From Natribaculum luteum (GTDB lineage Archaea; Halobacteriota; Halobacteria; Halobacteriales; Natrialbaceae): a stretch of 64,000 nucleotides of DNA. The position numbers were made by a program, and so were the translations under genes. This document shows, piece after piece, positions 1 through 64,000 of the stretch. The notes under the pieces are model-generated. The model saw only the letters and a program-made list of their open reading frames with translations, was not told where the DNA came from and did not search any database. The DNA lies in contig NZ_CP095397.1 in the NCBI RefSeq assembly GCF_023008545.1, positions 62,001-126,000 of the forward strand, in the 5' to 3' direction. Position 1 is the first letter of the stretch; the number at the start of each line of letters is the position of its first letter.

Positions 1-1
1 C

Positions 2-268
2 GAACGAGTCCGGCGATGGCAACGACAGTACGACCTTCCGTATCCGCTGCTCGCCGACGAATCGAAGACGACGAGCGACCAGTACGATCAGCCGACGCGC
101 TTTGGCGTCCTCGGCTCGATCCACGACGTGGTCGGCCGGATGCCCGAAGCGGTCGTCGTCGACGCGCGGTCGGACGCGCCGACGATCGAATGGATCCACC
201 GCGGGAGCCATCCGGCCGATCGACCGACCGTCGACGATCTCCTGGCGCAGCTCGACGACCTCGCGTGA
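2..268 (+). CDS. Peroxiredoxin (AhpC/TSA, Bcp-like), C-terminal part
   Basis: Only the last 88 residues lie in the window; the gene starts upstream. The reading frame keeps a typical haloarchaeal thioredoxin-fold peroxiredoxin tail: a YDLPYPLLAD segment, then RFGVLG, GRMPEAVVVDA and WIHRG followed by SHPADRP and a terminal helix. The family reduces hydroperoxides in the cytoplasm with a peroxidatic Cys that would be in the missing N-terminal part, so catalytic competence cannot be judged. The frame ends in TGA. The assignment rests on pattern recognition of the C-terminal half only. Confidence 0.7.
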   Translation, partial: ERVRRWQRQYDLPYPLLADESKTTSDQYDQPTRFGVLGSIHDVVGRMPEAVVVDARSDAPTIEWIHRGSHPADRPTVDDLLAQLDDLA

Positions 269-332
269 CGGTCGTGTACGCGCGACGCCAGAGCGGCGAA
301 GCGACTTCGACGTCTCCGCCCACCCGTCGAAC

Positions 333-575
333 GTGACACACGCGTCCGACCGACTCCTCGAACTCCCACCGAGTTCGAAACTCGTGTTCAAAGTCCTCGA
401 GGTCGACGGCCCCATGACACAGGGGGCGATCGCCGATGCGACGCTCCTGAACCCGCGAACGGTTCGGGATGCCCTCGGTCGCCTCGACGACGCCAGCATC
501 GTCAGTGAGGACGTCTACTTCCGCGACGCGCGCAAGTCGATCTACACCGTCTCGAGTCCCCCGGCGAGCGAGTGA
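333..575 (+). CDS. Small winged-helix (MarR/TrmB-like) DNA-binding protein
   Basis: An 80-residue protein starting at a GTG; upstream codons in this frame overlap the peroxiredoxin gene in another frame and look non-coding. The sequence fits one winged-helix domain: a first helix (SSKLVFKVLEVDG), a second (MTQGAIADAT), a recognition helix (NPRTVRDALGRLDD) and a wing ending in YTVSS. Such single-domain proteins are common in Halobacteria and are presumed transcription regulators; no ligand-binding domain is present. It lies 64 bases after the peroxiredoxin gene and may be co-transcribed with it. Its target is unknown. Confidence 0.75.
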   Translation: MTHASDRLLELPPSSKLVFKVLEVDGPMTQGAIADATLLNPRTVRDALGRLDDASIVSEDVYFRDARKSIYTVSSPPASE

Positions 576-696
576 TCGACTGCCAGCGTCGACCGACTTT
601 CCCGGCGGTAACCACCTTACTCCGGGGTGTGCGAGTGCTTATGAGTTACCACACGTAAGCTAGTACTGTAGGGTAACCTACGAGGGGAGAAAAACC

Positions 697-876
697 ATGA
701 CACTCGACACCCGCGACCACACCGATCACCACCCGTCGGTCGGCGTCGACGCAGTCTCACTCGAGTACTACTCGGCCGTCGAGACCGACGACCTCGAGTT
801 GATCGTCTACGACGAACGGGAGGAAGACGCCTGGATCCAGTCCGATAGCTGGGCCGACGCTGCACTGATGGCATAA
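697..876 (+). CDS. Small acidic protein of unknown function (59 aa)
   Basis: The ATG follows an AGGGGAGA stretch that is a plausible ribosome-binding site. The 59-residue product has a His/Asp-rich start (HTDHHPSVG) and a conserved-looking core, LEYYSAVETDDLELIVYDE, ending in EDAWIQSDSW. I recognise this as a small haloarchaeal family (possibly the one annotated DUF7331, not certain) with no known role. There are no Cys, membrane or signal segments. It is a separate transcription unit just beyond the 3' end of the convergent secY operon. Confidence 0.65.
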   Translation: MTLDTRDHTDHHPSVGVDAVSLEYYSAVETDDLELIVYDEREEDAWIQSDSWADAALMA

Positions 877-877
877 C

Positions 878-890
878 TCGATTTTTCGAA
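878..890 (+). terminator. T-run after the 59-aa gene
   Basis: A T5 run lies inside the near-palindrome TCGATTTTTCGA directly after the stop codon at 876. Archaeal RNA polymerase terminates at short T-tracts, so this is a plausible terminator for the plus-strand gene. It also faces the secY end from the other side. Inference from sequence only. Confidence 0.35.
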
Positions 891-946
891 CGCGAACCGT
901 CGCGACGCTCGAGTATGTGGCCGACGAGAAGCGAAGAGAGAAGCCG

Positions 947-2407
947 TTACTCGTTTCCGAACATCTGGCGCATCATCGGGTGCATCTCCATGAGTTGCTC
1001 TTCGGCGATCTCCTCGTAGAGCTTGTAGGTGATCGACACGGCGAGCAGCAGTCCCGTCCCGGTGACGGCCCCGATGGTGCCGAGCATGTTGGCCATGACC
1101 GCGAGCAGGCCGACGAGCGCGCCGCCGATGACGGTCACCTGCGGAATGTACCGCTCCATGACCTTCTCGATGACGCCGACGTTCTGGCGGAAGCCGGGAA
1201 TCTGCATCCCGGAGTTCTGGATCTGCCGTGCGGTCGCTTCCGGACCCATGTCCGTCGTCTCGACCCAGAAGATGGCAAAGATCGCGCCGCCGGCGACCAT
1301 GACCGTCACGTCGATCGCGACGCGGATCAGTATCATCCACCACTCCTGGGTAACGGCGCCAGTCCACCACATCCAGTCCTGTGGGGAGTAGATCGGTGCC
1401 AGATAGTAGAAGAACCCGCTCACGGGCTGGCCCTCGGAGTAGACTCCCAGCCAGGCGGGCATACCGGCCCACTGACTCTGGAGGATCTGGCCCATGAACT
1501 GGACGTTCGCCTGCACTGCACGAACGAGGATCATCGGCAGGACGCTCGCGTAGATGAGCTTCACGGGGAAGCGACCGCGAGCGCCCTTGACCCGGGCGTG
1601 ACTCAGTGGAATCTCGACGCGGACGGACTCCGCGTAGACGACGATGCCGAAGATCAGCACCGTCGTCACCAGCGCGACGATCTGTCCCTCGCCGAGCAAC
1701 AGCGTGTTCAGCCCGTCACCACCGACGATCGACCCGACGGTAATCTGGCCGGTGATGATCGCGTACCAGTTGTAGAAGAACCCGCCGGTACTCGGCTGGA
1801 TCAGACCGGTGACGAGCTTCTGGCTCACGCCGGCGATGATGAACAGTCCGATACCGCTGCCGACGCCCCACTTGCTGACGACCTCGTCCATGTAGAGGAT
1901 GAGGACACCGCCAGCGAAGATCTGGGCGAACAGCAACAGCTGGACGCCGGTCTGTCCGAGCGAGAGCCCGCCGAGCTGGAGCGACGGCTGGGCTGGGAGG
2001 AAGCCGCCGGCGAACACCATCGGCAGCGCGGTCAGCACCACCATCACGATCACGAGCAGCTTCTGCAGGCCCTGGTAGAGCACCTGATCACGCGGATCGT
2101 CGGTGTCGAGGCCGAGCAGGTTCGCCCCGCCGAGCAGTTGCAAGACGATGCTCGCCGTGACGATCGGTCCGATACCGACCTGCAGGAGCGAGCCCTGCTG
2201 ACCGGCCAGGATCGAGCGGAACTCACCGAAGAGGTCGCTCGCTTCGCCGGTCTGCAGACCGAGCAGCGCGATGTTCGTCAGGAAGAAGTACAACACGAGA
2301 ATGCCCGCCGTCCACGCCAGCTTGCGCTTGAAGGGGACGTGCCCCTCCGGACGACGAACCGCGGGCATCCGCGTCAGGACCGGTTCGGCAGCTTCCTTCC
2401 ATCCCAT
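947..2407 (-). CDS. secY: Preprotein translocase subunit SecY
   Basis: This 486-residue protein is the central channel of the Sec translocon in the cytoplasmic membrane. It shows about ten hydrophobic segments and the SecY landmarks: an N-terminal amphipathic piece (MGWKEAAEPVLTRMPAVRRP), the plug/TM2 region after GLQTGEASDLF, the loop GARGRFPVKLIYASVLPMIL and a C-terminal EEIAEEQLMEM tail. It is the last gene of the ribosomal superoperon, 3 bases after rpl15. In many archaea adk follows secY; here the operon ends and the next gene is convergent. Confidence 0.97.
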   Translation of the reverse strand: MGWKEAAEPVLTRMPAVRRPEGHVPFKRKLAWTAGILVLYFFLTNIALLGLQTGEASDLFGEFRSILAGQQGSLLQVGIGPIVTASIVLQLLGGANLLGLDTDDPRDQVLYQGLQKLLVIVMVVLTALPMVFAGGFLPAQPSLQLGGLSLGQTGVQLLLFAQIFAGGVLILYMDEVVSKWGVGSGIGLFIIAGVSQKLVTGLIQPSTGGFFYNWYAIITGQITVGSIVGGDGLNTLLLGEGQIVALVTTVLIFGIVVYAESVRVEIPLSHARVKGARGRFPVKLIYASVLPMILVRAVQANVQFMGQILQSQWAGMPAWLGVYSEGQPVSGFFYYLAPIYSPQDWMWWTGAVTQEWWMILIRVAIDVTVMVAGGAIFAIFWVETTDMGPEATARQIQNSGMQIPGFRQNVGVIEKVMERYIPQVTVIGGALVGLLAVMANMLGTIGAVTGTGLLLAVSITYKLYEEIAEEQLMEMHPMMRQMFGNE

Positions 2408-2410
2408 AGT

Positions 2411-2890
2411 TTACTCCTCGTCCTGTTCTGTTTCGTCGGCGGCTTCTTCCGCCCGGTCGGAGAGGACCGCCTCGCCGCCGGCCGCCTCGAGTTTCTCGCG
2501 GGCCGCCTCGGAGAAGGCGTCCGCCGTGACCTCGAGCGTGTTGCGGACCTGGCCGCCGCCGAGTACCTTCACGACGTCGGCCTCGTGACCGTCTTCGACG
2601 ACGTCACGAGCGTCGATCTGGTAGCCGTCGCCGGTCTCCTCGGCGAGGCCGTCTGCGGCGTAAAGGATCGCGTCCTCGTCGAGCTTCTGGACGTCGATCT
2701 CGAGGACCTCATCGCGGATGTCGTGTGGCCGCTTGAAGCCGTGTTTGCCCTTCGGTTCGTAGTTGTGGAACTCGTGTTTGCTCCGCCCGGCGCGACCGCG
2801 TCCGCCACGGTGGCCTGCACCACGGCGGTTCTTGTGGGTGCCGCCGCTGTGCGTTCGCGAGCCGCGCTGGCGTCGTTTCTTGCTCGTCAT
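2411..2890 (-). CDS. rpl15: 50S ribosomal protein L15 (uL15)
   Basis: A 159-residue large-subunit protein. The basic, Gly-rich N-terminus (KKRRQRGSRTHSGGTHKNRR, then GAGHRGGRGRAG) is the uL15 rRNA-threading extension. It is followed by a globular domain with VVKVLGGGQV. The C-terminal 25 residues are very acidic, a haloarchaeal feature. Two bases separate it from rpl30 upstream. Confidence 0.96.
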   Translation of the reverse strand: MTSKKRRQRGSRTHSGGTHKNRRGAGHRGGRGRAGRSKHEFHNYEPKGKHGFKRPHDIRDEVLEIDVQKLDEDAILYAADGLAEETGDGYQIDARDVVEDGHEADVVKVLGGGQVRNTLEVTADAFSEAAREKLEAAGGEAVLSDRAEEAADETEQDEE

Positions 2891-2892
2891 GG

Positions 2893-3360
2893 TTATCGCA
2901 TCGAGTCTAGGAGGGCGTTAATTTCCTCGGTTGTATGCTTTCCGAGTTGGCCTCCTTCGACCGTGGGGTGTTTGATGCCGTCGTGACCGCCACGCGGTGG
3001 GTGCAGTCGCAGCGTCGGCGACAGCCCCTGCTCGCGAAGCGTCGTCTCTTCGGCCAACAGCGCCTCGGCGAGGTCGGCGAAGTCGTCGTAGTCGGTGTTC
3101 TCGGCGAGCCACTCCTCGTCGACGTCCGACTGTCGGCCCTCGAGCGGTTCGGCGCGCTTCGTGAGCACCGTCTCGAGGACGTCCGCGCTGGGCTCGCCGT
3201 AGGCGACGTAGTCGTTGACCTTCGTGATCATCCCGCGGTAGGCGTCGGTGTCCGGCACGACGGTCGCGTGGTTGACCTTGGGGACGTTGAGCATGTCGAG
3301 CGTGTCGTCGACGGCTCCTGATCGGTCGACTTCACCGCGAAGCTGGACGATCGCTTTCAT
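2893..3360 (-). CDS. rpl30: 50S ribosomal protein L30 (uL30)
   Basis: 155 residues, the long archaeal/eukaryotic (L7-like) form of uL30. It opens with [11 protein letters not shown] and the [17 protein letters not shown] helix-strand unit, with archaeal additions through [12 protein letters not shown] and a C-terminal [10 protein letters not shown] helix. Its start overlaps the rps5 stop in an ATGA, indicating translational coupling. Confidence 0.96.
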
Positions 3361-3995
3361 CGTTCGACCACCTCACGCGTCTGCGGTCGGCGCGACTGCG
3401 AGGCGTTCTCGAGTGCGTTGAACGTCGCCTTCGCGAGGTTCACCGTGGTCCGGGTGTTGCCGTGGCTCTTGGTCCAGGCGTTCTCGATCCCGGCGAGCTC
3501 GAGGACGGCGCGAACGGTGTCGCTCGCGGCCAGTCCCAGTCCTTCGGGTGCGGGGATGAGCTCGACCTCGACGGAACCTGCCTTCCCGGTCGTCCGGTGG
3601 GTCAGCGAGTGCGGTCGGTCAGAGCGGTCCTCCCAGGACCCGGAGCCGCGGGGAACCTGGATCATGTTCAGCTTGGCGATACCGATTGCCTTCTGGATGG
3701 CAGACCCGACCTGGTCGTCGCGGCCTTCGGCGTAGCCGACGAAGCCGTCGCGGTTGCCCACGGCGACGACACAGCGGAACTTCACCCGCCGGCCGGAGTC
3801 GGTCATCCGCTGGACCATGTTGATGTCCAGCACTTCGTCGTCCAGTCCGGGGAGGAGCTGGTCGACGATCTCGGGTTCCTTCAGCGGGAGCCCCGAGTTG
3901 AGGGCGGTCTCCATCGTGTCGATCTCGCCCTCCTGTACCTTCCTGCCGAGTCGGGTGACGGGCTGCCACCCGTCTTCGTAGTCGTTTCCGCTCAT
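3357..3995 (-). CDS. rps5: 30S ribosomal protein S5 (uS5)
   Basis: 212 residues with the S5 double-stranded-RNA-binding domain ([21 protein letters not shown]) and the S5 C-terminal domain ([20 protein letters not shown]). Archaeal N-terminal and C-terminal extensions are present. The protein sits near the mRNA entry site and the decoding centre. It overlaps rpl18 upstream and rpl30 downstream by 4 bases each. Confidence 0.97.
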
Positions 3996-4543
3996 GATTC
4001 TAGGATTGCCTCTCGCACTTCGTCGAAGTGCTCGGGTAGTTCGGTGGCGACGAAGTCACCGCCGTACAGCGGCTCGTCTAACTGTTCGGCGTACTCGGCG
4101 ATGTGTTCGCCGCGAGTACGCGACCAGTCGGCCAGCACGCTGTCGTTGTGCGGGATCTCGAGGCCAGCGTCGATCGCTCCTTCCTGTACCGCGAACACCT
4201 TGTTGCCGGGCGTCGCCGTGTTGAGGCCGATGTCGAGCACAGCCTCTTCGACGCCCGCCTCGAGCGCTCGCTTGCCGGCCAGCAGGCCGGTGAGATACGC
4301 TGCTGGGAGGTTACCCGTCGGGGCTTCCCAGCCGTACTCTGCAAGGTCACTCGAGTGTGCGCTCGCGTGCGTCTCGTCGCCCTGGAGGCCGGGGGAGATC
4401 AGCTGCGCCGTAGTGTGCTTGTTGCTCTTGCGAGCGACCAGCCGGGGCTTGCCCGATTTCAGCAGGCGCAACCTCTGATGGTAATCCGTCCGGACCTCGC
4501 GGCGACGGCGCATCGGCACTTTGTATCGTGGTCCTGTCGCCAT
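3992..4543 (-). CDS. rpl18: 50S ribosomal protein L18 (uL18)
   Basis: 183 residues. The N-terminus [16 protein letters not shown], followed by [18 protein letters not shown], is the uL18 5S rRNA-binding start. The long C-terminal extension ([12 protein letters not shown] end) is of the archaeal/eukaryotic L5e-like type. It forms part of the central protuberance with uL5. The start shares one base with the rpl19e stop (TAATG). Confidence 0.96.
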
Positions 4544-4992
4544 TATTCGTCACCGTAGTTGTCGTCGATGTAGTTCAACAGGTACCGGACGCTACGGAAC
4601 TCCCCGCCGCTTGCCTTCCGGTAGAGCTGGCGGTACTGCGTCGGCGTAATCTCGCCTTTGTCACGGAGTTCTCGGAGCTTCCGGCGCTGTGCGCGAATCT
4701 GGTTTTGCCACTGTTCTTTCTGGTTCTGGCGTGCGCCTTTCTTGCCGCGGCGCTTGCCGGGCCCCTTCTGGTGGCCGTAGGCGCGTTTCTCGTTTCGTTG
4801 GCGGGCGCGACCGCGCGAGTTGCCGCTGGCGTCTTTCGCCCTGATGAGGCCGTCGTCGACGAGATCGCGGATCTCGTCGCGCGTGATGGCCTCGGCGATG
4901 TCGGCCTGGGCGTCGGGGTCGAACCAGACGCGGTTCTTCCCGACGTCCAGGACGTCGGCCGCGAGCCGCTTCTGTGCGCTCAGGTCAGTCAT
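4543..4992 (-). CDS. rpl19e: 50S ribosomal protein L19e (eL19)
   Basis: 149 residues, a mostly helical protein found only in archaea and eukaryotes. Typical segments are [15 protein letters not shown] at the start, RDLVDDGLI, a very basic [17 protein letters not shown] stretch that contacts rRNA, and a C-terminal [13 protein letters not shown] helix. It overlaps rpl32e by 4 bases upstream. Confidence 0.96.
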
Positions 4993-5714
4993 TCGTCAAC
5001 CTCCACTTCGACGTAGGTCGGGTTCAGGACGCGAATGCCCGCGTCCTCGGCTTCCTCCTCGATCCGCTCGCGCTTGCGCGCACCGACCGAGGAACCGATA
5101 CGAACCGCCTCACGAGAGCCGTCGACGCCTTCCAGATCGTCGACGTTCTCGACGCGGACCTCCTCGAAGCCACTCGGGTGCTTGCCGCGAACCGCCGTCG
5201 GCGTGCGGTAGCCGGCTTCGACCTTCGGGCCCTTGCCTTTGATTCCGCGGCGCTGCTTCGAGAGCCCACCACGGGGGCGACGCCACGACTCCGGCGTGCG
5301 CTTTTTCATGTGGTAGTCCTGGCGGTTGAACTGCGGTTTGCCCTCGCGCTTGCGCCGATCGAGCAGCCGCTGTTCGTTCTCGGAGAGGTCGGGCGTCTTC
5401 TCGGTGAGCCCGCGCGGACGGAGTTCCGTCTCGACTTCTTCCTCCGGCTCCGCCTCCTCGGCGGCCTCGTCTTCGATCTCGGCCTCGGTCTCCTCGGTGA
5501 CCTCGAGGTCACCGACGTCGGCTTTGATACGGGCGGCGAGTGCGTTACCGATGCCGTCTGCTTCGGCCAGGTCGTCCTGGGACGCCTCCTTGACGTCGTC
5601 GATGGACTCGAAGCCGGCTTCGCGGAGCGCCTCGGCCTTGCTCGCGCCGACACCGCTTATGTCTTCTAGTTCCTGTGGTCCCGATTCCTCGGCACCGTTT
5701 TCGTCGTCAGCCAT
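4989..5714 (-). CDS. rpl32e: 50S ribosomal protein L32e (eL32) with N-terminal helix-hairpin-helix extension
   Basis: 241 residues. The eL32 domain occupies roughly residues 115-241 ([20 protein letters not shown], then WRRPRGG). The first 110 residues are an addition seen in haloarchaeal L32e: a helix-hairpin-helix unit ([31 protein letters not shown]) followed by an acidic Glu-rich linker. The HhH motif usually binds nucleic acid without sequence specificity; its role on the ribosome is not known to me. Confidence 0.95.
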
Positions 5715-5717
5715 CTA

Positions 5718-6251
5718 TCAGGCACCTCCTTTCTGTGGCTTCTGGGTGATGTAGACGCCGTCCTGGAAGACGCGGGTGTCCTTGCCTTTCACCTTCGTCA
5801 ACTGCTCGATGTCGGCGGCGGTCTGCCCGACGTGCTCTTTGTTCGGGCCCGACAGCGTCAGCTGTTCGCCGTCGACGGAGACGTCGGTGTCACCGTGGAT
5901 AGTCGTTCGTCGCTCTGCCTTCTCGCCAAGGAAGTTCTCGATGACGACCTCCTCACCTTCGACGCGGACCTGCATCGGGAAGTGAGAGTAGAAGACTTCC
6001 ATCTCGTACTCCCAGCCCTCGGTCACGCCGTGGAAGGCGTTTTCGACGTGGCTCTCGAACGTGCCGACGGTCGAGTTCGTCTTCGCGTCGTCGGCGTCGC
6101 TCTCGATGACCACGTGGTCGTCTTCGACCTCGACGGAGACATCGGGGTACCAGAGACGGCGCATGACGCTGCCGTTCGGTCCCTCGACGGTCAGATCGAG
6201 GTGGTCTACCTCGGCGGTTACGTCCTCGGGTATTTCGAGTTCAACTCGCAT
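5718..6251 (-). CDS. rpl6: 50S ribosomal protein L6 (uL6)
   Basis: 177 residues from the ATG at 6251 (MRVELEIPEDV); codons upstream in the same frame overlap rps8 and are not part of the protein. Two uL6 domains are visible: the N-terminal one (VEGPNGSVMRRLWYPDV) and the C-terminal one (HFPMQVRVEGEEV to QLTLSGPNKEHVGQTAADIE). It binds 23S rRNA near the factor-binding site. Gap of 2 bases to rps8. Confidence 0.96.
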   Translation of the reverse strand: MRVELEIPEDVTAEVDHLDLTVEGPNGSVMRRLWYPDVSVEVEDDHVVIESDADDAKTNSTVGTFESHVENAFHGVTEGWEYEMEVFYSHFPMQVRVEGEEVVIENFLGEKAERRTTIHGDTDVSVDGEQLTLSGPNKEHVGQTAADIEQLTKVKGKDTRVFQDGVYITQKPQKGGA

Positions 6252-6253
6252 GG

Positions 6254-6646
6254 TTAGTAGACGTACGCGATCACCTGGCCCCCAATCCCCTGCTCTCGGG
6301 CCTCGTAGTGGCTCATGATGCCACTGCTCGTCGTGACGACGAGCGCGCCGAAGTCTCGAGCCGGGAGGTATCGCTTCTCCCACTTCTCGAAGTCGTCGGC
6401 GCCGGCCGAGTAACGGGGCTTGACGGGGCCGCACTCGTTGATCGCTCCTGTCAGTTCGACCTCGAATCGACCGGCTTTGCCGTCGTCGACGAACTCGAAG
6501 CCGTCGATGTACCCGCGGTCGTAGAAGACCTCGAGTACGCTGCCGATCTCGTTCGAGGCGGGCTGTACCTCGTGGGTGAGATGCCCGACGCTCTCGGCGT
6601 TGTCGAGCCCCGAGAGCGCGTTGCTGAGTGGATCGTTCCCTGTCAT
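6254..6646 (-). CDS. rps8: 30S ribosomal protein S8 (uS8)
   Basis: 130 residues starting at [14 protein letters not shown]; this ATG overlaps the rps14 TGA by 4 bases, which fixes the start over a longer in-frame extension. The C-terminal S8 signature appears as [20 protein letters not shown] followed by GGQVIAYVY. It binds the central domain of 16S rRNA and is needed early in 30S assembly. Confidence 0.96.
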
Positions 6647-6819
6647 CTGTACTTCTTGAATCCCATGTCGCGGGCGATCTCGCGGAAGCACTGCCGACAG
6701 AGGTTGATGTCGTACTTACCGACCAACCCCTGCTTGCGGCCACAGCGTGGGCACTCTTCGTCCTGGCCCGTTCGCTTCGTGGCGTGTTCGCCCGTCTGCT
6801 CGTTCTCGCTTTCGCTCAT
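6643..6819 (-). CDS. rps14: 30S ribosomal protein S14 (uS14), zinc-binding type
   Basis: A 58-residue protein. It carries two CxxC pairs, C23/C26 (CPRC) and C41/C44 (CRQC), which make the zinc ribbon of the short archaeal S14, and ends in the conserved [13 protein letters not shown]. The first 20 residues are an acidic haloarchaeal extension. It overlaps rpl5 and rps8 by 4 bases on each side, as expected in the spc gene order. Confidence 0.96.
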
Positions 6820-7340
6820 TCTGTGACCTCCACGTCGAAGTTCGCCTCGAGGAACGCGATCGCGTCCTCGGGAGTGAGGCGGTGTTTCGACGGAATCGAT
6901 CGGGACGCCTTGTCGCGTTTGGTGACGCGGTATCCCGGGCGCACCAGGTTGACGGTGACGTCCAGTCCGTAGATCCCGACGTTCGGGTCGTACTCCTGGC
7001 TCGGGAAGTCCGTGTGCTCCTCGATACCGAAACTGAAGTTGCCCGTCTCGTCGAACTGATTCGACGAGAGGTCCGCAAGCGGCAGGGCGGTCTCGAGGAA
7101 CTCGGAGGCGTCCTCACCGCGAAGCGTGACCTTCGTGCCGATGGGCTCGCCCTGGCGAATGCCGAAGTCGGGTTCGGTTCGTTTCGCCTGGGTGCGGACG
7201 CTCTGCTGGCCGGTGACGTCTTCGATGATGTCCTCGGCACGGCCGAGGTCGCGGCCACCCTGACCGACGCCCATGTGGACGACGACCTTCTCGACGCGCG
7301 GTTCGCGCATCTCGTGGAAGTCGGCCTCGGCTTCACTCAT
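6816..7340 (-). CDS. rpl5: 50S ribosomal protein L5 (uL5)
   Basis: 174 residues from [14 protein letters not shown]; earlier in-frame codons belong to the overlapping rps4e region. The uL5 signature is clear: [33 protein letters not shown] and [13 protein letters not shown]. It binds 5S rRNA in the central protuberance. It overlaps the end of rps4e by 8 bases. Confidence 0.96.
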
Positions 7341-8037
7341 CGTCCTCACCTCCGACGAAGTTCTCGTCGATGACGACGACGTACTCCTCGATCGTCTCGA
7401 ACTCGCCGTCGTCGGTCTCGACGGTGACGGTGTTCGAGCCACTGCCGAGCGTGACGTCGATCGACGCGATCTCGCCGATCTTGCCGGCGTGGTTGCCGCG
7501 TACGGCGGTCACGAGCGCCCCCTCCTCGTAGGGGAAGTGGGCAACGATTTCCTTGTTCTCGTTGTCGATGACGACCGAGTCTTTCGCGCCGTACTCCTCG
7601 GAGTCGACGGTGACGTTCGTTCCGTCGTGTAGCGACAGCTGCGTGTCGCCGCCTTTGACCTGGCGCTTGTCTTCGACCTTGCCGAGGCGGCTGTCCGCGG
7701 CGTCGGCGTCGATCGGCGTCAGTGCGAGCCGTCCGCCCTCGTCCGGGAAGACGCGGTAGTACTCTTCGAGTCCCTCGAGCGCGATGATGTCGAACATCCC
7801 GATCGGACGGCCCTCGTCGTTGACCGGCTGGCCGTTGACGAGGATCGCGTCCTGACTGAGCGCGTAGCGCGCTTCCTTCCGGGAGTCGACGTGGCCGAGC
7901 ACGTCCCGCAGCAAGATGAGCAGCGGGACGCCGTCCTCACCGTGTGGGCCGGCGCCGGCTTTCACGGTGAAGGTGTCGGTCTTGCGCTCGACCGGCCAGG
8001 ACTTCGGTACCGAGAGTCGCTTCTGGTGGTTCGTCAT
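7333..8037 (-). CDS. rps4e: 30S ribosomal protein S4e (eS4)
   Basis: 234 residues, archaeal/eukaryotic-specific. The order is an N-terminal S4e domain ([20 protein letters not shown]), an S4-like RNA-binding unit ([15 protein letters not shown]), a central domain and a C-terminal KOW-type fold ([15 protein letters not shown]). It overlaps rpl24 by 4 bases. Confidence 0.96.
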
Positions 8038-8390
8038 TCGTTATCACCTTCGAGGCGTGCCTCGCGACGGTCGTCCTCGAGGTCGAGGTCCGTGATCCGG
8101 ACGTTCGACGGCTCGAGCGGCCGGGGGACTTCCTCCCCGTCGGCCGTCTCGATCGTGACGTCCTCGACGTGGATGACCTCCTCTCTGAGATCGACGTTCA
8201 GCACTTCACCTTCCTCTCCGGCGAAGTCGCCGCGCATGACTTCGACCGTGTCGCCCGCGTTGACGCGGGTTCGACGTGTGTCGTACTCCTCGCGGAGCTC
8301 CTCGGAGAGGGTCGCGTGAAGCTGCTTCTGTCGCTGGTGCAGCGGGGCACGCTCTGCGTTGTTTCGCTGTTTGCGTGGTTGTCGGGTCAT
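8034..8390 (-). CDS. rpl24: 50S ribosomal protein L24 (uL24)
   Basis: 118 residues. The KOW motif is at [20 protein letters not shown], preceded by the archaeal N-terminal helix ([20 protein letters not shown]) and followed by a charged tail. The protein binds the 5' part of 23S rRNA and initiates large-subunit assembly. It overlaps rpl14 by 4 bases. Confidence 0.96.
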
Positions 8391-8785
8391 ACGATCATCG
8401 TAGCTGTACTCGCGATTGCTCCGAAGCGCTCTGCGACCTCGCGGGCGATCGGGCCCTTGATCTCCGTGCCACGGGGCTCTTCGTTCTCGTCGACGATGAC
8501 CGCCGCGTTGTCCTCGAACTTCAGCCGCGTGCCGTCCGGCCGGCGGATCGGTTTCCGCTGGCGGACGATGACGGCCTCGAGGACCTGCCGGCGCATCTCG
8601 GGGGTACCCTTCGTGACCGAGACGGTCACTTTGTCACCGATCCCCGCCTTCGGCTGGCGGTTCTTGGTGCCGTGGTAGCCCGAGACACTGATGACCTTCA
8701 GCTCTCGCGCGCCCGTGTTGTCGGCACAGGTGACCAGCGAGCCCTTCTTCAGACCCTGCGTGACGTCGGCTTTCATCGCCTCCAT
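8387..8785 (-). CDS. rpl14: 50S ribosomal protein L14 (uL14)
   Basis: 132 residues starting at [12 protein letters not shown]. The ATG at 8785 shares a base with the rps17 stop (TGATG), so I prefer it to a GTG one codon upstream. The uL14 signature is visible in [18 protein letters not shown] and in [19 protein letters not shown]. It forms bridge contacts at the subunit interface. Confidence 0.96.
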
Positions 8786-9228
8786 CACTGATCACCCGCG
8801 TTTTCTTCTGCGCCTTCGGTGACGTCGCCGCTCGCGAGTTCCCGCTCGGGTTCGGCCTGGCGGGTCAGTTCGGCGATGTCTTCCGCAGTCGCTTCTTCGG
8901 TTACTTCGACGACCACGTGCGATTTGGTCTTCGACAGTGGTCGGCACTCTGCGATCTTGACCGTGTCACCGACCGAGAGCGGCTCGAGCACGCCCGGCAC
9001 GTGTGCCGGAATGCGCGAGCGACGTTTCATGTAGCGGTTGTACTTCGGAACCGCCACATCGTACTCTCGTTCGACGACTACGGTCTTGTCCATGTCCGTC
9101 GAGACGACGGTGCCCTCGAGGATCTGACCTCGAACGGACAGCTCGCCGTAGAACGGACACTTCTCGTAGTCGTATTCCTCCGGGTTTTCAGGTTCCGGAG
9201 GGGTTTCTACGTCCAGTCCTATTGCCAT
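8785..9228 (-). CDS. rps17: 30S ribosomal protein S17 (uS17)
   Basis: 147 residues. The OB-fold S17 domain spans about residues 28-110, with [19 protein letters not shown] and [19 protein letters not shown]. An acidic, roughly 27-residue N-terminal extension and an acidic tail of about 40 residues flank it. The first 10 bases overlap the end of rnp1. Confidence 0.95.
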
Positions 9229-9626
9229 GGTGAATCACCGTTCGTTTCGGTGCGTCGGGCGGGTCGTGAGAGCAGCCGCGATCCATCGACCGTAACGTAG
9301 GCCACGCCCTCGCCAGCTCGGTCCGATTCGTCCGAGTGCAGTCCGGACGAATCGGGTTGGGAGTCGGCCAGTTTGAACGTGGTCCCCGATCCCTTCTCGA
9401 GATCGGCGGCGTCATCTGTGATCGCGAACTCGAATACCGAGCCCGATTTCGGCACCTGTACCACCCGAGAGCCGCCGTCGTCACGAACCTCTATCTGGAG
9501 GGTGTTCGTCGTCTCGATGACGACGATCCCCTCGAGTCCGACCGTCCCGGGGTCGTCGCTCTCGGCGACTCGCACGGGCAGGCCGTTGAGTTCGTGTCGC
9601 GGCAGCGTCTCGGGTGTCAGTGCCAT
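9219..9626 (-). CDS. rnp1: Ribonuclease P protein component 1 (Rpp29/Pop4 family)
   Basis: 135 residues. The Sm-like core of archaeal Rpp29 is recognisable: [20 protein letters not shown], then [12 protein letters not shown] and [11 protein letters not shown]. It binds the RNase P RNA with its partner Rpp21 to mature tRNA 5' ends. Its place between rpl29 and rps17 is the normal archaeal location. An insert with [20 protein letters not shown] before the final strand looks like a halophile-specific acidic loop. Confidence 0.93.
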
Positions 9627-9627
9627 A

Positions 9628-9846
9628 TTATTCGTCTGCTTCTTCGAGGTCGCCCTCTTCGCGCTGGATCGTCTTGATCCGCGCGATGGTGCGTTTCAGC
9701 TCGCCAATTTCGCCCGGGTTCTCCGGCGCGCCGCCGGCTGCGAGGACTGCTTTGGCGTTCAGCAGTTCCGTCTCGAGTTCCTCGAGTTCCGCCTCGCGTT
9801 CTGCGGGCGTCATGTCGCGGATCTCTTCGGTGTGGAGAATCGCCAT
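9628..9846 (-). CDS. rpl29: 50S ribosomal protein L29 (uL29)
   Basis: 72 residues, two helices: [20 protein letters not shown] and [17 protein letters not shown], the normal uL29 coiled-coil form, with an acidic end. It lies near the polypeptide exit tunnel. Its start shares one base with the rps3 stop. Confidence 0.95.
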
Positions 9847-10781
9847 CAGTCCTCACCTCCCTCGTCTTCGTCTTCCTCTTCCATCTCGGCGACGAGTTCT
9901 TCAGCTTCGGCCTCGACGTCCTCTTCGAGTTCCTCGAGGTCCTCCTCGACGTCCTCGTCGGTCGGCACGTCGACGTCCTCGAACTCCTCGTCTTCGTCGC
10001 CCTCGAGTTCGTCCTCGATGACTTCCTCGACGACTTCCTCGTCGGCGGCTTCAGCTTCAGCTTCGGCTTCCGCTTCCGCTTCAGCCTTCTCGACCTCCTC
10101 GGCCTCGGCCTCGGGTTCGGCCTCGAGCAGTTCCTCGACGCCCTCGTTGGCCTCGACGGCCTCGGGGACGACTTCCTCGGGGTCCATGTCCTCGTGGATA
10201 CGGAAGTCGTCGGGCAGCTCGGCTCCCGGCGGGATGATCTTGACCGTCACGCCGATGGTCCCGAGCTTCATGACGGCGACGCCCTGGCCCTCGTCGACGA
10301 TCTCCTCGGCGGGTTCGCCGTTGTGCTTGATGTAGCCCGCGTTGAACTTCTCGACGCGCGAGCGCGCACCCGTGACCTTCCCGGAGAGGACGATCTCCGC
10401 ACCGAGGGCACCGGCGTCCATGATCCGCTCGAGCGTGGTGTGGCCGGCCTTCCGGAAGTACCAGCCGCGCTCGAGTGCGTTCGCCAGCCGATCCGCGACG
10501 ATACGTGCGTTCAGGTCGGGTTCGTCGACCTCCTGGACGTCGATCTGCGGATCGTCGAGGTCGAACCGCTCCTCGAGTTCGCTGGTGACCTTCCGAATGT
10601 TCTCACCGCCTTTGCCGATGACCATCCCCGGCTTCTCCGCTTTGAGGACGATCTGGGTTCCCATCGGCGTCTTGGCGACGTCCATACCGCCGTAGCCTGC
10701 GCGACCGAGTTCTTCTGCGAAGAACTCGTCGATCTGTGACCGCTGCAGGCCGTCCTGGATGAACTGGTGTTCGTCTGCCAT
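9846..10781 (-). CDS. rps3: 30S ribosomal protein S3 (uS3) with very long acidic tail
   Basis: 311 residues. Residues 1-205 are a normal archaeal uS3: a KH domain with the GKGG signature ([13 protein letters not shown]) and the C-terminal S3 domain ([19 protein letters not shown]). Residues from about 206 to 311 are nearly all Glu, Asp, Ala and Val, with an [12 protein letters not shown] stretch; this is unusually long. uS3 sits at the mRNA entry tunnel. Confidence 0.96.
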
Positions 10782-11263
10782 TAGTCGTCACCCTCCGCTC
10801 GTTCGTCCTCCGGCTCCTCGACGACGATCTCGACGTCGACCTGCGGCGTGTTCCACGCCGACGCACGCCCCATCGCGCGGGGCTTGCGGCCGACCGACTC
10901 GCCGACCTTGTGGGCGGCGACGTGAGCGATCTCCATCGACTCGCCGTCGAAGCCCTGGTGGTCCGCGTTGGCGGTGACGTTCTCGAGGAGTTCGAGGAAC
11001 GCCTTGCTCGCCTTCTCGGGGTAGCGGCCGGCGTCCCAGCCGTCGACGTCCGATCGGTGACCGACGCCGGTGTTGTGCGACTTGAACGGGACCGAGCGCT
11101 CGCCGGCGACGACGGCCTCGAGGTACTCGACAGCCTCGCCGACGGTTCGCCCTTTGATCTCGCGGGCGATCTCCTTGCTGTGCTTGTGACTCATGTGACG
11201 CTCCCGGAGCATCGCTTTCGCGGTGGTGTCCGGATCCGCGTCGACCGAGTAGTTGATTCCCAT
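10781..11263 (-). CDS. rpl22: 50S ribosomal protein L22 (uL22)
   Basis: 160 residues. It starts [20 protein letters not shown] and carries the archaeal uL22 landmarks [19 protein letters not shown] and [17 protein letters not shown], the loop that lines the exit tunnel. Its start lies 7 bases after the rps19 stop; it shares one base with the rps3 start. Confidence 0.96.
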
Positions 11264-11270
11264 GCGTAGA

Positions 11271-11696
11271 TCACTTCAGTGGGACGAACTTCGACGAGCG
11301 GGTCGCGCCGATCCCCGCCTGTCCGTGTTCGACGGACTTGCGGGTCAACTGGAACTCGCCGAGGTAGTGGCCGAGCATCTCGGGTTCGACTCTGACGCGC
11401 TCGAAGGCCTGACCGTTGTACACTTCGAAGGTCAGTCCGACAAACGCCGGCACCACCGGCATGTCGCGCAGGTGCGTCCGGATCGGCGAGTTGGCGGTCT
11501 CTTGCTCGTCTTTCTCGCGGGCCTTCTCGAGCAGCTTCTGGTGCTCGACGCCGAGCCCACGTTCGATACTTCGCCGCTTGCGTGCGGGCAGCAGTTCCGC
11601 GACTTCCTCGAGCTCCATCTCCTGCAGCTCGTCGAGCGTGTAGCCGCGGTAGGTGAACTCCTCACCTTCGCGGCCGGTTCTGTACTCCTGACTCAT
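11271..11696 (-). CDS. rps19: 30S ribosomal protein S19 (uS19)
   Basis: 141 residues, the long archaeal/eukaryotic (S15e-like) form. The N-terminus has [14 protein letters not shown] and [11 protein letters not shown]. The core has [20 protein letters not shown] and the end shows [12 protein letters not shown] and [18 protein letters not shown]. It contacts the A-site finger in the head of the small subunit. Confidence 0.96.
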
Positions 11697-12415
11697 TTGT
11701 TACCACCTCGGCCGGTACGGCGCGAGGAGATGTCGCCGACCTTCCGTCCCGGCGGAGCGTCCCGCGAGACGGACTTGGGGCGACCGGGGTGCTGGCGACC
11801 GCCACCACCGAAGGGGTGGTCGACGGCGTTCATCGCGACCCCGCGAACGCGCGGCCACTTCGTGCCGCGTGCACGCATCTTGTGATATTTGTTCCCTGCC
11901 TTGACGAACGGCTTCTCGGTGCGGCCACCGCCGGCGACGACGCCGATCGTGGCGCGACACTGCGGGTCGAGCCGCTTGACTTCGCCGCTTGGCAGCTGGA
12001 CGACCGCGGCGTCCCGATCGTGGGTGATCAGGTCCGCGTTGACGCCCGACGACCGGGCGAACTTGCCGCCGTCGCCCGGCTTGGCCTCGACGTTACAGAC
12101 CGGCACCCCTTCGGGGATCTCCGCGAGCGGGAGCGTGTTGCCCGGCTTGATCTCCGCGGAGATGCCGACCTGGATCTCGTCGCCGACCGCGACGCCCTCG
12201 GGAGCGAGGACGAGTCGCTGGTCGCCGTCTTCGAACTCGACGGCCGCGACGGGCGCCGAGCGAGCGGGGTCGTGCTCGATGTCGACGACCGTGCCACGCA
12301 CGACGTCGTCGTCTTCTTCTTTTTTGTGGTCGAGCTTCGCCTTGTAGCGGTGCGACGGCGCCCGGAACGTGGGCGTGCCGCGTCCGCGTCGTTGTCCGAG
12401 GATGCGTCGTCCCAT
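11693..12415 (-). CDS. rpl2: 50S ribosomal protein L2 (uL2)
   Basis: 240 residues. The N-terminal OB-like RNA-binding domain and the SH3-like C-terminal domain are intact. The functional loop [13 protein letters not shown], close to the peptidyl transferase centre, has its conserved His. KWPRVRG and [15 protein letters not shown] complete the family signature. Confidence 0.97.
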
Positions 12416-12417
12416 CG

Positions 12418-12669
12418 TTAGAACACCCCGATCCGCGAGGCGACTTCCTGGGCGTCGTCGTCCTCAGAGAGTCTGACGGTTGCTTTCTTCGTTCCGTCCA
12501 TCGTTACCTGTGTGTTGACCTTCTCGACCGAGACGTCGAACTGCGACTCGACAGCCGCTGCGATCTCGGGTTTGGCGGCGTCGACGTCGACGATGAACTG
12601 GAGCTTGTTCTCGAAGTCCATGTCGTTCATCGCTTTCTCGGTCACGAGTGGGTAGTCGATCACGCTCAT
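12418..12669 (-). CDS. rpl23: 50S ribosomal protein L23 (uL23)
   Basis: 83 residues, the short archaeal uL23 (MSVIDYPLVTEKAMNDMDF, KLQFIVDVDAAKPEI, then VNTQVTMDGTKKATVRLSED). It lies at the tunnel exit and is the docking site for SRP and SecY. It overlaps rpl4 by 4 bases. Confidence 0.96.
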   Translation of the reverse strand: MSVIDYPLVTEKAMNDMDFENKLQFIVDVDAAKPEIAAAVESQFDVSVEKVNTQVTMDGTKKATVRLSEDDDAQEVASRIGVF

Positions 12670-13418
12670 CGGTCTGCCACCTCCTCGAGTGCGCTTTCGG
12701 TCCAGACAGTCAGCCGACCCGGCTGTGCGCCAGGTGCGAGGTCTTCGGCGTTGACCTCCGCCGCCGTCGCGACGTCGGCTCCGGCGAGGTTCCGGGCCGC
12801 CTTCGACGGGCCGGTCTCGCTCGAGGTGACGAAGAGGATCGACTTCGGCGTCTTGTACTTGCGACCGCGGGTTTTCCCGCGACCCGAGCGGACGCTGCGA
12901 CCCTCGTCGGCGCGTTCGATGTCGTCCGCGAGGCCGGCGTCCTCGAGGAACGCGACGACTTCCTTCGTCTTCTGTAGGTCTTCGAACTCGTCGTCGACGA
13001 CGACCGGCAGTTCGGCGTCGTCGTCGAACTCGTGGCCGCGCTCGGCGACGAGGTCGGCGTCGGTCGTCGCAGCGATGGCGCTGCGAACGGCCAGCTTCTT
13101 CTCTTTCGTGTTGAGCGATTCAGTCCAGTCCTTCTCGGCTTTCGGCGGGTGGGCCCGTCGCCCACTGACGGTCTGGGGGACGCGGCGACCGCGCCCGTTC
13201 TGTCGGGGGACGTGTGCCTGACCGCGACCGCTGCCGAACGACTCGGCCGGCGTTCGAAGGCCGGCGAACTCGTCGGCGCCGTAGTCCTGTTTTCGGTTGG
13301 CCTGGGCGGCGCGAACGGCGCGGGCGATGAGGTCCGGGCGATACTGGGTCTCGAAGATCGCCGGGAGCTCGACCGTTCCCGCGTCGGCACCGTCCAGGTC
13401 GCGTACTGTTGCGTCCAT
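12666..13418 (-). CDS. rpl4: 50S ribosomal protein L4 (uL4)
   Basis: 250 residues, the L4e form. The tunnel loop is visible as GSGRGQAHVPRQNGRGRRVP with HPPKAEKDW downstream. The C-terminal part (TPKSILFVTSSETGPSKAAR, NLAGADV) is typical of archaea. Three bases separate it from rpl3. Confidence 0.96.
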   Translation of the reverse strand: MDATVRDLDGADAGTVELPAIFETQYRPDLIARAVRAAQANRKQDYGADEFAGLRTPAESFGSGRGQAHVPRQNGRGRRVPQTVSGRRAHPPKAEKDWTESLNTKEKKLAVRSAIAATTDADLVAERGHEFDDDAELPVVVDDEFEDLQKTKEVVAFLEDAGLADDIERADEGRSVRSGRGKTRGRKYKTPKSILFVTSSETGPSKAARNLAGADVATAAEVNAEDLAPGAQPGRLTVWTESALEEVADR

Positions 13419-13421
13419 GGC

Positions 13422-14441
13422 TTATCCCTGGTTAGATGCGGTGGAGACGTACCGAACCTCGGGATCGAGGCGCGGCTGGTCTCCGGGTCGGATCGCCGGG
13501 CGGAAGCGCACGAGACGCTTCTGTGGCCCGGGGAGCGAGCCCTTGATCAACGCGTACGGGCCGTCGACTTCGCCGTAGTTGACGAAGCCGCCGTCGACCG
13601 TCGCGTCCGCGCCGTCACCGATGTCGATGAGGCGCTTGTTCAGTTCCGTCCGCTGGTGGTAGCCGGTCTGCCCCTGCTGGGGGACCGTCGAGCGGACGCG
13701 GCTTGGGTTCCAGGGGCCGAGGTTCCCGATGCGGCGGCGCCAGCCCTGCCGGGCGTGTTTGCCCTTGCGTTTCTGGACGCCCCAGCGTTTGACGGGACCC
13801 TGGGTCCCTTTCCCCTTCGTGACGCCGCTCGCGTCGAGATACTCGCCGGCGCGGAACACGTCGTTCATGACGTGTTCGCCGCCGTCGGCGAGGACCTCGA
13901 GTGCGAAGTCGACGCGCTCGTCGATCGAGCCGCCGCCGACACGGGTCTCCATCACGTCGGGTTTCTTCTTCGGCACCGACTGGATCTCGCCGGGAACAGT
14001 GTGGGTGATGACCCGCACGTCCGCGACGCGACCCCCCTCGAGGTAGCCACGGAGTTCGTCCTCCGCGGCGTCTGCGTCGTAGTCGTCTCCGGGAAGGTCC
14101 AGGACGCGGTCGAGTTCGGGAGCGAACTCGTCGGTCCAGACCTCGGTTAGCGGCTTCATTCCATACGGCGTGTCTTCGTACGCACGCAGGGCGACGGCGC
14201 GCATCGGCGGCGTCTCCACGATAGTGACGGGGATGGTCTGTTCCATCCCTTCAGTCGGCGAGTTAGCCTCGTCGTCGATCATCACCACGTGGGTCATGCC
14301 GGCCTTGTAGCCCGCGAAGCCCTGGAGCGTCGGCTGTCCTTCGTCGTCCGGCCACGAGTTAAAGCGAGGGACCTCGCTGGTCGCCCGCTTCCGTGGGCCG
14401 AACCCGAGTGAGCCTTTGCGTGGTGCGTGTTGTTGTGGCAT
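13422..14441 (-). CDS. rpl3: 50S ribosomal protein L3 (uL3)
   Basis: 339 residues. It starts MPQQHAPRKGSLGFGPRKRA and has GFAGYKAGMTHVVMIDDE, the domain with GKGTQGPVKRWGVQKRKGKH that reaches toward the peptidyl transferase centre, and FVNYGEVDGPYALIKGSLPG. It is the first ribosomal protein gene of the cluster, 4 bases after the RNA methyltransferase gene. Confidence 0.97.
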   Translation of the reverse strand: MPQQHAPRKGSLGFGPRKRATSEVPRFNSWPDDEGQPTLQGFAGYKAGMTHVVMIDDEANSPTEGMEQTIPVTIVETPPMRAVALRAYEDTPYGMKPLTEVWTDEFAPELDRVLDLPGDDYDADAAEDELRGYLEGGRVADVRVITHTVPGEIQSVPKKKPDVMETRVGGGSIDERVDFALEVLADGGEHVMNDVFRAGEYLDASGVTKGKGTQGPVKRWGVQKRKGKHARQGWRRRIGNLGPWNPSRVRSTVPQQGQTGYHQRTELNKRLIDIGDGADATVDGGFVNYGEVDGPYALIKGSLPGPQKRLVRFRPAIRPGDQPRLDPEVRYVSTASNQG

Positions 14442-14445
14442 TCTA

Positions 14446-15324
14446 TCACGCTCTCAGTGAGAGAGCAGCGAGGGTGGCGAACATCGCTTCCTCCGTTCGC
14501 ACCACCTCGCTGCCCTGGTTCGGAACCGTATTCAACCAGAGGTCGAACCCCGGATCCGCTGTGGGTTCGACGTTGCTGTCGTCGCCGTCTCGTCGCCCCG
14601 CTGGGTCGACGCCGACGGTCGACGCCTCGACTCCGAGGATGTCCGGCAGCCCTCGCTCGGGTGCGCCGAACGCGACGGTCATCCCGTCGCGGTCGACGCG
14701 CCCGGCCAGCGTCTCGAGCCGTCCCACGGTGAGTTCCTCACCGAATCGGGAGGCGGCGATACAGACGCCGGCGTCCTCACGGCCGAGTGCTGCGGAGAGG
14801 TCCGTCTGCTCGACTGCAAACCCCGGGAGGGGCTCGTCGACGAGCTTTGCCCGGACCGGTCGTCGCGAAGAGATCCTGACGGTCACGCGCTCTCCCTCGT
14901 CGACCGCCATTTTTGGCGGGACGACGAGTGAGATCGGGTGTTGCAAGCCGCAATTGACCCGCACGCGTTGATCAGGTCCGACCTCGGTCACGATTCCTTG
15001 TCTTAACGACCCCAAACCGTTCGATTCGGAGCCGGTCTGTGACATGGCGCGGAGCGGCGGCAAGACGCCCGCGTACTCCAGTTCGTCCCGCTTGCCCCAC
15101 GCCTCCTTTCGGAGGTACGGTGGCGTCGCGGCGTACCGCAGTACGGTGCTTACGAACCCGCCGTCGAATCGCCCGGATTCGCCGTCCCGATCGGGGAAGA
15201 CGACCAGGCGATCAGCCCGGAAGATCGTCGCCGCGCGGGCGACGTAGCCGAGTTTGCGAGTCGCCTCGCGTTTGTCCTCGGCTTCTCGAGCGAGCGACGA
15301 CGGCACGAGTACGCTGACGGTCAT
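14446..15324 (-). CDS. SPOUT-family RNA methyltransferase (COG2106/SPOUT1 type)
   Basis: 292 residues. Features of the archaeal COG2106 family (human homologue C9orf114/SPOUT1) are the N-terminal VSVLVPSSLAREAEDKREAT, YATPPYLRKEAW-like AATPPYLRKEAWG, a central OB-like insert (RQGIVTEVGPDQRVRVNCGL) and the C-terminal SPOUT knot region (VAFGAPERGLPDIL, DLWLNTVPNQGSEVVRTEEA). The family is thought to methylate rRNA using S-adenosylmethionine; the exact target base is not shown here. It leads the ribosomal operon, so it is probably expressed with the ribosomal proteins. Confidence 0.85.
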   Translation of the reverse strand: MTVSVLVPSSLAREAEDKREATRKLGYVARAATIFRADRLVVFPDRDGESGRFDGGFVSTVLRYAATPPYLRKEAWGKRDELEYAGVLPPLRAMSQTGSESNGLGSLRQGIVTEVGPDQRVRVNCGLQHPISLVVPPKMAVDEGERVTVRISSRRPVRAKLVDEPLPGFAVEQTDLSAALGREDAGVCIAASRFGEELTVGRLETLAGRVDRDGMTVAFGAPERGLPDILGVEASTVGVDPAGRRDGDDSNVEPTADPGFDLWLNTVPNQGSEVVRTEEAMFATLAALSLRA

Positions 15325-15379
15325 GCCGTGACGCTTCGGCGCCTCGTCACTAGACTGTAGCGATTCTTGCGTACAGGGT

Positions 15380-15390
15380 CTTAAAAGGGT
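15380..15390 (-). promoter_or_regulatory. TATA-like box for the ribosomal superoperon
   Basis: On the minus strand the sequence CCCTTTTAAGA lies about 57 bases before the SPOUT gene start at 15324. It is the only good TATA-like sequence upstream of the 24-gene ribosomal cluster, and the gaps inside the cluster are at most 7 bases. I infer it drives the whole unit with a short leader. Confidence 0.5.
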
Positions 15391-15474
15391 AGCGGATTCG
15401 TTTCCGGGTGTGAGCGGTTCACAGTCCAGAATTCGTGATAATTCGGGGCACGGTCACGATAGAACGAGAGACGG

Positions 15475-15813
15475 TCACGATCGTCGACGTTCCCTCCGAC
15501 CGACGAACACCGCACCGAGCAGCAAAAGCGAGATCAGGAAGTCGAACAGGTGTGCAGTCAGGTGGTGGACGAACATCGGCACCAGTTCCATCACCGTTCC
15601 GAGTCCGACGACGGCGCGCAGTACGAGGAGTCCAAGCGCCGTCGTGATCAGCAGGTAGGTGACGCTTCGGCGTCTGTACCATGCGAAGAGTCCGACGACG
15701 AACAGCGCACCAGTCCCACTCGCAGCCAGCAGTATCACCGAAATCAGCAGGGGTGACCCGCTCACTTCCGGGTAGGCACCGAGCGGCATCGTCGCATCGA
15801 TAACGCCGAACAT
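15475..15813 (-). CDS. Small three-helix membrane protein, unknown function
   Basis: From the ATG at 15813 the product has 112 residues with hydrophobic segments at about 22-45, 52-73 and 88-106 and a basic C-terminus (RRERRRS). I chose this start because a TTGAAAAT box lies about 27 bases upstream, which fits a leaderless transcript; a longer form to 15888 or a shorter one from residue 9 is possible. It diverges from the winged-helix gene at 16058. This combination of small membrane protein and double winged-helix regulator recurs in haloarchaea (possibly the DUF7471 family). Function unknown. Confidence 0.65.
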   Translation of the reverse strand: MFGVIDATMPLGAYPEVSGSPLLISVILLAASGTGALFVVGLFAWYRRRSVTYLLITTALGLLVLRAVVGLGTVMELVPMFVHHLTAHLFDFLISLLLLGAVFVGRRERRRS

Positions 15814-16057
15814 TCGCCACCAGCACTCGACGATTTTCAATGTTGGTTCTCGTACTAACTCGACATTAACCTGTCTTCCGATTCCCACGCAGTGAAAATG
15901 CGCGTCAGACCTACTCTAAAGAGGTTACAAGATTCGCATAACGGCCAAGAGCGACCAGCCACCGATGGCAGTCGATCTCGTCGGTGGTCGACGTCCCCAA
16001 CGTCTACCGCGACTGCGCTCTCGGCCACGCATACGGACCGACCCTGAGAGCTGACCC

Positions 16058-16573
16058 ATGACAGATACGCGCCGACAGATCCACGACTACATCGAATCCA
16101 ATCCCGGCATTCACTTCAACGCGCTCGTGCGCGAGCTCGACCTCGCGTCGGGACAGGTACAGTACCACGTCCGCAAACTCAGCCGTGCCAGCGAGATCGT
16201 CGACGAGCACGTCTACGGGCAGACCCACTACTATCCGCCGACGTACTCGGAATGGGAGCGGGCCGCCATCGCTCTGTTCCGCCGCGAAACCAGCCGCGAA
16301 CTCCTCTGCTATCTGCTCGCCAACGGTCCTGCCCGGCCCGACGACGTGGCAGACTCGATCGGCATCGCCCGGAGCACACTCGAGTGGCACTTGAATCGCC
16401 TCATCGAACAGGACGTCGTCAGGAAACGCCACACCGCAGAGGGGGTCATCCTCGACCTGACCCGGCCCGACGAGACCAGAGACCTCCTCGAGGAGGTCAC
16501 GCCGTCGACCGTCGACCGCCTCGTCGATCGGTTCATGGCGCTGGTCGACGACGCACTCGAGCCAGAACAGTAG
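16058..16573 (+). CDS. Transcriptional regulator with two winged-helix domains
   Basis: 171 residues. The first winged helix spans roughly 1-60 (RRQIHDYIESNPGIHFNALV, GQVQYHVRKLSR) and the second roughly 68-135 (AIALFRRETSRELLCYLLAN, IARSTLEWHLNRLIEQDVV). The C-terminus is a helical dimerisation-like segment (TVDRLVDRFMALVDDALEPE). It faces the membrane-protein gene across 244 bases and may regulate it. A regulator of membrane or biofilm-related functions is a guess. Confidence 0.85.
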   Translation: MTDTRRQIHDYIESNPGIHFNALVRELDLASGQVQYHVRKLSRASEIVDEHVYGQTHYYPPTYSEWERAAIALFRRETSRELLCYLLANGPARPDDVADSIGIARSTLEWHLNRLIEQDVVRKRHTAEGVILDLTRPDETRDLLEEVTPSTVDRLVDRFMALVDDALEPEQ

Positions 16574-16835
16574 CCAGTCGCGCGCGTTCTTCGGCTGACA
16601 CCGTTTGCTACCGGCTGCTTCTCACGTCTCGTCTCGCAGGTTGTCATCACGACCCACGAGCGACTCGAGGAGCGCCACGAAACCACGAGACAGCGGTACG
16701 ATAGCTGTCTGATGCGAATTCGAAAGAATCGAATCGGCGATCTGGTATGATACGTCGTCGCCATCCACAGCCCGACCGATTCGCAACCCTTATACATCCA
16801 TGCCGAATTAGATGAGAGTGCAGCAAGGAAGTAGG

Positions 16836-16906
16836 GCGCTGGTAGTGTAGTGGTATCACGTGACCTTGCCATGGTCACAACCTGGGTTCAAATCCCAGCC
16901 AGCGCA
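16836..16906 (+). tRNA. tRNA-Gly (GCC)
   Basis: A 71-nt cloverleaf folds cleanly. The acceptor stem is GCGCTGG/CCAGCGC with discriminator A, the anticodon stem is TGACC/GGTCA with loop TTGCCAT (anticodon GCC at 16868-16870), and the T arm is CTGGG-TTCAAAT-CCCAG. No CCA is encoded, as usual in archaea, and there is no intron. A CTTATAC box about 43 bases upstream is a plausible promoter. Confidence 0.97.
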
Positions 16907-17069
16907 TTTCTCCGAACACAACGTCACGAGCGTTGCGTAGCAACGCGAGTATTCGTGTTCGGATAGATCGGCTTTGAATTTGAATCAGACGAGTCGCAGC
17001 CCGGAATGGCGAGCGAAGCGAGCCACACGCCCGGAGCGTCTCGGTGTGGTTCAAATCCCAGCCAGCGCA
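16885..17069 (+). repeat. Duplicated 3' end of tRNA-Gly (att-like direct repeat)
   Basis: The last 22 bases of the tRNA (16885-16906, from GGTTCAAATCC to GCGCA) recur exactly at 17048-17069. Both copies are followed by related bases (TTTCTCCGAA versus CTTCTCTGAA). The 141 bases between have no gene and contain local inverted repeats, including GCGTTGCGTAGCAACGC. This is the footprint expected of an integrase that targets tRNA 3' ends, but the element itself is absent. Confidence 0.75.
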
Positions 17070-17420
17070 CTTCTCTGAATTCAATCCCACGAGCGACCGC
17101 GATACGCGTCTCGAGTGTCCCACCCGAGAAACGACTCGGGGGGGCCGACCAGAGCCGACCAGCCGAGAAAGAATTGATTACCCGCGAGCGTCGGCGCTCG
17201 CACTCGAGTAACAACGTATTTCGTCAGGGTTTCACACGTCTGTGTCGTCGTCGGCAACCGAGAGTTCGGCCGTCGAAACAGTATTAACTTGCTGAAAGCC
17301 ATGTGTGAACGATAGTAATGACATCACGAATGTAACGTTCGGTCACTAATCTCGTCGCCGATTGACTTTTGTAGTATGAGTCTCTACGCATCAATGGACG
17401 ATTGAACGATAGGAATCGCA
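17070..17420. other. Gene-free region between tRNA-Gly relic and HalOD1 gene
   Basis: No convincing open frame was found. Near the right end the 10-base sequence TGAACGATAG occurs at 17306-17315 and again at 17403-17412, just before the HalOD1 gene, and may be a regulatory repeat. The rest shows nothing I can name. Confidence 0.4.
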
Positions 17421-17795
17421 ATGCAAACGAAAGTATCTTCCACGGACGAGCAGTACGGTCCCCGGTACGACCGAGCGAACGATCGGTACGTCCTCCACTA
17501 CGACGAGGACGGTAGCGCGACGTTAACGACGACGATCGTACACGGGCTCGCAGCCATCGCGGACATCAACGTCACCCAGGGCGAGTTCTCGCTGTACGAC
17601 TGCGTCGATCCGGACGCACTCGAGCACATCTTCGGCTCGAAAGCCGACGGATCGGAGCGAACGATCGGACACGTCGCGTTCACCGCCCTCGATCACGACG
17701 TCTACGTGTACGCGAACGGCGACATCTTCGTGTACCCGCCCGCTGACGCCTCCCGCCCACCCCTCCCCGCTGACGACGGCCGCAGACGACGGTAG
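17421..17795 (+). CDS. HalOD1 output-domain protein
   Basis: 124 residues. Positions 30-105 match the haloarchaeal HalOD1 fold: ATLTTTIVHGLAAIADIN, LYDCVDPDALEHIFG and VAFTALDHDVYVYANGDIFV. HalOD1 was defined as an output domain attached to sensory and receiver proteins; here it stands alone with a Pro-rich, basic end (RPPLPADDGRRRR). Its partner is unknown. Confidence 0.85.
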   Translation: MQTKVSSTDEQYGPRYDRANDRYVLHYDEDGSATLTTTIVHGLAAIADINVTQGEFSLYDCVDPDALEHIFGSKADGSERTIGHVAFTALDHDVYVYANGDIFVYPPADASRPPLPADDGRRRR

Positions 17796-17846
17796 TCCGG
17801 CCACCCCTCCGACAGGTCTTTTCCCCTCGACGTTCTCGAGGTTCGT

Positions 17847-18161
17847 ATGACGGTCATCGCGTTTCTGAGCGTCGCACCGGTCGTCGAGGGGAGTATGGCC
17901 GGCGAGGTCGCGAAGGCAGTCGACGCACTCGACGAGTTCGACGTCGCCTACGAGACGACGCCGATGGGGACGACGATCGAAGCCGACGACGTCGCCGAAC
18001 TGTTCGCCGCCGCACGGGCGGCCCACGAGGCAGTCGACGCAGACCGGGTGAGTACGGTGTTGAAGATCGACGACAAACGAACGAGTGAGGGAACCGCCGA
18101 GGAGAAAGTCGCGGCGGTGGAGGAACACCTCGGGAGAGAAGCGACGAATCGCGACGAGTAA
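17847..18161 (+). CDS. MTH1187/YkoF-family thiamine-binding protein
   Basis: 104 residues. Pattern: MTVIAFLSVAPVVEGSMAGE, DVAYETTPMGTTIEADDVAE, and a final STVLKIDDKRT strand. This is the small ferredoxin-like fold of the MTH1187 (UPF0045) family, members of which bind thiamine or related pyrimidines. No thiamine biosynthesis gene is adjacent, so the physiological ligand is uncertain. It lies 51 bases after the HalOD1 gene. Confidence 0.88.
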   Translation: MTVIAFLSVAPVVEGSMAGEVAKAVDALDEFDVAYETTPMGTTIEADDVAELFAAARAAHEAVDADRVSTVLKIDDKRTSEGTAEEKVAAVEEHLGREATNRDE

Positions 18162-18295
18162 CGTCCGGGAATCGCCGCCGCGGATTTTCTCGTTCGAATG
18201 CGATCGGAGCCACAGCGCTGGGGAGCGACGACGTCGTGGGAATCCGGTCGATCGCGGAGAAACGGCGAAAGAGTGGAGTCCGACCGACTCGAGCG

Positions 18296-20293
18296 TTACC
18301 GGTTGGTGTCGGACGGATCGCTCCGTCCGTCGGTCGCGGTAGCCCCCGCCGCATCGAGTTCGGGTTCACCGACAACCTTCTGGACCGCGTAGAGGCCGAT
18401 GGCAGCGACGAGCGCGCCGATCTGGACGAACAGATCGGGGTGGACCATGGCCACGATACCCAGGACGAAGAAGATGACCCGGGAACCCGCGGTGCCGCCT
18501 CGGCCGAAGGAGAACCGGTAGTTGATCCCGTGGATGATCGCCAGGGCACCGAGCATGGCGATGAATCCGGCGGACAGTGAGGCCGTGGTGAACTCGCCCG
18601 AGACGACCTCGGGGTGGTAGATGAAGACGAACGGGAGGACGTAAAGCGGTGCCGAGATCTTGAGCCCTTCCCAGGCCGTCTCCATGAAGTCCGCCCCTGC
18701 GATGCCGCAGGCGACGGCGGCGCACGTGGCGATCGGCGGCGTCAGTCCCGCGAGGATCGCCGCGTAGAACACGAAGTAGTGGGCCGCGAGATCGGGGAGC
18801 ATGAACTGGTTCACCAGCGTCGGCGCGACCAGCAGTGCCACGACGGTGTAGGCCGCGGTGGTCGGCATTCCCAGGCCGAGAATGATACAGATGACCATCG
18901 ACATGATCGCCGCGACGAGCAGGACACCACCGGAGAGGTCCATCAGCGCGAGCGAGATCGACGTCGGGACGCCGGTGGTCATCAGGATGTCGACGACGCC
19001 GTTGATTGCCGCGAGGATGATCGCGACCGGCGCGAGAACCACTGCACCCTCGCGAGCACCGTCGACGGTTTGCTTGAGGACGTCGACGAACGCCGCCGTC
19101 ACGTCCGAGCCCTTGTAGACGGATTTCACGATCGGGAACGTCGTCCCGGTCGCGATCATCGCGATCGTGGTGTAGAGCGCGGCAGTCTGGACCGTGTACT
19201 GGATGATCCCGAGCACGTAGATGAGGACGGCGAGCGGGATGAGGAACTTGAGACCGTCGAAGGCTAATTCGCCGGTCGACTTCGCCTCCTCGAAGTAGCC
19301 TTCCATCTCGGGATCGTCGATCTGGGGTGCCGCCACGTAGTGGACCGCGACGGCGATCGAGACGACGAGGATGGCCGCGGGGATGAGTCCCGCGACGATC
19401 ACGTCGACGTACGTGATCTCCATGATCAGCGAGCCCATGATGAACGCCGCCGCACCCATGACGGGCGGCAGCACCTGTCCCGACGTCGACGCGACCGCTT
19501 CGATTCCGCCTGCGGTCGCCGGTTTGACGCCGTTTTCTTTCATCATCGGGATCGTGAACGAACCGGTCATCCCGGCGTTTGCGGTCTGGCTCCCGTTGAC
19601 AGAGCCGATGACGGCGCTCGCGATGACCGCCGTCTGTGCGACGCCCGAACTCACGTACTTCGCCGAACGGACCGCGAGTCGCAGGATGAGGTCGAACGCG
19701 CCGTACCCTTTGAGCAGACCGGCGTACAGCAAGAACAGGGCGATCCAGGTCGCGACGAGGCGGTTGAGCGATCCGAAGAAGCCCTGGACCTCGAGGACGA
19801 GCGTCCGGAGCATCCGTTCGGGGGTGATTCCACCGTGTCCGAGCATACCCGGAACGAGGTCACCGAACAGCCCGTACGCGATCCCGGCGAGCAAAACGAC
19901 CAGGAAGGTCATTCCGAACGACCGCCAGGTCAGGTAAACGATCACGAGCGTGAACGCGAGTGCGAGCGCGAGCTGGGGGGTCGTCGCAGTTCCGAGGGTC
20001 TCCTGGTACAACGACTTGAAGTTGGAGAACATGTACGCCGTCGTGATGACGATTACGACGGACGAGACCGCGAGCAACGCCAGCGAGAGATAGTTCTCCT
20101 CTTCGATGACGTCCCGCAGGTCGTCGATGACGTACAGGATCAGAACACCCCCGAGGAACGCGATCCCGTACTTGGCCGTAGCGATCATCTGGGTGTGGGC
20201 GTAGGCGATGACGCCGACCCAGAAGAGGAGTGCACCGATAGTGAGTACGGTGTCGAGAGGTCGCTGGTTCCGTTCGGTATCGAGAGTACCCAT
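18296..20293 (-). CDS. TRAP transporter permease, fused small and large subunits
   Basis: 665 residues, the 4TM/12TM fusion that pairs with TAXI binding proteins. The N-terminal ~150 residues hold the DctQ-like helices; the DctM-like part has the conserved GSVNGSQTANAGMTGSFTIP, VASTSGQVLPPVMGAAAFIM and LGLGMPTTAAYTVVALL segments. It imports a carboxylate-type solute by coupling to an ion gradient. It follows the binding-protein gene by 97 bases in the same direction. The substrate cannot be read from the sequence. Confidence 0.95.
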   Translation of the reverse strand: MGTLDTERNQRPLDTVLTIGALLFWVGVIAYAHTQMIATAKYGIAFLGGVLILYVIDDLRDVIEEENYLSLALLAVSSVVIVITTAYMFSNFKSLYQETLGTATTPQLALALAFTLVIVYLTWRSFGMTFLVVLLAGIAYGLFGDLVPGMLGHGGITPERMLRTLVLEVQGFFGSLNRLVATWIALFLLYAGLLKGYGAFDLILRLAVRSAKYVSSGVAQTAVIASAVIGSVNGSQTANAGMTGSFTIPMMKENGVKPATAGGIEAVASTSGQVLPPVMGAAAFIMGSLIMEITYVDVIVAGLIPAAILVVSIAVAVHYVAAPQIDDPEMEGYFEEAKSTGELAFDGLKFLIPLAVLIYVLGIIQYTVQTAALYTTIAMIATGTTFPIVKSVYKGSDVTAAFVDVLKQTVDGAREGAVVLAPVAIILAAINGVVDILMTTGVPTSISLALMDLSGGVLLVAAIMSMVICIILGLGMPTTAAYTVVALLVAPTLVNQFMLPDLAAHYFVFYAAILAGLTPPIATCAAVACGIAGADFMETAWEGLKISAPLYVLPFVFIYHPEVVSGEFTTASLSAGFIAMLGALAIIHGINYRFSFGRGGTAGSRVIFFVLGIVAMVHPDLFVQIGALVAAIGLYAVQKVVGEPELDAAGATATDGRSDPSDTNR

Positions 20294-20390
20294 ACCTATT
20301 TCACCTTATCGTGCGCGCGATGCCGCCAGCAGTTGACTGTCTATCAGTTATCAGCATAGCTAAACAATCGATGATGCAGTTTAACGCCCG

Positions 20391-21431
20391 TTACTCGGCT
20401 TCGCCGCGGGTCCAGGCGTCGTCCCAGACGCCTTCCTCATCGAAGAAGTCGGCGACGCCCGGGTGGACCTCGAGGCCCTCCATGACCGCCGCGGTCATCG
20501 TTTCGGGGTCGGAGTGGTCGAGCGTCGTCGGGTCGGACTCGCGGAGCGTATCGTGGTGTTCGCTGGCGACGCGAGCGATTTCTTTCGTCGCCTCGGCGGG
20601 GATATCCGGACCGAACGCCCACTGGGCGGCCAGTGCCCAGCTAGTGACTTCGTTCGTGATCCCGGTGACGTCCTGGTTCCAGCCGTAGGGTTCGAACGTC
20701 TGCTTGAGCGCGCCGGGCGTGTCGTCGATTGCCTGCTCGAAGTTCTCGTCGACTTCGATCGCCCGAAGACCGTCCGCACGCGCGTCGACTTCCTGGACCC
20801 AGCCCGAGAGGTCGACGCCGTTGGCGCCGTAGACACACAGTGCGTCGACGTTGCCCTCCTCGACGGTGCCGGGAACGTCCGTCGTGTCACCGTTGTAGAT
20901 TTCGTTGTCCTCCCAGAGGCCGGCACGCTGGATCACTTCCTCGGTCAGGAGCCGGGTACCGAAGCCGGGCTGGATCGGGTAGATCGTGTAGCCGCCCTCG
21001 GCGAGGTCGGCGGTCGACTCGATGCCCGAGTCCTCGGTCGCGACCCAGTAGATCTGGAGTTGCGTGAAAACGAACCCCTGCATCGGCAACTCGTCGACGG
21101 GATTGTCCGCGAAAGGCCCCTCCTCGTTCATCGCCTTCGACAGCGAATTGTTGTCGACGGCCATCGCCGGGATGTTGCCGCCGTCGTACTCCTGGAGGTT
21201 CGCCGTCCATCCGCTCGTGACCTGCGGATCGACCCGCACCGTGTCGCTGTGTTCGTTGAGACCGCGAGCGAGCGCCTGAGCAGCCGCCTGACTCGAACTG
21301 TTCTGCGACGTCGCACCGATCGTCACGGTAATCGTATCGTCGCTACCGAGACAGCCTGCAAGGCTAATGACGCCTGCTGCACCGATTCCCTTCAACATAT
21401 CACGTCGGGTAGATGAGTTCATCGTTGCCAT
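20391..21431 (-). CDS. TAXI-family TRAP solute-binding lipoprotein
   Basis: 346 residues. The N-terminus has a twin arginine (RR at 9-10, STRRDMLKGIGAAG) and a lipobox LAGC with Cys27, so it is probably a Tat-exported lipoprotein, as usual in haloarchaea. The mature part follows the TAXI pattern: TVTIGATSQNSSSQAAAQAL, YTIYPIQPGFGTRLLTEE, DALCVYGANG. Members bind small carboxylates such as glutamate-like or dicarboxylate ligands. A TTAAAT box lies about 35-40 bases upstream on the minus strand. Confidence 0.95.
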   Translation of the reverse strand: MATMNSSTRRDMLKGIGAAGVISLAGCLGSDDTITVTIGATSQNSSSQAAAQALARGLNEHSDTVRVDPQVTSGWTANLQEYDGGNIPAMAVDNNSLSKAMNEEGPFADNPVDELPMQGFVFTQLQIYWVATEDSGIESTADLAEGGYTIYPIQPGFGTRLLTEEVIQRAGLWEDNEIYNGDTTDVPGTVEEGNVDALCVYGANGVDLSGWVQEVDARADGLRAIEVDENFEQAIDDTPGALKQTFEPYGWNQDVTGITNEVTSWALAAQWAFGPDIPAEATKEIARVASEHHDTLRESDPTTLDHSDPETMTAAVMEGLEVHPGVADFFDEEGVWDDAWTRGEAE

Positions 21432-21655
21432 CTGGACTGATCCAGACGCCTCTCCGATTTAAGCATATTGAATTCCGAGTAGAAAATCGTTAAATATCTA
21501 CATCAATATTCGCCTATAGGTGTGGGTATCCACGAAATTTCAAGCAATATACTCGTGCTGAAGCCGGCTCCGGCTCCCGAGTAATATCATCAATACCCAG
21601 ATAAATATCAAATTCACTCGTCGAACGGTTACCGACGTCAGATTTCACGCAAAAT

Positions 21656-22027
21656 TCAGACGCGTTGAACGAACTCGACGACGTATCCGTTCGGATCTCG
21701 GACAAACGCCACTCGCCGATCGATCTCGGTCATCGTCGTCGGTTCCTCGAGTATCGCACAGTCGGTCTCCTTGCGGACGCGGTCGACGACCGAATCCGTG
21801 TCCTCGACGCCGATCGCGACGTGATCGATACCCGCGGGTTCGGGAGCAGTTTCGTCGGGATCGTGTTTGAACTGGATCTCCGCGCCGTCGGGAGTGCCGA
21901 CGTAGACGTTCTCGACGCCGTCGTCGCCGGTGAATCCCCACGTGTTCTCGAGGTCGAGCACGTCGAGGTAGAACGTTTTCGCCGCGTCGATGTCGTCGAC
22001 CCACAGTGCGGTGTGAATGAGCTCCAT
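21656..22027 (-). CDS. VOC (glyoxalase/bleomycin-resistance) family protein
   Basis: 123 residues from the ATG at 22027. Two beta-alpha-beta-beta-beta repeats: MELIHTALWVDDIDAAKTFY and GIDHVAIGVEDTDSVVDRVR, with the family metal-site candidates His5, Glu50 or nearby, His69 and a C-terminal Glu in YVVEFVQ. It looks like a lactoylglutathione lyase, but haloarchaea generally lack glutathione, so the substrate is open. The gene lies between the TRAP operon and the MFS gene. Confidence 0.88.
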   Translation of the reverse strand: MELIHTALWVDDIDAAKTFYLDVLDLENTWGFTGDDGVENVYVGTPDGAEIQFKHDPDETAPEPAGIDHVAIGVEDTDSVVDRVRKETDCAILEEPTTMTEIDRRVAFVRDPNGYVVEFVQRV

Positions 22028-22073
22028 AGAGACGCTGTATCTGGACCGATTATAAGAGTTCGCAGATCGCCCG

Positions 22074-23270
22074 CTAGTGGCGATAGACGAGGGCCACGAG
22101 CAGGACGAGCGCCACGAGCGCCGCCAGAGCCAACATCGTCCACGCCGTCGCGTACCCACGGACGTCGACGAGGTAGCCAAACGCCGGCGGTGCGAGCAAG
22201 GCCCCGCAGTTGAGCGCGATCTGGCCGCCCGCGGTCGCACTGCCGACACCCTCGGTGGGGACGAGCGATCCGATACACGAGTAGTAGATCCCCGTGAAGC
22301 CGAGGATGAAAAAGCCGAGTAGCGAAAAGAGGACGAGCGCGAGCGGTGGCGTGTCGACGACCGTGACCGCAAGAAAGAGCAGGAACGACGCGCCCGCCTG
22401 CGAGACGAGGATGTACAGCGTCGAGGTCGTAAGCGGCACCGAGAGCCTGTCGGCGAGCCAGCCGAAGCCGACGCGACCCACGCTCCCGAAGACCTGTGCA
22501 GCGGCGAGAGTGAGACCCGCGAAGACGACGCTCGCGCCGACGGCTTCTTCGACGTAGAGGATCGTGTACCCGATCGTCGTAAACAGCCCCGCCCCGAGGA
22601 AGAAGCCCGCAGCCGTCAACAGTGCGTACGCCCGGTTCCGGAAGTGGCTCCGAATGCCGACCGAGTCGGTATCGCCGCCGTCGCCGCTCGCCTCGTAGAC
22701 CGCCCAGAAAACGACGCTCACGATCGCTGCGGCCGCCGTTGCGAGCAGGAAGGCGACCTCCCAGCCGAATCGCGTCGCGCCGAACCACGGGACGAGGACG
22801 GCGCTGATCCCGCTTCCGGCGGTGACGCCCACCTGCTTGATCCCCATCGACGTGTTGAGCCGCTCGGGCGGAATCGCGTTGAACACGGCCTTGTTGGTCC
22901 CCGGCATCGCCGTCGCGTAGAACGCACCGAGCACGAACACCGCACCGAGCAGCGCGAGGTACGACGGTGCAAGCGTGACCCCGGCCGCGCCCACTCCGAG
23001 GCCGACCAGTCCGACGACCAGCACCCGATCCTCGCCGTACTCGTCGGTGATCGACCCGACCGGGACCAGAAAGAGCGTATACCCGAACGTCAGCGCCGTC
23101 AACATCACGCCCACGAACGTCGCCGAGACGCCGAACTCGTCCCTGACGAACGGCGTCACCGCGTACATCGCGTAAAAGCAGACGCTGGCGGTAACCTGCC
23201 AGAGGAGGATTAGCGCCGTGTACCCCTTCCACCCTCGGACTCGAACACCGGTTTCGAACACGCCGCTCAT
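22074..23270 (-). CDS. MFS transporter
   Basis: 398 residues from MSGVFETGVRVRGWKGY. Twelve hydrophobic segments are evident. The typical MFS loop between helices 2 and 3 reads GSITDEYGEDRVLV, and the loop between helices 8 and 9 reads GWLADRLSVPL. There is a second conserved piece, GAFYATAMPGTNKAVFNAIP, near helix 4. It resembles nitrate/oxalate-formate type carriers, but no substrate can be assigned. It ends 46 bases before the VOC gene start, in the same direction. Confidence 0.9.
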   Translation of the reverse strand: MSGVFETGVRVRGWKGYTALILLWQVTASVCFYAMYAVTPFVRDEFGVSATFVGVMLTALTFGYTLFLVPVGSITDEYGEDRVLVVGLVGLGVGAAGVTLAPSYLALLGAVFVLGAFYATAMPGTNKAVFNAIPPERLNTSMGIKQVGVTAGSGISAVLVPWFGATRFGWEVAFLLATAAAAIVSVVFWAVYEASGDGGDTDSVGIRSHFRNRAYALLTAAGFFLGAGLFTTIGYTILYVEEAVGASVVFAGLTLAAAQVFGSVGRVGFGWLADRLSVPLTTSTLYILVSQAGASFLLFLAVTVVDTPPLALVLFSLLGFFILGFTGIYYSCIGSLVPTEGVGSATAGGQIALNCGALLAPPAFGYLVDVRGYATAWTMLALAALVALVLLVALVYRH

Positions 23271-23427
23271 CGTCTGCGTACCTGTGCTTCGGATTCCAGT
23301 CGACTGGCGTTGTCGTTTCTCTGGTCGTCTCTCATCGTCTTCACTCGAGTAGTCCGTCTCGCCACGAACGGTACACAAGTGGCCGGATGCGTACTGCCAC
23401 CGGCGTCGCCACGGCGGGGAACGGCGG

Positions 23428-23868
23428 TCACACCGGAACGACGGTCACCGGCCGGTCGCTGTCGAGGATGACTGCCTGGGTAACGCTCCCGAACAGTACC
23501 TTCCCGACGGGCGATCGACGTCGTGCGCCGAGGACGATCGTGTCGACGTCGAACTCGCCTGCCAGCTCGAGGATGGCGGATGCCGGATCGCCGGCGACGT
23601 CGTGGATGGTCGACTCGACGCCGGCGTCGGCGAACAGGTCGGTGACGAGATCTGCGGTGTCCGGGAGTCCCTGGAGGTCTTCGATGTTCGCGTTGATCTC
23701 GTCGATGTACGACGACCCGGCTTCGTCGGCTGGCGCGTCGATCTCCTCGTAAACGTACAGGACGTCGACGCGCACCTCGTCGGCGCTCCGTGGCAGATCG
23801 AGGACTGCCTCCGCCTGTGCACTCGCTCGCGCTTCGTCGGCGTCGATCGGCAGCAGTACGCGGTACAT
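23428..23868 (-). CDS. Universal stress protein (UspA family)
   Basis: 146 residues from MYRVLLPIDADE. The alpha/beta Usp fold ends with a nucleotide-binding loop of the form GARRRSPVGKVLFGSV followed by VTVVPV, which suggests ATP binding. It has its own promoter and lies divergent from the metal-binding relic at 24032. Confidence 0.9.
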   Translation of the reverse strand: MYRVLLPIDADEARASAQAEAVLDLPRSADEVRVDVLYVYEEIDAPADEAGSSYIDEINANIEDLQGLPDTADLVTDLFADAGVESTIHDVAGDPASAILELAGEFDVDTIVLGARRRSPVGKVLFGSVTQAVILDSDRPVTVVPV

Positions 23869-24031
23869 GTGCGCCACCACAGAGAGGAGATATATCAAAC
23901 TCCCCAAAGCGGGCCGGGCGAGCGCGACCGATCCAGTCGACGACGCCGTGCCTCGATGGCCCAAAAGGAATCGCCTTCCGGCCAGCAGACGAGAGCAGAA
24001 CGCTCAAAACAGATCGGACGAGAGTCACGAT

Positions 24032-24242
24032 ATGGAACAGACGACACTCGAGGTCGACGGCATGGCCTGTGGCGGCTGCGAACAGAACGTCCGCGACGCA
24101 CTCGAGGCGATTTCGGGCGTCTCCTCGGCGACGGCAGACCACGAGCGCGACGAGATTCCGCGTCGAACACGACCCGTCGACGGTCGACGAGGCCGCGATC
24201 GGCGACGCGATCGAGGACGCCGGATACGACGTGGCGGACTGA
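24032..24242 (+). pseudogene. Frameshifted heavy-metal-associated (HMA/CopZ-like) protein
   Basis: The ATG at 24032 opens a frame with the HMA metal site GMACGGCEQNV (Cys13 and Cys16) and continues to about DHERDE. The second half of the domain, FRVEHDPSTVDEAAIGDAIE ending DAGYDVAD, is in another frame and stops with TGA at 24240-24242. Removing one base near 24155 (GAGATTC to GAGTTC) would restore a normal domain of about 69 residues. It is either an inactivated copper chaperone or a sequencing error; no P-type ATPase is adjacent. Confidence 0.82.
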
Positions 24243-24318
24243 CGGGCACGTCGCCCGACGCGTCTCGCCAACAGACGAACTGGCAAACTGTTTTAGGCGG
24301 GAGGGAGAACCTCCGTTC

Positions 24319-25251
24319 ATGGAGAGTCTCAACCGGATGGCGATCGAGCTGGTCGACGAAGCCCTCGAGTACGCCGAGGAGCTGAACGTCGGCGCGTACG
24401 AACTCGAGAACGAGGCGACGGTGCTCGACTTCGGCGTCGAGTTCGACGGTGGACTCGAGGCGGGTCTGCTGGCGGCCGAGATTCAGACGGCGGGGCTGGC
24501 GACGCCGTCGCGGGAGCTGGCGGAGCTCGACGGTGCACCGATCCCGCACGTAGAGCTCTCGACGGACCAGCCTGCGCTCGCGCTGTTGTGTTCCCAGAAG
24601 GCCGGCTGGGAGCTGGCGACCGATGACTTCGAGGGACTCGGCAGCGGTCCGGCCCGCGCGCTCGTCGCCGAGGAGGACGAGTTCCAGCGGATCGGCTACA
24701 CGGACGCATTCGACCTGACCGCACTCGCCGTCGAGACCGACGAGCACCCGACCGAGGCGGCAGCCGAACAGGTCGCCGACTTCGCCGACGTCGAGACGAA
24801 CGGGGTCTTCCTGCTCGCTTACCCGACCGCGAGCCTCGTCGGGAGCGTCACGAACGCGGCTCGAGCCGCCGAACTCGCCACGTTCCGGCTGGCCGAACTG
24901 GGCTACGACCCGCTCGACGTCGTCTCGGCCTCCGGCCGTGCGCCGGTCGCACCCGTCGCGGCCGACGAACGAGCGGCCATCGCGCGGACGAACGACGCGC
25001 TCGCATACGGCGGGACGGCCCACCTCGTCGTCCGGGAGGAGTTCGACCGCTTCGACGAGATTCCCTCGACTGCAGCCGACGAACACGGCCGGCCGTTCGC
25101 CGAAATCTTCGAGGATCTCGAGTGGTCGTTCGCGGAGACGCCCGCGGAGCTGTTCGCCCCGGCGAAAGTCACCGTCGACGTGCTGGGCGGTCCGACGCAC
25201 GTCTACGGCGAGACGAACGAGTCGCTGGTCGCCGACTCCTTCGACCTGTAA
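24319..25251 (+). CDS. mch: Methenyltetrahydromethanopterin cyclohydrolase
   Basis: 310 residues from MESLNRMAIELVDEAL. The Mch pattern is clear: VGAYELENEATVLDFGVEF, ALALLCSQKAGWEL, GSGPARALVAEED, LGYDPLDVVSASGRAPVAPV and a C-terminal VDVLGGPTHVYGE. The enzyme interconverts methenyl- and formyl-tetrahydromethanopterin; in haloarchaea it is thought to work with tetrahydrofolate-type C1 carriers. It is followed after 2 bases by the next gene. Confidence 0.95.
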   Translation: MESLNRMAIELVDEALEYAEELNVGAYELENEATVLDFGVEFDGGLEAGLLAAEIQTAGLATPSRELAELDGAPIPHVELSTDQPALALLCSQKAGWELATDDFEGLGSGPARALVAEEDEFQRIGYTDAFDLTALAVETDEHPTEAAAEQVADFADVETNGVFLLAYPTASLVGSVTNAARAAELATFRLAELGYDPLDVVSASGRAPVAPVAADERAAIARTNDALAYGGTAHLVVREEFDRFDEIPSTAADEHGRPFAEIFEDLEWSFAETPAELFAPAKVTVDVLGGPTHVYGETNESLVADSFDL

Positions 25252-25253
25252 CC

Positions 25254-25754
25254 GTGCAGTTCAAACTCGTTCCCGAGGCGCCCGAGGACCTCGAGTCTGT
25301 CGCGGCCGTCCAGCAGGCGGTGCCGCTGATCCCCGCGAACGAGGACGACTGCTGTGCGCGGATCATGCGCCGGACCGAGATCGCGCCGCGAGACGAGGCC
25401 CGGACATGGCTCACCTTCCTGCGTGCGCTCGGGCTGGCAGAGGAGGGGTCGTCCGGATTCACCCGGACGCAGCGCGATCCGGACCCCGAGGACCTGCGTC
25501 GAACGGTTCGCGAACAGATCTACGGCGTCGAGGACGTCCTCGAGACGCTCGAGGCCGCCGACGGGCCGCTGGCGGCCGACGAAGTGTACGAACGATTTCG
25601 CGAGAAGATTCCCCAGTACGAGCAGTACCGGTACGGCGACCGGGTCGACGAGATCTGGCGCGAGCGCGTCGAGCGGATCCTCGAGTGGGCGGTCGTGCTG
25701 GATCTCGCCGAGCGTAGCGAAAGCGGGTATCGTCGCGAACGGACGGCGGCGTAG
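25254..25754 (+). CDS. Conserved haloarchaeal protein of unknown function
   Basis: 166 residues from a GTG placed 2 bases after mch, so the two are co-transcribed. Recognisable pieces are a start with QFKLVPEAPEDLESVAAVQQ, then IPANEDDCCARIMRRTEI, RDEARTWLTFLRALGLAEE and LEWAVVLDLAERSESGYRR. It is helical, with paired Cys in DDCCARI. I know the family only as a haloarchaeal hypothetical; a winged-helix-like C-terminus is possible. Confidence 0.72.
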   Translation: MQFKLVPEAPEDLESVAAVQQAVPLIPANEDDCCARIMRRTEIAPRDEARTWLTFLRALGLAEEGSSGFTRTQRDPDPEDLRRTVREQIYGVEDVLETLEAADGPLAADEVYERFREKIPQYEQYRYGDRVDEIWRERVERILEWAVVLDLAERSESGYRRERTAA

Positions 25755-25762
25755 TCGGCCCG

Positions 25763-27364
25763 TCAGTCGACCGGGTCGACGTCAGTCACCGTCCCGACGC
25801 CCTTGCTCCGGCCCTCACGGAAGACGAACTTCTGTCCCTCCTCGACCAGGTACGGCCGGAACTTGAACCGAACGCGGGTCTTCCCGCTGTCGCCCGGCAG
25901 GAGGCGGCCGTCTTCGGGGTAGAACGCCGCGGCCTCGCCGATCGTCTCGAGGTGGACGACGGGTTCGTAGCCGTCGCCGATCCGGGTCGGGTGGTTGAGC
26001 ACCATCACCTCGGCCTCGAACTCGCGGACCGGCGTGGGGTCGGCGTCGGCGGGGAGAAGAACCATTCCGCGCTCGATGACGGACTCTTTGATCCCCTTGA
26101 GCGCGATGCCGACGATCCGGCCGGCCTGTGCCCGGTCGACACGGTGGTAGTGCATCTCGATCGAGCGCACTTCGACTTCCTCGAAGTGACCGTCGGGCAT
26201 CGGGCCGAGCAGGAGGTCGTCCCCGGCCTCGACCTCGCCGGCCATCACGGTGCCGGAGGCGACCGCACCGACGCCGGTGACGGAGTAGCTTCGGTCGACG
26301 TACATCCGGAACTCGCCGTCGTCGTCGGTGGTCTTCGGGAGGCGATCGAACAGTTCGTCGAGCGTCTCGAGTCCCGCCATCGTGACGGCGCTGGTCTCGA
26401 CGATCGGGACGACGGTGTCGCCGATCTCCTCGACGGCCGCGTCGACGCCGTGGCGCTCGATCCGCAGTGGGGATTTGCCGACGTCGCGCAGCAGGCGCTC
26501 GACCTCGCGTTCGACCTCGGCGACCCGCTCGTCGTCGACGAGGTCGGTCTTGGTGAGCGCGACGATCGTCGGGAGGTCGGTGGCGAGCAAGACGCCCAGG
26601 TGTTCGCGCGTGGTCCGGGTCGGTCCGTCGTCTGCGGCGACCACGAGCAGGCCGTAGTCGAGTTTCTGCCCGACGAGTCCGCGAATCGTCGTCCGCAGCC
26701 ACGGCTCGTGGCCAACGGTGTCGACGAAGGAGACGAGGCGGTCGGCCTCCTCGACGACCTGTGCGCGGTCGGCCTTGCGGTCGGGGTTTCGCACGTGGAC
26801 CGGCCCGTCGTCGTCGAAGCCGTAGACGGCGTACGAGAGGTCGGCGGAGAGCCCCCGTTCGACCTCGTGGGGCTGGACGTCGAGGTACGCCCGCGTCCCG
26901 CCGTCGCCGTCGTCCGCGGTTCCGGTGATCAGCGACCCGACCAGCGTGCTCTTGCCGTGGTCAACGTGGCCGGCCGTCCCGACGACGACGTGTTCGTCGT
27001 CGGTCTCGAGAACGGCACCGTCACAGATCGTCGCGACGCCGACGAGTCCGTCTTTGACGCCCCACGTCTGGACGTCGTCGATGTGGGCACCGGCCTCCTC
27101 GGCCAGCAGCGAGAGGACGTCCATCGTCTCGGAGAAGGTGTCGGGATCGATACCAGCGAGGCCGCCGTCGTCGGTCACACCGACGACGTACGTCGCCTCG
27201 CCGTCGCCGGAGAGAACGCGGTGTCGAAGCTGGGCGGCCAGACTCTCCCGTCGGCCGTCCGCGAGGTGGACGTCCTGCAGGAGTCGTTCCTTGAACTCGA
27301 TGCTGCCACCGTCCTGTTCGCCACGTTCCAGGGCCCGCTCCAGCAGGGCCCGGTCACGGCTCAT
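25763..27364 (-). CDS. GTPBP1-type translational GTPase (EF-1alpha-like)
   Basis: 533 residues from MSRDRALLERALERG. Residues 1-115 are the family's N-terminal domain. GTPase motifs are G1 at 132-139 (GHVDHGKS), G3 DTVGHE and G4 TKTD, followed by two beta-barrel domains (VASGTVMAGEVEAGDDLLLG, KTRVRFKFRPYLVEEGQKFV). Eukaryotic GTPBP1/2 relatives act in ribosome rescue and elongation; the archaeal role is not established. It converges with the gene ending at 25754. Confidence 0.92.
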   Translation of the reverse strand: MSRDRALLERALERGEQDGGSIEFKERLLQDVHLADGRRESLAAQLRHRVLSGDGEATYVVGVTDDGGLAGIDPDTFSETMDVLSLLAEEAGAHIDDVQTWGVKDGLVGVATICDGAVLETDDEHVVVGTAGHVDHGKSTLVGSLITGTADDGDGGTRAYLDVQPHEVERGLSADLSYAVYGFDDDGPVHVRNPDRKADRAQVVEEADRLVSFVDTVGHEPWLRTTIRGLVGQKLDYGLLVVAADDGPTRTTREHLGVLLATDLPTIVALTKTDLVDDERVAEVEREVERLLRDVGKSPLRIERHGVDAAVEEIGDTVVPIVETSAVTMAGLETLDELFDRLPKTTDDDGEFRMYVDRSYSVTGVGAVASGTVMAGEVEAGDDLLLGPMPDGHFEEVEVRSIEMHYHRVDRAQAGRIVGIALKGIKESVIERGMVLLPADADPTPVREFEAEVMVLNHPTRIGDGYEPVVHLETIGEAAAFYPEDGRLLPGDSGKTRVRFKFRPYLVEEGQKFVFREGRSKGVGTVTDVDPVD

Positions 27365-27438
27365 GTGCCCCGCTAGAGGGCCACACAGCAAAAGGCTTCC
27401 CGTCGTTCGTCAATCGATGACACAGTTGCGGTCCCGAG

Positions 27439-27990
27439 CTAGTCGTTGAGACGCTCGTACGCTGCGGTCACACGTTTGAACGTCTCCTCGTCGCCGCCGC
27501 GGTCGGGGTGGACCTCCTTGACCTTCTGGCGGTAGGCGCGTTTGATCTCCGCGGGATCGGCGTCGGTGCTGACGCCGAGTACCTTCCGGGCTTCGGCACG
27601 CGACGGGCCCTGCTCCGGGCGGGGTGGACGATTCCGGGCACCGCCCCTGCGTGCTCTCGAGTCGGCCCCGACGCCGAACCGGGCACGCGCCTCGCGTTCG
27701 GCTCGAGTGCGAGCACGTCCGCGCGAGCGCGGTCCCGCACCGAAACCCCCACGCGATCGAGTGCGAGATTGCGACTCGAAGTCGTCGCGACGGCGGCCCT
27801 GCTGTCGCTGGTAAACTGCCTCCGCGAGTTTCCCGCTGCCGTGGTAGTACATGAAGTAACTGGTCAGTCCGAGCGGGACGGCGACGACCAGCGCGAACGG
27901 CTGACCACTGACGGCAGCGCCGCCTACCAGCAGCGCTGCCATGCCTGCGAACACCGCGGCCAATGCGAGAACGAACGGCGACCGTTGCAC
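27439..27990 (-). CDS. Membrane-anchored J-domain protein
   Basis: 183 residues. Two hydrophobic helices (about 5-28 and 31-49) are followed by a basic Arg/Gly-rich linker and a C-terminal J domain with the HPD triad at 161-163 (KEVHPDRGGDEETFKRV). J domains stimulate Hsp70 (DnaK) ATPase; the membrane anchor suggests a local co-chaperone. The layout, helices first and J domain last, resembles mitochondrial import J proteins only superficially. Confidence 0.9.
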   Translation of the reverse strand: MQRSPFVLALAAVFAGMAALLVGGAAVSGQPFALVVAVPLGLTSYFMYYHGSGKLAEAVYQRQQGRRRDDFESQSRTRSRGGFGAGPRSRGRARTRAEREARARFGVGADSRARRGGARNRPPRPEQGPSRAEARKVLGVSTDADPAEIKRAYRQKVKEVHPDRGGDEETFKRVTAAYERLND

Positions 27991-28138
27991 GACCTATTCT
28001 TCGGAGTGCACACTCCTAAAGTTCACGCCAACGGCCGGATAGGCGGCGACGAGGTCGCACCTCGAGGCGGGTTGCGTTCGCGCCGCGAGGTGGTGACTAC
28101 GGCCCGGTTTCAAGCCGCTCGAGACCGTACGTCTCGCC

Positions 28139-28318
28139 ATGAGCATCACTGGCCTGTGCCAGATTTGCGAATCCCGCTCCGCCGAACACCGGTGTGACAA
28201 CTGCGGGGCCCTCGTCTGTGAGGTACACTACGACGCCGACCTCGGCCTGTGTGCAGACTGCGCCGCCCAGGCGCGGCCCGCTCGAGAGCGAGACGAGACC
28301 GACACCTACCGGTTCTGA
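28139..28318 (+). CDS. Small zinc-finger protein (HIT-type-like, 59 aa)
   Basis: Zinc ligands are arranged as C7-x2-C10, C19-x2-C22, C27-x2-H30 and C38-x2-C41, enough for two zinc ions in a cross-brace, as in HIT or B-box fingers. The C-terminus is charged. The stop shares a base with the next start (TGATG), so the two are translated together. Confidence 0.85.
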   Translation: MSITGLCQICESRSAEHRCDNCGALVCEVHYDADLGLCADCAAQARPARERDETDTYRF

Positions 28319-28617
28319 TGGTCTCGATTCGCGACCTGCTGTCGGAGTCGCTCGCCATCGGCGAGACGTTCTGTCTCGAACTCGAGCAACGAGACGACCT
28401 GCTCGTCGCCGACCACCCGTACGCCGCGAGTCCGATGGACGTCGCCGTCGTCGAGGGGGTAGAGCGGCTCGAGGAACGCCCGCCCACTGACCCGGTCGAG
28501 GTCGAGATCGTCGGCCGGATCGTCGACGACCGGATCGCCGGCCGCGTCGTCGGACTCGAGTGCGACGACGACTCGACCAGAGGGGATCGCGTCGGCGTCA
28601 CTGCGAGTGAGCGGTGA
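28318..28617 (+). CDS. Small conserved protein of unknown function (99 aa)
   Basis: Starts at ATG in the TGATG overlap with the zinc-finger gene. The sequence is beta-rich: SIRDLLSESLAIGETFCLEL, EQRDDLLVADHP, then VEVEIVGRIVDDRIAGRVVG. No motif that I can name. The tight coupling suggests a joint role with the zinc-finger protein. Confidence 0.7.
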   Translation: MVSIRDLLSESLAIGETFCLELEQRDDLLVADHPYAASPMDVAVVEGVERLEERPPTDPVEVEIVGRIVDDRIAGRVVGLECDDDSTRGDRVGVTASER

Positions 28618-28697
28618 GAGCGCCGCCAGTTCTGGCGCAGTGAGGGGGGTGATAGCTTTATCGTGTTGCACGTTGTCGTGTGCCATGGTTTTCACCA

Positions 28698-29309
28698 ATG
28701 ACGCAGGAATGGACCCTCAAGGGGGACTACGTCGAAGCCTGCAACTGCGACGTCGCGTGCCAGTGTATCTGGATGGAGCAACCGGACGACGGCGTCTGTA
28801 ACGCCTCGCTGGCGTGGCACATCGAAGAGGGACGCTACGGCGACGTGGACCTGGACGGGTTAGACGTCGGGATGCTCATCTCGACAGAGGAGGGCGTCAT
28901 GTTCAATCCCGAGACGGAGTGGGACGTCGTACTCCTCGTCGACGAGACGGCCGACGACGACCAGCGCGAGGCCCTCGAGGACATCTACTTCGGTCGCGCC
29001 GGCGGAATCTGGGCGGCCGTCGCCGACGCGCACGTCAGGTCCGCCGACGTCGCGACCGTGCCGATCAGGTTCTCCAGGGACGGATCGGACTTCGCCGTCG
29101 AGGTCGGGGACGTCGTCGAGATGGACGCGAGCGGTGTGGTCGGGTTCAACGAGGAAGTCGGCACGATCGCACCCCACCCGCTGACGGCAAACCACGAGAT
29201 GCAGACCGGCAAGTCGACGACGGCGACCGTCTCCTACGACGACCGGTTCACGTGGGACGTCTCGGAGAACAACGCCTACCTCGGCGACTTCGAACTGGCG
29301 AACGCCTGA
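28698..29309 (+). CDS. DUF1326 domain protein
   Basis: 203 residues from MTQEWTLKGDYVEACNCDVA. The family hallmark is the N-terminal Cys cluster at C15, C17, C21 and C23 (CNCDVACQC), a likely metal site. The rest is a beta-rich domain with MLISTEEGVMFNPETEW and YFGRAGGIWAA. DUF1326 genes are regularly paired with DUF2182 genes, as here (36 bases apart). Function unproven. A CTTTATC box lies about 45 bases upstream. Confidence 0.9.
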   Translation: MTQEWTLKGDYVEACNCDVACQCIWMEQPDDGVCNASLAWHIEEGRYGDVDLDGLDVGMLISTEEGVMFNPETEWDVVLLVDETADDDQREALEDIYFGRAGGIWAAVADAHVRSADVATVPIRFSRDGSDFAVEVGDVVEMDASGVVGFNEEVGTIAPHPLTANHEMQTGKSTTATVSYDDRFTWDVSENNAYLGDFELANA

Positions 29310-29345
29310 TGAGGGCGGGCGGGGCACCGATCCAACCGATCAGCC

Positions 29346-30143
29346 ATGGGGACACGTGATTCGTTTCGAGACTGGGTTCGCGTCCGTCCCGGCCCGATCG
29401 TCGCGCTCGTTACCTACGTGACCGCGCTGCTCGCGTGGACGGCAGTCGTCGGCCGCTGGCTTCCGATGCCAGGCGGCGAGATGGGCACGGGGATGCGAAT
29501 GTCCGATCCGGGAGTGCCGGAGGCGATGGCACTCTCGAACGGCGCGACAGGTATCGGCCTCTACCTGGGCATGTGGGGCGTGATGATGATCGCCATGATG
29601 TACCCGTCGTCGGTCCCGCTGTTTCGGCTATACGCCAGGACGCTCGAGGGAACGACGACCGCGGGGAAAGCGGTACGCGTCGGGGCGTTCGTCGGAACGT
29701 ACTCGCTCGTGTGGACGCTGACGGGAGTCGTCCCGCTCGCCGTCAACGCGCTGGTGCCGATCGCCACCCTCGCGAACGCCCACGGCGGACTCCTGATGGG
29801 CGGGACGTTGCTCCTCCTGTCGGGCTATCAGCTCTCGCCGTACAAGTACCGGTGCCTGCGATACTGTCGGTCGCCGCTCGGCTTTCTCATGAGCCACCAC
29901 CGATCGGGGGTTCGCGGTGCCGTCCGGACGAGCTGGCAGTTCGGCGTGTTCTGTGTCGGGTGTTGCTGGGCGCTGTTCGCGTTCATGGTGATCGTGGGCT
30001 CGATGAACGTCGTCTGGATGGCGCTCATCGCAGTCGCGCTCTCGCTCGAGCGGACGGTCGCGCGGGGAGAACAGCTGGCGCGGGCGGTCGGCGTTCTCGC
30101 TGGTGTCACCGGTATCGCCGTCGTCGTGACCGCGACGATGTAG
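29346..30143 (+). CDS. DUF2182 predicted metal-binding membrane protein
   Basis: 265 residues with six to eight hydrophobic segments. Family features are the Met-rich helix WGVMMIAMMYPS, the YQLSPYKYRCLRYCRSPLGF loop with two Cys, and FGVFCVGCCWALFAFM with three Cys. These could carry a soft metal such as copper. It pairs with the upstream DUF1326 gene. A metal-handling or heme-associated role is inference. Confidence 0.9.
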   Translation: MGTRDSFRDWVRVRPGPIVALVTYVTALLAWTAVVGRWLPMPGGEMGTGMRMSDPGVPEAMALSNGATGIGLYLGMWGVMMIAMMYPSSVPLFRLYARTLEGTTTAGKAVRVGAFVGTYSLVWTLTGVVPLAVNALVPIATLANAHGGLLMGGTLLLLSGYQLSPYKYRCLRYCRSPLGFLMSHHRSGVRGAVRTSWQFGVFCVGCCWALFAFMVIVGSMNVVWMALIAVALSLERTVARGEQLARAVGVLAGVTGIAVVVTATM

Positions 30144-30188
30144 GGACCGGCGTGGTCGTCGAGGCGACGACCGGTTTCCACGCGCCGA

Positions 30189-30989
30189 TCAGTCGCGGTA
30201 CTGATTCAACCGCTGTTTCAGCCGCTTTGCAGCCTGCCCGGAGACGGCGGCGAACTCCTCACCTGCGTCTTCACCGGCGAAGATGATCCCGCGCGAGGAG
30301 TTGACGAGGCCGACGCCGTTTGCGAGGCCGTATTCGACGGCGGCCTCGGCGTCGCCACCCTGGGCACCGACGCCGGGGACGAGAAACGGCAGGTCGGGCA
30401 CCTGCTCGCGGAGGTCCTCGAGTTCTTCTGGCTTCGTCGCGCCGACGACGAGGCCGACGTTGTCGTTCTCGTTCCAGAGGTCGGCGAGGGCGGCGACACG
30501 CTCGTAGAGCGGTTCACCCGTCTCGAGTTCGAGGTCCTGCAGGTCGGCCCCGCCGGGGTTCGAGGTCCGACAGAGGACGAAGACGCCCGACTCCTCGTCG
30601 GCGAGAAACGGCTGCAGCGAGTCCCGTCCCATGTAGGGGTTGACGGTGATCGCGTCGGCCGTCTCGAGGGTCTTCGCGTACTGGCGGGCCGTGTTTCCGA
30701 TGTCCGCTCGTTTCGCGTCCAGCAGGACGGGGACGTCCTTGCCGTGGGCGTAGGCGATCGTCTCCTCGAGTGCGCGCCAGCCGTCGGGGTCCTCGTAGAA
30801 GGCGGCGTTGGGCTTGAAGACGGCGGCGTGTTCGTGGGTGGCGTCGATGATCCGGCGGTTGAACGCCCACCGGGGGAGGTCGTGGTCGCGCAGGTGATCG
30901 GGGATGCGATCCAGGTCGGGGTCGAGACCGACCGAGACGACGCTGTCGACCGTCCGGATGCGGTCGTGCAGCCGGTCGAAGAAGTTCAT
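30189..30989 (-). CDS. pyrF: Orotidine-5'-phosphate decarboxylase
   Basis: 266 residues from MNFFDRLHDRIRTVDSVVSV. It belongs to the longer type 2 OMP decarboxylase group: VGLDPDLDRIP, PVLLDAKRADIGNTARQYAK (catalytic Lys/Asp pair in DAKRADI), NPYMGRDSLQPF and VPGVGAQGGDAEA. It catalyses the last step of UMP synthesis in the cytoplasm. The gene stands alone between convergent and same-strand neighbours. Confidence 0.96.
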   Translation of the reverse strand: MNFFDRLHDRIRTVDSVVSVGLDPDLDRIPDHLRDHDLPRWAFNRRIIDATHEHAAVFKPNAAFYEDPDGWRALEETIAYAHGKDVPVLLDAKRADIGNTARQYAKTLETADAITVNPYMGRDSLQPFLADEESGVFVLCRTSNPGGADLQDLELETGEPLYERVAALADLWNENDNVGLVVGATKPEELEDLREQVPDLPFLVPGVGAQGGDAEAAVEYGLANGVGLVNSSRGIIFAGEDAGEEFAAVSGQAAKRLKQRLNQYRD

Positions 30990-31143
30990 GAACGAGGTAG
31001 CGCGCGTGCGTTCCAAGTAGGTTACGAACCCGACCGTGGCCCGGTTCGGGGGACACTCGAGACGCGAGTCGATCGGCGACGGCCGCCTCGACGTCACGGA
31101 TGGTCGACGAGCGGTCGACCTTCGCGTGCACGCCACGTCACGG

Positions 31144-32685
31144 TCACGACCGCCAGTACGCCGGCGTGAAGATGACGAGCACGGAGAGGATCTCGAGGCG
31201 GCCGATCCACATGAGAAACACCATGTAGAGTTTCGCTGCGTTCGAGAACGGGTAGTAGCTCTCCATCGGCCCGACGAGGCCGAACCCCGGGCCGACGTTC
31301 CCGAGCGTCGCGATCGTGGCGCTCGTCGCCTCGAGCGCCGACAGCGACAGTCCCGTGCGATGGGCGTCGAGAAACAGGAGGACGGTCGAGACCACGAACA
31401 GCGTCAGGAACAGCCCGACGAAGACGAAGATGCTGTGGATCGTGTCCTCGTCGACGACGTCACCAGCCTTGCCCATTCGAACCGGACGCACCGCCTGCGG
31501 GTGGACGATCTTGAACATCTCGCGGTGCATCGAGGCCTGGATGACGTACCAGCGGACGATCTTGACGGAGCCGGCCGCCGAACCGGCCGATCCTCCGAGG
31601 AACATCGCGAACAGGAGGATCACCTTCGTCGACGGGTCCCAGGTGTTGAAGTCCATGCTCGCGTAGCCGGTCGTCGTCACGATCGCGATCGCCTGGAAGA
31701 GCCCCTGACGAAGCGAGTGCTCGAGGTCGCCCGGGAGCGGGTCGATCGCCGGCGTCTCGGCGAGGCCGACGCCCAGAAACAGCAGGCCAGACAGGAGGAC
31801 GCCGACGACGCCCATCGCGAAGAGGTACGTGCGGAACTCGGGGTTTCGCTGCAGTCGGTCGGGCTGGCCCCGTACCGCGTACCAGTACAGCGCGAAGTTC
31901 GTCCCCGCGACGATCATAAACAGCATGACGGCCCACTGGACGGCCGGCGTGAACGCCTCGACGCTTCGCGCCTCGGGCGAGAACCCGCCCGTGGGCAACG
32001 TCGTGAGCGCGTGTGCGACCGCGTTGTAGAAGGTCATGTTCGGGGCCAGCCCCACGAGGTGAAGCCCGTAGTAGACGGCGACGGCGAGGACGGTGAACCC
32101 GGCGTAGATCGCCCAGAGCGCCCGCGCCGTGTCTCGAATGCGCGGCGTGAGCTTCTCGACCTCGATGCCGGGGGCCTCCTCCCGGATGAGCTGGGTGCCA
32201 CCGACCGACAGCTCCGAGAGGATCGCGACCATCAACACGAGAATTCCCATGCCGCCGAGCCACTGGGTGAGCTGTCGCCACAGCAGCATCGACCGGGAGT
32301 GGCGTTCGACGGAAATCTCGCCGAGAACCGTCGCGCCGGTCGTCGTAAACCCGCTCATGCTCTCGAACAGCGCGTCCACCGGGTGGGCGACGGTCCCCTG
32401 ACCGGCGACGAGGTACGGGATCGTCCCGACGAGGGGCACGACCAGCCAGGTGAGCGAGACCAGCAAGAACGCTTCCCGGTGGCCGAGCATCGGCTCCGGT
32501 TCGAGGCGCTCGAGCGCCAGCCCGACCGCGACGGCGACGACCAGCGCGACGAGAAACGGCACGGGGCTCTCGCGGTAGTACACTGCGACGGCGGTCGGAA
32601 ACAGGAGCGTCAGCGAGAGGTACTTCAGTACCGTCCCGACGTAACTGACACTCGAGCGATAATCGACGTGTAGGTTCCTGCTCAT
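31144..32685 (-). CDS. trkH: TrkH-family potassium uptake channel subunit
   Basis: 513 residues from MSRNLHVDYRSSVSYVGTVL. The four pore repeats show selectivity Gly positions: SMSGFTTTGATVL, HALTTLPTGGFSP, VTTTGYASMDF and ATIATLGNVGPGF. It is the membrane part of a Trk/Ktr potassium importer; the usual TrkA partner is not adjacent on this strand. It diverges from a KhtTU-like efflux pair, so the 209-base gap must hold both promoters. Confidence 0.94.
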   Translation of the reverse strand: MSRNLHVDYRSSVSYVGTVLKYLSLTLLFPTAVAVYYRESPVPFLVALVVAVAVGLALERLEPEPMLGHREAFLLVSLTWLVVPLVGTIPYLVAGQGTVAHPVDALFESMSGFTTTGATVLGEISVERHSRSMLLWRQLTQWLGGMGILVLMVAILSELSVGGTQLIREEAPGIEVEKLTPRIRDTARALWAIYAGFTVLAVAVYYGLHLVGLAPNMTFYNAVAHALTTLPTGGFSPEARSVEAFTPAVQWAVMLFMIVAGTNFALYWYAVRGQPDRLQRNPEFRTYLFAMGVVGVLLSGLLFLGVGLAETPAIDPLPGDLEHSLRQGLFQAIAIVTTTGYASMDFNTWDPSTKVILLFAMFLGGSAGSAAGSVKIVRWYVIQASMHREMFKIVHPQAVRPVRMGKAGDVVDEDTIHSIFVFVGLFLTLFVVSTVLLFLDAHRTGLSLSALEATSATIATLGNVGPGFGLVGPMESYYPFSNAAKLYMVFLMWIGRLEILSVLVIFTPAYWRS

Positions 32686-32894
32686 CGGTTCTCGTCTGGA
32701 TCGAACGGTGTCGTCGAACTGCGTCCACACCCCGCCGGTCGACGTCGGCGCGGTCTGCCGTATCTGCGTAGACTCGCAGACCACTCATAAACGCTGTGAC
32801 TCGTTTGCCGCGGATCGTCTCGAAGCGCCAGCGCGACCGGTCTGGCCGTCCCGTCGTCACGCGTTTTATTATGTCTCCCGCCCGTCGTCTTCGT

Positions 32895-33389
32895 ATGACG
32901 GTCTACGAGAGCGACCTCCCCGGCGTGGGAAAGAAGTACGAGATCGAACTCGAGGACGGGGAGCGGCTCGTCGTCGTCACGCACAACACGGGCAAGCGGG
33001 AGGTGTTCCTGAAGCCGGAGGCCGACGCCGACTCCGACAAACTCTTCGAACTGTCGGATCGGCTCGCCCGGACGGTCGGGACGATACTCGAGGGGGCGTA
33101 CTTCCAGCCCGTCGAGACGGAGCGCGTCGAGACGCTGCTCACCGAGGGGACGTACATCGAGTGGTACAGCGTCGCGTCGGACGGCGAACTCGCCGGCCAG
33201 ACCATCGGCGACGCCAGGATTCGCGAGGAGACCGGCGTCTCGATCATCGCGATCCAGCGTGACGACGAGGTGATCACGCCGCCGACGCCCGAGACGAGAA
33301 TCGAGGTCGGGGACACGCTCGTCGTCGTCGGCTCGCGCGAGGACTGCAAAGAGTTCGAAAAACGACTCGGGAGCAGCGACGAACAGTGA
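32895..33389 (+). CDS. TrkA-C-domain regulatory subunit (KhtT-like)
   Basis: 164 residues from MTVYESDLPGVGKKYE. The N-terminal half (KYEIELEDGERLVVVTHNTG) and the C-terminal TrkA_C domain (GQTIGDARIREETGVSIIAI, then VGDTLVVVGSREDCKEFEK) match KhtT and its relatives, which gate a CPA2 antiporter in response to nucleotides or pH. The antiporter gene follows after 35 bases. Confidence 0.9.
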   Translation: MTVYESDLPGVGKKYEIELEDGERLVVVTHNTGKREVFLKPEADADSDKLFELSDRLARTVGTILEGAYFQPVETERVETLLTEGTYIEWYSVASDGELAGQTIGDARIREETGVSIIAIQRDDEVITPPTPETRIEVGDTLVVVGSREDCKEFEKRLGSSDEQ

Positions 33390-33424
33390 CCGAACGATGA
33401 CGACACCGTCGGAGGTGAGACAGA

Positions 33425-34681
33425 GTGGCTACTGAAACCGCCCTGGTCGACGTCGGCGTCCTCTTCGGGGCCGTCGCGCTCGCCGGCCTCGTGGCGAACC
33501 GGATCGATCAGTCGGTCATCCCGTTTTACATCCTCGTCGGCATGGGACTCGGCCCGCACGTCCTCGGACGACTCGACTTCCCCGCGCTCCTCGGGACCGA
33601 CGCCGTGCCGCACGGATCTTCCCTCGCGCTCGCCGAGACCGACTTCGTCGCTCTCGGAGCCGAACTCGGGATCGTCTTCCTGCTTTTGTTCCTCGGCCTC
33701 GAGTTCAACGTCGACCGGCTCCTGGCGGCCAGAGACCGCATCGGGAGAGCCGGCGTCGTCGACCTGGTCGTCAACTTCGGCGTCGGCCTGGTCGTCGGGT
33801 ACGCGCTCTTTCGGGCGTTCCTGCCCGCCTTCCTCGTCGCGGGCGTCGTCTACATCTCCTCGTCTGCGATCATCACCAAGTCGCTGATCGACCTCGGCTG
33901 GATCGCAAACGACGAGGCCAATCCGATGCTCGGCACGCTCGTCTTCGAGGATCTCGTCATCGCCGTCTACCTCTCGATCGCGGCCGCGCTCGTCCTCGGC
34001 GGGGGGAGCGTCGGCGAGGCCGCACGGTCGATCGGCCTCGCGATGGCGTTCCTGCTCGGGCTCTCCCTGCTCGTGTACTTCGGCACGGCGCTGTTCCAGC
34101 GTAGCCTCGACACCGACTCGAACGAGTTCGTCGTCCTCCGGGCGGTCGGCATCACCGCCCTGATCGCTGGCGGTGCGCTCGCCCTCGGCGTCAGTGAGGC
34201 CGTCGCCGCCTTCTTCGTCGGCATGGCGTTCAGCTCGACCGACCACGTCCACGAACTCGAGCGACTGTTAGAGCCCGTTCGGGACACCTTCGCCGCCGTC
34301 TTCTTCTTCTGGATCGGGCTGGTCACCGACCCGACGCTGTTCGCCGGCGTGGCGTCGCTCGTCGCGATCGCGGCGCTCGTGACGACGCCGACGAAACTCG
34401 CGAGCGGCTACCTCGGCGGGCGTATCTACGACCTCGACGCGCGCCGGTCGACGCGGGTCGCACTCGGCATGGTCACGCGCGGGGAGTTCTCGCTGATCAT
34501 CGCGAGCATCGCCCTCACCGGCGCCGGCGAGGGCCTTCCGGAAGACGTTGCAAACACGATCTACGCCTTTGCGGTCGGCTACGTCCTGGTAATGAGTATC
34601 CTCGGGACCTCGCTCATGCAGTACTCGAGTCCGATCGAGTCGCGCGTCGTCCCGTGGCTCGAGTCGGACGGGACGGTCTAA
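33425..34681 (+). CDS. CPA2-family K+(Na+)/H+ antiporter (KhtU-like)
   Basis: 418 residues from a GTG start. About 12-13 transmembrane segments, beginning VDVGVLFGAVALAGLVANRI, with the family pore/gating pieces SSSAIITKSLIDLGWI, NPMLGTLVFEDLVIAVYLS and RVALGMVTRGEFSLIIAS. Lacks a C-terminal TrkA-N domain, which fits regulation by the separate upstream subunit. It probably exports potassium or sodium in exchange for protons. Confidence 0.92.
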   Translation: MATETALVDVGVLFGAVALAGLVANRIDQSVIPFYILVGMGLGPHVLGRLDFPALLGTDAVPHGSSLALAETDFVALGAELGIVFLLLFLGLEFNVDRLLAARDRIGRAGVVDLVVNFGVGLVVGYALFRAFLPAFLVAGVVYISSSAIITKSLIDLGWIANDEANPMLGTLVFEDLVIAVYLSIAAALVLGGGSVGEAARSIGLAMAFLLGLSLLVYFGTALFQRSLDTDSNEFVVLRAVGITALIAGGALALGVSEAVAAFFVGMAFSSTDHVHELERLLEPVRDTFAAVFFFWIGLVTDPTLFAGVASLVAIAALVTTPTKLASGYLGGRIYDLDARRSTRVALGMVTRGEFSLIIASIALTGAGEGLPEDVANTIYAFAVGYVLVMSILGTSLMQYSSPIESRVVPWLESDGTV

Positions 34682-34729
34682 CGCGCAGAACAGACATCTT
34701 CAAATCCTCTCGGCCGTATGCGTAGACAC

Positions 34730-35389
34730 ATGCCACGGGCGGTCGTCTTCGACCTCGATTACACCCTGGCGGTCCCCGACCGGGACCGCGAAACGATCCT
34801 CGCCGAGGCGGCGCGGACGGCCGGTGCACCGCCGCTCTCGCGCGAGGCCTACCTCGAGGCACACCGGCACAACCTCACCCGCGAGACCCGCCGCCCGATC
34901 TTCGCCGACCTGCTCGAGGACTGCGACGCGGACGTCGACCCCGGTGCGGTCGCCGCGGCCTACCGGGAGACGATCGCCGACGCGCTCGCGCCCGTTCCCG
35001 GCGTCGAGGCGATGCTCGAGGACCTCGGACGCGAGTACCGCGTCGGCCTGCTGACGAACGGCCCCGTCCGCGCCCAGCGGGACAAACTCGAGACGCTCGG
35101 CTGGGAGGAGACGTTCGACGCCGCCGTCGTGACCGGCGAACTCGAGGCCGGCAAGCCCGACCGACGGGCGTTCGAGGCGGTGCTCGACGAACTCGAGGTC
35201 GCCCCCGGGGACGCGGTGTACGTCGGCGACGAGGTCGAAGCCGACGTCTATGGCGCGACCAACGCCGACATGCACGCCGTCCAGGTGTTACTCGAGGACG
35301 GCCCCGCTCCAGACCCGCGGGCGGTCGCACACGTCGACCAGCCTGCCGTTCCCGAGGAAGTGCCGGCGGTCGTCGCCAGGCTCGAATGA
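34730..35389 (+). CDS. HAD-superfamily hydrolase
   Basis: 219 residues from MPRAVVFDLDYTLA. HAD motifs: I = D8-x-D10-x-T12, II = LLTNGP, III = GKPDRRAF Lys, IV = YVGDEVEADV. It has a helical cap after motif I, so it is a subfamily I phosphatase (phosphoglycolate-phosphatase or haloacid-dehalogenase-like). The substrate is not predictable. Confidence 0.92.
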   Translation: MPRAVVFDLDYTLAVPDRDRETILAEAARTAGAPPLSREAYLEAHRHNLTRETRRPIFADLLEDCDADVDPGAVAAAYRETIADALAPVPGVEAMLEDLGREYRVGLLTNGPVRAQRDKLETLGWEETFDAAVVTGELEAGKPDRRAFEAVLDELEVAPGDAVYVGDEVEADVYGATNADMHAVQVLLEDGPAPDPRAVAHVDQPAVPEEVPAVVARLE

Positions 35390-35434
35390 GACGACAGGGC
35401 GACGGGACGAGCTATCTTCTTACAGCGAGAGAAT

Positions 35435-35452
35435 CCCGGCGTTTACGCCGGG
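35435..35452. repeat. Left-end hairpin of the tnpB element
   Basis: Seven-base-pair perfect stem CCCGGCG/CGCCGGG with a TTTA loop, 11 bases inside the predicted cleavage site after TTAC. Such subterminal hairpins are recognised by the Y1 transposase TnpA in the IS200/IS605 family; TnpA is missing here and would have to act in trans. Confidence 0.75.
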
Positions 35453-35554
35453 CGTGAATCGCGTCACTCAACTACGCGAACCACCGCTCGACAGCAGACC
35501 GGATATTCCACGTTAACCCAAACCATTAAGTAAATTTCTCTACATGGGCTATGT

Positions 35555-36805
35555 ATGGCGATTGAGGTCACGCGCACCTACGTTGGTTCCATCCAGAACC
35601 ACCAGCAGGTCAGCGATGGCCTCGATTCGCTCGGCGACTCCGCCTCGAAGATCTGGAACGTCGCACGCTGGACAGCTGATCGTCTCTGGGAGGTAACCGG
35701 CGAAATCCCCGATGACGGAACGCTGAAAGCGTACATGAAGAACCAACCCTGCTGGAAAGACCTGAACGCACAATCCAGTCAGAAAGTCACCGAAGAACTT
35801 TCTGACGCTTTTCAGTCGTGGTTCGACCTGCGACACAAGGACGACGAGGCGAATCCGCCCGGCTACCGCAAACATGGCGACACACGCCCCAGGAGTACGG
35901 TCACGTTCAAGGCAGACGGGTTCAAACACGATCCAGAGAACAACCGCGTCCGCCTCTCGAAAGGCTCGAACCTGAAAGAGAACTGGTCGGACTTCATCCT
36001 CTGCGAGTACCTGACACGCCCAGACGTTGACCTCACAGAAGTCAACAGCGTGCAGAACGTTCGAGCCGTCTGGAACGGCGACGAGTGGGAACTGCACTTC
36101 GTCTGCAAAGTCGAACTCGAAACCAACGACTCATCAGGAGATGGCGTGGCAGGGATCGACCTCGGCATCAAGAACATCGCCACGGTCGCGTTCCCCGACG
36201 AGTACGTCCTGTACCCAGGCAACTCGCTCAAACAGGACAAGCACTACTTCAAACGTGCCGAGTACGACACCGAAGGGGAGAACGGCCCCTCGGAGAAGTC
36301 GAGGTGGGCACGCCGGAAACTCGCTGACCGAGAGACACACTTCTACCACGTTCTCACGGACACCATCATCACGGAGTGTGTCGAACGCGGTGTTGGAACA
36401 CTCGCGGTGAGTTGGCCCGAAGACGTGCGAGAGTCCGACTGGGGCAAGACCGGTAACAAGAAGTTGCACTCGTGGGCGTTTGACCGTATCTACCAGTACC
36501 TCGAATACAAGGGCGAGATTCGTGGTGTCGAGGTGCTGAAAGAGAACGAGTGGGAGACGTCGAAGACCTGCTCACGGTGTGGAGACGACACGAAATCAAA
36601 CCGGGTCGAACGTGGGCTGTACGTCTGCTCGTCGTGCGAGTTGGTCGGGAACGCGGATTGTAACGGGGCGGAGAATATGCGTCAGAAGATAACTCCGAGT
36701 CCTCACGGTGAGGATAGGAGTAACGGCTGTGTGGCACAGCCATCGGTACACCTGTTCGACCGCGAGAGCGGGACGTTCAAAACGAGAGAACAGGCCGTAT
36801 CGTAG
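35555..36805 (+). CDS. tnpB: TnpB RNA-guided nuclease (IS1341-type)
   Basis: 416 residues. The split RuvC active site is intact: Asp202 in GIDLGIKN, Glu289 in SWPEDV and Asp368 in GNADCNGAENM. A zinc ribbon is formed by C339/C342 (CSRC) and C358/C361 (CSSC). The N-terminal half is the wedge/REC-like region with EVTRTYVGSIQN. TnpB proteins cut DNA at a target-adjacent motif using an RNA made from the element's 3' end. A CATTAAGTAAATT box lies about 25 bases upstream. The C-terminal coding region overlaps the conserved RNA region. Confidence 0.95.
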   Translation: MAIEVTRTYVGSIQNHQQVSDGLDSLGDSASKIWNVARWTADRLWEVTGEIPDDGTLKAYMKNQPCWKDLNAQSSQKVTEELSDAFQSWFDLRHKDDEANPPGYRKHGDTRPRSTVTFKADGFKHDPENNRVRLSKGSNLKENWSDFILCEYLTRPDVDLTEVNSVQNVRAVWNGDEWELHFVCKVELETNDSSGDGVAGIDLGIKNIATVAFPDEYVLYPGNSLKQDKHYFKRAEYDTEGENGPSEKSRWARRKLADRETHFYHVLTDTIITECVERGVGTLAVSWPEDVRESDWGKTGNKKLHSWAFDRIYQYLEYKGEIRGVEVLKENEWETSKTCSRCGDDTKSNRVERGLYVCSSCELVGNADCNGAENMRQKITPSPHGEDRSNGCVAQPSVHLFDRESGTFKTREQAVS

Positions 36806-36910
36806 ACCAGCAAATATCCCAACCTGCGGTACGGGAAGCCTCGCCGTCGTCGGGCGTAGCCCGACTGCCTGAGGGATCTTCGATCCCTCTCCGTTTACGG
36901 CGAGGAGGAT
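36711..36910 (+). ncRNA. Predicted omega RNA / right-end structured RNA of tnpB
   Basis: It begins in the end of tnpB with AGGATAGGAGTAACGGC (also at 39441-39457), then a 7-bp hairpin (36725-36731/36735-36741), and ends in the three-way junction described for the right end. In TnpB systems the guide RNA ends at the element border, with about 16-20 flanking bases as guide. The guide here would begin near TTCCAGATCAGTCCCG, inside the neighbouring MaoC gene. The 5' end is not known. Confidence 0.6.
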
Positions 36911-36911
36911 G

Positions 36912-37289
36912 TCACTTCCAGATCAGTCCCGTAACCGAGCCACTCAACACGAGGTCGGCGTCGTTTCGACAGGCGATCGACACCGCGAGTTCGTAGCGAT
37001 CGTCGCGTTCCGCGACGTCCTCGGTGGTCCACGTGCAGGTGATCGACTCGCCCGTGTAGACCGGCCGGTGGAACGTAAACTCCATCGTGTGGGCCAGCAC
37101 CTCGAGGTCGCCGCCGATGGCGGTCGGCAGCGTCGCCGTCAGCAGTCCGTGAACCACGAGTCGACCGTCCTCGTCGGGCTCGACGTGCTGGGGCTGTGTA
37201 TCTCCGGAGAGTTCTGCGAACCGGCGTACGTCCTCGGTCGTAAATGTCCGCTCGACCGTGTGAACGTCTCCTTCTCGGGGAACATCCAT
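36912..37289 (-). CDS. MaoC-like hot-dog dehydratase
   Basis: 125 residues. The MaoC pattern is FTTEDVRRFAELSGDTQPQH (catalytic Asp and His of the hydratase motif D-x4-H) followed by VVHGLLTATLP and FHRPVYTGESITCTWT. The family hydrates enoyl-CoA esters. The stop codon TGA is read from the TCA of the element's right end, so the insertion may have replaced the original C-terminus. Length is slightly short for the family. Confidence 0.88.
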   Translation of the reverse strand: MDVPREGDVHTVERTFTTEDVRRFAELSGDTQPQHVEPDEDGRLVVHGLLTATLPTAIGGDLEVLAHTMEFTFHRPVYTGESITCTWTTEDVAERDDRYELAVSIACRNDADLVLSGSVTGLIWK

Positions 37290-37424
37290 CGTAGCGTACT
37301 CGAGGGAGACAGACGGCGGCGGGTCACGTAAAAATACGGGCCGGGGACGAGTCGCCGAGGCCGCGCCGGCTCACAGCCGGCAGCCTCGAGACGTCCCCGA
37401 TCGTCGCGTCGTCGCCGCTCGCAG

Positions 37425-37823
37425 CTACTCGTCGTCTCCGTCGGTTCCAGCCGCCCGACTCGCGGCCTCGAGGACGCTCGTCGCTCGCTTTACCTCCGCA
37501 CCGCTCTCGACGAACAAAAGCGTCTTCGGCGGCGTCGTCGCCTTCGGTCGCACCCGGAGGTCGGCGTCTTCGGCGGCCTCGAGCGTCGCGTCGCGACCCG
37601 CCTCGAGCTCGAGGTGAGCCCTGTCTTCGTGGACGAACGCGCGTGCGAAGCGGTCGCCGTCTCGCTCGACGTCGTACGCGCGAGTGCCGTCGACCGTCGG
37701 TTCGACGTCGCGGTCGGCGTTGGTCACGGCAAAGTGGGCCAGTTCGCCGTCCTCGCGCCCGTCGATCTCCGAGGCGAGCAGTTCGGCGATGCGTCGACCG
37801 TCCGTGATCCGATCTTCGACCAT
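37425..37823 (-). CDS. Conserved haloarchaeal protein of unknown function (132 aa)
   Basis: Beta-rich, charged: starts MVEDRITDGRRIAELLASEI and has TRAYDVERDGDRFARAFVH, then RVRPKATTPPKTLLFVESGA and VKRATSVLEAASRAA. No Cys, no membrane segment, no motif I can name. The gene lies 23 bases after DUF2240 in the same direction, so they probably share a transcript. Confidence 0.7.
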   Translation of the reverse strand: MVEDRITDGRRIAELLASEIDGREDGELAHFAVTNADRDVEPTVDGTRAYDVERDGDRFARAFVHEDRAHLELEAGRDATLEAAEDADLRVRPKATTPPKTLLFVESGAEVKRATSVLEAASRAAGTDGDDE

Positions 37824-37846
37824 ACCCGTCCCTCCGTCGCCCGTCG

Positions 37847-38299
37847 TTAATCGTCTTCGGTCAGCGCCGACCGCGCGACGGGAACGAGTTCCGAGACGTC
37901 GAGTCCCTGTCGGCGAGCGTAGACGACCGCTGCGACCTCGATTGTGACGCCGAGGTCGCCCTGCAACGCGTTGATCGCGCCGACGGCCTCGTGTTTCTCG
38001 AGGCCCTCCGCCACGAGCGCGTCGAGCACCTGCTCGAACGCCGATCGCTCGCGCAGCAGGTCTTCGTCAGGGGTGAACTCCTCGGGGACCGTCACCGCCG
38101 CGGGGTCGAATGCAGCGCGGAGTTCGGCACCGTCTCGCTCTACGAGTTCCCGTTCGGTCGCGACGTCGATCAGTCGCTTCGACTGGTCGGGCGAGAACCA
38201 GTCTCTGTCCAGCGAGAGCGCGACGACGAACTCGTTCTCTCGAAGCGTTCGAGTGCCGTTCTGTTTGAACGGCGCTGCGACGGCGACGCGGAGGCTCAT
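37847..38299 (-). CDS. DUF2240 family protein
   Basis: 150 residues from MSLRVAVAAPFKQNGTRTLR. The pattern VVALSLDRDWFSPDQSKRLI, FTPDEDLLRERSAFEQVLDA and KHEAVGAINALQGDLGVTIE fits the haloarchaeal DUF2240 family. It is helical, without known activity. Next to it are RNase HI upstream and a hypothetical gene downstream. Confidence 0.82.
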   Translation of the reverse strand: MSLRVAVAAPFKQNGTRTLRENEFVVALSLDRDWFSPDQSKRLIDVATERELVERDGAELRAAFDPAAVTVPEEFTPDEDLLRERSAFEQVLDALVAEGLEKHEAVGAINALQGDLGVTIEVAAVVYARRQGLDVSELVPVARSALTEDD

Positions 38300-38376
38300 C
38301 GCCACGGAATCTGCGAGCCGTCGGGTTAACGCTGGCGATTTACTGGATCGAACGATCGAACGACAGCCAGCAGACG

Positions 38377-39015
38377 CTAGTCGGAGGCGTGGCTACCGCT
38401 GCCGTTACGGTTCGCTCGCGACGGCGGCGGAAACTCCGCTGCCGTGGGTTCCGGACACTCCGGGAGGACACACCGGTCGAGTTCGTCGTTGACGTGTGCG
38501 TACTGATCGGGTGCGTTCGCGAGGGGGTGTGCGGGGTTCTGGTCGCTGTCGATGCGCGCGACGCGAAGTTCCTCGAAGCCGTTGACTCGAGCGCGGATGC
38601 CACGCCAGTGGTTCGTGCTGGCCGGCGGGATCGAGAACGGGCGCGGCGGCTTTCGATCCGGATGGCCGGCGGCGAGGACGGCGTTGTTGACGTTGCTGGC
38701 GAGATCGTCGTGGTCGACGAGGACGCCGACACGGGCGTCGGGCGGGGCACGAGCCGCGAGAACGTCGAGCCCGAGGTGCAACGCCCGGTACTCGGCGACG
38801 TTGTTGTCCGGCGGCGTGTCGGTCGTCGCGACGCGAGCGACGCGAGTCCCGTCGCGCGTTTCGATCACGGCACCCAGTCCCCCACCAGACTCGCGGAAAG
38901 ACCCGTCGGTGGCGACGTAGAAGTCACGGTGATGGGTGCGAGGGGGGTGGGCGATGTGGGGCGTCGGCGACTCGTCGAACAGATCCCGCAGTGCGGGGCG
39001 GCCGTGAGCGGCCAT
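38377..39015 (-). CDS. rnhA: Ribonuclease HI, haloarchaeal type
   Basis: 212 residues. The RNase H catalytic set is visible: Asp37 (YVATDGSFRES), Glu75 (NNVAEYRALHLG), Asp101 in LVDHDDLA, and a C-terminal His/Asp region. The enzyme cleaves RNA in RNA-DNA hybrids and primers. Residues 1-30 form an extra N-terminal segment and the end is a Pro/Asn-rich tail, both typical of halophile versions. Confidence 0.9.
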   Translation of the reverse strand: MAAHGRPALRDLFDESPTPHIAHPPRTHHRDFYVATDGSFRESGGGLGAVIETRDGTRVARVATTDTPPDNNVAEYRALHLGLDVLAARAPPDARVGVLVDHDDLASNVNNAVLAAGHPDRKPPRPFSIPPASTNHWRGIRARVNGFEELRVARIDSDQNPAHPLANAPDQYAHVNDELDRCVLPECPEPTAAEFPPPSRANRNGSGSHASD

Positions 39016-39093
39016 AATCGGCTGTAAGCCACAGGGCTACTTAACTGTACTGTCTACGGTAACGTCTCGCATGACACAGTTATACGGGGAAAC
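39016..39093. other. Divergent spacer left of the relic element
   Basis: Short sequence between the rnhA start and the relic border. The minus-strand rnhA promoter must be here: AGCCACAGGGCTACTTAACTG includes a TTAA-type box about 25 bases before the rnhA start. No gene is seen. Confidence 0.35.
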
Positions 39094-39600
39094 AGGCGCA
39101 ATACCACGCCGTTCACGGCGTGGGTACGCGCCGTCACTTGTGGTAACGGACCACCGTTCAAATGCTTCTCCGAGTTTGCCACGATGACGTTTAAGTGACA
39201 GGCGACCCCCTTAGTAGGCAGGAATCGGTCGGAACGGAGCGGATTCCGAACCGTCCTACGGAGGCGGCCTGTCCGCCCACGTAACGAGGCAATATCCGAA
39301 AAGGGCAGCCGGTGAACGCATATTCCAGAAGAGTGTGTCCGTGCCGACTGCTCAAAGCGAGCACCACGATACCTCCGACTCTGCTGACGCCTGCTGGCGT
39401 CCCCGTGGCAAAAACAACACCGGGACGCCGTACACGGTCGAGGATAGGAGTAACGGCGGTTTGGCACCGCCAGCAGTCCACCAGTCCAAGAGTGTGGGAC
39501 TACCCGTACCCAAAAGGGCTGGTAGTCCGCCGATTGGACTGCAAACCTGAAACTCCCACCGCTCGGGATTCCTCCGCGTGAACGCGGAGGAGGATGTCAA
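39094..39600 (+). mobile_element. Non-autonomous IS1341-type relic without tnpB body
   Basis: Left hairpin CCACGCCG-TTCA-CGGCGTGG at 39104-39123, right hairpin CCTCCGCG-TGAA-CGCGGAGG at 39571-39590, then AGGATGTCAA. It shares the 17-base AGGATAGGAGTAACGGC with the tnpB element. A fragment still reads VEDRSNGGLAPPAVH, matching the TnpB C-terminus GEDRSNGCVAQPSVH. No long frame and no RuvC residues remain. Length about 507 bp. It separates rnhA from the DMT gene. Confidence 0.75.
39396..39590 (+). ncRNA. Predicted orphan omega RNA of the relic element
   Basis: Stems seen: GGCGTCCC/GGGACGCC (39396-39403/39422-39429); the 17-nt hairpin at 39455-39471, where one pair differs from the tnpB copy by a compensatory change (T-A there, G-C here); an outer stem GCAGTCCA/TGGACTGC (39473-39480/39535-39542) enclosing GGACTACC/GGTAGTCC (39497-39504/39521-39528); and the right-end hairpin. 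This much preserved pairing in a non-coding relic suggests that the RNA is the maintained part. Expression is unknown. Confidence 0.5.
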
Positions 39601-39675
39601 ACACTGGCAGCCACCGTCGACGACCACGCCATTTCGAAGCGAAACAGATAGGAGCGAGAACGAGAGACACCGATT

Positions 39676-40602
39676 GTGAGCCGCTATCGAAGCTTCGTCC
39701 TCTTTCTGGTGCTCGCTGCAGTCTGGGGAACGGCCTTCGTCGCCATCAGCGCCGGACTCGAGTACTTTCCGCCGGTCCTGTTCGCCGCCTTGCGCTACGA
39801 CGTCGCGGGCGTCCTGATGCTCGGGTACGCGGCCTACGCGGTCGACGACCCGATCCCACGAGGGCGCGACCAGTGGGCGACGGTCGCCGCCGGTGCGGTC
39901 CTGATGATCGCCGCCTATCACGCGTTCCTGTTCGTCGGCCAACAGCACACGACGGCGGCCGCAGCCGCCGTGCTGGTGAGCCTCTCGCCGGTGCTGACGA
40001 CCGGCTTCGCCCGGGCGCTCGTGCCGTCGGACGCGCTGTCGTCGGTAGGCGTCGTCGGCGTCCTGATCGGACTCGTCGGCGTCGCCATCATCGCTCGTCC
40101 CGACCCGTCGAACCTGCTCGCTACCGACGTGGTCGCGAAACTGCTCGTCTTCCTCGCCGCAGCGTCGTTCGCGCTCGGGAGCGTCCTCACCCGGCGCATC
40201 GACGCCACCTTGCCGATCGAGACGATGGAAGCCTGGTCGATGGTCGGCGGCGCCGTCGTGATGCACGTCGTGAGCCTCGCCCTCCGCGAACCGGTCGACC
40301 TCGAGGCGTTTACCCAGCCCGAAGCGCTCGGCGCGCTCGCGTACCTCGCACTCGTCGCCAGCGCGCTCGGCTTCCTGCTTTATTTCGACCTGCTCGAGCG
40401 CCTCGGTGCCGTCGAGATCAACATGGTCTCGTACGTCGCGCCGATCTTCGCCGCCGTCTTCGGCTGGCTCTACCTCGGAGAGGTCGTCGACGTCGCGACC
40501 GCGGCCGGCTTCGTCGTCATCGCCGTCGGTTTCGTGCTCGTCAAACGTCGGGCGCTGCGAGAGGAGTTCAGCCACGTCCGACGGCTACGCTCGGGAGGGT
40601 AG
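39676..40602 (+). CDS. EamA/DMT-family transporter
   Basis: 308 residues from a GTG. Ten hydrophobic segments in two EamA repeats: the first begins FLVLAAVWGTAFVAIS with AALRYDVAGVLML, the second KLLVFLAAASFALGSVLTRR with VEINMVSYVAPIFAAVFGWL. Drug/metabolite exporters of this type often carry amino acids or related metabolites. The gene lies 76 bases right of the relic's border and is transcribed away from it. Confidence 0.93.
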   Translation: MSRYRSFVLFLVLAAVWGTAFVAISAGLEYFPPVLFAALRYDVAGVLMLGYAAYAVDDPIPRGRDQWATVAAGAVLMIAAYHAFLFVGQQHTTAAAAAVLVSLSPVLTTGFARALVPSDALSSVGVVGVLIGLVGVAIIARPDPSNLLATDVVAKLLVFLAAASFALGSVLTRRIDATLPIETMEAWSMVGGAVVMHVVSLALREPVDLEAFTQPEALGALAYLALVASALGFLLYFDLLERLGAVEINMVSYVAPIFAAVFGWLYLGEVVDVATAAGFVVIAVGFVLVKRRALREEFSHVRRLRSGG

Positions 40603-40675
40603 CGTTACTTTTTATCTCGAATCAAATTACTTCGAATTTCGTAGTTAGAGGCGGACGCACAGAACGGAGGGCCGA

Positions 40676-40972
40676 TCAGCGGCGGTAGGAGTGGCCGACG
40701 TAGAGCGCGACGAGATTCAACGCGAGGAGTCCGACGAACGTGAACGTCTCGGCAGCGTTCGACAGTCCCGTCGCGAGCAACGGGACGTGCAAGAACGGTA
40801 GTACGATCGCTGTCCAGAAACTCGTCATTCGAACTGGTTTCGCAAGCGCTGGAGAGACGCGCTCGAGTCTGCCCTGGTCGGACTGCTTCGGGTCAGACGA
40901 TGCCTCGCGAACCGAGGACGTGGGGCGGTCGTGCGTGGTTGGGGAACCCGGCATTGGAACACCTGGAGACAT
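40676..40972 (-). CDS. Small membrane protein of unknown function (98 aa)
   Basis: The start at 40972 is chosen because TATATG lies about 30 bases upstream and AGGA about 14 bases upstream on the minus strand; a 50-residue form from 40828 is also possible. The first 48 residues are polar, followed by two helices (SFWTAIVLPFLHVPLLATGL and FTFVGLLALNLVALYVGHSY). No motif recognised. Confidence 0.6.
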   Translation of the reverse strand: MSPGVPMPGSPTTHDRPTSSVREASSDPKQSDQGRLERVSPALAKPVRMTSFWTAIVLPFLHVPLLATGLSNAAETFTFVGLLALNLVALYVGHSYRR

Positions 40973-41324
40973 ATCACATTTTCCTAATACTGTCACATAT
41001 ATGCCCCCGAGCGTTTCGAGAGGTTGTAGCCGATTCACGCGAATACACGGCGGTTAACGTGTTCCAAAGACAGTTCGAGATCGAACGAAACGATTTATAA
41101 CCGTCCCTCCACTCTCTACAGGATCAATGTGAGTGAATGACACGCAATACCACGTTGAATCAAACGATCGCGACGTTATGACGGTGGTAACCGATCTGAG
41201 AGGTTCGTCACCGTGATTATCACCGGGAGAAGACGGTGCCTGCCGACGGAACGCCGGCTCTGAGAGGACATCGAACCGATGGCAGAACACTCGAGTCGTG
41301 ACGAGACGCGAAAACGGCGGCCGA
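40973..41324. other. 352-base region without a clear gene
   Basis: A plus-strand GATTTATAAC box (41090-41099) is a good archaeal TATA sequence, but only a 14-codon frame follows (ATG at 41137). GC content is lower than in the flanks at the left. It could carry a small RNA or a decayed gene; I see nothing firm. Confidence 0.35.
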
Positions 41325-43556
41325 CTACTGGAAGCCGATCCGGCTGCCTCGGCGGCCAGCGCCGGGTTCGACCGTACTCGTGCCGCCTTTGAACTCCTCT
41401 TTCATCCGCTCGTAGTAGTCTAAGATGTCGTCGGTGATCGTCGGGCGGACGTTCTCCAGGGCCGCTCGGAAGTGGCGCATCTCGACGACGTCGGCGTCGT
41501 CGTCTTCGCGCAGGGCCTCGATGGCTGCCTCGCGGGCGATCGACTCGAGGTCGGAGCCGACGTAGCCTTCGGTGATCTCGGCGATCTCTCGCAGGCTGAC
41601 GTCGGCGGCAAGCGGCGTATCGTCGGTGTGGATCTCGAGGATGCGCTCGCGACCCTCGGTGTCGGGTTCGCCGATCATCACGAGGCGGTCGAACCGACCC
41701 GAGCGCAGCAGTGCGGGATCGATCATATCAGGCCGGTTGGTCGCGCCGATGACCATCACGTTCTCCATCTCCTCTAAGCCGTCCAGTTCCGTCAGCAGCT
41801 GGTTGACAACCCGTTCGCTCACGTTGGAGCCGACGTCACCGCCCCGGCCCGGTGCCAGCGAGTCGAGCTCGTCGAAGAAGATCACCGTCGGGGAGACCTG
41901 CCGGGCCTTCCGGAAGGTCTGGCGGATCGCCTTCTCCGACTCACCGACCCACTTGCTGAGCAGTTGCGGACCGCGCACGGAGATGAAGTTGGCGTTGGTC
42001 TCGTTGGCGACCGCTTTGGCCATCAGCGTCTTGCCCGTCCCCGGCGGGCCGTACAGCAAGACGCCGGCCGGCGGGTCGATCCCCATCCGGTCGAATTTCT
42101 CCGGTGACGACAGCGGCCACTCGACGCTCTCCTGGACCTGTTCTTTGGCCTCGTGGAGGCCGCCGACGTCGTCCCACGAGATCTTCGGGAGTTCGACGAG
42201 GACCTCCCGCATCGCGCTCGGTTCGACCTCGTTTAACGCGCCGCGGAAGTCCTCGCGTTTGACGATCATCCGATCGATGAGACTCGGCGGGATGTCCTCC
42301 TCGTCCAGGTCGATCTCGGGGAGGTACCGCCGCAGGGCCTTCATCGCCGCCTCCTTCGTCAGCGACTCGATGTCCGCGCCGACGAAGCCGTGGGTCTCGT
42401 CGGCCAGGTGCGAGAGGTTGACGTCGTCGGACAGCGGCATCCCGCGGGTGTGGATCTGGAGGATCTCCTCGCGGCCCGTCTCGTCGGGGACGCCGATCTC
42501 GATCTCGCGGTCGAACCGACCCGGCCGGCGCAGGGCGGGGTCGACGCTATCGACGCGGTTGGTCGCCGCGATGACGATGACCTGGCCCCTGGCCTCCAGG
42601 CCATCCATCATCGTCAACAGCTGGGCGACGACCCGGCGTTCGACCTCGCCGGTGACGTCCTCGCGTTTGGGCGCGATCGAGTCGAGTTCGTCGATGAAGA
42701 TGATCGCAGGTGACTCCTCGCTCGCGTCCTCGAAGATCTCCCGGAGTTGCTGTTCGGACTCGCCGTAGTACTTCGAGATGATCTCGGGGCCGGCGATAGA
42801 GAAGAAACTCGCGGAGGTCTCGTTGGCGACTGCTTTCGCCAGTAAGGTCTTGCCCGTCCCGGGCGGGCCGTGCAGGAGGACGCCCTGTGGCGGCTCGATG
42901 CCCAGTTTCTTGAAGATCTGGGGGTGTTTCATCGGGAGTTCGACCATCTCCCGGACCCGCTGGATCTCACCCTGGAGCCCGCCGATGTCTTCGTAGGTAA
43001 TCCCCCCGCCAGTCTTCTCGAAGCCGCTGATCGGCTCCTCGCGGAGTTCGACGTCGGTGTCCTCGGTGATGAGGACGACGCCTTCGGGATCGGTCTCGAC
43101 GGCGATCAGCGGGATGGCCTGGCCCGGGGATCGCATGAACGGGTGATTCGTCGAGGACATGACGGGGACGATGTCGCGACCGACGACGGGCCGTTTGAGG
43201 ATCTGGCGTTTGACCATCCCGGCAGCGTCGGAGCCAAACTGCACCGACGCCTCCTCTGGCGGAGCGAGGACGAGCTTGTTGGCTTTCGTCGCCTCCGCTT
43301 TCCGGATAGTGACGCGTTCTCCGATGCCGACGTCGGCGTTCTGACGGGTGAAGCCGTCGATGCGGACCGTATCGGTGTTCCAGTCCTGCCGGTCGGCCCG
43401 CCACACCTTCGCGGCGGTGGTATCGGCCCCTTCGATCTCGATGATATCGCCCGGACTGAGCTTCAAATGCAGGAGCGTGTCCGGGTCGAGTCGGGCGATT
43501 CCACGACCCGAATCGTTCGGGTACGCCTTCGCGACCTCCAGTTGGACTTCATTCAT
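41325..43556 (-). CDS. cdc48: CDC48/VAT-type AAA+ ATPase
   Basis: 743 residues. Order: double-psi barrel and CDC48_2 domains (1-180), AAA D1 with Walker A GPPGTGKT at 230-237 and Walker [12 protein letters not shown]2 with Walker A at 503-510 and Walker [11 protein letters not shown], then a C-terminal helix bundle ending [10 protein letters not shown]. The hexamer unfolds proteins and feeds the proteasome. Both arginine-finger regions ([15 protein letters not shown]) are intact. Confidence 0.97.
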
Positions 43557-43757
43557 GATTGCAAAGTGGCGACGATGTTCGTGACTCCGACTCGGGGTCG
43601 GATAGGTTTTTTGCTCGGGTTGAGTTTTAGTCCCGTGCTAGTCACTGTCACATAGAGGTCAGGGACGGAAGTACATAGAAGTACCGACCCCGGCCGATGT
43701 CGGTGTGTTTTCGCTGGACAGAGGTGGGTTTTTGGCACTGCTTACCCCAGTGGAACC

Positions 43758-45155
43758 ATGCGACTACTGGCGTTCGACGGACGGATGGGGGCGAGTGGCG
43801 ACATGATCCTCGCCGCGTTGCTCGCGGCCGGCGGCGATCCCAACGCACTCGAGCCGGTCGAAGATGCACTGGACCTCGAGTACCGGATCGGGACGACGAC
43901 CAAGTGCGGGATCACGTCGACGACCGTCGACGTCCTGCTGACCGACGAGGAGAGCGGCGATGACGAGCACGCACACGGCGAGAGACACCACGAGCGCCAG
44001 CACGGTGACGATGGCGGTCACGCACACCACCATCACGGCGGCGATCACGACCATCACCATCACGACGAAGCCGGCGACGAGCACGACGGGGACCACCATC
44101 ACCACCACGACCACGGCGACGACGAGCACGACCACGTCCACGCCGAAGGGCATGGCCCCCACCGCAGCTATCGCGAGGTCGTCGACATCGTCGCCGGAAT
44201 GGACCTCCCCGCGTCGGTCGAACGCGACGCCCTCGCGATCTTCGAACTGCTCGGCGAGGCCGAAGCCAGCGTCCACGGCACCGACCTCGAGGAGACCCAC
44301 TTCCACGAGGTCGGCGCGGACGACGCCATCGCGGACGTCGTCGGCGCGGCGCTGTTGCTCGAGGACCTCGAACCCGAGCGCGTCGTGACGACGCCGCTGT
44401 CGACCGGCGGCGGCACGGCGACGATGAGCCACGGCGAGTACCCCGTCCCGACGCCGGCGGTCGTCGAGATCGCCGAACGCGCGGACTGGTCGCTCCAGGG
44501 CGGCCCCGTCGAGGCCGAACTGCTCACACCCACGGGCGCGGCGATCCTCGGGCACGTCGCCGACGGCGTCGACTCCCTGCCCGCGATCGACCTCGAGTCG
44601 TCGGGCTACGGCGCGGGCGGCTACGACCTCGATCCGCACCCGAACGTCCTCCGGGCGCTCGTCGGCGAGGCCGAAGGCGAGCTGATCCGCGACGAGATCA
44701 CCGTCCTCGAGACGAACGTCGACGACGCGACCCCGGAGGTGCTGGGCGGCCTGCAAGAATCTCTCGCGGGCGCGGGCGCACGAGACGTCTCGATCCTCCC
44801 GGCGACGATGAAGAAGTCCCGCCCCGGCCACCTCGTGAAGGTGATCTGCAAACCCGAAGACAGCGAGCGCGTCGCCCGGAGACTCGCCGAAGAGACGGGC
44901 ACTCTGGGCGTTCGCGATACCGGCGTGACCTCCCGCTGGATCGCCGACCGGGCGTTCGAGACGGTCGACCTCGAGGTCGACGGCGAGACCCACGAGGTGA
45001 CGGTGAAAGTGGCGAGTGACGCCGACGGCACGATATACGACGTGAGCGCAGAGTACGACGACGCGGCAGCCGTCGCACGAGAGACCGGATTGCCGACTCG
45101 AGTCGTAGCGGAGCGAGCAGAGGCGACCGTCCGTTCCGATCGTACGGCGGAGTGA
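43758..45155 (+). CDS. larC: LarC-like nickel pincer cofactor cyclometallase with His-rich insert
   Basis: 465 residues. It begins MRLLAFDGRMGASGDMILAA, the LarC start, and has DLEETHFHEVGADDAIADVV, TPTGAAIL, VLETNVDDATPEVLGGLQES and MKKSRPGHLVKVICKPED. Residues 71-136 are a His/Asp-rich insert with more than 30 His, a probable nickel store. LarC puts nickel into the pincer cofactor of LarA-type racemases. No larA, larB or larE is in the window. Confidence 0.93.
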   Translation: MRLLAFDGRMGASGDMILAALLAAGGDPNALEPVEDALDLEYRIGTTTKCGITSTTVDVLLTDEESGDDEHAHGERHHERQHGDDGGHAHHHHGGDHDHHHHDEAGDEHDGDHHHHHDHGDDEHDHVHAEGHGPHRSYREVVDIVAGMDLPASVERDALAIFELLGEAEASVHGTDLEETHFHEVGADDAIADVVGAALLLEDLEPERVVTTPLSTGGGTATMSHGEYPVPTPAVVEIAERADWSLQGGPVEAELLTPTGAAILGHVADGVDSLPAIDLESSGYGAGGYDLDPHPNVLRALVGEAEGELIRDEITVLETNVDDATPEVLGGLQESLAGAGARDVSILPATMKKSRPGHLVKVICKPEDSERVARRLAEETGTLGVRDTGVTSRWIADRAFETVDLEVDGETHEVTVKVASDADGTIYDVSAEYDDAAAVARETGLPTRVVAERAEATVRSDRTAE

Positions 45156-45303
45156 TTCCTCGAGGTCTGCTCGAGGCAGACGATCGGTGACTCGAGTACG
45201 ACCCTGTCGGCTGTTACGTGGCCGCTGCTCGAGACGGCACTCCTCGCGTCGCGTGACGACCGGTCGGCTATCGGCGTCGTTCCGTCGACTCGAGGCCGAT
45301 ACC

Positions 45304-45312
45304 AAATAAAAA
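45304..45312 (-). terminator. T-rich terminator after the 233-aa repeat protein gene
   Basis: On the minus strand CTTTTTATTTGG lies 33 bases after the stop codon at 45345. A similar T-rich stretch (TTTTATTTTTTG, 46687-46697) follows the paralogous gene, about 26 bases after its stop. Both are plausible archaeal terminators. Confidence 0.5.
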
Positions 45313-45344
45313 GAGGTGTTCCAATTGGTCGGGAAGCGACCGTC

Positions 45345-46046
45345 TCAGCCGAAGATGAGCGTGGTCAGGTCGCCGGCCGTGGACGTCGCGTCGGCGTTCT
45401 GCTCGTTGACGTTCGAGGCGTCAGCGTTCTGCTCGATCGTCTGGTCGAGCGTCTGGTCGCCGGTGGTGCCGTCGCCGTCGCCGTCGCCATCTCCGTCGCC
45501 GTCAGCGGACGTATCACCCGGGAACGTACACTCGTCAGTGCCTGCTTTGACTATAACCTCCGAGATTGGCTCTTCAGACGTCCAACTGGCCTGATTCGGT
45601 TCGTTCGGTTCTTTGAATTGGACGTCGGTAATCGTAACGCCCATATCGTCGCCACCTTCTGGAACGAACTCGTTCCCGTTCCACTCGAATTTCACGAGGA
45701 GGTCGCCATCCGTATCGTAGAACTGGATGTTGCTAATCGCCGCGCCGTCAGGGTAGTCACAGTTTAGGACCGTTCCCTCGAACGGCGCTCCGTTGCCGTT
45801 ATCGCCGTTATCGCCATCCACGAGATCGCCGAATGCGTTCTGGACACCGATTTGATTCGCGTTCTGTTCGATCGTGTTCGCCTGCGTTACCTCCTGGGAC
45901 TGCGAGACGCCAGCCGCTGACGACCGCTTGTCGCCGTCGCCAGTCTTGTGCTTGTCGCCACCTGCGGCAGCTGTGCCGGCGAAACCTGCGAACACCATGC
46001 TGCCGACGAGCGCGAGCGTCAGTAGCACTGTGATTGACCTTTTCAT
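45345..46046 (-). CDS. Secreted Gln/Asn-repeat protein, curlin-like, 233 aa
   Basis: From MKRSITVLLTLALVGSMVFA a Sec signal peptide ends near AGTAAAGG. Residues 46-75 (SQSQEVTQANTIEQNANQ) and 195-229 (TTGDQTLDQTIEQNADASN) are Gln/Asn repeat half-units. Between them lies a beta domain (about 80-175) with two Cys, C96 and C173, possibly a disulfide, and a (DG)n spacer. The ends match the 140-aa neighbour closely. I infer a minor subunit or nucleator of an extracellular fibre; no homology search was possible. Confidence 0.8.
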   Translation of the reverse strand: MKRSITVLLTLALVGSMVFAGFAGTAAAGGDKHKTGDGDKRSSAAGVSQSQEVTQANTIEQNANQIGVQNAFGDLVDGDNGDNGNGAPFEGTVLNCDYPDGAAISNIQFYDTDGDLLVKFEWNGNEFVPEGGDDMGVTITDVQFKEPNEPNQASWTSEEPISEVIVKAGTDECTFPGDTSADGDGDGDGDGDGTTGDQTLDQTIEQNADASNVNEQNADATSTAGDLTTLIFG

Positions 46047-46055
46047 AGTTCTTGT

Positions 46056-46284
46056 TTGTCCGGGTGAACGCACACGCACTCGGCAGGTGATTCGATGGAA
46101 CGCGGATCGGCGAAGATCACCGCGCGTAATTTGCCGATCGTGTCTCTGCACCCTGCGTCGCGTGCGCGTTTCCCGGTCGAAATCGACCGTAGCAGGCCAT
46201 ATGAAGGCTGAACACCGTTCAAACTGATATCCACTAACTATATTATTCAATCCCTATTACCATCCGAAATTACAGACGTTCGAT
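46056..46284 (-). promoter_or_regulatory. Duplicated upstream region, copy 1 (233-aa gene)
   Basis: Blocks shared in order and spacing with copy 2: TTGTCCGGGTG (46056-46066), TCCCGGTCGA (46171-46180), CATATGAA (46198-46205), GATATC (46226-46231) and ATTACAGAC (46269-46277). CATATGAA reads TTCATATG on the minus strand and could be the TATA element, giving a leader of about 120 bases. A second, imperfect copy of ATTACAGAC and its next 70 bases lies 85 bases further out (46354-46420). Confidence 0.6.
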
Positions 46285-46420
46285 AGTTTCATACTGTTCA
46301 GTTACTGGAATTATACGGTCTCTGTCGGCGTATTGATTCGGGAATTGTCCCAGATTACAGACATTCAATCGCTTCTGTGGATTATATCACTGTAATTATA
46401 ACATCTCTGTCAGCGTATAG
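46265..46420. repeat. Two imperfect 85-base direct repeats
   Basis: The segment 46265-46337 and the segment 46350-46420 align with a constant shift of 85: both have ATTACAGAC, an AATTATA core and TCTCTGTC followed by GGCGTAT or AGCGTAT. The AT-rich repeats lie in the upstream region of the 233-aa gene. The remaining sequence up to 46683 shows no gene. Confidence 0.6.
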
Positions 46421-46722
46421 ACCGTTGCTACACGCGTCTCACGTCGAGTCGGTGAGAGACGAACCGAACGGGTGATTCGTCGTCGACGCAGTAGCCGTGT
46501 CAGTCATTACCTCAAGGCGGACACATCACACCACGTCAACGAGTGCCTTCCGACTCGAGGGGCTGGCTACACCGCTCGAGGACGGTCCGACGACGCCACT
46601 CGACGGCGTCTCGAGGTAACGTCGATTGGCGAGTCAAGCTATCAATTCGTGTTACTCAGCGATAGTTCGGGGACCGATCAGACGGCAAAAAATAAAATCG
46701 CTAATCGATCGGGGAAATCGGT

Positions 46723-47145
46723 TCAGCCGAGGTTGACAGCCGTCGCGGTGCCGGTCTGGCTGTTCCTGTTCGACGCATCGGCGTTCTGGGTGACGTTCTG
46801 GTTCACCGTCTGGTCACCAGTGGTGCCGATTTCGAGGTTAAATCCGTCGCCATCGTTCGGATCCAGGAGACTCGAGGTCCCCGCAGCAGAAGTTTGGCCG
46901 TTGTTGTTGTCATCCTCACTTATATCGACGTCGACCTCGAGTCCAGTGGATTCCTGCTCGGCATCCTGGTCAGCGTTCTGTACGACGATGTTCCCCTGTT
47001 TCACGTCCTGATCCTGATCGACGGTTGCAACTGCGTGGTCGCCATCCGATGTATCTCCGTCAGCGCCTGCAGCCGCCGTTCCGGCGAAGCCAACAAGCAG
47101 CAGGCTTCCGACGACTACGAGCGTCAGTACTGTGTGTCGTTTCAT
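46723..47145 (-). CDS. Secreted Gln/Asn-repeat protein, curlin-like, 140 aa
   Basis: Signal peptide MKRHTVLTLVVVGSLLLVGF ending near GTAAAGA. Repeat half-units at about 42-65 (VDQDQDVKQGNIVVQNADQD) and 107-137 (TTGDQTVNQNVTQNADASN, NSQTGTATAVN), joined by an acidic Asn-rich linker. It is a shorter paralogue of the 233-aa protein: same signal, same C-terminal TTGDQT and QNADASN. Same strand, separated by 676 bases that hold the neighbour's promoter region. Confidence 0.8.
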   Translation of the reverse strand: MKRHTVLTLVVVGSLLLVGFAGTAAAGADGDTSDGDHAVATVDQDQDVKQGNIVVQNADQDAEQESTGLEVDVDISEDDNNNGQTSAAGTSSLLDPNDGDGFNLEIGTTGDQTVNQNVTQNADASNRNSQTGTATAVNLG

Positions 47146-47154
47146 GGTTTTTGG

Positions 47155-47370
47155 TTGTCCGGGTGGACGCGCACGTGCGGTCGGACGGGACACGGTTCGT
47201 CGCGGATGGCTGCCGCTGGTCGTCTTCATCCGCGATTCACCCGCCGTTCGTGGCGCGTCTCCCGGTCGAGGCTCTCACCGGTGGTTCATATGAACCCAAA
47301 CCACGGTTTCAGCCGATATCTCGAGTTTGACCGCACTGTTTCGACTGATATTCGAAATTACAGACAATCG
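47155..47370 (-). promoter_or_regulatory. Duplicated upstream region, copy 2 (140-aa gene)
   Basis: Shares with copy 1 TTGTCCGGGTG (47155-47165), TCCCGGTCGA (47260-47269), CATATGAA (47287-47294), GATATC (47315-47320) and CGAAATTACAGACAATCG (47353-47370). Each block is about 10 bases closer to the start codon than in copy 1. The preserved order argues for a duplication of gene plus promoter and for common regulation. Confidence 0.6.
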
Positions 47371-47808
47371 GTCGATCGTGACCACCATACCAAAACTGGG
47401 TTGAGATTACGACAACGATGGACGACCGAATCTCGATTTTACGGGCGGTCTATGGCCTCGCTACCCGAAACACGCACTCCTATCCAACTCCTACTTTCCC
47501 CTACGCAACAGTTACTCGAGTGAACTAACAGCTACTCGCGATTGTGCCGTCACCGAGGGAGTCACATCGAGATGACTGTTGTGGACGCTCTCGGTCCATT
47601 TAGACCACGCTATCGCTATCGTGGGCCTATCGGCGGCCGTCGATCACCGAGGACATCGGGGAACGGCCCGAATCTGGGCCCGTAAGGGAGTGACTTCGGT
47701 GCTGGTAGCCTCCTTCTTCTCTACGACAACGTACAGATAACAAAGTCATTCATCCGGATACGATGGTTCGCAGTGCACAGACCTAGAAACAAAAGACCCT
47801 CACAGGGC
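47371..47808. other. Gene-free spacer before the large repeat protein
   Basis: Between the promoter of the 140-aa gene (minus) and the 544-aa gene (plus). Only very short frames exist (for example 36 codons from 47418) with no supporting features. Presumably regulatory; nothing else recognised. Confidence 0.4.
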
Positions 47809-47821
47809 ATTTCAAAGAAAT
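47809..47821 (+). promoter_or_regulatory. Perfect palindrome at the promoter of the 544-aa gene
   Basis: ATTTC-AAA-GAAAT, a perfect 13-base inverted repeat centred 20 bases before the ATG at 47835. Its core TTTCAAA is where a TATA box of a leaderless gene would sit, so a repressor bound here would block transcription. Inference from position and symmetry. Confidence 0.4.
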
Positions 47822-47834
47822 CGGAACACACAGA

Positions 47835-49469
47835 ATGACAGCACGGTCACGGATTACGACAGTTCTCGTCGTCGCGATGCTCGTCGTCTCGATGGTCGCG
47901 GCCGCGCCGGCGGCCGGGGTCGAAGAGGACCAAGAGCAGCCAAGCGAGGGCGACCTCGAGGTGACCGAAGACCAGGTCAGAAGTCCCGTCCAGGCACTCG
48001 AGGACGGCGAAGATCTCTATCTGGTCTTTGGCGCGGACCTCAACGGGACGTCCATCGAAGAGTACGTAGAAGCGCACGCGTCTAGTGACGGAATCGTCGC
48101 GACCTCGTCGTCGCAGGAGAACGTCAACCGGCAAGAGGGCGAGGCATCGTCGGCAGGGGCCAGCGCGGACGTCGTCCAGTACCAGGACGTCCAGCAGGTC
48201 AACATCAACGTCCAGGACAACGCGACTGCCATCTCCATCGACGGCGGAGAGGCGGAGGCGATTCAGGAGGCGACACAGTCGAACGTCAACCAGCAGACCG
48301 GTGAAGCGTCGGCAGCGAACGTCGCGCTCGACCCACAGGAGTTCAACTTCGAGAACGTCGGCAACGTCTACCTCGTCATGGGTGAAGGCAGCGCGCCGAC
48401 GTTCGACGGCTGGGTCGTCGCCGACAAGAAAGGGAAGGCGGTTTCCCAGAAAGCCTGGGCATCCGTCGCACAGGGCCAGGACGCCGGCCAGCTGAACTAC
48501 AACGAACAGAGCGTGTCGCTCGCGATCGCCGAGAACGGCAGTAACGCGACCACCTTCCAGCAGACGACGCAGTACAACGAGAACCGCCAGGAAGGTGCTG
48601 CGAACGCGTCCAACGTGTACGCGGGCTACGCCAAAGCCAGCGATCAGGTGTCCGCCGACGCCGCGTCCGGCGTCTACCAGGACCAGGACGTCGAGCAGAC
48701 CAACATCAACGAACAGAGCTACGCGGTCGCCATCGCGATCGGTGAGAACAGCACGGCAACGGCCGTCCAGCTCACCGAGCAGACCAACGTCAACCTACAG
48801 TACGGCACCGCGCAAGCGGTGAACGTGCTGAGCGCGATGGCCGGCATGAACACGGCGACTGCCGGCGGTGACGGCGGCAGCCCGGTTACGACGTTCGGCG
48901 AAGAGAAAGACGGTGGAAACGACGAGAAGAAACAAAAGAAGAAAGAGAAGGGCCACGACGTCGATGGCGGTGAACAGGTGGCCGAGGCGCGGGTCACCCA
49001 GTACCAGAACGCCACGCAGGTCAACGTCAACCTTCAGAATAGCGCTATCGCGATCGCGACGAACGGAAGCGACGCGACTGCTGTTCAGATCTCCTACCAG
49101 GAGAATATCAACACGCAGATCGGCTACTCCGAGGCGGTCAACGCCTACCTGGGTGGCGGCTACGCCCAGGAGGGTCTCGTCTACTCTGACCAGACGGCGG
49201 TCACGATCGACGGGAACGATGGAACTGGCGACCAGCTCGTGTCCTTCGACTACGACACGAATAGCGAACAGACCCAGGAAGTCGATCAGAGCGTGTCTGC
49301 AGTCGTCGAGCAGGTCCAGTTCATCAGACAACAGAACCTGAACGAACAGAGCGCCGCGATCGCGGTCGCCGACGACGGCGGTAACGCTGGCGCAGCGCAA
49401 GTGAGCATGCAGGCGAACGAGAACGTCCAGTTCGCCTCCGCCCAGGCGGCGAACTTCCAGGTCTGCTAG
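47835..49469 (+). CDS. Secreted protein with five curlin-like Gln/Asn repeats, 544 aa
   Basis: Sec signal peptide (residues 1-27, LVVAMLVVSMVAAAPAAG). Five repeats of about 51 residues lie at 113-163, 211-261, 279-331, 387-437 and 491-541, with a half unit at 93-109. The consensus is V-x-Q-x-Q-x3-Q-x-N-x-N-x-Q-x2-A-x-A-I-A, then G-x2-A-x-A-x-Q-x3-Q-x-N-x-N-x-Q-x-G-x-A-x-A-x-N. This is the spacing of curlin-type strand-turn-strand units. Linkers include two YLV-x-G segments and a Lys-rich loop (361-373). The last residue but none other is Cys. I infer an amyloid-like or beta-solenoid fibre subunit. Confidence 0.85.
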   Translation: MTARSRITTVLVVAMLVVSMVAAAPAAGVEEDQEQPSEGDLEVTEDQVRSPVQALEDGEDLYLVFGADLNGTSIEEYVEAHASSDGIVATSSSQENVNRQEGEASSAGASADVVQYQDVQQVNINVQDNATAISIDGGEAEAIQEATQSNVNQQTGEASAANVALDPQEFNFENVGNVYLVMGEGSAPTFDGWVVADKKGKAVSQKAWASVAQGQDAGQLNYNEQSVSLAIAENGSNATTFQQTTQYNENRQEGAANASNVYAGYAKASDQVSADAASGVYQDQDVEQTNINEQSYAVAIAIGENSTATAVQLTEQTNVNLQYGTAQAVNVLSAMAGMNTATAGGDGGSPVTTFGEEKDGGNDEKKQKKKEKGHDVDGGEQVAEARVTQYQNATQVNVNLQNSAIAIATNGSDATAVQISYQENINTQIGYSEAVNAYLGGGYAQEGLVYSDQTAVTIDGNDGTGDQLVSFDYDTNSEQTQEVDQSVSAVVEQVQFIRQQNLNEQSAAIAVADDGGNAGAAQVSMQANENVQFASAQAANFQVC

Positions 49470-49595
49470 CACCGATTTCGTCGCACACCCTCGAGATTCG
49501 AGGGCGTGACTGCGAAGATTTCTTTCGATACGTCACACACGAGGAGCGGAAGCTGTCGCGACTCTCGGAAGCAGTGACGACGCCTCGAGTCGCCC

Positions 49596-50336
49596 TTACT
49601 GGTTCTCGCCGTCGCCTCGATGTTCCGACAGCGCCTCCTCGATCGTCAACTCGCCCGTCGCGACGCGGCGTGCGAGCACCTCGTCGATCGCCCGGTTGGT
49701 CTCGCTTCGCTCGCGGGAGCGATCCTTGATCACCTGCAACTCGCCGGCCGTCGGTTCGACCTCGCGCGTGTCGACGACCTCCCCCTCGAGACGGGCGATG
49801 TTGACCGCCGCCAGGACGTCGCCCATCCCGCGCGTGCCGGTACCGAGGTAGGGCGTGGTGCCGGTTTCGTCGACGACTTCGACCCGGACGTCCTCGAGGT
49901 CGTTGACCAGTTGCGAACCCTGGAGGCGCGCGCCGTCGCCGATCCTGACGACGGGGTCGGGCGCGTCCGCGACCTCGCGTTCGATCACGTCGACGGCGTC
50001 GGCGAGTGGCACCTGGAACGCCGCGACGACGACGTCGCCGGCCAGCACGGCGATACCCGGTTTCCGTCCGGGGTCGACGCCGACGACGGTTCGACCGCCA
50101 GTACCCCGGAGTGCGGCCAGGGCCCCGTCGACGGCGCGTCTCGGCTCGTCCGGTTCGGCGACGACGGTCGGAACGGTCGCGAACGCGTCGGCGTGGCCCT
50201 CGTCGGTGACGACGACGGCTGTCCGGTCGGGAAGGTCGTCGTCGGGTTCGATCGTCGTGAAGGTCACGCCACGGTCGCGAAGCTCGCTGACGACGCCGTG
50301 GTAGACCTCGAAATCTTCCGTCGCGACGACGATCAC
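49596..50336 (-). CDS. RuvC/RNase H-fold protein divergent from radB
   Basis: 246 residues from a GTG (50336). Residues 1-75 form a small alpha/beta domain; from 83 the RNase H-like part starts with TVVGVDPGRKPGIAVLAGD, close to the RuvC first strand (Asp88). Further acidic candidates are Asp134 (RIGDGARLQG) and Asp173 (GMGDVLAAVNIARLEG, like the C-terminal RuvC helix). A helical tail follows. It is a conserved haloarchaeal protein to my knowledge without assigned function; nuclease activity is inference. Confidence 0.72.
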   Translation of the reverse strand: MIVVATEDFEVYHGVVSELRDRGVTFTTIEPDDDLPDRTAVVVTDEGHADAFATVPTVVAEPDEPRRAVDGALAALRGTGGRTVVGVDPGRKPGIAVLAGDVVVAAFQVPLADAVDVIEREVADAPDPVVRIGDGARLQGSQLVNDLEDVRVEVVDETGTTPYLGTGTRGMGDVLAAVNIARLEGEVVDTREVEPTAGELQVIKDRSRERSETNRAIDEVLARRVATGELTIEEALSEHRGDGENQ

Positions 50337-50425
50337 AGTCGAGGCTTCGCGCGCGGAGTGAATAAGCGTGTTCCGTCGGGTCCGGTTCCGGGGCCTTTTT
50401 GGCCGCCTGTCGCCCACCGTCGACT

Positions 50426-51127
50426 GTGAACGACGAGGCGATTTCGACCGGCTGTCCGCCGGTCGACGAGTTGCTCGGCGGCGGGTTCGAACGCGGCACC
50501 GTGACGCAACTGTACGGCCCGCCCGCCTCGGGCAAGACGAATCTCGCCCTCAGCGGCGCGATCGAGGCGGCCGCCGCCGGCGGTACGGCCGTCTACATCG
50601 ACACCGAAGGTGTCTCGGTCGATCGGTTCGAGCAACTGCTCTCGGCGCGGACCGACGACGTCGAAACCGTCGCCTCGCGGATCGTCCTCGAGGACGCACT
50701 CGATTTCGAGGAGCAGGCGGAGGCCGTTCGCGACGCCGAGGAGTTCGCCGAGCGGGCGGATTTGATCGTTCTCGACAGTGCGACCGGGTTCTACCGCCTC
50801 GAGCGGGCCGCCGACGCGACCGAGGGCGACGCCCTCAGACAGGTCACCCGGCAGATCACGCACCTCCTCTCGCTCGCGCGAAAACACGATCTGGCCGTCG
50901 TCGTCACCAACCAGGTGTTCGCCGACCCGGACGCGGATCGGACGCGCCCGCTGGGTGGAAACACGTTAGAACACTGGACCGGTGCCGTCGTCCGGATCGA
51001 ACGGTTCCGGGGTGGCAACCGGCGGGCGACGCTCGAGAAACACCGCTCGAAACCCGCCGGCGAGTCGGTGCAGTTCCAGATCACGGAGACGGGACTCGTC
51101 GGGAGCGGCGACGGTGCCGGCGTCTAG
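50426..51127 (+). CDS. radB: DNA repair and recombination protein RadB
   Basis: 233 residues from a GTG. Walker A GPPASGKT at 31-38, Walker B LIVLDSATGFYRLE, and the archaeal RecA-paralogue features STGCPPVDELLGGGFERGTV and VVVTNQVFADPDAD. There is no N-terminal HhH domain, which separates it from RadA. RadB assists RadA and Holliday-junction processing. It diverges from the RuvC-like gene across 89 bases. Confidence 0.95.
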   Translation: MNDEAISTGCPPVDELLGGGFERGTVTQLYGPPASGKTNLALSGAIEAAAAGGTAVYIDTEGVSVDRFEQLLSARTDDVETVASRIVLEDALDFEEQAEAVRDAEEFAERADLIVLDSATGFYRLERAADATEGDALRQVTRQITHLLSLARKHDLAVVVTNQVFADPDADRTRPLGGNTLEHWTGAVVRIERFRGGNRRATLEKHRSKPAGESVQFQITETGLVGSGDGAGV

Positions 51128-51130
51128 GCG

Positions 51131-51547
51131 TCACTCGAGAAATCGCGACTGAACGTCACCCGTCGGCATCATGCAGCGATCTTTCTTGCCGAACCACTGG
51201 TATCGGTGGTCGGCCACGAAGTCGTACGCCCAGTCACGGATCGGGCGTGGGACGAACCGAAACGGCGAGAGCAGCGCGTACGCGCCGCCGAGATGGCGAG
51301 CAATTCGAACGACAGCCGCGGACTTCACGTAGCAATCCTCGCCCTCGATCAGGACGATCGACTCGAGTTCGTCGGTCGGGAGGCCGTACCGCTCGAGCAG
51401 TTTCTGGCCGACGTCGGACTGCAGGGACGCGAAGCGAAAGGTTCCGTCCGGATCCCGTGGCACGATGAACTGTACGACGCCCTGACAGAGGTTGCAAACG
51501 CCGTCGAAGAGGACGATCGGACCGTCCTCGGTGATCTCCGCGCTCAT
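51131..51547 (-). CDS. DCC-family thiol-disulfide oxidoreductase (DUF393)
   Basis: 138 residues. The DCC signature is VLFDGVCNLCQGVVQFI with Cys18 and Cys21, followed by RFASLQSDVGQKLLERYGLP and a C-terminal WGKK-like FGKKDRC. Predicted thioredoxin-like fold. It is divergent from an HTTM gene; DUF393 and HTTM domains are often neighbours or fused. Confidence 0.92.
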   Translation of the reverse strand: MSAEITEDGPIVLFDGVCNLCQGVVQFIVPRDPDGTFRFASLQSDVGQKLLERYGLPTDELESIVLIEGEDCYVKSAAVVRIARHLGGAYALLSPFRFVPRPIRDWAYDFVADHRYQWFGKKDRCMMPTGDVQSRFLE

Positions 51548-51699
51548 CGAGTATCAGACGTTCGGACGGTCCGCAGTTGAGCGTTCCGGTCGGACAGGTG
51601 TTGGCCAGCAGGTGCAAGGTGAAACGAGCGTTTCAGTCTACAGAAAGAGTATCTATTTTTGACGCGAACGGCTGCGGACGGAGCCCCTCCAGACCAACG

Positions 51700-53235
51700 A
51701 TGGATCGACGGACACACCTCACACACGCGCGAAACTTGCTTGTTAGCGGACTCGATACCCTCTCGGACGGACTCGCTCGACGGGTCGAGGTCGATCTGCG
51801 CGCACTCGCGGCGTTCAGGATCGCCCTCGGGACGCTGTTGCTCGCCGATCTCGCGAGGCGAGCACGGCACCTCACCGCGTTCTACACCGACGCCGGCGTC
51901 TTGCCACGATCGGCACTGTTCTCCGATTACTCTGACGTCTACTCGCTTCACGCCGTCTCTGGCGAGGCGTGGGTGCAGGTGTTGCTCTTTCTCGTCGCGG
52001 GCGCGTTCGCCCTCGCCATGGTCGTCGGCTACCGGACGAGGGTCGCGACGCTCGTCTCGTGGCTGCTGCTCGTCTCACTTCACGTCCGTAACCCGATGGT
52101 CCTCAACGGTGGCGACGTCCTGTTGCGCGTGCTCCTGTTCTGGGCGATCTTCCTGCCGCTTGGCGAGCGGTGGGCGATCGACGCTCGTCGTCTCACCCGA
52201 GAGCGATCGACCGTCGCCAACGTGGCGACGATGGCGGTGTTGCTCCAGATGGTCATCATGTACGTGACAAACGCCGTGCACAAGACCAGCGGAGAGATGT
52301 GGCTAAACGGTGAGGCAGTCGTCTACGTCTTCAGTCTCGACAAACTCACGTTCCTGCTGGGAAACCACCTCGAGGAGTACCACGCGCTGCTCGAACTGTT
52401 CACGCACCTGTGGATCGCACTGTTGGTTCTCTCGCCGCTGCTCGTCTTGCTGACCGGCGTCCGTCGTGCGGTGCTCGCCTCGCTTTTCGTCGGGATGCAT
52501 CTCGGAATGCTCCTCACGCTCCGGATCGACCTGTTCCCGCTCGTGGTCGTCGCCGGACTCGTCCCGTTCTACCCACCCGTCGTCTGGGACGGCCTCTCGG
52601 CCTTAGCGTCTCGGTTCGGTCTCACTGACGCCCTCCGACGCCGACTCGAGCGACTCGAGGCCGTCGTTCCGGACGTCTCCACGCCAACGCTTTCTTCGCG
52701 GCTCGCTCGTGGGCGCGTCCTGTTTTCGACGATCCTCCCCTACGTCTTCCTCGTGCTCGTCGTCCTCTCGAGTGCCCAGTCGGTGGGCTACACCCAGGTT
52801 CCGGATCACGGAGAGACAGCCCTCGATGCCACCAAGATGGAGCAACACTGGCAGATGTTCGCGCCCGAGCCGCTACAGACGGACGGCTGGTACGTCGTTC
52901 CGGCGCGGCTGGAAAACGGATCCGAAGTCGACGCCTACCACGGGTCGCAGGTCGACTGGGACCGGCCACCGAGCGTCGAGAAGACGTATCCGACGTCCCG
53001 CTGGCGCAAGTACCTCTCGAACGTGTGGTCGGGTGACAACGAGAACCACCGGGAGTACTTCAGTGACTATCTCTGTGACCGCTGGAACCGCCAGCACGAA
53101 ACGAACGTGGAGAACCTGACGCTCTACTATATGAGACAGCCGTCGGAACCGTACAACGAGACCGAACCGGTCTACGACGTCGAGCTACACGAACACGAGT
53201 GTGCCGACGTCGAGACCGCTCCCGACGACCGGTAG
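51700..53235 (+). CDS. HTTM-domain membrane protein (gamma-carboxylase-like)
   Basis: 511 residues from MDRRTHLTHARNLLVSGLDT. The HTTM (horizontally transferred transmembrane) domain spans about 30-330: LAAFRIALGTLLLADLARRA, VLLRVLLFWAIFLPLGERW, IMYVTNAVHKTSGEMWLNG. A soluble tail from about 390 has EQHWQMFAPEPLQTDGWYVV, usual in this family. Related to vitamin K-dependent gamma-carboxylase membrane domains; the substrate is unknown. Adjacent DCC gene supports a redox-linked role. Confidence 0.9.
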   Translation: MDRRTHLTHARNLLVSGLDTLSDGLARRVEVDLRALAAFRIALGTLLLADLARRARHLTAFYTDAGVLPRSALFSDYSDVYSLHAVSGEAWVQVLLFLVAGAFALAMVVGYRTRVATLVSWLLLVSLHVRNPMVLNGGDVLLRVLLFWAIFLPLGERWAIDARRLTRERSTVANVATMAVLLQMVIMYVTNAVHKTSGEMWLNGEAVVYVFSLDKLTFLLGNHLEEYHALLELFTHLWIALLVLSPLLVLLTGVRRAVLASLFVGMHLGMLLTLRIDLFPLVVVAGLVPFYPPVVWDGLSALASRFGLTDALRRRLERLEAVVPDVSTPTLSSRLARGRVLFSTILPYVFLVLVVLSSAQSVGYTQVPDHGETALDATKMEQHWQMFAPEPLQTDGWYVVPARLENGSEVDAYHGSQVDWDRPPSVEKTYPTSRWRKYLSNVWSGDNENHREYFSDYLCDRWNRQHETNVENLTLYYMRQPSEPYNETEPVYDVELHEHECADVETAPDDR

Positions 53236-53243
53236 CGTCGCGA

Positions 53244-54398
53244 CTACAGCTCGTTTAGCTTCCGCAGGAGCTGTCCGCGGTACTCCTCGTCGCTCTGGAC
53301 GCCCTTGAGTTCGAGGACGTTTCGCTCGAGTTTGTCGAGGGCGACCCGGAAAGCGTTCTCGGCGCCGTATCCCTCGCCGGAGCCGGCGACCTGACCCTTA
53401 CTGGTTCGCAGGCGGATCTGACACGCGATCAGTGGGGTTCCGCGCAGTTTCTCCTTGTGTTCGTGGAAGCGGACGTGGGCGTGGAACACCTGCATCTCGG
53501 CGTACTTGTCCGAGACGTCCTCGATGCTCTGGACGATCGACTCCCGGGAAATCGTATCGAGCAGCGAGACGTTCGTGATCTGGACGTCCATGTGCTCTCG
53601 CTCCGTGTAGGTGAGCGCACGCAGGACGTCGGTCTTGGTGATGACGCCGTCGATAGTGCGGTCGTCGTCGCCCGTGACGACCAGTCCGCCGTAGTCGCTC
53701 TCGAGCATCTGCTCGACGGCCTCGCGGGCGGTCGCCTCGAGCGAGGTCGTCTCGACCGGGCTGTTCATGATGTCGTAGACGGGCACGTCGAGCATCCGCT
53801 GGGTGTCGCCAACGCGGTCGCCGGTCGTGGTCGAATCGTTCTCCCTGATGACGAAGTCCGCGATGTCGTGGGTCGTGACGACGCCGGTGAGATAGCCGTT
53901 CTCGTTTACCACCGGGAGCCGGGAGATGCCGTGTTCGCGCAGGTAGTTGATCGCCTTTCCGATGCCGTCGTCCTCCCCGAGCGTGACGGGGTCGTCGGTG
54001 TAGACGTCCGCGACAGTGATTGCGTCCAGGTTCTCGAGGACGGCCTCGAGGATGCCGTCGCCGCTCACGACTCCCCAGAGCTGGTCGTTCTCGAAGACGG
54101 GTGCGACTCGAGCGTTCCCCTCGACGAGTTTTCGCGCGGCGTCGCGGACGTCCTCGTGTCGGTCGAGTTGTGGAACCGGATCGTTCCGGCTCGGTTTCGT
54201 GAGCGCCGCCACCTTGGCGTCGTCCTCGACGTGGGACTGGAGCACCTCACGTTCGCTGAGCACGCCTTCGTACTCCCCGTCGTTCGTGACGATAAGTCCC
54301 TTGGGATTTCCGTTCTCGAACGTCGAACGGACCTTCCCCATTCGCGTCCCGACGTCGACTTCGATGTACTCCGTAGTGGCGATGTCAGCGATATCCAT
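53244..54398 (-). CDS. Four-CBS-domain protein with C-terminal HPF/RaiA-like domain
   Basis: 384 residues from MDIADIATTEYIEVDVGTRM. Four CBS motifs occupy roughly 1-60, 65-125, 128-190 and 205-270 (examples GISRLPVVNENGYLTGVVTT, YGGLVVTGDDDRTIDGVITK). Residues 275-384 (MDVQITNVSLLDTISRESIV, FHAHVRFHEHKEKLRGTPLI, EDAFRVALDKLER-like ENAFRVALDKLER) look like the beta-alpha-beta fold of ribosome hibernation factors. CBS pairs bind adenine nucleotides. A link from energy state to ribosome dormancy is inferred. Confidence 0.85.
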   Translation of the reverse strand: MDIADIATTEYIEVDVGTRMGKVRSTFENGNPKGLIVTNDGEYEGVLSEREVLQSHVEDDAKVAALTKPSRNDPVPQLDRHEDVRDAARKLVEGNARVAPVFENDQLWGVVSGDGILEAVLENLDAITVADVYTDDPVTLGEDDGIGKAINYLREHGISRLPVVNENGYLTGVVTTHDIADFVIRENDSTTTGDRVGDTQRMLDVPVYDIMNSPVETTSLEATAREAVEQMLESDYGGLVVTGDDDRTIDGVITKTDVLRALTYTEREHMDVQITNVSLLDTISRESIVQSIEDVSDKYAEMQVFHAHVRFHEHKEKLRGTPLIACQIRLRTSKGQVAGSGEGYGAENAFRVALDKLERNVLELKGVQSDEEYRGQLLRKLNEL

Positions 54399-54497
54399 CG
54401 TTCTGGCCGGGGCTACTCTCGCGACGGTATTCAACGTACCGCCCGCACTCGCCGCCTCGTCGGTCGCTTTTTTCTCACACGAGGTGGAACGGACCCC

Positions 54498-54830
54498 ATG
54501 GCACCTGACATCGACGTGTTCGGACGGTACACCTACCTCGCAACCGAACTGTTCTGGGGAGCGATCGCCCTCGCGCTGTTGCGACGTGCCGACGCCGTGC
54601 GGCGGGCCGCCGTCACGATCCTCGCTCTGTATCCCGTCGCCTACCTGTGGGACCGCTACACCCTCGAAGTCGGCGTCTTCTCGATCGACCTCCGGACGGG
54701 AATCGAGATCGCCGGCATCCCGCTCGAGGAGCACCTCTTCATGGCCGTCGTCCCGGGACTCGTCGTCGGATTTCACGAGAACATTTTCGGAGATCGAGGG
54801 CTCTCATCGAGTGCGACTGGACGGGAGTGA
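54498..54830 (+). CDS. Lycopene cyclase-domain protein (short)
   Basis: 110 residues, three membrane segments (TYLATELFWGAIALALLRRA, VTILALYPVAYLWDRYTLEV, HLFMAVVPGLVVGFHENIF) with the family motif GIPLEEHLFM. This is one repeat of the heterodimeric lycopene-beta-cyclase domain; the full haloarchaeal cyclase has two. Carotenoid function (bacterioruberin or retinal route) is possible but a single short unit with no partner next to it makes activity doubtful. Confidence 0.85.
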   Translation: MAPDIDVFGRYTYLATELFWGAIALALLRRADAVRRAAVTILALYPVAYLWDRYTLEVGVFSIDLRTGIEIAGIPLEEHLFMAVVPGLVVGFHENIFGDRGLSSSATGRE

Positions 54831-54860
54831 CTTATTCGGTGAGATCGAACGTATCGGTGA

Positions 54861-55610
54861 ATGGCAGGTCCTCGTCGTGCCGGCCGCCACCGACCACCCA
54901 CGAGTGACGCCCGCGGCCCGGACCGCGCGATCCTCGGCATTTTCCGCGTTCTCGTCGCCGCCATCCTCGTCACGGCACTCGCACTCGGGGCTGTCGTCGC
55001 CGCCCCGTACGTCGTCGACGAACTCGAAGAGCGGACGTCGCCGGTCACGTTCGAAGAACCGCCGCCGGCCGGCGATCGCAACCCTGAACTGGTCGATCCG
55101 GACGATCCGAGCAGGTCGACGTACGACGCGACTGCCGGAACGGTCACGTCGGACGTCGTCGAGGACTTCGTCCACCAGAAGGTCAACGAACGTCGGACCG
55201 AACACGGACTCGAGCCGATCGAGTGGGACGGCACCGTCGCGTCGGTCTCGCGGGCTCATAGCGTCGACATGGCCGACCGGTCGTATTTCAACCACACGAA
55301 CCCCGACGGCGAGAATCCGATGGACCGGTTCAACGACGTCGGCGGCTACTGCCGTGGCTACGGCGAGAACATCGCGATGACGTGGGTCGATCGCAAGGTC
55401 AGACATCCCGACGGGAGTACCACCACATACGAGACCCCCGAGGCGCTCGCCGAAGGGCTCGTCGAGCAGTGGATGAACTCGCCACCGCACCGAAGGGCGA
55501 TTCTCGAGGAGTCCTGGGACCGCGGCGGCGTCGGCGTCTATCTGGCCGACGACGGACAGGTATTCGCGACGCACAACTTCTGTCAGACGTCGTCGTCGCC
55601 GTTTGGATGA
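54861..55610 (+). CDS. CAP (SCP/PR-1) domain protein, membrane-anchored
   Basis: 249 residues. One N-terminal hydrophobic helix (about 24-50, FRVLVAAILVTALALGAVVA) serves as signal anchor, then a Pro/Asp-rich spacer and a CAP domain from about 95: VNERRTEHGLEPIEWDGTVA, RAHSVDMADRSYFNHTNPDG, GYGENIAM and MNSPPHRRAILEES. The CAP His/Glu cluster is intact. These extracellular proteins are of diverse function. Confidence 0.92.
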   Translation: MAGPRRAGRHRPPTSDARGPDRAILGIFRVLVAAILVTALALGAVVAAPYVVDELEERTSPVTFEEPPPAGDRNPELVDPDDPSRSTYDATAGTVTSDVVEDFVHQKVNERRTEHGLEPIEWDGTVASVSRAHSVDMADRSYFNHTNPDGENPMDRFNDVGGYCRGYGENIAMTWVDRKVRHPDGSTTTYETPEALAEGLVEQWMNSPPHRRAILEESWDRGGVGVYLADDGQVFATHNFCQTSSSPFG

Positions 55611-55715
55611 CCGATGGCCGGGACGCAAGCAGCCTCCCCGATCGGGCCGAAGCGCTCGACGAGAAGATACGACGGCAACTCGAACGCTCTTTGCACACGA
55701 GGTCGAAGGTAACGT

Positions 55716-56564
55716 ATGGAGCTCCGGCAGGCACTCACGTCGATCTATCGAACTGCAAGCGACCGCGACGTGACCTTTCTCGCCGCCGGGTTCGCCTACT
55801 ACGCGTTCGTCTCGCTGATCCCGCTGGTCTTGCTCGCGTTCGTCCTCGGCTCGCTACTCGGCGGCGAAGCGCTCGCCGAGCGCCTGATCACGGCCGCGGG
55901 CGACCTCCTGCCAGCGGCCGGCGACGAACTCGTCACCGACGCGCTGACGACCGAAGCTGGACGCGCGGAGGCGTCACTCGTCGCCCTCCTCGTCGCCACC
56001 TGGGGTGCGTTGAAAGTCTTCCGCGGACTGAGCAAGGCGTTCGACGAGGTGTACGGAACCGCCGGCGAGGTTTCGTTCCTCGAGGAGGTTCGCGACGGAA
56101 TCGTGGTCATCGTCGCCATCGGCGGGGCGCTCGTGCTGATGATCGTCATCGGCGTGGTACTCGGCATCGTCGCCCGGGAGATCCCCTTCGTCGGCACCCT
56201 CAGCTGGCTCGCGCTGGTTCTCGGCCTCTTTTTCGCGTTTCTCCCGATCTACTACGTTCTCCCCCCGGTCAGCGTTCGCTTCGTCGAGATCGTCCCGGGT
56301 GCGGCCGTTGCCGCCATCGGGTGGACGATCCTCCAGGTCGGATTCCAGGTCTACGCCGCGAACGCGGCTCGCTACGCGGCCTACGGCGCGGTCGGAGTCG
56401 TCTTGCTCTTCGTCACGTGGCTTTACTTCGCGGGCATCCTGATCCTCGTCGGTGCCGTCGTCAACGTCGTCGTCTCGAGACCGGACGTCGCCGCACCGGA
56501 GTCGCCTCGGTCGGATCGAACCGAGAAACGTTATAACGACTCGGCTGACAGGCCTGACCAATGA
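55716..56564 (+). CDS. YihY/BrkB-family membrane protein
   Basis: 282 residues, six transmembrane helices. Conserved pieces: VTFLAAGFAYYAFVSLIPLV at the start, SKAFDEVYG and the C-terminal YAAYGAVGVVLLFVTWLYFA with GILILVGAVVN. The family was once called RNase BN by mistake; its real function is unsettled. The end overlaps the acidic protein gene by ATGA. Confidence 0.92.
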   Translation: MELRQALTSIYRTASDRDVTFLAAGFAYYAFVSLIPLVLLAFVLGSLLGGEALAERLITAAGDLLPAAGDELVTDALTTEAGRAEASLVALLVATWGALKVFRGLSKAFDEVYGTAGEVSFLEEVRDGIVVIVAIGGALVLMIVIGVVLGIVAREIPFVGTLSWLALVLGLFFAFLPIYYVLPPVSVRFVEIVPGAAVAAIGWTILQVGFQVYAANAARYAAYGAVGVVLLFVTWLYFAGILILVGAVVNVVVSRPDVAAPESPRSDRTEKRYNDSADRPDQ

Positions 56565-57190
56565 GCGAGGAGCGATCCGACGCGACGGAGGAGACCCACG
56601 AGAGCGAAGGCGAGTCGGCAGCCGACGACGCGGGCGACGTCAACGCCCCCGGCGGCGGACCGCGCCGCGTCGTCTCGGACCAGAGCGTCGACGACATCCT
56701 CGAGTCGCTCGACTCGACGCGGTCGCAGGGGCCACCTGCTACCGACGATCAGGACGCTGAAGACGACAGCGACTCGGCCGACGACGAGGCGACGCGCGCC
56801 GCTCCGGCTGGGGACGACGCCGACACTCGAGGAGGTGACGATGCCAACGGCGCAGACTCGAGCGACGACGAGACCGAGCCGACGACCGACGACGGACTCG
56901 CCGCTCGCGTCGAGAGCGGGACCGTCACCGGGTCGGACGTCCGTGCAGCCGAAGCCGGCGAGGGTCGCGAACCGACGCCCGACGTCGGTGAGATCGACCT
57001 CTCGATCGACGACCTCACAGACGGCGACGAGACGGACGGCCCACTCGCCGGCACGCTCGAGGACGAGGGACCAGAACCGAGCGAGAGCAATCCGGCAGCC
57101 GGAGACGATAGCGTCGACGAAGACGAAGATGAAGACGAAGACGAAGACGACGGTGGGTTACTCGGCCGGATTCGACGCTTCTTCTCGTGA
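56561..57190 (+). CDS. Acidic low-complexity protein
   Basis: 209 residues, more than 35% Asp and Glu, with a (DE)n run near 195 and almost no hydrophobic core. Two pieces stand out: RRVVSDQSVDDILESLDS near the N-terminus and the final GGLLGRIRRFFS, a short amphipathic basic helix that could touch the membrane or the BrkB protein. Overlap with brkB points to coupled translation. Mostly disordered; function unknown. Confidence 0.75.
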   Translation: MSEERSDATEETHESEGESAADDAGDVNAPGGGPRRVVSDQSVDDILESLDSTRSQGPPATDDQDAEDDSDSADDEATRAAPAGDDADTRGGDDANGADSSDDETEPTTDDGLAARVESGTVTGSDVRAAEAGEGREPTPDVGEIDLSIDDLTDGDETDGPLAGTLEDEGPEPSESNPAAGDDSVDEDEDEDEDEDDGGLLGRIRRFFS

Positions 57191-57289
57191 GGCGACTGTC
57201 GGACCCGGGGAGACGGGCTCGCCGTTCGTTCCCAGTAGCTGATAATCTCCTAACCATTTCTCGAGGGTTGCGAACGTAGGATAGGCCGC

Positions 57290-57718
57290 ATGACACAGTA
57301 CGACGTCGTACTCGTTCCGACGGACTGGAGCCCCCCAGCCGAGCGGGGCGTCGACCACGGTCTCGAACTCGCGGCCAACAACGCCGCCGACGTCCACTTC
57401 GTCTACGTCCTCGACAGGACGCGCTACGGCGACACGCCAGCGATCTCGAGTTACGAACTCGCACTCGAGGAGGCCGAAGACCAGGCCATCGAACGGCTCG
57501 AGGAGCTCGCAGACCGCGCTCGAGACCGCGGTCTGACTGCCGACGTCCACTGCAGGCGCGGAACGCCACACGAGGAGATCGTCGGCCTGGCGGAGACGAT
57601 CGACGCCGACCTCGTCGTGATGGGCAAACACGGCGAAGGGCAGGCGGAGACGCCACACATCGGCAGCGTCGCCGATCGGGTGCTTCGGACGACCGAACGG
57701 CCAGTGTTCACGGTGTGA
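57290..57718 (+). CDS. Universal stress protein (UspA family)
   Basis: 142 residues. Starts TQYDVVLVPTDWSPPAERGV and has the ATP-binding loop GKHGEGQAETPHIGS (G-x2-G-x9-G-S) near the C-terminus, followed by RVLRTTERPVFTV. It is a second Usp of the window and a little closer to the nucleotide-binding consensus than the one at 23428. Confidence 0.92.
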   Translation: MTQYDVVLVPTDWSPPAERGVDHGLELAANNAADVHFVYVLDRTRYGDTPAISSYELALEEAEDQAIERLEELADRARDRGLTADVHCRRGTPHEEIVGLAETIDADLVVMGKHGEGQAETPHIGSVADRVLRTTERPVFTV

Positions 57719-57917
57719 GACGGTCTGCTGTACCGATTTCCCGGTGCAACCGCAGGACGGTCGCGGTTGCACCGGAACTGACGTACAGTAGTCCGTACGA
57801 GCGCACGCGGATTTCGAGCGCCCCTGGTGATCGTCCGCTCGTGACCGGCGACTCGCTCGATCTCAGTCGCTCGTCGTCGTGTCGTCGAAACGATCCACAC
57901 GTGTCGACCGTGGATTG

Positions 57918-57959
57918 GCTCGAGACAGAAGTAGTGGGTTGGGGCAGATTTGAACCACG
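57918..57959 (-). repeat. Extra copy 1 of the tRNA-Val 3' end
   Basis: Bases 57918-57955 are identical over 38 bases to 58161-58198, which include the tRNA-Val T-arm and acceptor end plus 17 bases downstream of the tRNA. The tRNA body is missing; after TTTGAAC the sequence diverges (CACG, shared with copy 2). Typical of an attachment site left by an integrative element. Confidence 0.75.
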
Positions 57960-58071
57960 CCCGAGAACCTGCTCGCTTCGCTCGCAGAACCTCGGTCTAG
58001 TTCAAATTGCCATAACCATTTTTGACGACGCGGACGCCTCGCTGCGCTCGTCGTCGTTGCGTCGTCAAAAA

Positions 58072-58096
58072 TGGGTTGGGGCAGATTTGAACCACG
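58072..58096 (-). repeat. Extra copy 2 of the tRNA-Val 3' end
   Basis: A 25-base sequence, from TGGGTTGG to TTTGAACCACG, that is identical to 57935-57959 and shares its first 21 bases with the real tRNA (58178-58198). Flanks include an inverted repeat (TTTTTGACGACG at left, CGTCGTCAAAAA at right, 58018-58071). No frame between the copies has coding character. Confidence 0.7.
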
Positions 58097-58177
58097 GTCG
58101 CAGCAAGCTGCTCCCTGATTCAAATCAGCCCCACGTCACGATACCGTCGCTCGCGAATTTGCTCGAGACAGAAGTAG

Positions 58178-58252
58178 TGGGTTGGGGCAGATTTGAACTG
58201 CCGGCCTCCTCCATGTCAAGGAGGTGTCATAACCAGACTAGACCACCAACCC
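58178..58252 (-). tRNA. tRNA-Val (GAC)
   Basis: 75-nt cloverleaf on the minus strand: acceptor GGGTTGG/CCAACCC with discriminator A, anticodon stem CTCCT/AGGAG-type arm around loop TTGACAT with anticodon GAC, T arm with GTTCAAAT. No encoded CCA, no intron. Its 3' end is the source of the two extra copies to the left. Confidence 0.96.
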
Positions 58253-58443
58253 GTCTGGCTGCGTTCGTTCCGCGGCGCGTCGCGCCACGTTTTTCGTCTG
58301 CACTCGTTCGTTGCTCGCCGTCGTAATTGAAGGTTTCGAATCGGACGACGTGCGCGGGTTGTCACCACGGCCAGCGCCGGTATGTTTAAGTGTATGTACG
58401 GATTTGGACATCACAAGACAAGAGCGTACATTGGTGTTACCCT
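58253..58443 (+). promoter_or_regulatory. trp: trp operon promoter region with ATGTACG inverted repeat
   Basis: A TTTAAG box at 58385-58390 lies about 55 bases before the trpD start. Just after it, ATGTACG (58394-58400) and CGTACAT (58425-58431) form a 7-bp inverted repeat around the likely start of transcription. The cores TGTACG and CGTACA are one base away from the TGTACA TRP box bound by Methanothermobacter TrpY. Operator function is inferred. Confidence 0.45.
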
Positions 58444-59454
58444 ATGCAGGAATACGTCGAACGCGTCACGGAGGGACAGGACCTGACACAAACAGAGGCT
58501 CGAGCGGTCTCGAGTGCGGTGTTCGAGGGCGCGACGGAGGCACAGATCGGCGCGTTGCTCGCAGCGCTGCGCGCGAAAGGCGAGACTGAAGCCGAGATCG
58601 CCGGCTTCGCGGAGGGGATGCGCGCGGCCGCACGGACGATCGAACCCACACGCGAACCGCTGGTCGACACCTGCGGAACGGGCGGCGACGACTACGACAC
58701 GATCAACGTCTCGACGACGAGTGCGATCGTGGCCTCCGGCGCGGGCGTACCCGTCGCGAAACACGGCAACTACTCGGTCTCCTCGTCGTCGGGAAGCGCG
58801 GACGTCCTGGAAGAACTCGGCGTCGAGGTCGAGGCCGAACCGCCGGCGGTCGAGGCGGCCATCGAGGACGACGGGATCGGCTTCATGCTCGCGCCCATCT
58901 TCCACCCCGCGATGAAGGCGGTCATCGGCCCGCGCAAAGAACTCGGGATGCGGACGGTGTTCAACGTCCTCGGGCCGCTGACCAACCCCGCAGGAGCCGA
59001 CGCACAGGTCGTCGGCGTCTACGATCCCGACCTCGTTCCCGTCCTCGCCCAGGCGCTCGCGCGGATGGACGTCGACCGCGCGCTGGTCGCCCACGGGTCG
59101 GGCACCGACGAGATCGCCATCCACGGGGAGACAACGGTAGCGGAAGTCGACGGCGACGACGTCGAGGGGTATACCGTCGCGCCGGCCGACCTCGGCCTCG
59201 AGCGCCACGAGATCGGTGACATCGCCGGCGGTTCGCCGGCCGAAAACGCCGCCGACCTCCGCGGGATCGTCGACGGCGACGTCGACGGCGCAAAACGCGA
59301 CGTGATCCTCGCGAACGCCGGGGCGGCACTCTACGTCGCCGGCGAGGCGACGTCGCTCGAGGACGGCGTCGAACGCGCACGCAAGGCGATCGACGACGGC
59401 GCGGCGGCGGGGAAACTCGAGCGACTCCAAACGGCGACACAAGAAGTACGATGA
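58444..59454 (+). CDS. trpD: Anthranilate phosphoribosyltransferase
   Basis: 336 residues from MQEYVERVTEGQDLTQTEAR. PRPP-binding loop DTCGTGGDDYDTINVST, the KHGNYSVSSSSGSADVLEEL segment and FNVLGPLTNPAGADAQVVGV are conserved. It transfers the phosphoribosyl group to anthranilate, the second committed step of tryptophan synthesis. Overlaps trpF by 4 bases. Confidence 0.97.
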   Translation: MQEYVERVTEGQDLTQTEARAVSSAVFEGATEAQIGALLAALRAKGETEAEIAGFAEGMRAAARTIEPTREPLVDTCGTGGDDYDTINVSTTSAIVASGAGVPVAKHGNYSVSSSSGSADVLEELGVEVEAEPPAVEAAIEDDGIGFMLAPIFHPAMKAVIGPRKELGMRTVFNVLGPLTNPAGADAQVVGVYDPDLVPVLAQALARMDVDRALVAHGSGTDEIAIHGETTVAEVDGDDVEGYTVAPADLGLERHEIGDIAGGSPAENAADLRGIVDGDVDGAKRDVILANAGAALYVAGEATSLEDGVERARKAIDDGAAAGKLERLQTATQEVR

Positions 59455-60110
59455 CGCGCGTGAAAGTCTGTGGACTGACGCGCGAGAACGACGTCGAGCT
59501 GGCCGTCGGCGCCGGCGCGGACGCGGTCGGCGTCGTCTGTGACGTGCCGGTCGAGACGCCACGCGAGGTCGATCCCGACCGCGCCGCAGACCTCCTCGAG
59601 GTAGTCCCGCCGTTCGTGACGGGCGTGCTCGTGACGATGCCCGGCGCGGTCGACCGCGCCGTCGACCTCGTGGAGACGGTCGACCCCGACGCGATCCAGG
59701 TCCACGGCGGGCTCGAGCCGGCGGACCTCGAGACGCTACGCGAGGCCGTCGACGTGGCCGTCCTGTACGCGGTCGGTGCGGACGACGTCGAAATCGCGCG
59801 GACGTACGACGACGTCGTCGACGGACTGGTCGTCGACTCGGTCGACGCCGACGGCGGCGGCGGAACCGGCGAGACCCACGACTGGGAGCGCACTCGAGCG
59901 GCGACGGCCGACCTCGCGTCGCCGATCGTCCTCGCCGGGGGGCTCACGCCGGCGAACGTCGCCGACGCCGTCCGGACGGTCGAGCCGTTCGCCGTCGACG
60001 TCTCGAGCGGCGTCGAGGCCCGTGGCGGCGTCAAAGACGACGACGCCGTCCGATCGTTCGTCGAACGAGCGACGACTGCACGGCGGCGAGTCGACGGAGC
60101 GACGCCATGA
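59451..60110 (+). CDS. trpF: Phosphoribosylanthranilate isomerase
   Basis: 219 residues, TIM barrel. VKVCGLTREND holds the catalytic Cys, the ending has VLAGGLTPANVADAV and VDVSSGVEARGGVKD (phosphate loop). It carries out the Amadori rearrangement after TrpD. It overlaps both neighbours by 4 bases. Confidence 0.96.
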   Translation: MTRVKVCGLTRENDVELAVGAGADAVGVVCDVPVETPREVDPDRAADLLEVVPPFVTGVLVTMPGAVDRAVDLVETVDPDAIQVHGGLEPADLETLREAVDVAVLYAVGADDVEIARTYDDVVDGLVVDSVDADGGGGTGETHDWERTRAATADLASPIVLAGGLTPANVADAVRTVEPFAVDVSSGVEARGGVKDDDAVRSFVERATTARRRVDGATP

Positions 60111-61744
60111 CCGGGGCACCGACGCTCGACCTCACGCGCGAGGCGTTTCGCGAGCACGCGGGGACGGCGGACGATCGCCCCGTCGTCGTCCGGGCGGTCG
60201 CGACCCTCGAGTCCGGGGTCACGCCGCTTGCCGCGTACGCGGCGCTGACCGGACGGACGAGCGACCGGGACCGCTCGCCGTACGCTTTCCTGCTCGAGAG
60301 CGCGGAGAAGACTGCCTCGAGCGATCCGGGCGGCGCGTTCCAGCCAGCGTCAGCGCAGACGGAACGCCACGCCCGATTTTCGTACGTCGGCTACGACCCC
60401 GAGGCCGTCGTCACCGTCGGTCCCGACGGGACGTCCGTCGAGAGGCTCTCCGCAGACGCTCCCCTCGAGTTGATCGAGACCGACCCGACGGGAGACGCCG
60501 TCGACGCGCTGCGGGCGGCGTTGCCTGACGTTCGACTGGCGAACGTCCCCGACTGCGATCGACAGCACCTCGAAGGTGGGCTCGTCGGCTTTCTCGCCTA
60601 CGACGCCGTCTACGACCTCTGGCTCGAGGAGGTCGGACTCGAGCGTCCCGACTCGCGGTTTCCCGACGCCGAGTTCGTCCTGACGACGAAGACGCTCGTC
60701 TTCGACGAACGTGACGGGACGCTCTCGCTCGTGTTCACGCCGATCCTCGAGGCGGGGGACGATCCCGGCGAGGTCTACGACGAGATCCGGGCGGAAGCCG
60801 CCGCCGTCCGGGAGGCGCTCGAGACCGCCGACGACCTCGAGACCGGCGGCTTCGTCCGCCACGACGAGCGTGCTGGCTCGAGAGACGCATACGAGGAGAG
60901 CGTTCGCCGGGCGAAAGAACACGTCCTCGACGGCGACATCTACCAGGGGGTCGTCTCGCGCACGCGTGAGCTGTACGGCGAGGTCGACCCGCTCGGCTTC
61001 TACCAGTCGCTCCGGGACGTGAATCCCTCGCCGTACATGTATCTGCTCGAGCACGACGACCGAACCGTCGTCGGTGCGAGCCCCGAGACGCTCGTTTCCG
61101 TGCGCGGGCGCGAGGTCATGTCGAACCCGATCGCGGGGACCTGCGACCGCGGGACGAGTCCAGTGGAGGACCGTCGGCTGGCGGGCGAGATGCTCGCCGA
61201 CGGGAAAGAACGCGCCGAGCACACGATGCTGGTCGACCTGGCGCGCAACGACGTCCGCCGGGTCTCGGAGCCGGGATCGATTCGCGTCGAGGAGTTTATG
61301 AACGTCCTGAAGTACAGCCACGTCCAGCACATCGAGTCGACCGTGACAGGTGAACTCGCGTCGGACGCGGACGCCTTCGACGCGACGCGGGCGGCGTTTC
61401 CCGCCGGGACGCTCTCGGGTGCGCCGAAGGTGCGAGCGATGGAGATCATCGACGAACTCGAGGCCAAACCGCGGGGGCTCTACGGCGGCGGCGTCGGCTA
61501 CTACTCCTGGACCGGCGACGCCGACTTCGCGATCGTGATCCGGACGGCGACGATCGAGGCAGCTGGCGACGAGCGACGGATCACCGTCCAGGCCGGCGCG
61601 GGACTGGTCGCCGACAGCGACCCCACAGCCGAGTACGAGGAGACCGAAAAGAAGATGGACGGCGTGCTCACGGCCCTGGAGCGGATCGAGGTACCTGACG
61701 CCAAGCGGGATGCTCTCGAGACGACGCCGGAGGTGAGTCGATGA
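60107..61744 (+). CDS. trpE: Anthranilate synthase component I
   Basis: 545 residues. The tryptophan feedback site is suggested by FLLESAEK near residue 65. The chorismate-binding half has DGDIYQGVVSRTRELYGEVD, SPYMYLLEHDDRTVVGASPE, GTCDRGTSPVEDRRLAGEML, MLVDLARNDVRRV and SGAPKVRAMEIIDELE. It works with TrpG, encoded next with a 4-base overlap. Confidence 0.97.
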   Translation: MTGAPTLDLTREAFREHAGTADDRPVVVRAVATLESGVTPLAAYAALTGRTSDRDRSPYAFLLESAEKTASSDPGGAFQPASAQTERHARFSYVGYDPEAVVTVGPDGTSVERLSADAPLELIETDPTGDAVDALRAALPDVRLANVPDCDRQHLEGGLVGFLAYDAVYDLWLEEVGLERPDSRFPDAEFVLTTKTLVFDERDGTLSLVFTPILEAGDDPGEVYDEIRAEAAAVREALETADDLETGGFVRHDERAGSRDAYEESVRRAKEHVLDGDIYQGVVSRTRELYGEVDPLGFYQSLRDVNPSPYMYLLEHDDRTVVGASPETLVSVRGREVMSNPIAGTCDRGTSPVEDRRLAGEMLADGKERAEHTMLVDLARNDVRRVSEPGSIRVEEFMNVLKYSHVQHIESTVTGELASDADAFDATRAAFPAGTLSGAPKVRAMEIIDELEAKPRGLYGGGVGYYSWTGDADFAIVIRTATIEAAGDERRITVQAGAGLVADSDPTAEYEETEKKMDGVLTALERIEVPDAKRDALETTPEVSR

Positions 61745-62340
61745 GCATCGCCACGGCCGACGAGAAGCGCGTGCTGTTCGTCGACAACTTCGATTCCTTT
61801 ACCTACAACCTCGTCGAGTACGTCAGCCAGCATGCCGACACCGAGATCGTCAAGAACACGGCGTCGCTCGCGGACGTGCGTGCGGCCGATCCGGACGCGA
61901 TCGTGATCAGCCCCGGTCCCGGACATCCGAAGAACGACCGGGACGTCGGCGTGTCACTCGACGTCCTCCGGGAGATCAGCCCCGACGTCCCGACGCTCGG
62001 CGTCTGTCTCGGCCTCGAGGCCGCCGTCTACGCCTACGGCGGCAGCGTCGGTCGCGCGCCCGAACCGATCCACGGGAAGGCGTCGTCGGTCGACCACGAC
62101 GGGGCGGGCGTCTTCGAGGGACTCGAGCAGGGCTTTCGCGCCGGTCGGTACCACTCGCTGGTGGCGACGGAGGTGCCAGACTGTTTCGAAATTTCGGCGA
62201 CGGCCGAACACGGCGAGGGGACGCTCGTGATGGGCGTTCGTCACCGGGAGTACCCACTCGAGTGCGTCCAGTTTCACCCCGAGAGCGTGCTCACGGCGGT
62301 CGGTCACGACGTGATCGAGAACTTCCTCTCGACGGCGTGA
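61741..62340 (+). CDS. trpG: Anthranilate synthase component II (glutamine amidotransferase)
   Basis: 199 residues. Class I amidotransferase with the nucleophile in GVCLGLEAAVYAYGG, where the more common GVCLGHQA has changed to LE after the G, and the His-x-Glu of VQFHPESVLT. ISPGPGHPKNDRD is the oxyanion strand. It supplies ammonia to TrpE. It ends the trpDFEG operon. Confidence 0.96.
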   Translation: MSIATADEKRVLFVDNFDSFTYNLVEYVSQHADTEIVKNTASLADVRAADPDAIVISPGPGHPKNDRDVGVSLDVLREISPDVPTLGVCLGLEAAVYAYGGSVGRAPEPIHGKASSVDHDGAGVFEGLEQGFRAGRYHSLVATEVPDCFEISATAEHGEGTLVMGVRHREYPLECVQFHPESVLTAVGHDVIENFLSTA

Positions 62341-62349
62341 GCCGAGAGG

Positions 62350-62523
62350 TCACCAGCTGACGACGCCGACGGCGTACAGGGCGGCAAGGACGACCGCGGC
62401 AATGAGTCCGATTCGGATCGCCAGTTTAACCGCGATTCGAATCGCCGTCACGACGACGGCAAACGCCGCGAGGGCAGCGAGAACGAGGAGGATCGTCGAC
62501 CCGGAAGTGAGTGCGTCGAGCAT
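62350..62523 (-). CDS. Small hydrophobic protein (57 aa)
   Basis: From the ATG at 62523, MLDALTSGSTILLVLAALAA, two membrane helices with a short polar turn (RIAVKLAIRIG). Convergent with trpG, nine bases apart. Small membrane proteins of this type are frequent in haloarchaea; function unknown. A longer start is possible but less likely. Confidence 0.6.
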   Translation of the reverse strand: MLDALTSGSTILLVLAALAAFAVVVTAIRIAVKLAIRIGLIAAVVLAALYAVGVVSW

Positions 62524-63016
62524 ACGAGCGTACGCGTCCCCGGACGACGTAATCTTTCCGGATACAGTGAAAGAAAAGTGATCGTGACTGTCGGCGCTGC
62601 ATGCAACGGCAGACTGTTTAACCACGTCGAACCCCTACCTCGGCCCAGTGATCACTGCCACCGGTTCGAGCCCGAGGGCGGCAGCTCGAAGGAGAGATGC
62701 GACGGGTGACGTAAGTGGGACGGTAGCCAGTGACTACTTTCAGTTCCCTCTGAAAATCATTAATACCGTCGCCGCCGTAGGTGGTGTCAGGCGCGAACGC
62801 GGCCGATTCGGCCGCCACTCTGTGTGGCAGACACAGTAAGAAACAGAGACATCTATACAAACCTATTTGTACTAATTCAAGAAAATCAGTCTAACACCAC
62901 ACGTTTTATGGTGGATGCACGATTACCGAACCTTCGTCACGAATGATGCGACCCAGCACCCGGTCCCACGATAGAATCGCCACGGGGCGGCGGGAAGCCC
63001 ACGAGGTGACCCGCGC
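62524..63016. other. Spacer before the ribonucleotide reductase gene
   Basis: 493 bases with no convincing gene. CGTTTTATGG at 62902-62911 is the best TATA candidate for the downstream gene, about 105 bases before its ATG, which would give a leader of about 80 bases. I looked for a cobalamin riboswitch because the enzyme uses B12 and saw none; archaeal examples are not expected. Confidence 0.4.
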
Positions 63017-64000
63017 ATGAGCGAGTCCGAACTCTCCGCGGACGAGATCACGCTGCCCGTCAAGCGCACCGAGGGCGACACGCTCGAGGAGCGCATGACC
63101 GACAACGCCTACCACAACATCCTGCCCGCACGTTACCTCCGGAAGGACGCCGAGGGAGAACTCGTCGAGGAGCAGGAGGATCTGTTCCCCCGCGTCGGCA
63201 AGAACGTCGCCCTCGCGGAGGCCGTCTACGAGGCCGAAAAACGCGACCTCGAGATCACGGTCACACCCGATCAGCTCAAGCCGGACCACCCGCGGCGGGA
63301 CGAACTCGCCGAGGAGGTGTTCGGGAAAGGGACGTCGGTGGACGACGACGCCGAGACGACTCTCACGGAGGAGAACGTCAACAAGTTCGCCTACGACACG
63401 GTCGTTCCCGAACTCCCCGAGGAGATCCGCGACCACGTCGAGGACGTCGCCGAGACGTTCGTCGAGGGGATGGAATCGCTCTCCTTTATGCCGAACTCGC
63501 CGACCCTGATGAACGCCGGCGACGAACTCCAGCAGCTCTCGGCGTGTTTCGTGATGTCCCCGGACGACGACCTCTCCGACATCCACGAGACGGCCAAGAA
63601 GGCAGCCGAGGTCTTCCAGAGTGGCGGCGGCGTCGGCTACGGCTTCTGGCAGCTCCGACCGTACGGCGACTCGGTCGGATCGACCGGCGGCATCGCCTCG
63701 GGCCCGATCACGTTCATGCGGACGTACGACCAGCTCTGTGAGACGATCGCCCAGGGCGGAACCCGTCGTGGAGCCCAGATGGGCATCATGCGCGTCTCCC
63801 ACCCCGACGTCATCGAGTTCATCCACGCGAAGAACAAGGACGTCTCGCTGGCTCACACGCTCCGACTCAACGATCCCGACGACTACACCTACACCACCTT
63901 CGCCGAGGCACTCGAGGAAGCCCGCGAACTCATCGACGAGGAGGGTCGCGTCCCCGAGCATCTGCGCAACGCCGTCGAAGGCCACCTCTCGAACTTCAAC
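63017..64000 (+). CDS. Adenosylcobalamin-dependent (class II) ribonucleotide reductase, N-terminal part
   Basis: The first 328 residues; the gene continues past the window. It starts MSESELSADEITLPVKRTEG and has the N-terminal RNR pieces ARYLRKDAEGELVE, SLSFMPNSPTLMNAG, then LSACFVMSPDDDLSDIHET with the first redox Cys, and QSGGGVGYGFWQLRPYGDSV. It reduces ribonucleotides to deoxyribonucleotides with a B12 cofactor. Class II enzymes of haloarchaea often contain inteins in the later, unseen part. Confidence 0.94.
   Translation, partial: MSESELSADEITLPVKRTEGDTLEERMTDNAYHNILPARYLRKDAEGELVEEQEDLFPRVGKNVALAEAVYEAEKRDLEITVTPDQLKPDHPRRDELAEEVFGKGTSVDDDAETTLTEENVNKFAYDTVVPELPEEIRDHVEDVAETFVEGMESLSFMPNSPTLMNAGDELQQLSACFVMSPDDDLSDIHETAKKAAEVFQSGGGVGYGFWQLRPYGDSVGSTGGIASGPITFMRTYDQLCETIAQGGTRRGAQMGIMRVSHPDVIEFIHAKNKDVSLAHTLRLNDPDDYTYTTFAEALEEARELIDEEGRVPEHLRNAVEGHLSNFN

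Follow-up and report, generated by a model that had tools for sequence, protein, structure and literature searches.

A locus in the window (the whole stretch of 64,000 nucleotides of Natribaculum luteum DNA that was analyzed) encodes a 544-aa protein with five Gln/Asn-rich units together with two small, divergently encoded proteins that carry one unit each, and the linkage of such large and small genes is conserved across many genera. We tentatively regard these genes as a conserved haloarchaeal surface-structure system that consists of a five-unit protein and its one-unit partners, and this secreted structural system possibly involves an amyloid-like assembly of independent origin. Judged by its sequences, this is an unnamed family without a curated Pfam or NCBIfam match. 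The original prediction, made from the DNA alone, had described one locus with secreted-looking products, a common repeat unit, and a large subunit accompanied by small one-unit relatives, and all of this is supported by the sequence comparisons; the kinship with curli that it also proposed is not, so that being curli-like to the eye is here separated from curlin homology.

Five Units in the Large Protein and One in Each Small Protein

The five units of the 544-aa protein are each ~52–54 residues long and are anchored at residues 115, 213, 282, 389, and 493 (table 1). Their alternating positions read A.V.Q.Q.V.Q.N.N.Q..A.A.A...S.A.A.Q...Q.N.N.Q.G.A.A.N, and the Q/N/A positions among them are near-invariant in the 336 units compared. 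The pattern Q.Q...Q.N occurs five times in the protein, compared with a mean of 0.07 and a maximum of three in 5,000 shuffles, and Q...Q.N.N.Q...A.A occurs four times, compared with 0.0002 in 5,000 shuffles. The regular Gln/Asn/Ala repeats that had been claimed for this product are therefore real beyond the level of shuffled sequences, and its coordinates and length were given correctly, as were the lengths of the two small products. The protein ends in ...ANFQVC. It contains eight N-glycosylation sequons where 6.0 are expected, that is, no overall enrichment, and the most common sequon site among the units is position 26, at the turn (102 of 336).

The unit profile matches the small proteins as half 1 (positions 1–20) and half 2 (positions 34–53) on either side of an insert, in agreement with the half-units originally described for the 233- and 140-residue products. 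The 140-aa protein scores 18.5 bits (shuffles peak at 9.2 bits, and 0 of 1,999 equal it), and the 233-aa protein scores 9.0 bits, a value reached by 1 of 1,999 shuffles. The two are similar to each other with an E value of 6e-13, signal peptide included. The small proteins hold single units that are split or permuted when compared with the unit profile. All three products of the locus begin with a putative Sec-type signal peptide, as had been proposed and as judged by sequence, with a positive start, a hydrophobic stretch, and an A-x-A site.

Table 1. Positions of the genes, units, and upstream elements of the locus in the window
Feature	Positions	Strand	Basis or remark
Large protein of 544 aa with five Gln/Asn-ladder units, putatively secreted	47835..49469	+	Relatives and dN/dS
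Putative Sec-type signal peptide, large protein residues ~1–27	47835..47915	+	Pattern MTARSRITTVLVVAMLVVSMVAAAPAAG
Partial sixth half-unit, residues 91–107	48105..48155	+	Profile positions 35–51, 11.2 bits
Unit 1, residues 111–164	48165..48326	+	Unit profile, 64.2 bits
Unit 2, residues 209–263	48459..48623	+	Unit profile, 62.0 bits
Unit 3, residues 280–332	48672..48830	+	Unit profile, 70.7 bits
Unit 4, residues 385–438	48987..49148	+	Unit profile, 71.8 bits
Unit 5, residues 489–542	49299..49460	+	Unit profile, 62.8 bits
Small, putatively secreted protein, 140 aa, ATG 47145	46723..47145	-	One unit, insert of ~50–60 residues
Half-unit 1 of 140-aa protein	46966..47028	-	Profile match from residue 40
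Half-unit 2 of 140-aa protein, residues 119–139	46729..46791	-	Profile positions 33–53
Small, putatively secreted protein, 233 aa, ATG 46046	45345..46046	-	One degenerate unit, insert of ~140 residues
Half-unit 1 of 233-aa protein, residues 45–64	45855..45914	-	Profile positions 1–20
Half-unit 2 of 233-aa protein, residues 206–223	45378..45431	-	Profile positions 34–51
Element, GTCTGTAATTTCG core	46267..46281	-	~221–235 bases before 233-aa start
Element, second copy, one mismatch	46352..46366	-	Before 233-aa gene
Element, same GTCTGTAATTTCG-core kind	47355..47369	-	~210–224 bases before 140-aa start

AlphaFold2 modeled the large protein with long strands of 26–31 residues, two per unit (pLDDT of the block ~80–93 in most units, pTM 0.52–0.54), rather than with the one solenoid turn per half repeat that had been anticipated, and no solved structure matched significantly. 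A Foldseek search against the PDB returned few matches, which included CsgA, FapC, HET-s, and beta-solenoids such as the adhesin tapirin, none of them significant (best E value 0.069, TM ≤0.14, VIA Z ≤3.1). The full model ranked Pontibacter CsgA (8c50) first (E value 0.61, VIA Z 3.1); the submodel of residues 104–335 gave 23 weak matches, none with a VIA Z ≥2, of which FapC (9u4u) was the best (E value 0.069, TM 0.09), and thus added no clarity to the outcome for the full model.

Distribution, Linkage, and Predicted Export Classes of the Family

Full-length relatives of the large protein were identified in most of the Natrialbaceae genomes sampled, the hosts found being mainly Natrialbaceae, Haladaptatus, Halegenticoccus, and Halomicrococcus. 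In Bacillota, only one genome in 398 carries the unit. Every one of the 129 large proteins analyzed contains five units, neither more nor fewer, and for 591 of 645 units the best match across the divide between Sec- and Tat-type proteins is the unit of the same ordinal; in the window protein, five profile-matched units likewise stand in this fixed order. Comparison of the large gene with that of Natribaculum breve gives a dN/dS of 0.18 and thus shows purifying selection.

Three classes of loci can be distinguished by their predicted export or anchoring signals. A paralogous group of large proteins has Tat-type N-termini and lacks small partners. The PGF-CTERM tail of archaeosortase substrates (TIGR04126) is present in some members, among them two relatives that score 36.5 bits against a curated cut-off of 24.5 (L022 and L027), and is absent from the large protein of the window in the NCBIfam scan. 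Divergent small homologs, counted over distinct loci with a small-protein profile derived in part from the very loci counted, accompany 43 of 52 Sec, 7 of 11 Sec plus PGF, and 0 of 16 Tat loci; the same count with the unit profile alone gives 25 of 52, 6 of 11, and 0 of 16, respectively. A large gene has one to four such divergently encoded one-unit partners, and matches to small homologs downstream of the large gene amount to one in all.

The neighboring genes include CDC48, LarC, and RadB, and no dedicated assembly or export gene conserved beside the locus was found. Scans of the three proteins with Pfam, NCBIfam, and PHROGs gave nothing above cut-off. The PDB sequence search yielded chance matches only, with the family profile finding no amyloid chain; BFVD gave no significant viral match, two viral contig scans gave no relatives, and Rfam gave nothing in positions 45150–49600. 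Our literature search found no description of the family and no reports of its expression, localization, or fibers.

Comparison with Curli and Candidate Assemblies

The family shares with curli CsgA and CsgB secreted repeats with regularly spaced Gln, Asn, Ala, and Gly, a Gln/Asn ladder, and a main subunit with minor relatives, yet homology is not detectable. The curlin model PF07012 matched none of the three proteins at an E value ≤1 and nothing else in the genome of the window, whereas it identified Escherichia coli CsgA, our positive control, with 95.8 bits; the curlin match that the original prediction expected thus failed to appear. Curlin repeats are 22–23 residues long, carry the kernel N-x-psi-x-psi-x-Q, and have X-G-X-X arcs twice per turn (PMC10192328). 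In the 544-aa protein, this kernel occurs once and QX10Q three times, compared with five and seven times in CsgA (151 aa) and six and ten times in CsgB. Profile–profile comparison by hhalign with a curlin profile of only seven proteins scored 7.7 over one aligned column, and 13 of 40 column shuffles scored as high. The best genome-wide match to CsgG (PF03783) was 10.8 bits, under the cut-off of 20.8. Membership in the curlin family was rejected on these grounds. A real curlin-repeat protein occurs in another haloarchaeon (152.8 bits with PF07012), and the five-unit family is distinct from it. That the locus represents true archaeal curli, with the large protein as a CsgA homolog and the small ones as CsgB-like nucleators, is accordingly very improbable in spite of the export-signal-like N-termini, the five Gln/Asn/Ala-rich repeats, the layout of large protein and small partners, and the nonsignificant first rank of Pontibacter CsgA. 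The unit number of the family also is fixed at five, whereas the number of curlin repeats is highly variable (PMC3521004); units of ~54 residues with predicted strands of 26–31 residues contrast with curlin repeats of 22–23, and export would be by Sec or Tat instead of CsgG. The fixed unit number and the Tat-type paralogs favor a defined folded scaffold over an open-ended repeat of the curli type.

Each unit may form a strand-turn-strand element, one face of which would bear the conserved Gln/Asn/Ala ladder. Following export by Sec, the large protein would fold outside the cell into a five-layer beta scaffold and join with the small one-unit proteins through like ladder faces, giving an extracellular fiber or coat. 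In some lineages, it would instead be tethered to the cell by archaeosortase, and in the paralogous group without small partners it would be exported by Tat. Working in a curli-like manner, as an extracellular amyloid, is possible. More specifically, the family could be a functional amyloid that evolved in archaea separately from curli and Fap. Its large protein would then be a scaffold of strictly five layers, which secreted partners of a single layer polymerize or cap via the ladder faces; some versions would be released after export by Sec, others anchored by archaeosortase or exported by Tat, and a bacterial branch in Bacillota, whose members lack evident signal peptides, might serve in the spore coat. 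In this full form we judge the proposal quite unlikely.

Low-complexity composition is common among surface proteins of halophiles, and acidic, Gln/Asn-rich secreted proteins might look repetitive without having a common function. The chance of such an artefact is negligible given the invariant spacing, the shuffle tests, the dN/dS value, and the conserved linkage, and we discarded it. The large protein may alternatively be a monomeric five-unit beta-solenoid adhesin or scaffold that does not polymerize, with the small proteins as independent relatives or ligands. The fixed number of position-specific units, as in a defined domain, and the tapirin match, weak as it is, are consistent with this, as is the Tat-type paralogous group, since Tat exports folded proteins; but in most loci of the Sec type the large gene is linked to small one-unit genes, which suggests co-assembly, and a single unit seems too small for a stand-alone solenoid. 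We consider a monomer somewhat unlikely. A strict amyloid of independent origin, one with cross-beta structure, dye binding, and self-seeding, would account for the Gln/Asn ladder along one strand face and agrees with CsgA and FapC, nonsignificant though they are, as the nearest solved structures. Biofilms of Haloferax volcanii bind Congo red and thioflavin T (PMC4180959), but the hosts found for the family are mainly the groups named above, and the Tat-type paralogs imply folding ahead of export; we consider a strict amyloid unlikely. For the surface-structure system that we prefer, other parallels exist. FapC, a functional amyloid of Pseudomonas, also has repeat units with variable linkers between them; the comparison with it was one of fold, and the match was nonsignificant. 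The sheath proteins SH and MspA of Methanospirillum and Methanothrix form an archaeal extracellular cross-beta protein layer (PMC10593813); they belong to another lineage, and no sequence or fold match to them was seen in the general searches described above. For the amyloid staining of haloarchaeal biofilms, the family supplies candidate genes to test. It offers identified genes with a well-defined unit, a natural set of partners (one five-unit protein and one to four one-unit proteins), and three export or anchoring variants, and thereby makes it directly testable whether haloarchaea build Gln/Asn-ladder structures.

An Element Upstream of the Small Genes

Both small genes are preceded by a short element (table 1). 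Its 13-base core has only two occurrences in the 4.6 Mb genome, and the copy upstream of the 140-aa gene is also found in Natribaculum breve, at -231.

Repeat units of the large protein

The 544-aa protein is encoded in a haloarchaeal genome of 4.6 Mb, and its nearest relative found, from Natribaculum breve, is 89% identical, with a dN/dS of 0.18 between the two genes. The original prediction of Gln/Asn/Ala repeats in this product held: a profile built on such units placed five of them, and the patterns Q.Q...Q.N and Q...Q.N.N.Q...A.A occur five and four times (0.07 and 0.0002 expected), which excludes a chance origin of the repeats. Among 336 units from relatives, conserved positions alternate, beginning with A1, V3, Q5, Q7, V9, Q11, N13, N15, and Q17; after a one-residue shift A20, A22, and A24 follow, then a turn at 26–28 and, past it, A30, A32, Q34, Q38, N40, N42, Q44, G46, A48, A50, and N52. 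Positions Q5, Q7, Q11, N13, Q34, Q38, N40, N42, and Q44 are conserved at 99–100%, and the residues between conserved positions are variable and frequently acidic or hydrophobic. From this alternation we infer that Gln, Asn, and Ala line a single, buried side of a strand.

Exactly five units are present in all 129 large proteins examined (some genomes counted twice). By sequence pattern, 89 of these have a Sec signal without anchor, 17 a Sec signal plus a PGF-CTERM-like tail, and 23 are Tat-like, called from twin-arginine motifs (e.g., RRGYL) and mostly with a Lys-rich tail; curated models confirmed PGF-CTERM on contigs L022 and L027. Across the Sec/Tat divide the best match was the same-ordinal unit in 591 of 645 cases; therefore, the five units had already become different from one another by the time the classes diverged.

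Coordinates of features in the window and of PF07012 (curlin repeat) proteins in other haloarchaea
Feature	Position	Strand	Remark
Large ORF	47835-49469	+	544 aa, Sec-like signal peptide
Unit 1 of large protein	residues 111-164		unit profile
Unit 2 of large protein	residues 209-263		unit profile
Unit 3 of large protein	residues 280-332		unit profile
Unit 4 of large protein	residues 385-438		unit profile
Unit 5 of large protein	residues 489-542		unit profile
Insert between 233-aa half-units	45432-45854	-	~140 residues
Upstream element	46267-46281, 46352-46366, 47355-47369	-	shared by two small genes
True PF07012 protein	L033:1300-2037	-	genome G028, signal peptide, 152.8 bits
True PF07012 protein	L120:994-1617	+	genome G215, signal peptide

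Comparison with curlins and predicted structure

The large protein had been expected to match a curlin profile, yet PF07012 matched neither the window proteins nor any other protein of this genome while detecting CsgA (95.8 bits) and the haloarchaeal protein on L033. The curlin kernel and QX10Q spacing (PMC10192328) are nearly absent from the large protein, profile–profile comparison of curlin with the family scored no better than shuffled columns, and a genome search found no CsgG. On these grounds a curlin is ruled out. PF07012 exceeded its cut-off in only 2 of the 292 genomes of the class, and these two proteins are distinct from the five-unit family. Dueholm et al. (PMC3521004) refer to a single archaeal protein, given without a name, whose repeats resemble those of curli; this protein may be of the G028 type.

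AlphaFold2 predicted two strands per unit, mostly of 21–32 residues, for the full protein (30 sequences, pTM 0.54, block pLDDT ~80–93 in most units) and six strands of 26–31 residues for residues 104–335 (62 sequences, pTM 0.52), these lengths being residue counts that do not tell straight from corner-bent strands. Searched against 350,542 chains with Foldseek, the full model had four matches with E ≤ 10 (CsgA 8c50, E 0.61; two FapC entries; one tapirin) and the sub-model had 23, led by FapC 9u4u (E 0.069) and including, lower down, SufB/SufD, tapirin, ice-binding proteins, CsgA 8enq, and HET-s. No fold match was significant for either model (TM-scores ≤ 0.14); VIA gave Z 3.1 for the full model against 8c50 and no match with Z ≥ 2 for the sub-model. 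The repeated amyloid and beta-solenoid matches are suggestive of local parallel stacking and no more.

One-unit partners and their linkage

As had been proposed, both small products carry half-units. Each minus-strand gene encodes an export-signal-like N-terminus and one split unit, with half 1 near the mature N-terminus, an insert at the turn position, and half 2 C-terminal. The 140-aa protein scored 18.5 bits against the unit profile (0 of 1,999 shuffles reached this); the 233-aa protein is weak by profile alone (9.0 bits, 1 of 1,999 shuffles as high) and resembles the 140-aa protein (E 6e-13, to which the signal peptide contributes). No second match to the 140-aa protein was found elsewhere in the N. 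luteum genome. Small relatives in further genera share the split layout, those on L061, L048, L051, and L049 are permuted (half 2 before half 1), and that on L041 has an intact unit. The insert of the 233-aa protein may form a domain of its own, and L042 and L044 have related long inserts.

An upstream element with the 13-base core GTCTGTAATYTCG lies ~210–235 bases before both small-gene start codons and nowhere else in the genome, implying a putative dedicated regulator or long 5′ leader. N. breve has the first nine bases of the core, GTCTGTAAT, at −231. A GTGATGCGTGCCTC-like stretch lies ~20–30 bases before small-gene start codons in several genera (L046, L048, L050, L053, L054).

In many Natrialbaceae the gene order is CDC48 (−), LarC (+), small gene(s) (−), large gene (+), an uncharacterised gene (−), and RadB (+), with no conserved export or assembly gene seen in the locus. 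We counted divergent small homologues at the 79 distinct loci that had >3 kb of upstream sequence: 43 of 52 Sec, 7 of 11 Sec plus PGF, and 0 of 16 Tat loci have one. These counts are somewhat favourable because part of the loci had also served to build the small-protein profile; the unit profile alone gives 25, 6, and 0. Only one match lies downstream of a large gene. The LarC-type nickel insertion protein (43758-45155, +) has a long His/Asp-rich insert that probably binds metal.

The common unit, the fixed five-unit architecture, the conserved linkage with one-unit partners, the anchored variants, and selection are established. As the most likely mode of action, we propose that large and small proteins would be secreted, stack their units through the ladder faces, and assemble together outside the cell, with tail-bearing variants tethered by archaeosortase. 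The fixed unit number and the Tat-type paralogues, which would be exported folded, favour a scaffold with a defined fold for the large protein, and this scaffold may then polymerise end to end or via the small proteins. The system may also be an amyloid in the strict sense.

Distribution of the family

With one sequence as the query, relatives turned up in 29 of 61 genomes, all Natrialbaceae; a profile search detected them in 60 of the 292 genomes of the class, nearly all Natrialbaceae, with a few full-length relatives in two further families. Named contigs cover many Natrialbaceae genera plus Haladaptatus, Halegenticoccus, and Halomicrococcus. Haladaptatus salinisoli encodes at least four tandem secreted one-unit proteins (L196:5896-7852, +), and its genome has 25 unit matches.

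Among 398 sampled Bacillota genomes the unit occurs in one, a MAG labelled Thermincola, whose contig L195 (36% GC) encodes three tandem two-unit proteins with no evident signal peptide (5992-8304, +), flanked by genes for YheC/D-type ATP-grasp proteins on one side and a PGA_cap protein on the other. Since YheC/D proteins are endospore-coat-associated, we would guess at a spore-coat role for these proteins.

Follow-up and report, generated by a model that had tools for sequence, protein, structure and literature searches.

Long hairpin leaders appear to precede genes for secreted Q/N-rich proteins across much of the Natrialbaceae

Leaderless gene expression is exemplified above all by the haloarchaea, and in Haloferax volcanii 72% of protein-coding transcripts have been reported as leaderless (PMC4983044). 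In the 64,000-nucleotide stretch of Natribaculum luteum DNA analyzed here (the window), two minus-strand genes for small secreted proteins, termed A and B, are each preceded by five short blocks in identical order, as described in the initial annotation, with a TATA-like element about 150 to 160 nt before the ATGs. This arrangement raises the question of what occupies the space between promoter and start codon, and what it may do there. The features are listed in Table 1.

Table 1. Genes, upstream blocks, promoter elements and leader parts, with positions given within the window
Feature	Position	Strand	Remarks
Gene A (P0001)	45345..46046	-	233 aa, secreted, Q/N/D-rich
Gene B (P0002)	46723..47145	-	140 aa, secreted, Q/N-rich
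Signal peptides	45963-46046 (A), 47062-47145 (B)		Majority sequence in the protein family MKRTLTITLTVALIGSLMFMGFAGTAAA
Divergent repeat-protein gene	47835-49469	+	544 aa
Block 1, TTGTCCGGGTG	46056-46066 (A) / 47155-47165 (B)
Block 2, TCCCGGTCGA	46171-46180 (A) / 47260-47269 (B)
Block 3, CATATGAA	46198-46205 (A) / 47287-47294 (B)	-	TATA-like (TTCATATG on the coding strand); 31 nt before the leader GGG in both genes
Block 4, GATATC	46226-46231 (A) / 47315-47320 (B)
Block 5, ATTACAGAC	46269-46277 (A) / 47357-47365 (B)	-	GTCTGTAAT on the coding strand
GAAAC-type element, gene A, TTTGAACGGTG	46213..46223	-	Upstream of TATA; family consensus TGAAACCGT
GAAAC-type element, gene B, CTGAAACCGTG	47302..47312	-	Upstream of TATA
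Leader A, 130 nt (putative start)	46047..46176	-	Hairpin 46060-46176 plus 13-nt unpaired A-rich tail 46047-46059
Closing helix, 5' arm, leader A, CCGGGAAACGCGCACGC	46160..46176	-
Closing helix, 3' arm, leader A	46060..46078	-	Holds the CCCGG of block 1
Leader B, 120 nt (putative start)	47146..47265	-	Hairpin 47159-47265 plus 13-nt tail 47146-47158
Closing helix, 5' arm, leader B, CCGGGAGACGCGCCACG	47249..47265	-
Closing helix, 3' arm, leader B	47159..47175	-

When extended, the block matches between A and B reached 86% over 36 nt, 75% over 32 nt, 71% over 34 nt and 71% over 28 nt. The same elements were found before homologous genes in other genera, so that the blocks go beyond chance and are kept in relatives. 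Each block had been described as lying about 10 bases closer to the start in B; this holds for blocks 2 to 5 (offsets of 1088 to 1089 between the copies) and fails for block 1 (offset 1099), which is 10 nt from both ATGs. Because block 1 is equidistant and the others are shifted, the length difference of about 10 nt between A and B lies inside the leader. Reading CATATGAA as the TATA element, as originally proposed, is the best interpretation, with a TATA-like element recurring at fixed spacing in homologous upstream regions. Of 24 such regions, 21 have it 31 nt before the leader GGG, two have it at 30 nt and one at 19 nt. These regions also have in common TGAAACCGT, a TATA-like TTCAWRT and a leader start near CCGGGCAACGCG. 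Read against the general archaeal TATA-to-start distance, the 31-nt spacing is consistent with transcription beginning on the opening bases of the hairpin described below, which would give leaders of 120 to 130 nt, close to the roughly 120 bases anticipated from this TATA element. Directly before the short tails at the ATGs there is a GC-rich arm, without an AT-rich stretch. An extra ATTACAGAC upstream of gene A (46354-46362) lies in an imperfect direct repeat (46263-46336 / 46348-46421, 85-nt spacing).

Blocks 2 and 1, which read TCGACCGGGA and CACCCGGACAA on the coding strand, contain the complementary ends of one long hairpin. Each leader in the window is predicted to fold into a single such hairpin, running from CCGGG to CCCGG and stopping 13 nt before the AUG. 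Folding was more stable than in shuffled sequences for leader A (z = -3.15 for 46044-46180; 0 of 200 shuffles as good) and leader B (z = -2.25 for 47143-47269; 7 of 200). The addition of 48 nt of coding sequence left the minimum-energy hairpin unchanged (z = -1.63 for A and -0.96 for B). With some 70 to 80 nt of promoter sequence added, leader B folded otherwise and lost its closing helix, and among 100 non-redundant leaders from the wider set introduced below the helix was retained in 71 when 80 nt of promoter was included; the hairpin reading therefore presupposes transcription from near CCGGG. The closing helix stays paired in both A and B despite an A-U/G-C exchange and a G-U/G-C change. 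The hairpin interiors differ, yet both leaders form one hairpin.

Comparison of the region across related genomes, as the initial annotation had suggested, indicated that the leader structure is conserved. A sequence-only model (R1), derived from 23 sequences with both window copies among them, covered the promoter and the first 16 leader bases and excluded the 3' arm. Across the Natrialbaceae it yielded 147 matches in 85 of 125 genomes and 22 of 29 genera, and both of its matches in the N. luteum genome were leaders A and B. The signal peptide type of the protein family stood behind 141 of the 146 matches with an open reading frame (83 genomes). Leaders of 40 nt or more numbered 139 (median 123 nt); of these, 130, from 82 genomes, closed 5' to 3', with at least 8 of the first 16 nt paired with the 3' half; nine did not. 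The same architecture preceded most homologues in other genera; one locus (L046) had neither the TATA spacing nor the hairpin. The most common closing helix was GGCA-A-CGCGUCAC / GUGAUGCG-UGCC, with one A unpaired. Across the 392 genomes of the order, R1 matched in 78, of which 66 belong to this family and 12 to others; the matches in other families (best E value 1.3e-4, the rest 0.002 to 0.01) are read as probable chance hits, and weak relatives may be missed because the filters were strict. At locus L081 (6451-6570, minus strand), promoter and hairpin were present (75.3 bits under the structural model R2, below) with no family gene start behind them within the stretch read; gene loss may have orphaned this leader.

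The 100 non-redundant leaders served as the test set for structure. On average, the duplex between a leader's own arms was more stable than that between swapped arms (-22.1 versus -17.0 kcal/mol; Wilcoxon p = 3e-17, this and the other p-value here not being from independent tests because the leaders are related). Own arms equaled or exceeded the median swapped pair in 95 leaders and were worse in five; they ranked in the best 1% of swaps in 20, the best 5% in 39 and the best quarter in 75. They also beat other-genus arms on average in all 22 genera (by 0.5 kcal/mol in the weakest), and the leader's own arm outpaired a coding-sequence window in 96 of 100. At least four standard pair types, read from each leader's own duplex, occurred at 17 of 18 arm positions; position 13, for example, was U-A in 37 leaders and C-G in 35. 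The median fold z was -2.73 for leaders (64 of 100 below -2, three above 0; median below -2 in 19 of 22 genera) versus -0.01 for coding controls (8 of 100 below -2). In an alignment of 24 hand-picked leaders with conserved arms (A4), 94% of cells were paired, versus 20 to 61% when slid. Two-sided covariation in A4 was weak (2 of 14 pairs; 54 of 500 shuffles as high), too weak to serve as sole evidence.

A structural model (R2) from 24 conserved-arm leaders did not reach the two window leaders at E ≤ 1. The list of 85 matches from its search included 10 antisense copies of leaders and no window leader; the resulting alignment (A5) was for this reason left out of the counting. The tie of leaders A and B to the family consequently rests on promoter, gene and fold. 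Taken as a whole, a long structured leader before these genes is well supported by the comparisons, and the hairpin is very probably real as RNA and under selection. It appears to be kept by paired compensating mutations before related genes across much of the Natrialbaceae.

The opposite end of the leader has its own regularities. In 122 of the 130 closing leaders a tail of 9 to 26 nt separates the hairpin from the AUG, and the mean predicted unpaired probability was 0.67 at -12 to +3 versus 0.23 for the first 16 nt. The tails contain 43% A and 15% T. The sequences GGAGG, GAGGT and AGGTG were found near the starts of none of the 100 leaders, and partial Shine-Dalgarno sequences occurred in some (GGTGA in 14, GGAG in 6). 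The leaders look non-coding, because they are open in frame at the rate of chance (33 of 100 versus 30% in shuffles), and an upstream coding extension was rejected on that ground. An intrinsic terminator or attenuator was likewise rejected, the tails being A-rich with no U-tract after the hairpin.

Gene A and gene B had been described as duplicated together with their upstream regions. Their common signal peptide was borne out, as was their common C-terminus (59% over 39 aa). That C-terminal stretch, however, is all that aligned between the two mature proteins at an E value of 1e-3, and each has closer relatives elsewhere: mature A is 62% identical over 197 aa to a protein from another genus (genome G082), and mature B is 58% identical over 102 aa to a protein from another genus (G089), followed by 50% over 108 aa in G009. 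A recent local duplication was therefore rejected. Because each mature protein is nearer to one from another genus than to its partner, the pair predates the genus, and on these comparisons A and B are old paralogues belonging to a family-wide gene family. Used as a search query, protein A had matches in 17 of 41 genomes, counting that of N. luteum. At E 1e-3, mature A and mature B each matched no more than 16 of the 141 family proteins, self-matches counted, and all other members were counted in by signal peptide, despite having no mature match to A or B. The signal peptide is nearly constant across the family, far more so than the cargo, and the mature proteins are strongly diverged. In genome G009, a gene matching A and a B-type gene adjoin a homologue of the 544-aa gene, as in the window. 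Natribaculum breve (G001; same genus, family Natrialbaceae) has a single small gene of the A/B type at that place, and the neighboring protein is 89% identical between this species and the window. In Natronolimnohabitans innermongolicus (G020, locus L038, about 8632-9394), three family genes follow in close succession in an operon-like array, with a hairpin leader before the first only; genes 2 and 3 have no leader of their own.

No leader of this type was seen upstream of the divergent 544-aa gene. Its upstream region (47685-47834, plus strand) contains a different conserved element, GATAACAA[AT]G, present in 69 of 76 homologous stretches (the window and 75 loci, whose relatives are not independent). 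In several genomes, a GCCGTG...CACGGC pair upstream of this gene could form a small hairpin, and in G009 (locus L036) its promoter also contains GTCTGTAAT, that is, the ATTACAGAC block of the small genes. Pfam gave no match for A, B or the 544-aa neighbor at E ≤ 1, including no curlin repeat, and gene B had a weak NCBIfam match (E = 0.024, below the cutoff of that model). The predicted structure of the 544-aa protein was of low confidence (mean pLDDT 45.2), and its best PDB match, CsgA, was not significant (E = 2.2). With no significant match in profile or fold searches, membership in the curli/curlin group was rejected.

Bacterial mRNAs such as E. coli ompA have 5'-terminal stabilizing stem-loops. 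The haloarchaeal leaders would resemble these in having a putative stem at the extreme 5' end and a predicted unpaired stretch before the start codon; they differ in their archaeal promoter and decay enzymes and in a much longer hairpin, whose stabilizing effect is hypothetical. The following mechanism is proposed. Genes A and B belong to a secreted Q/N-rich protein family of the Natrialbaceae whose mRNAs carry a conserved non-coding 5' leader. The sequences support well a conserved promoter (GAAAC element and TATA-like TTCAWRT) at a fixed distance from this leader, and a hairpin in which the first 15 to 17 nt pair with bases ending mostly 9 to 26 nt before the AUG; the few A-rich bases left free before the start codon lack a complete Shine-Dalgarno core. 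Transcription would probably begin near the CCGGG of block 2, and the 5'-terminal stem may then shield the mRNA from 5'-end-dependent decay and give these surface-protein mRNAs a long life, and the open tail would allow the ribosome to start. Protection of the 5' end is placed first among the possible roles, since conservation falls on the closed end, the fixed start and the open exit; variable interiors are expected if only these matter. That the hairpin protects the 5' end and leaves the AUG open is given a probability of roughly 0.5.

Ranked second is a translational control element that lowers initiation and is relieved by growth phase, salt, temperature or a partner such as the 3' UTR or a protein, a possible role that we consider less probable. 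It has precedent in a haloarchaeal 5'-UTR stem that reduces translation and sets its timing (Brenneis and Soppa 2009, PMC2636863): there, a stem-loop acted jointly with the 3' UTR to bring translation under growth-phase control, translation efficiency was inverse to stem stability, and a stabilized stem abolished translation, so that a very stable hairpin might repress instead. Removal of some gas-vesicle 5' UTRs also raised translation, by 2.4- to 4.5-fold (PMC8241225). The structured 5' UTR of Brenneis and Soppa is like the leaders described here in preceding a haloarchaeal gene; it concerned a single gene, whose stem-loop has a predicted energy of -7.4 kcal/mol, whereas here a covarying hairpin fills the leader family-wide, with a mean energy of -49.8 kcal/mol. 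Such high stability would suit repression, but the AUG region lies outside the hairpin and is predicted to be mostly unpaired. Binding of a protein or ligand by the leader, in the manner of a riboswitch or protein leader, seems unlikely. It could account for GACGAG in 28 of 98 leader interiors (the highest 6-mer count in 30 mononucleotide shuffles was 17), for the unpaired A in the common arm GGCAACGCG and for AAC at arm positions 7 to 9 in 56 of 100 leaders; against it, the interiors vary widely in sequence and length (leaders of 48 to 161 nt), unlike an aptamer core, and the stretches searched had no Rfam match. With no strongly conserved core, the leaders do not look like a riboswitch.

Operators and mobile elements are further sources of long inverted repeats, and the repeat could in principle act as DNA, as an operator or mobile-element relic, and not as RNA. 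We regard this as very improbable. In 83 of 100 leaders the transcribed strand folded more stably than the complementary strand, beyond shuffles (p = 2e-10, with a small bias toward sense since the 3' ends were set by the sense duplex), and this asymmetry speaks against a DNA-only repeat. When G-U and A-C were scored alike, own helices held 114 G-U and 56 A-C pairs (one helix position supplying 36 of the 114) versus 274 and 222 in swapped arms. The fixed position between promoter and AUG and the single signal-peptide type behind nearly all matches also argue against this explanation.

Searches of Rfam 15 gave no known family for the stretches covered: in the window (45000-48500, E ≤ 5) there was a single unrelated weak match (48417-48461), five loci gave no match at the gathering threshold, and L050 (8250-8500) gave none at E ≤ 2. 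In open-license PMC literature on haloarchaeal UTRs, leaders, hairpins, mRNA decay and curli-like proteins, no account of such a leader was found in the titles and abstract openings among the matches listed, and the portion of the Natrinema sptA paper considered (PMC6085418) mentions neither hairpin nor leader. According to Eckert and Weinberg (2020, PMC7247131), no more than a handful of archaeal cis-regulatory RNAs had been confirmed or even predicted; the archaeal ribosomal-protein leaders of that study, also predicted cis-acting leader RNAs found by covariation, precede ribosomal-protein genes, whereas those described here precede genes for secreted proteins. A structured 5' leader is thus a known kind of element, and this leader family, its extent and its geometry appear to be new.

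These results tentatively suggest a previously undescribed, Natrialbaceae-specific family of archaeal cis-acting leader RNAs that may move as one piece along with its promoter and a signal peptide that is nearly constant, before fast-changing secreted repeat proteins. Such a 5' expression-and-export cassette, an idea we hold as somewhat doubtful, would have the hairpin fix mRNA life, translation or the delivery of the mRNA to the membrane. The covarying hairpin leader would make it possible to test how archaea exploit mRNA structure and how 5'-end-dependent decay works in them, and it may serve as an expression element.
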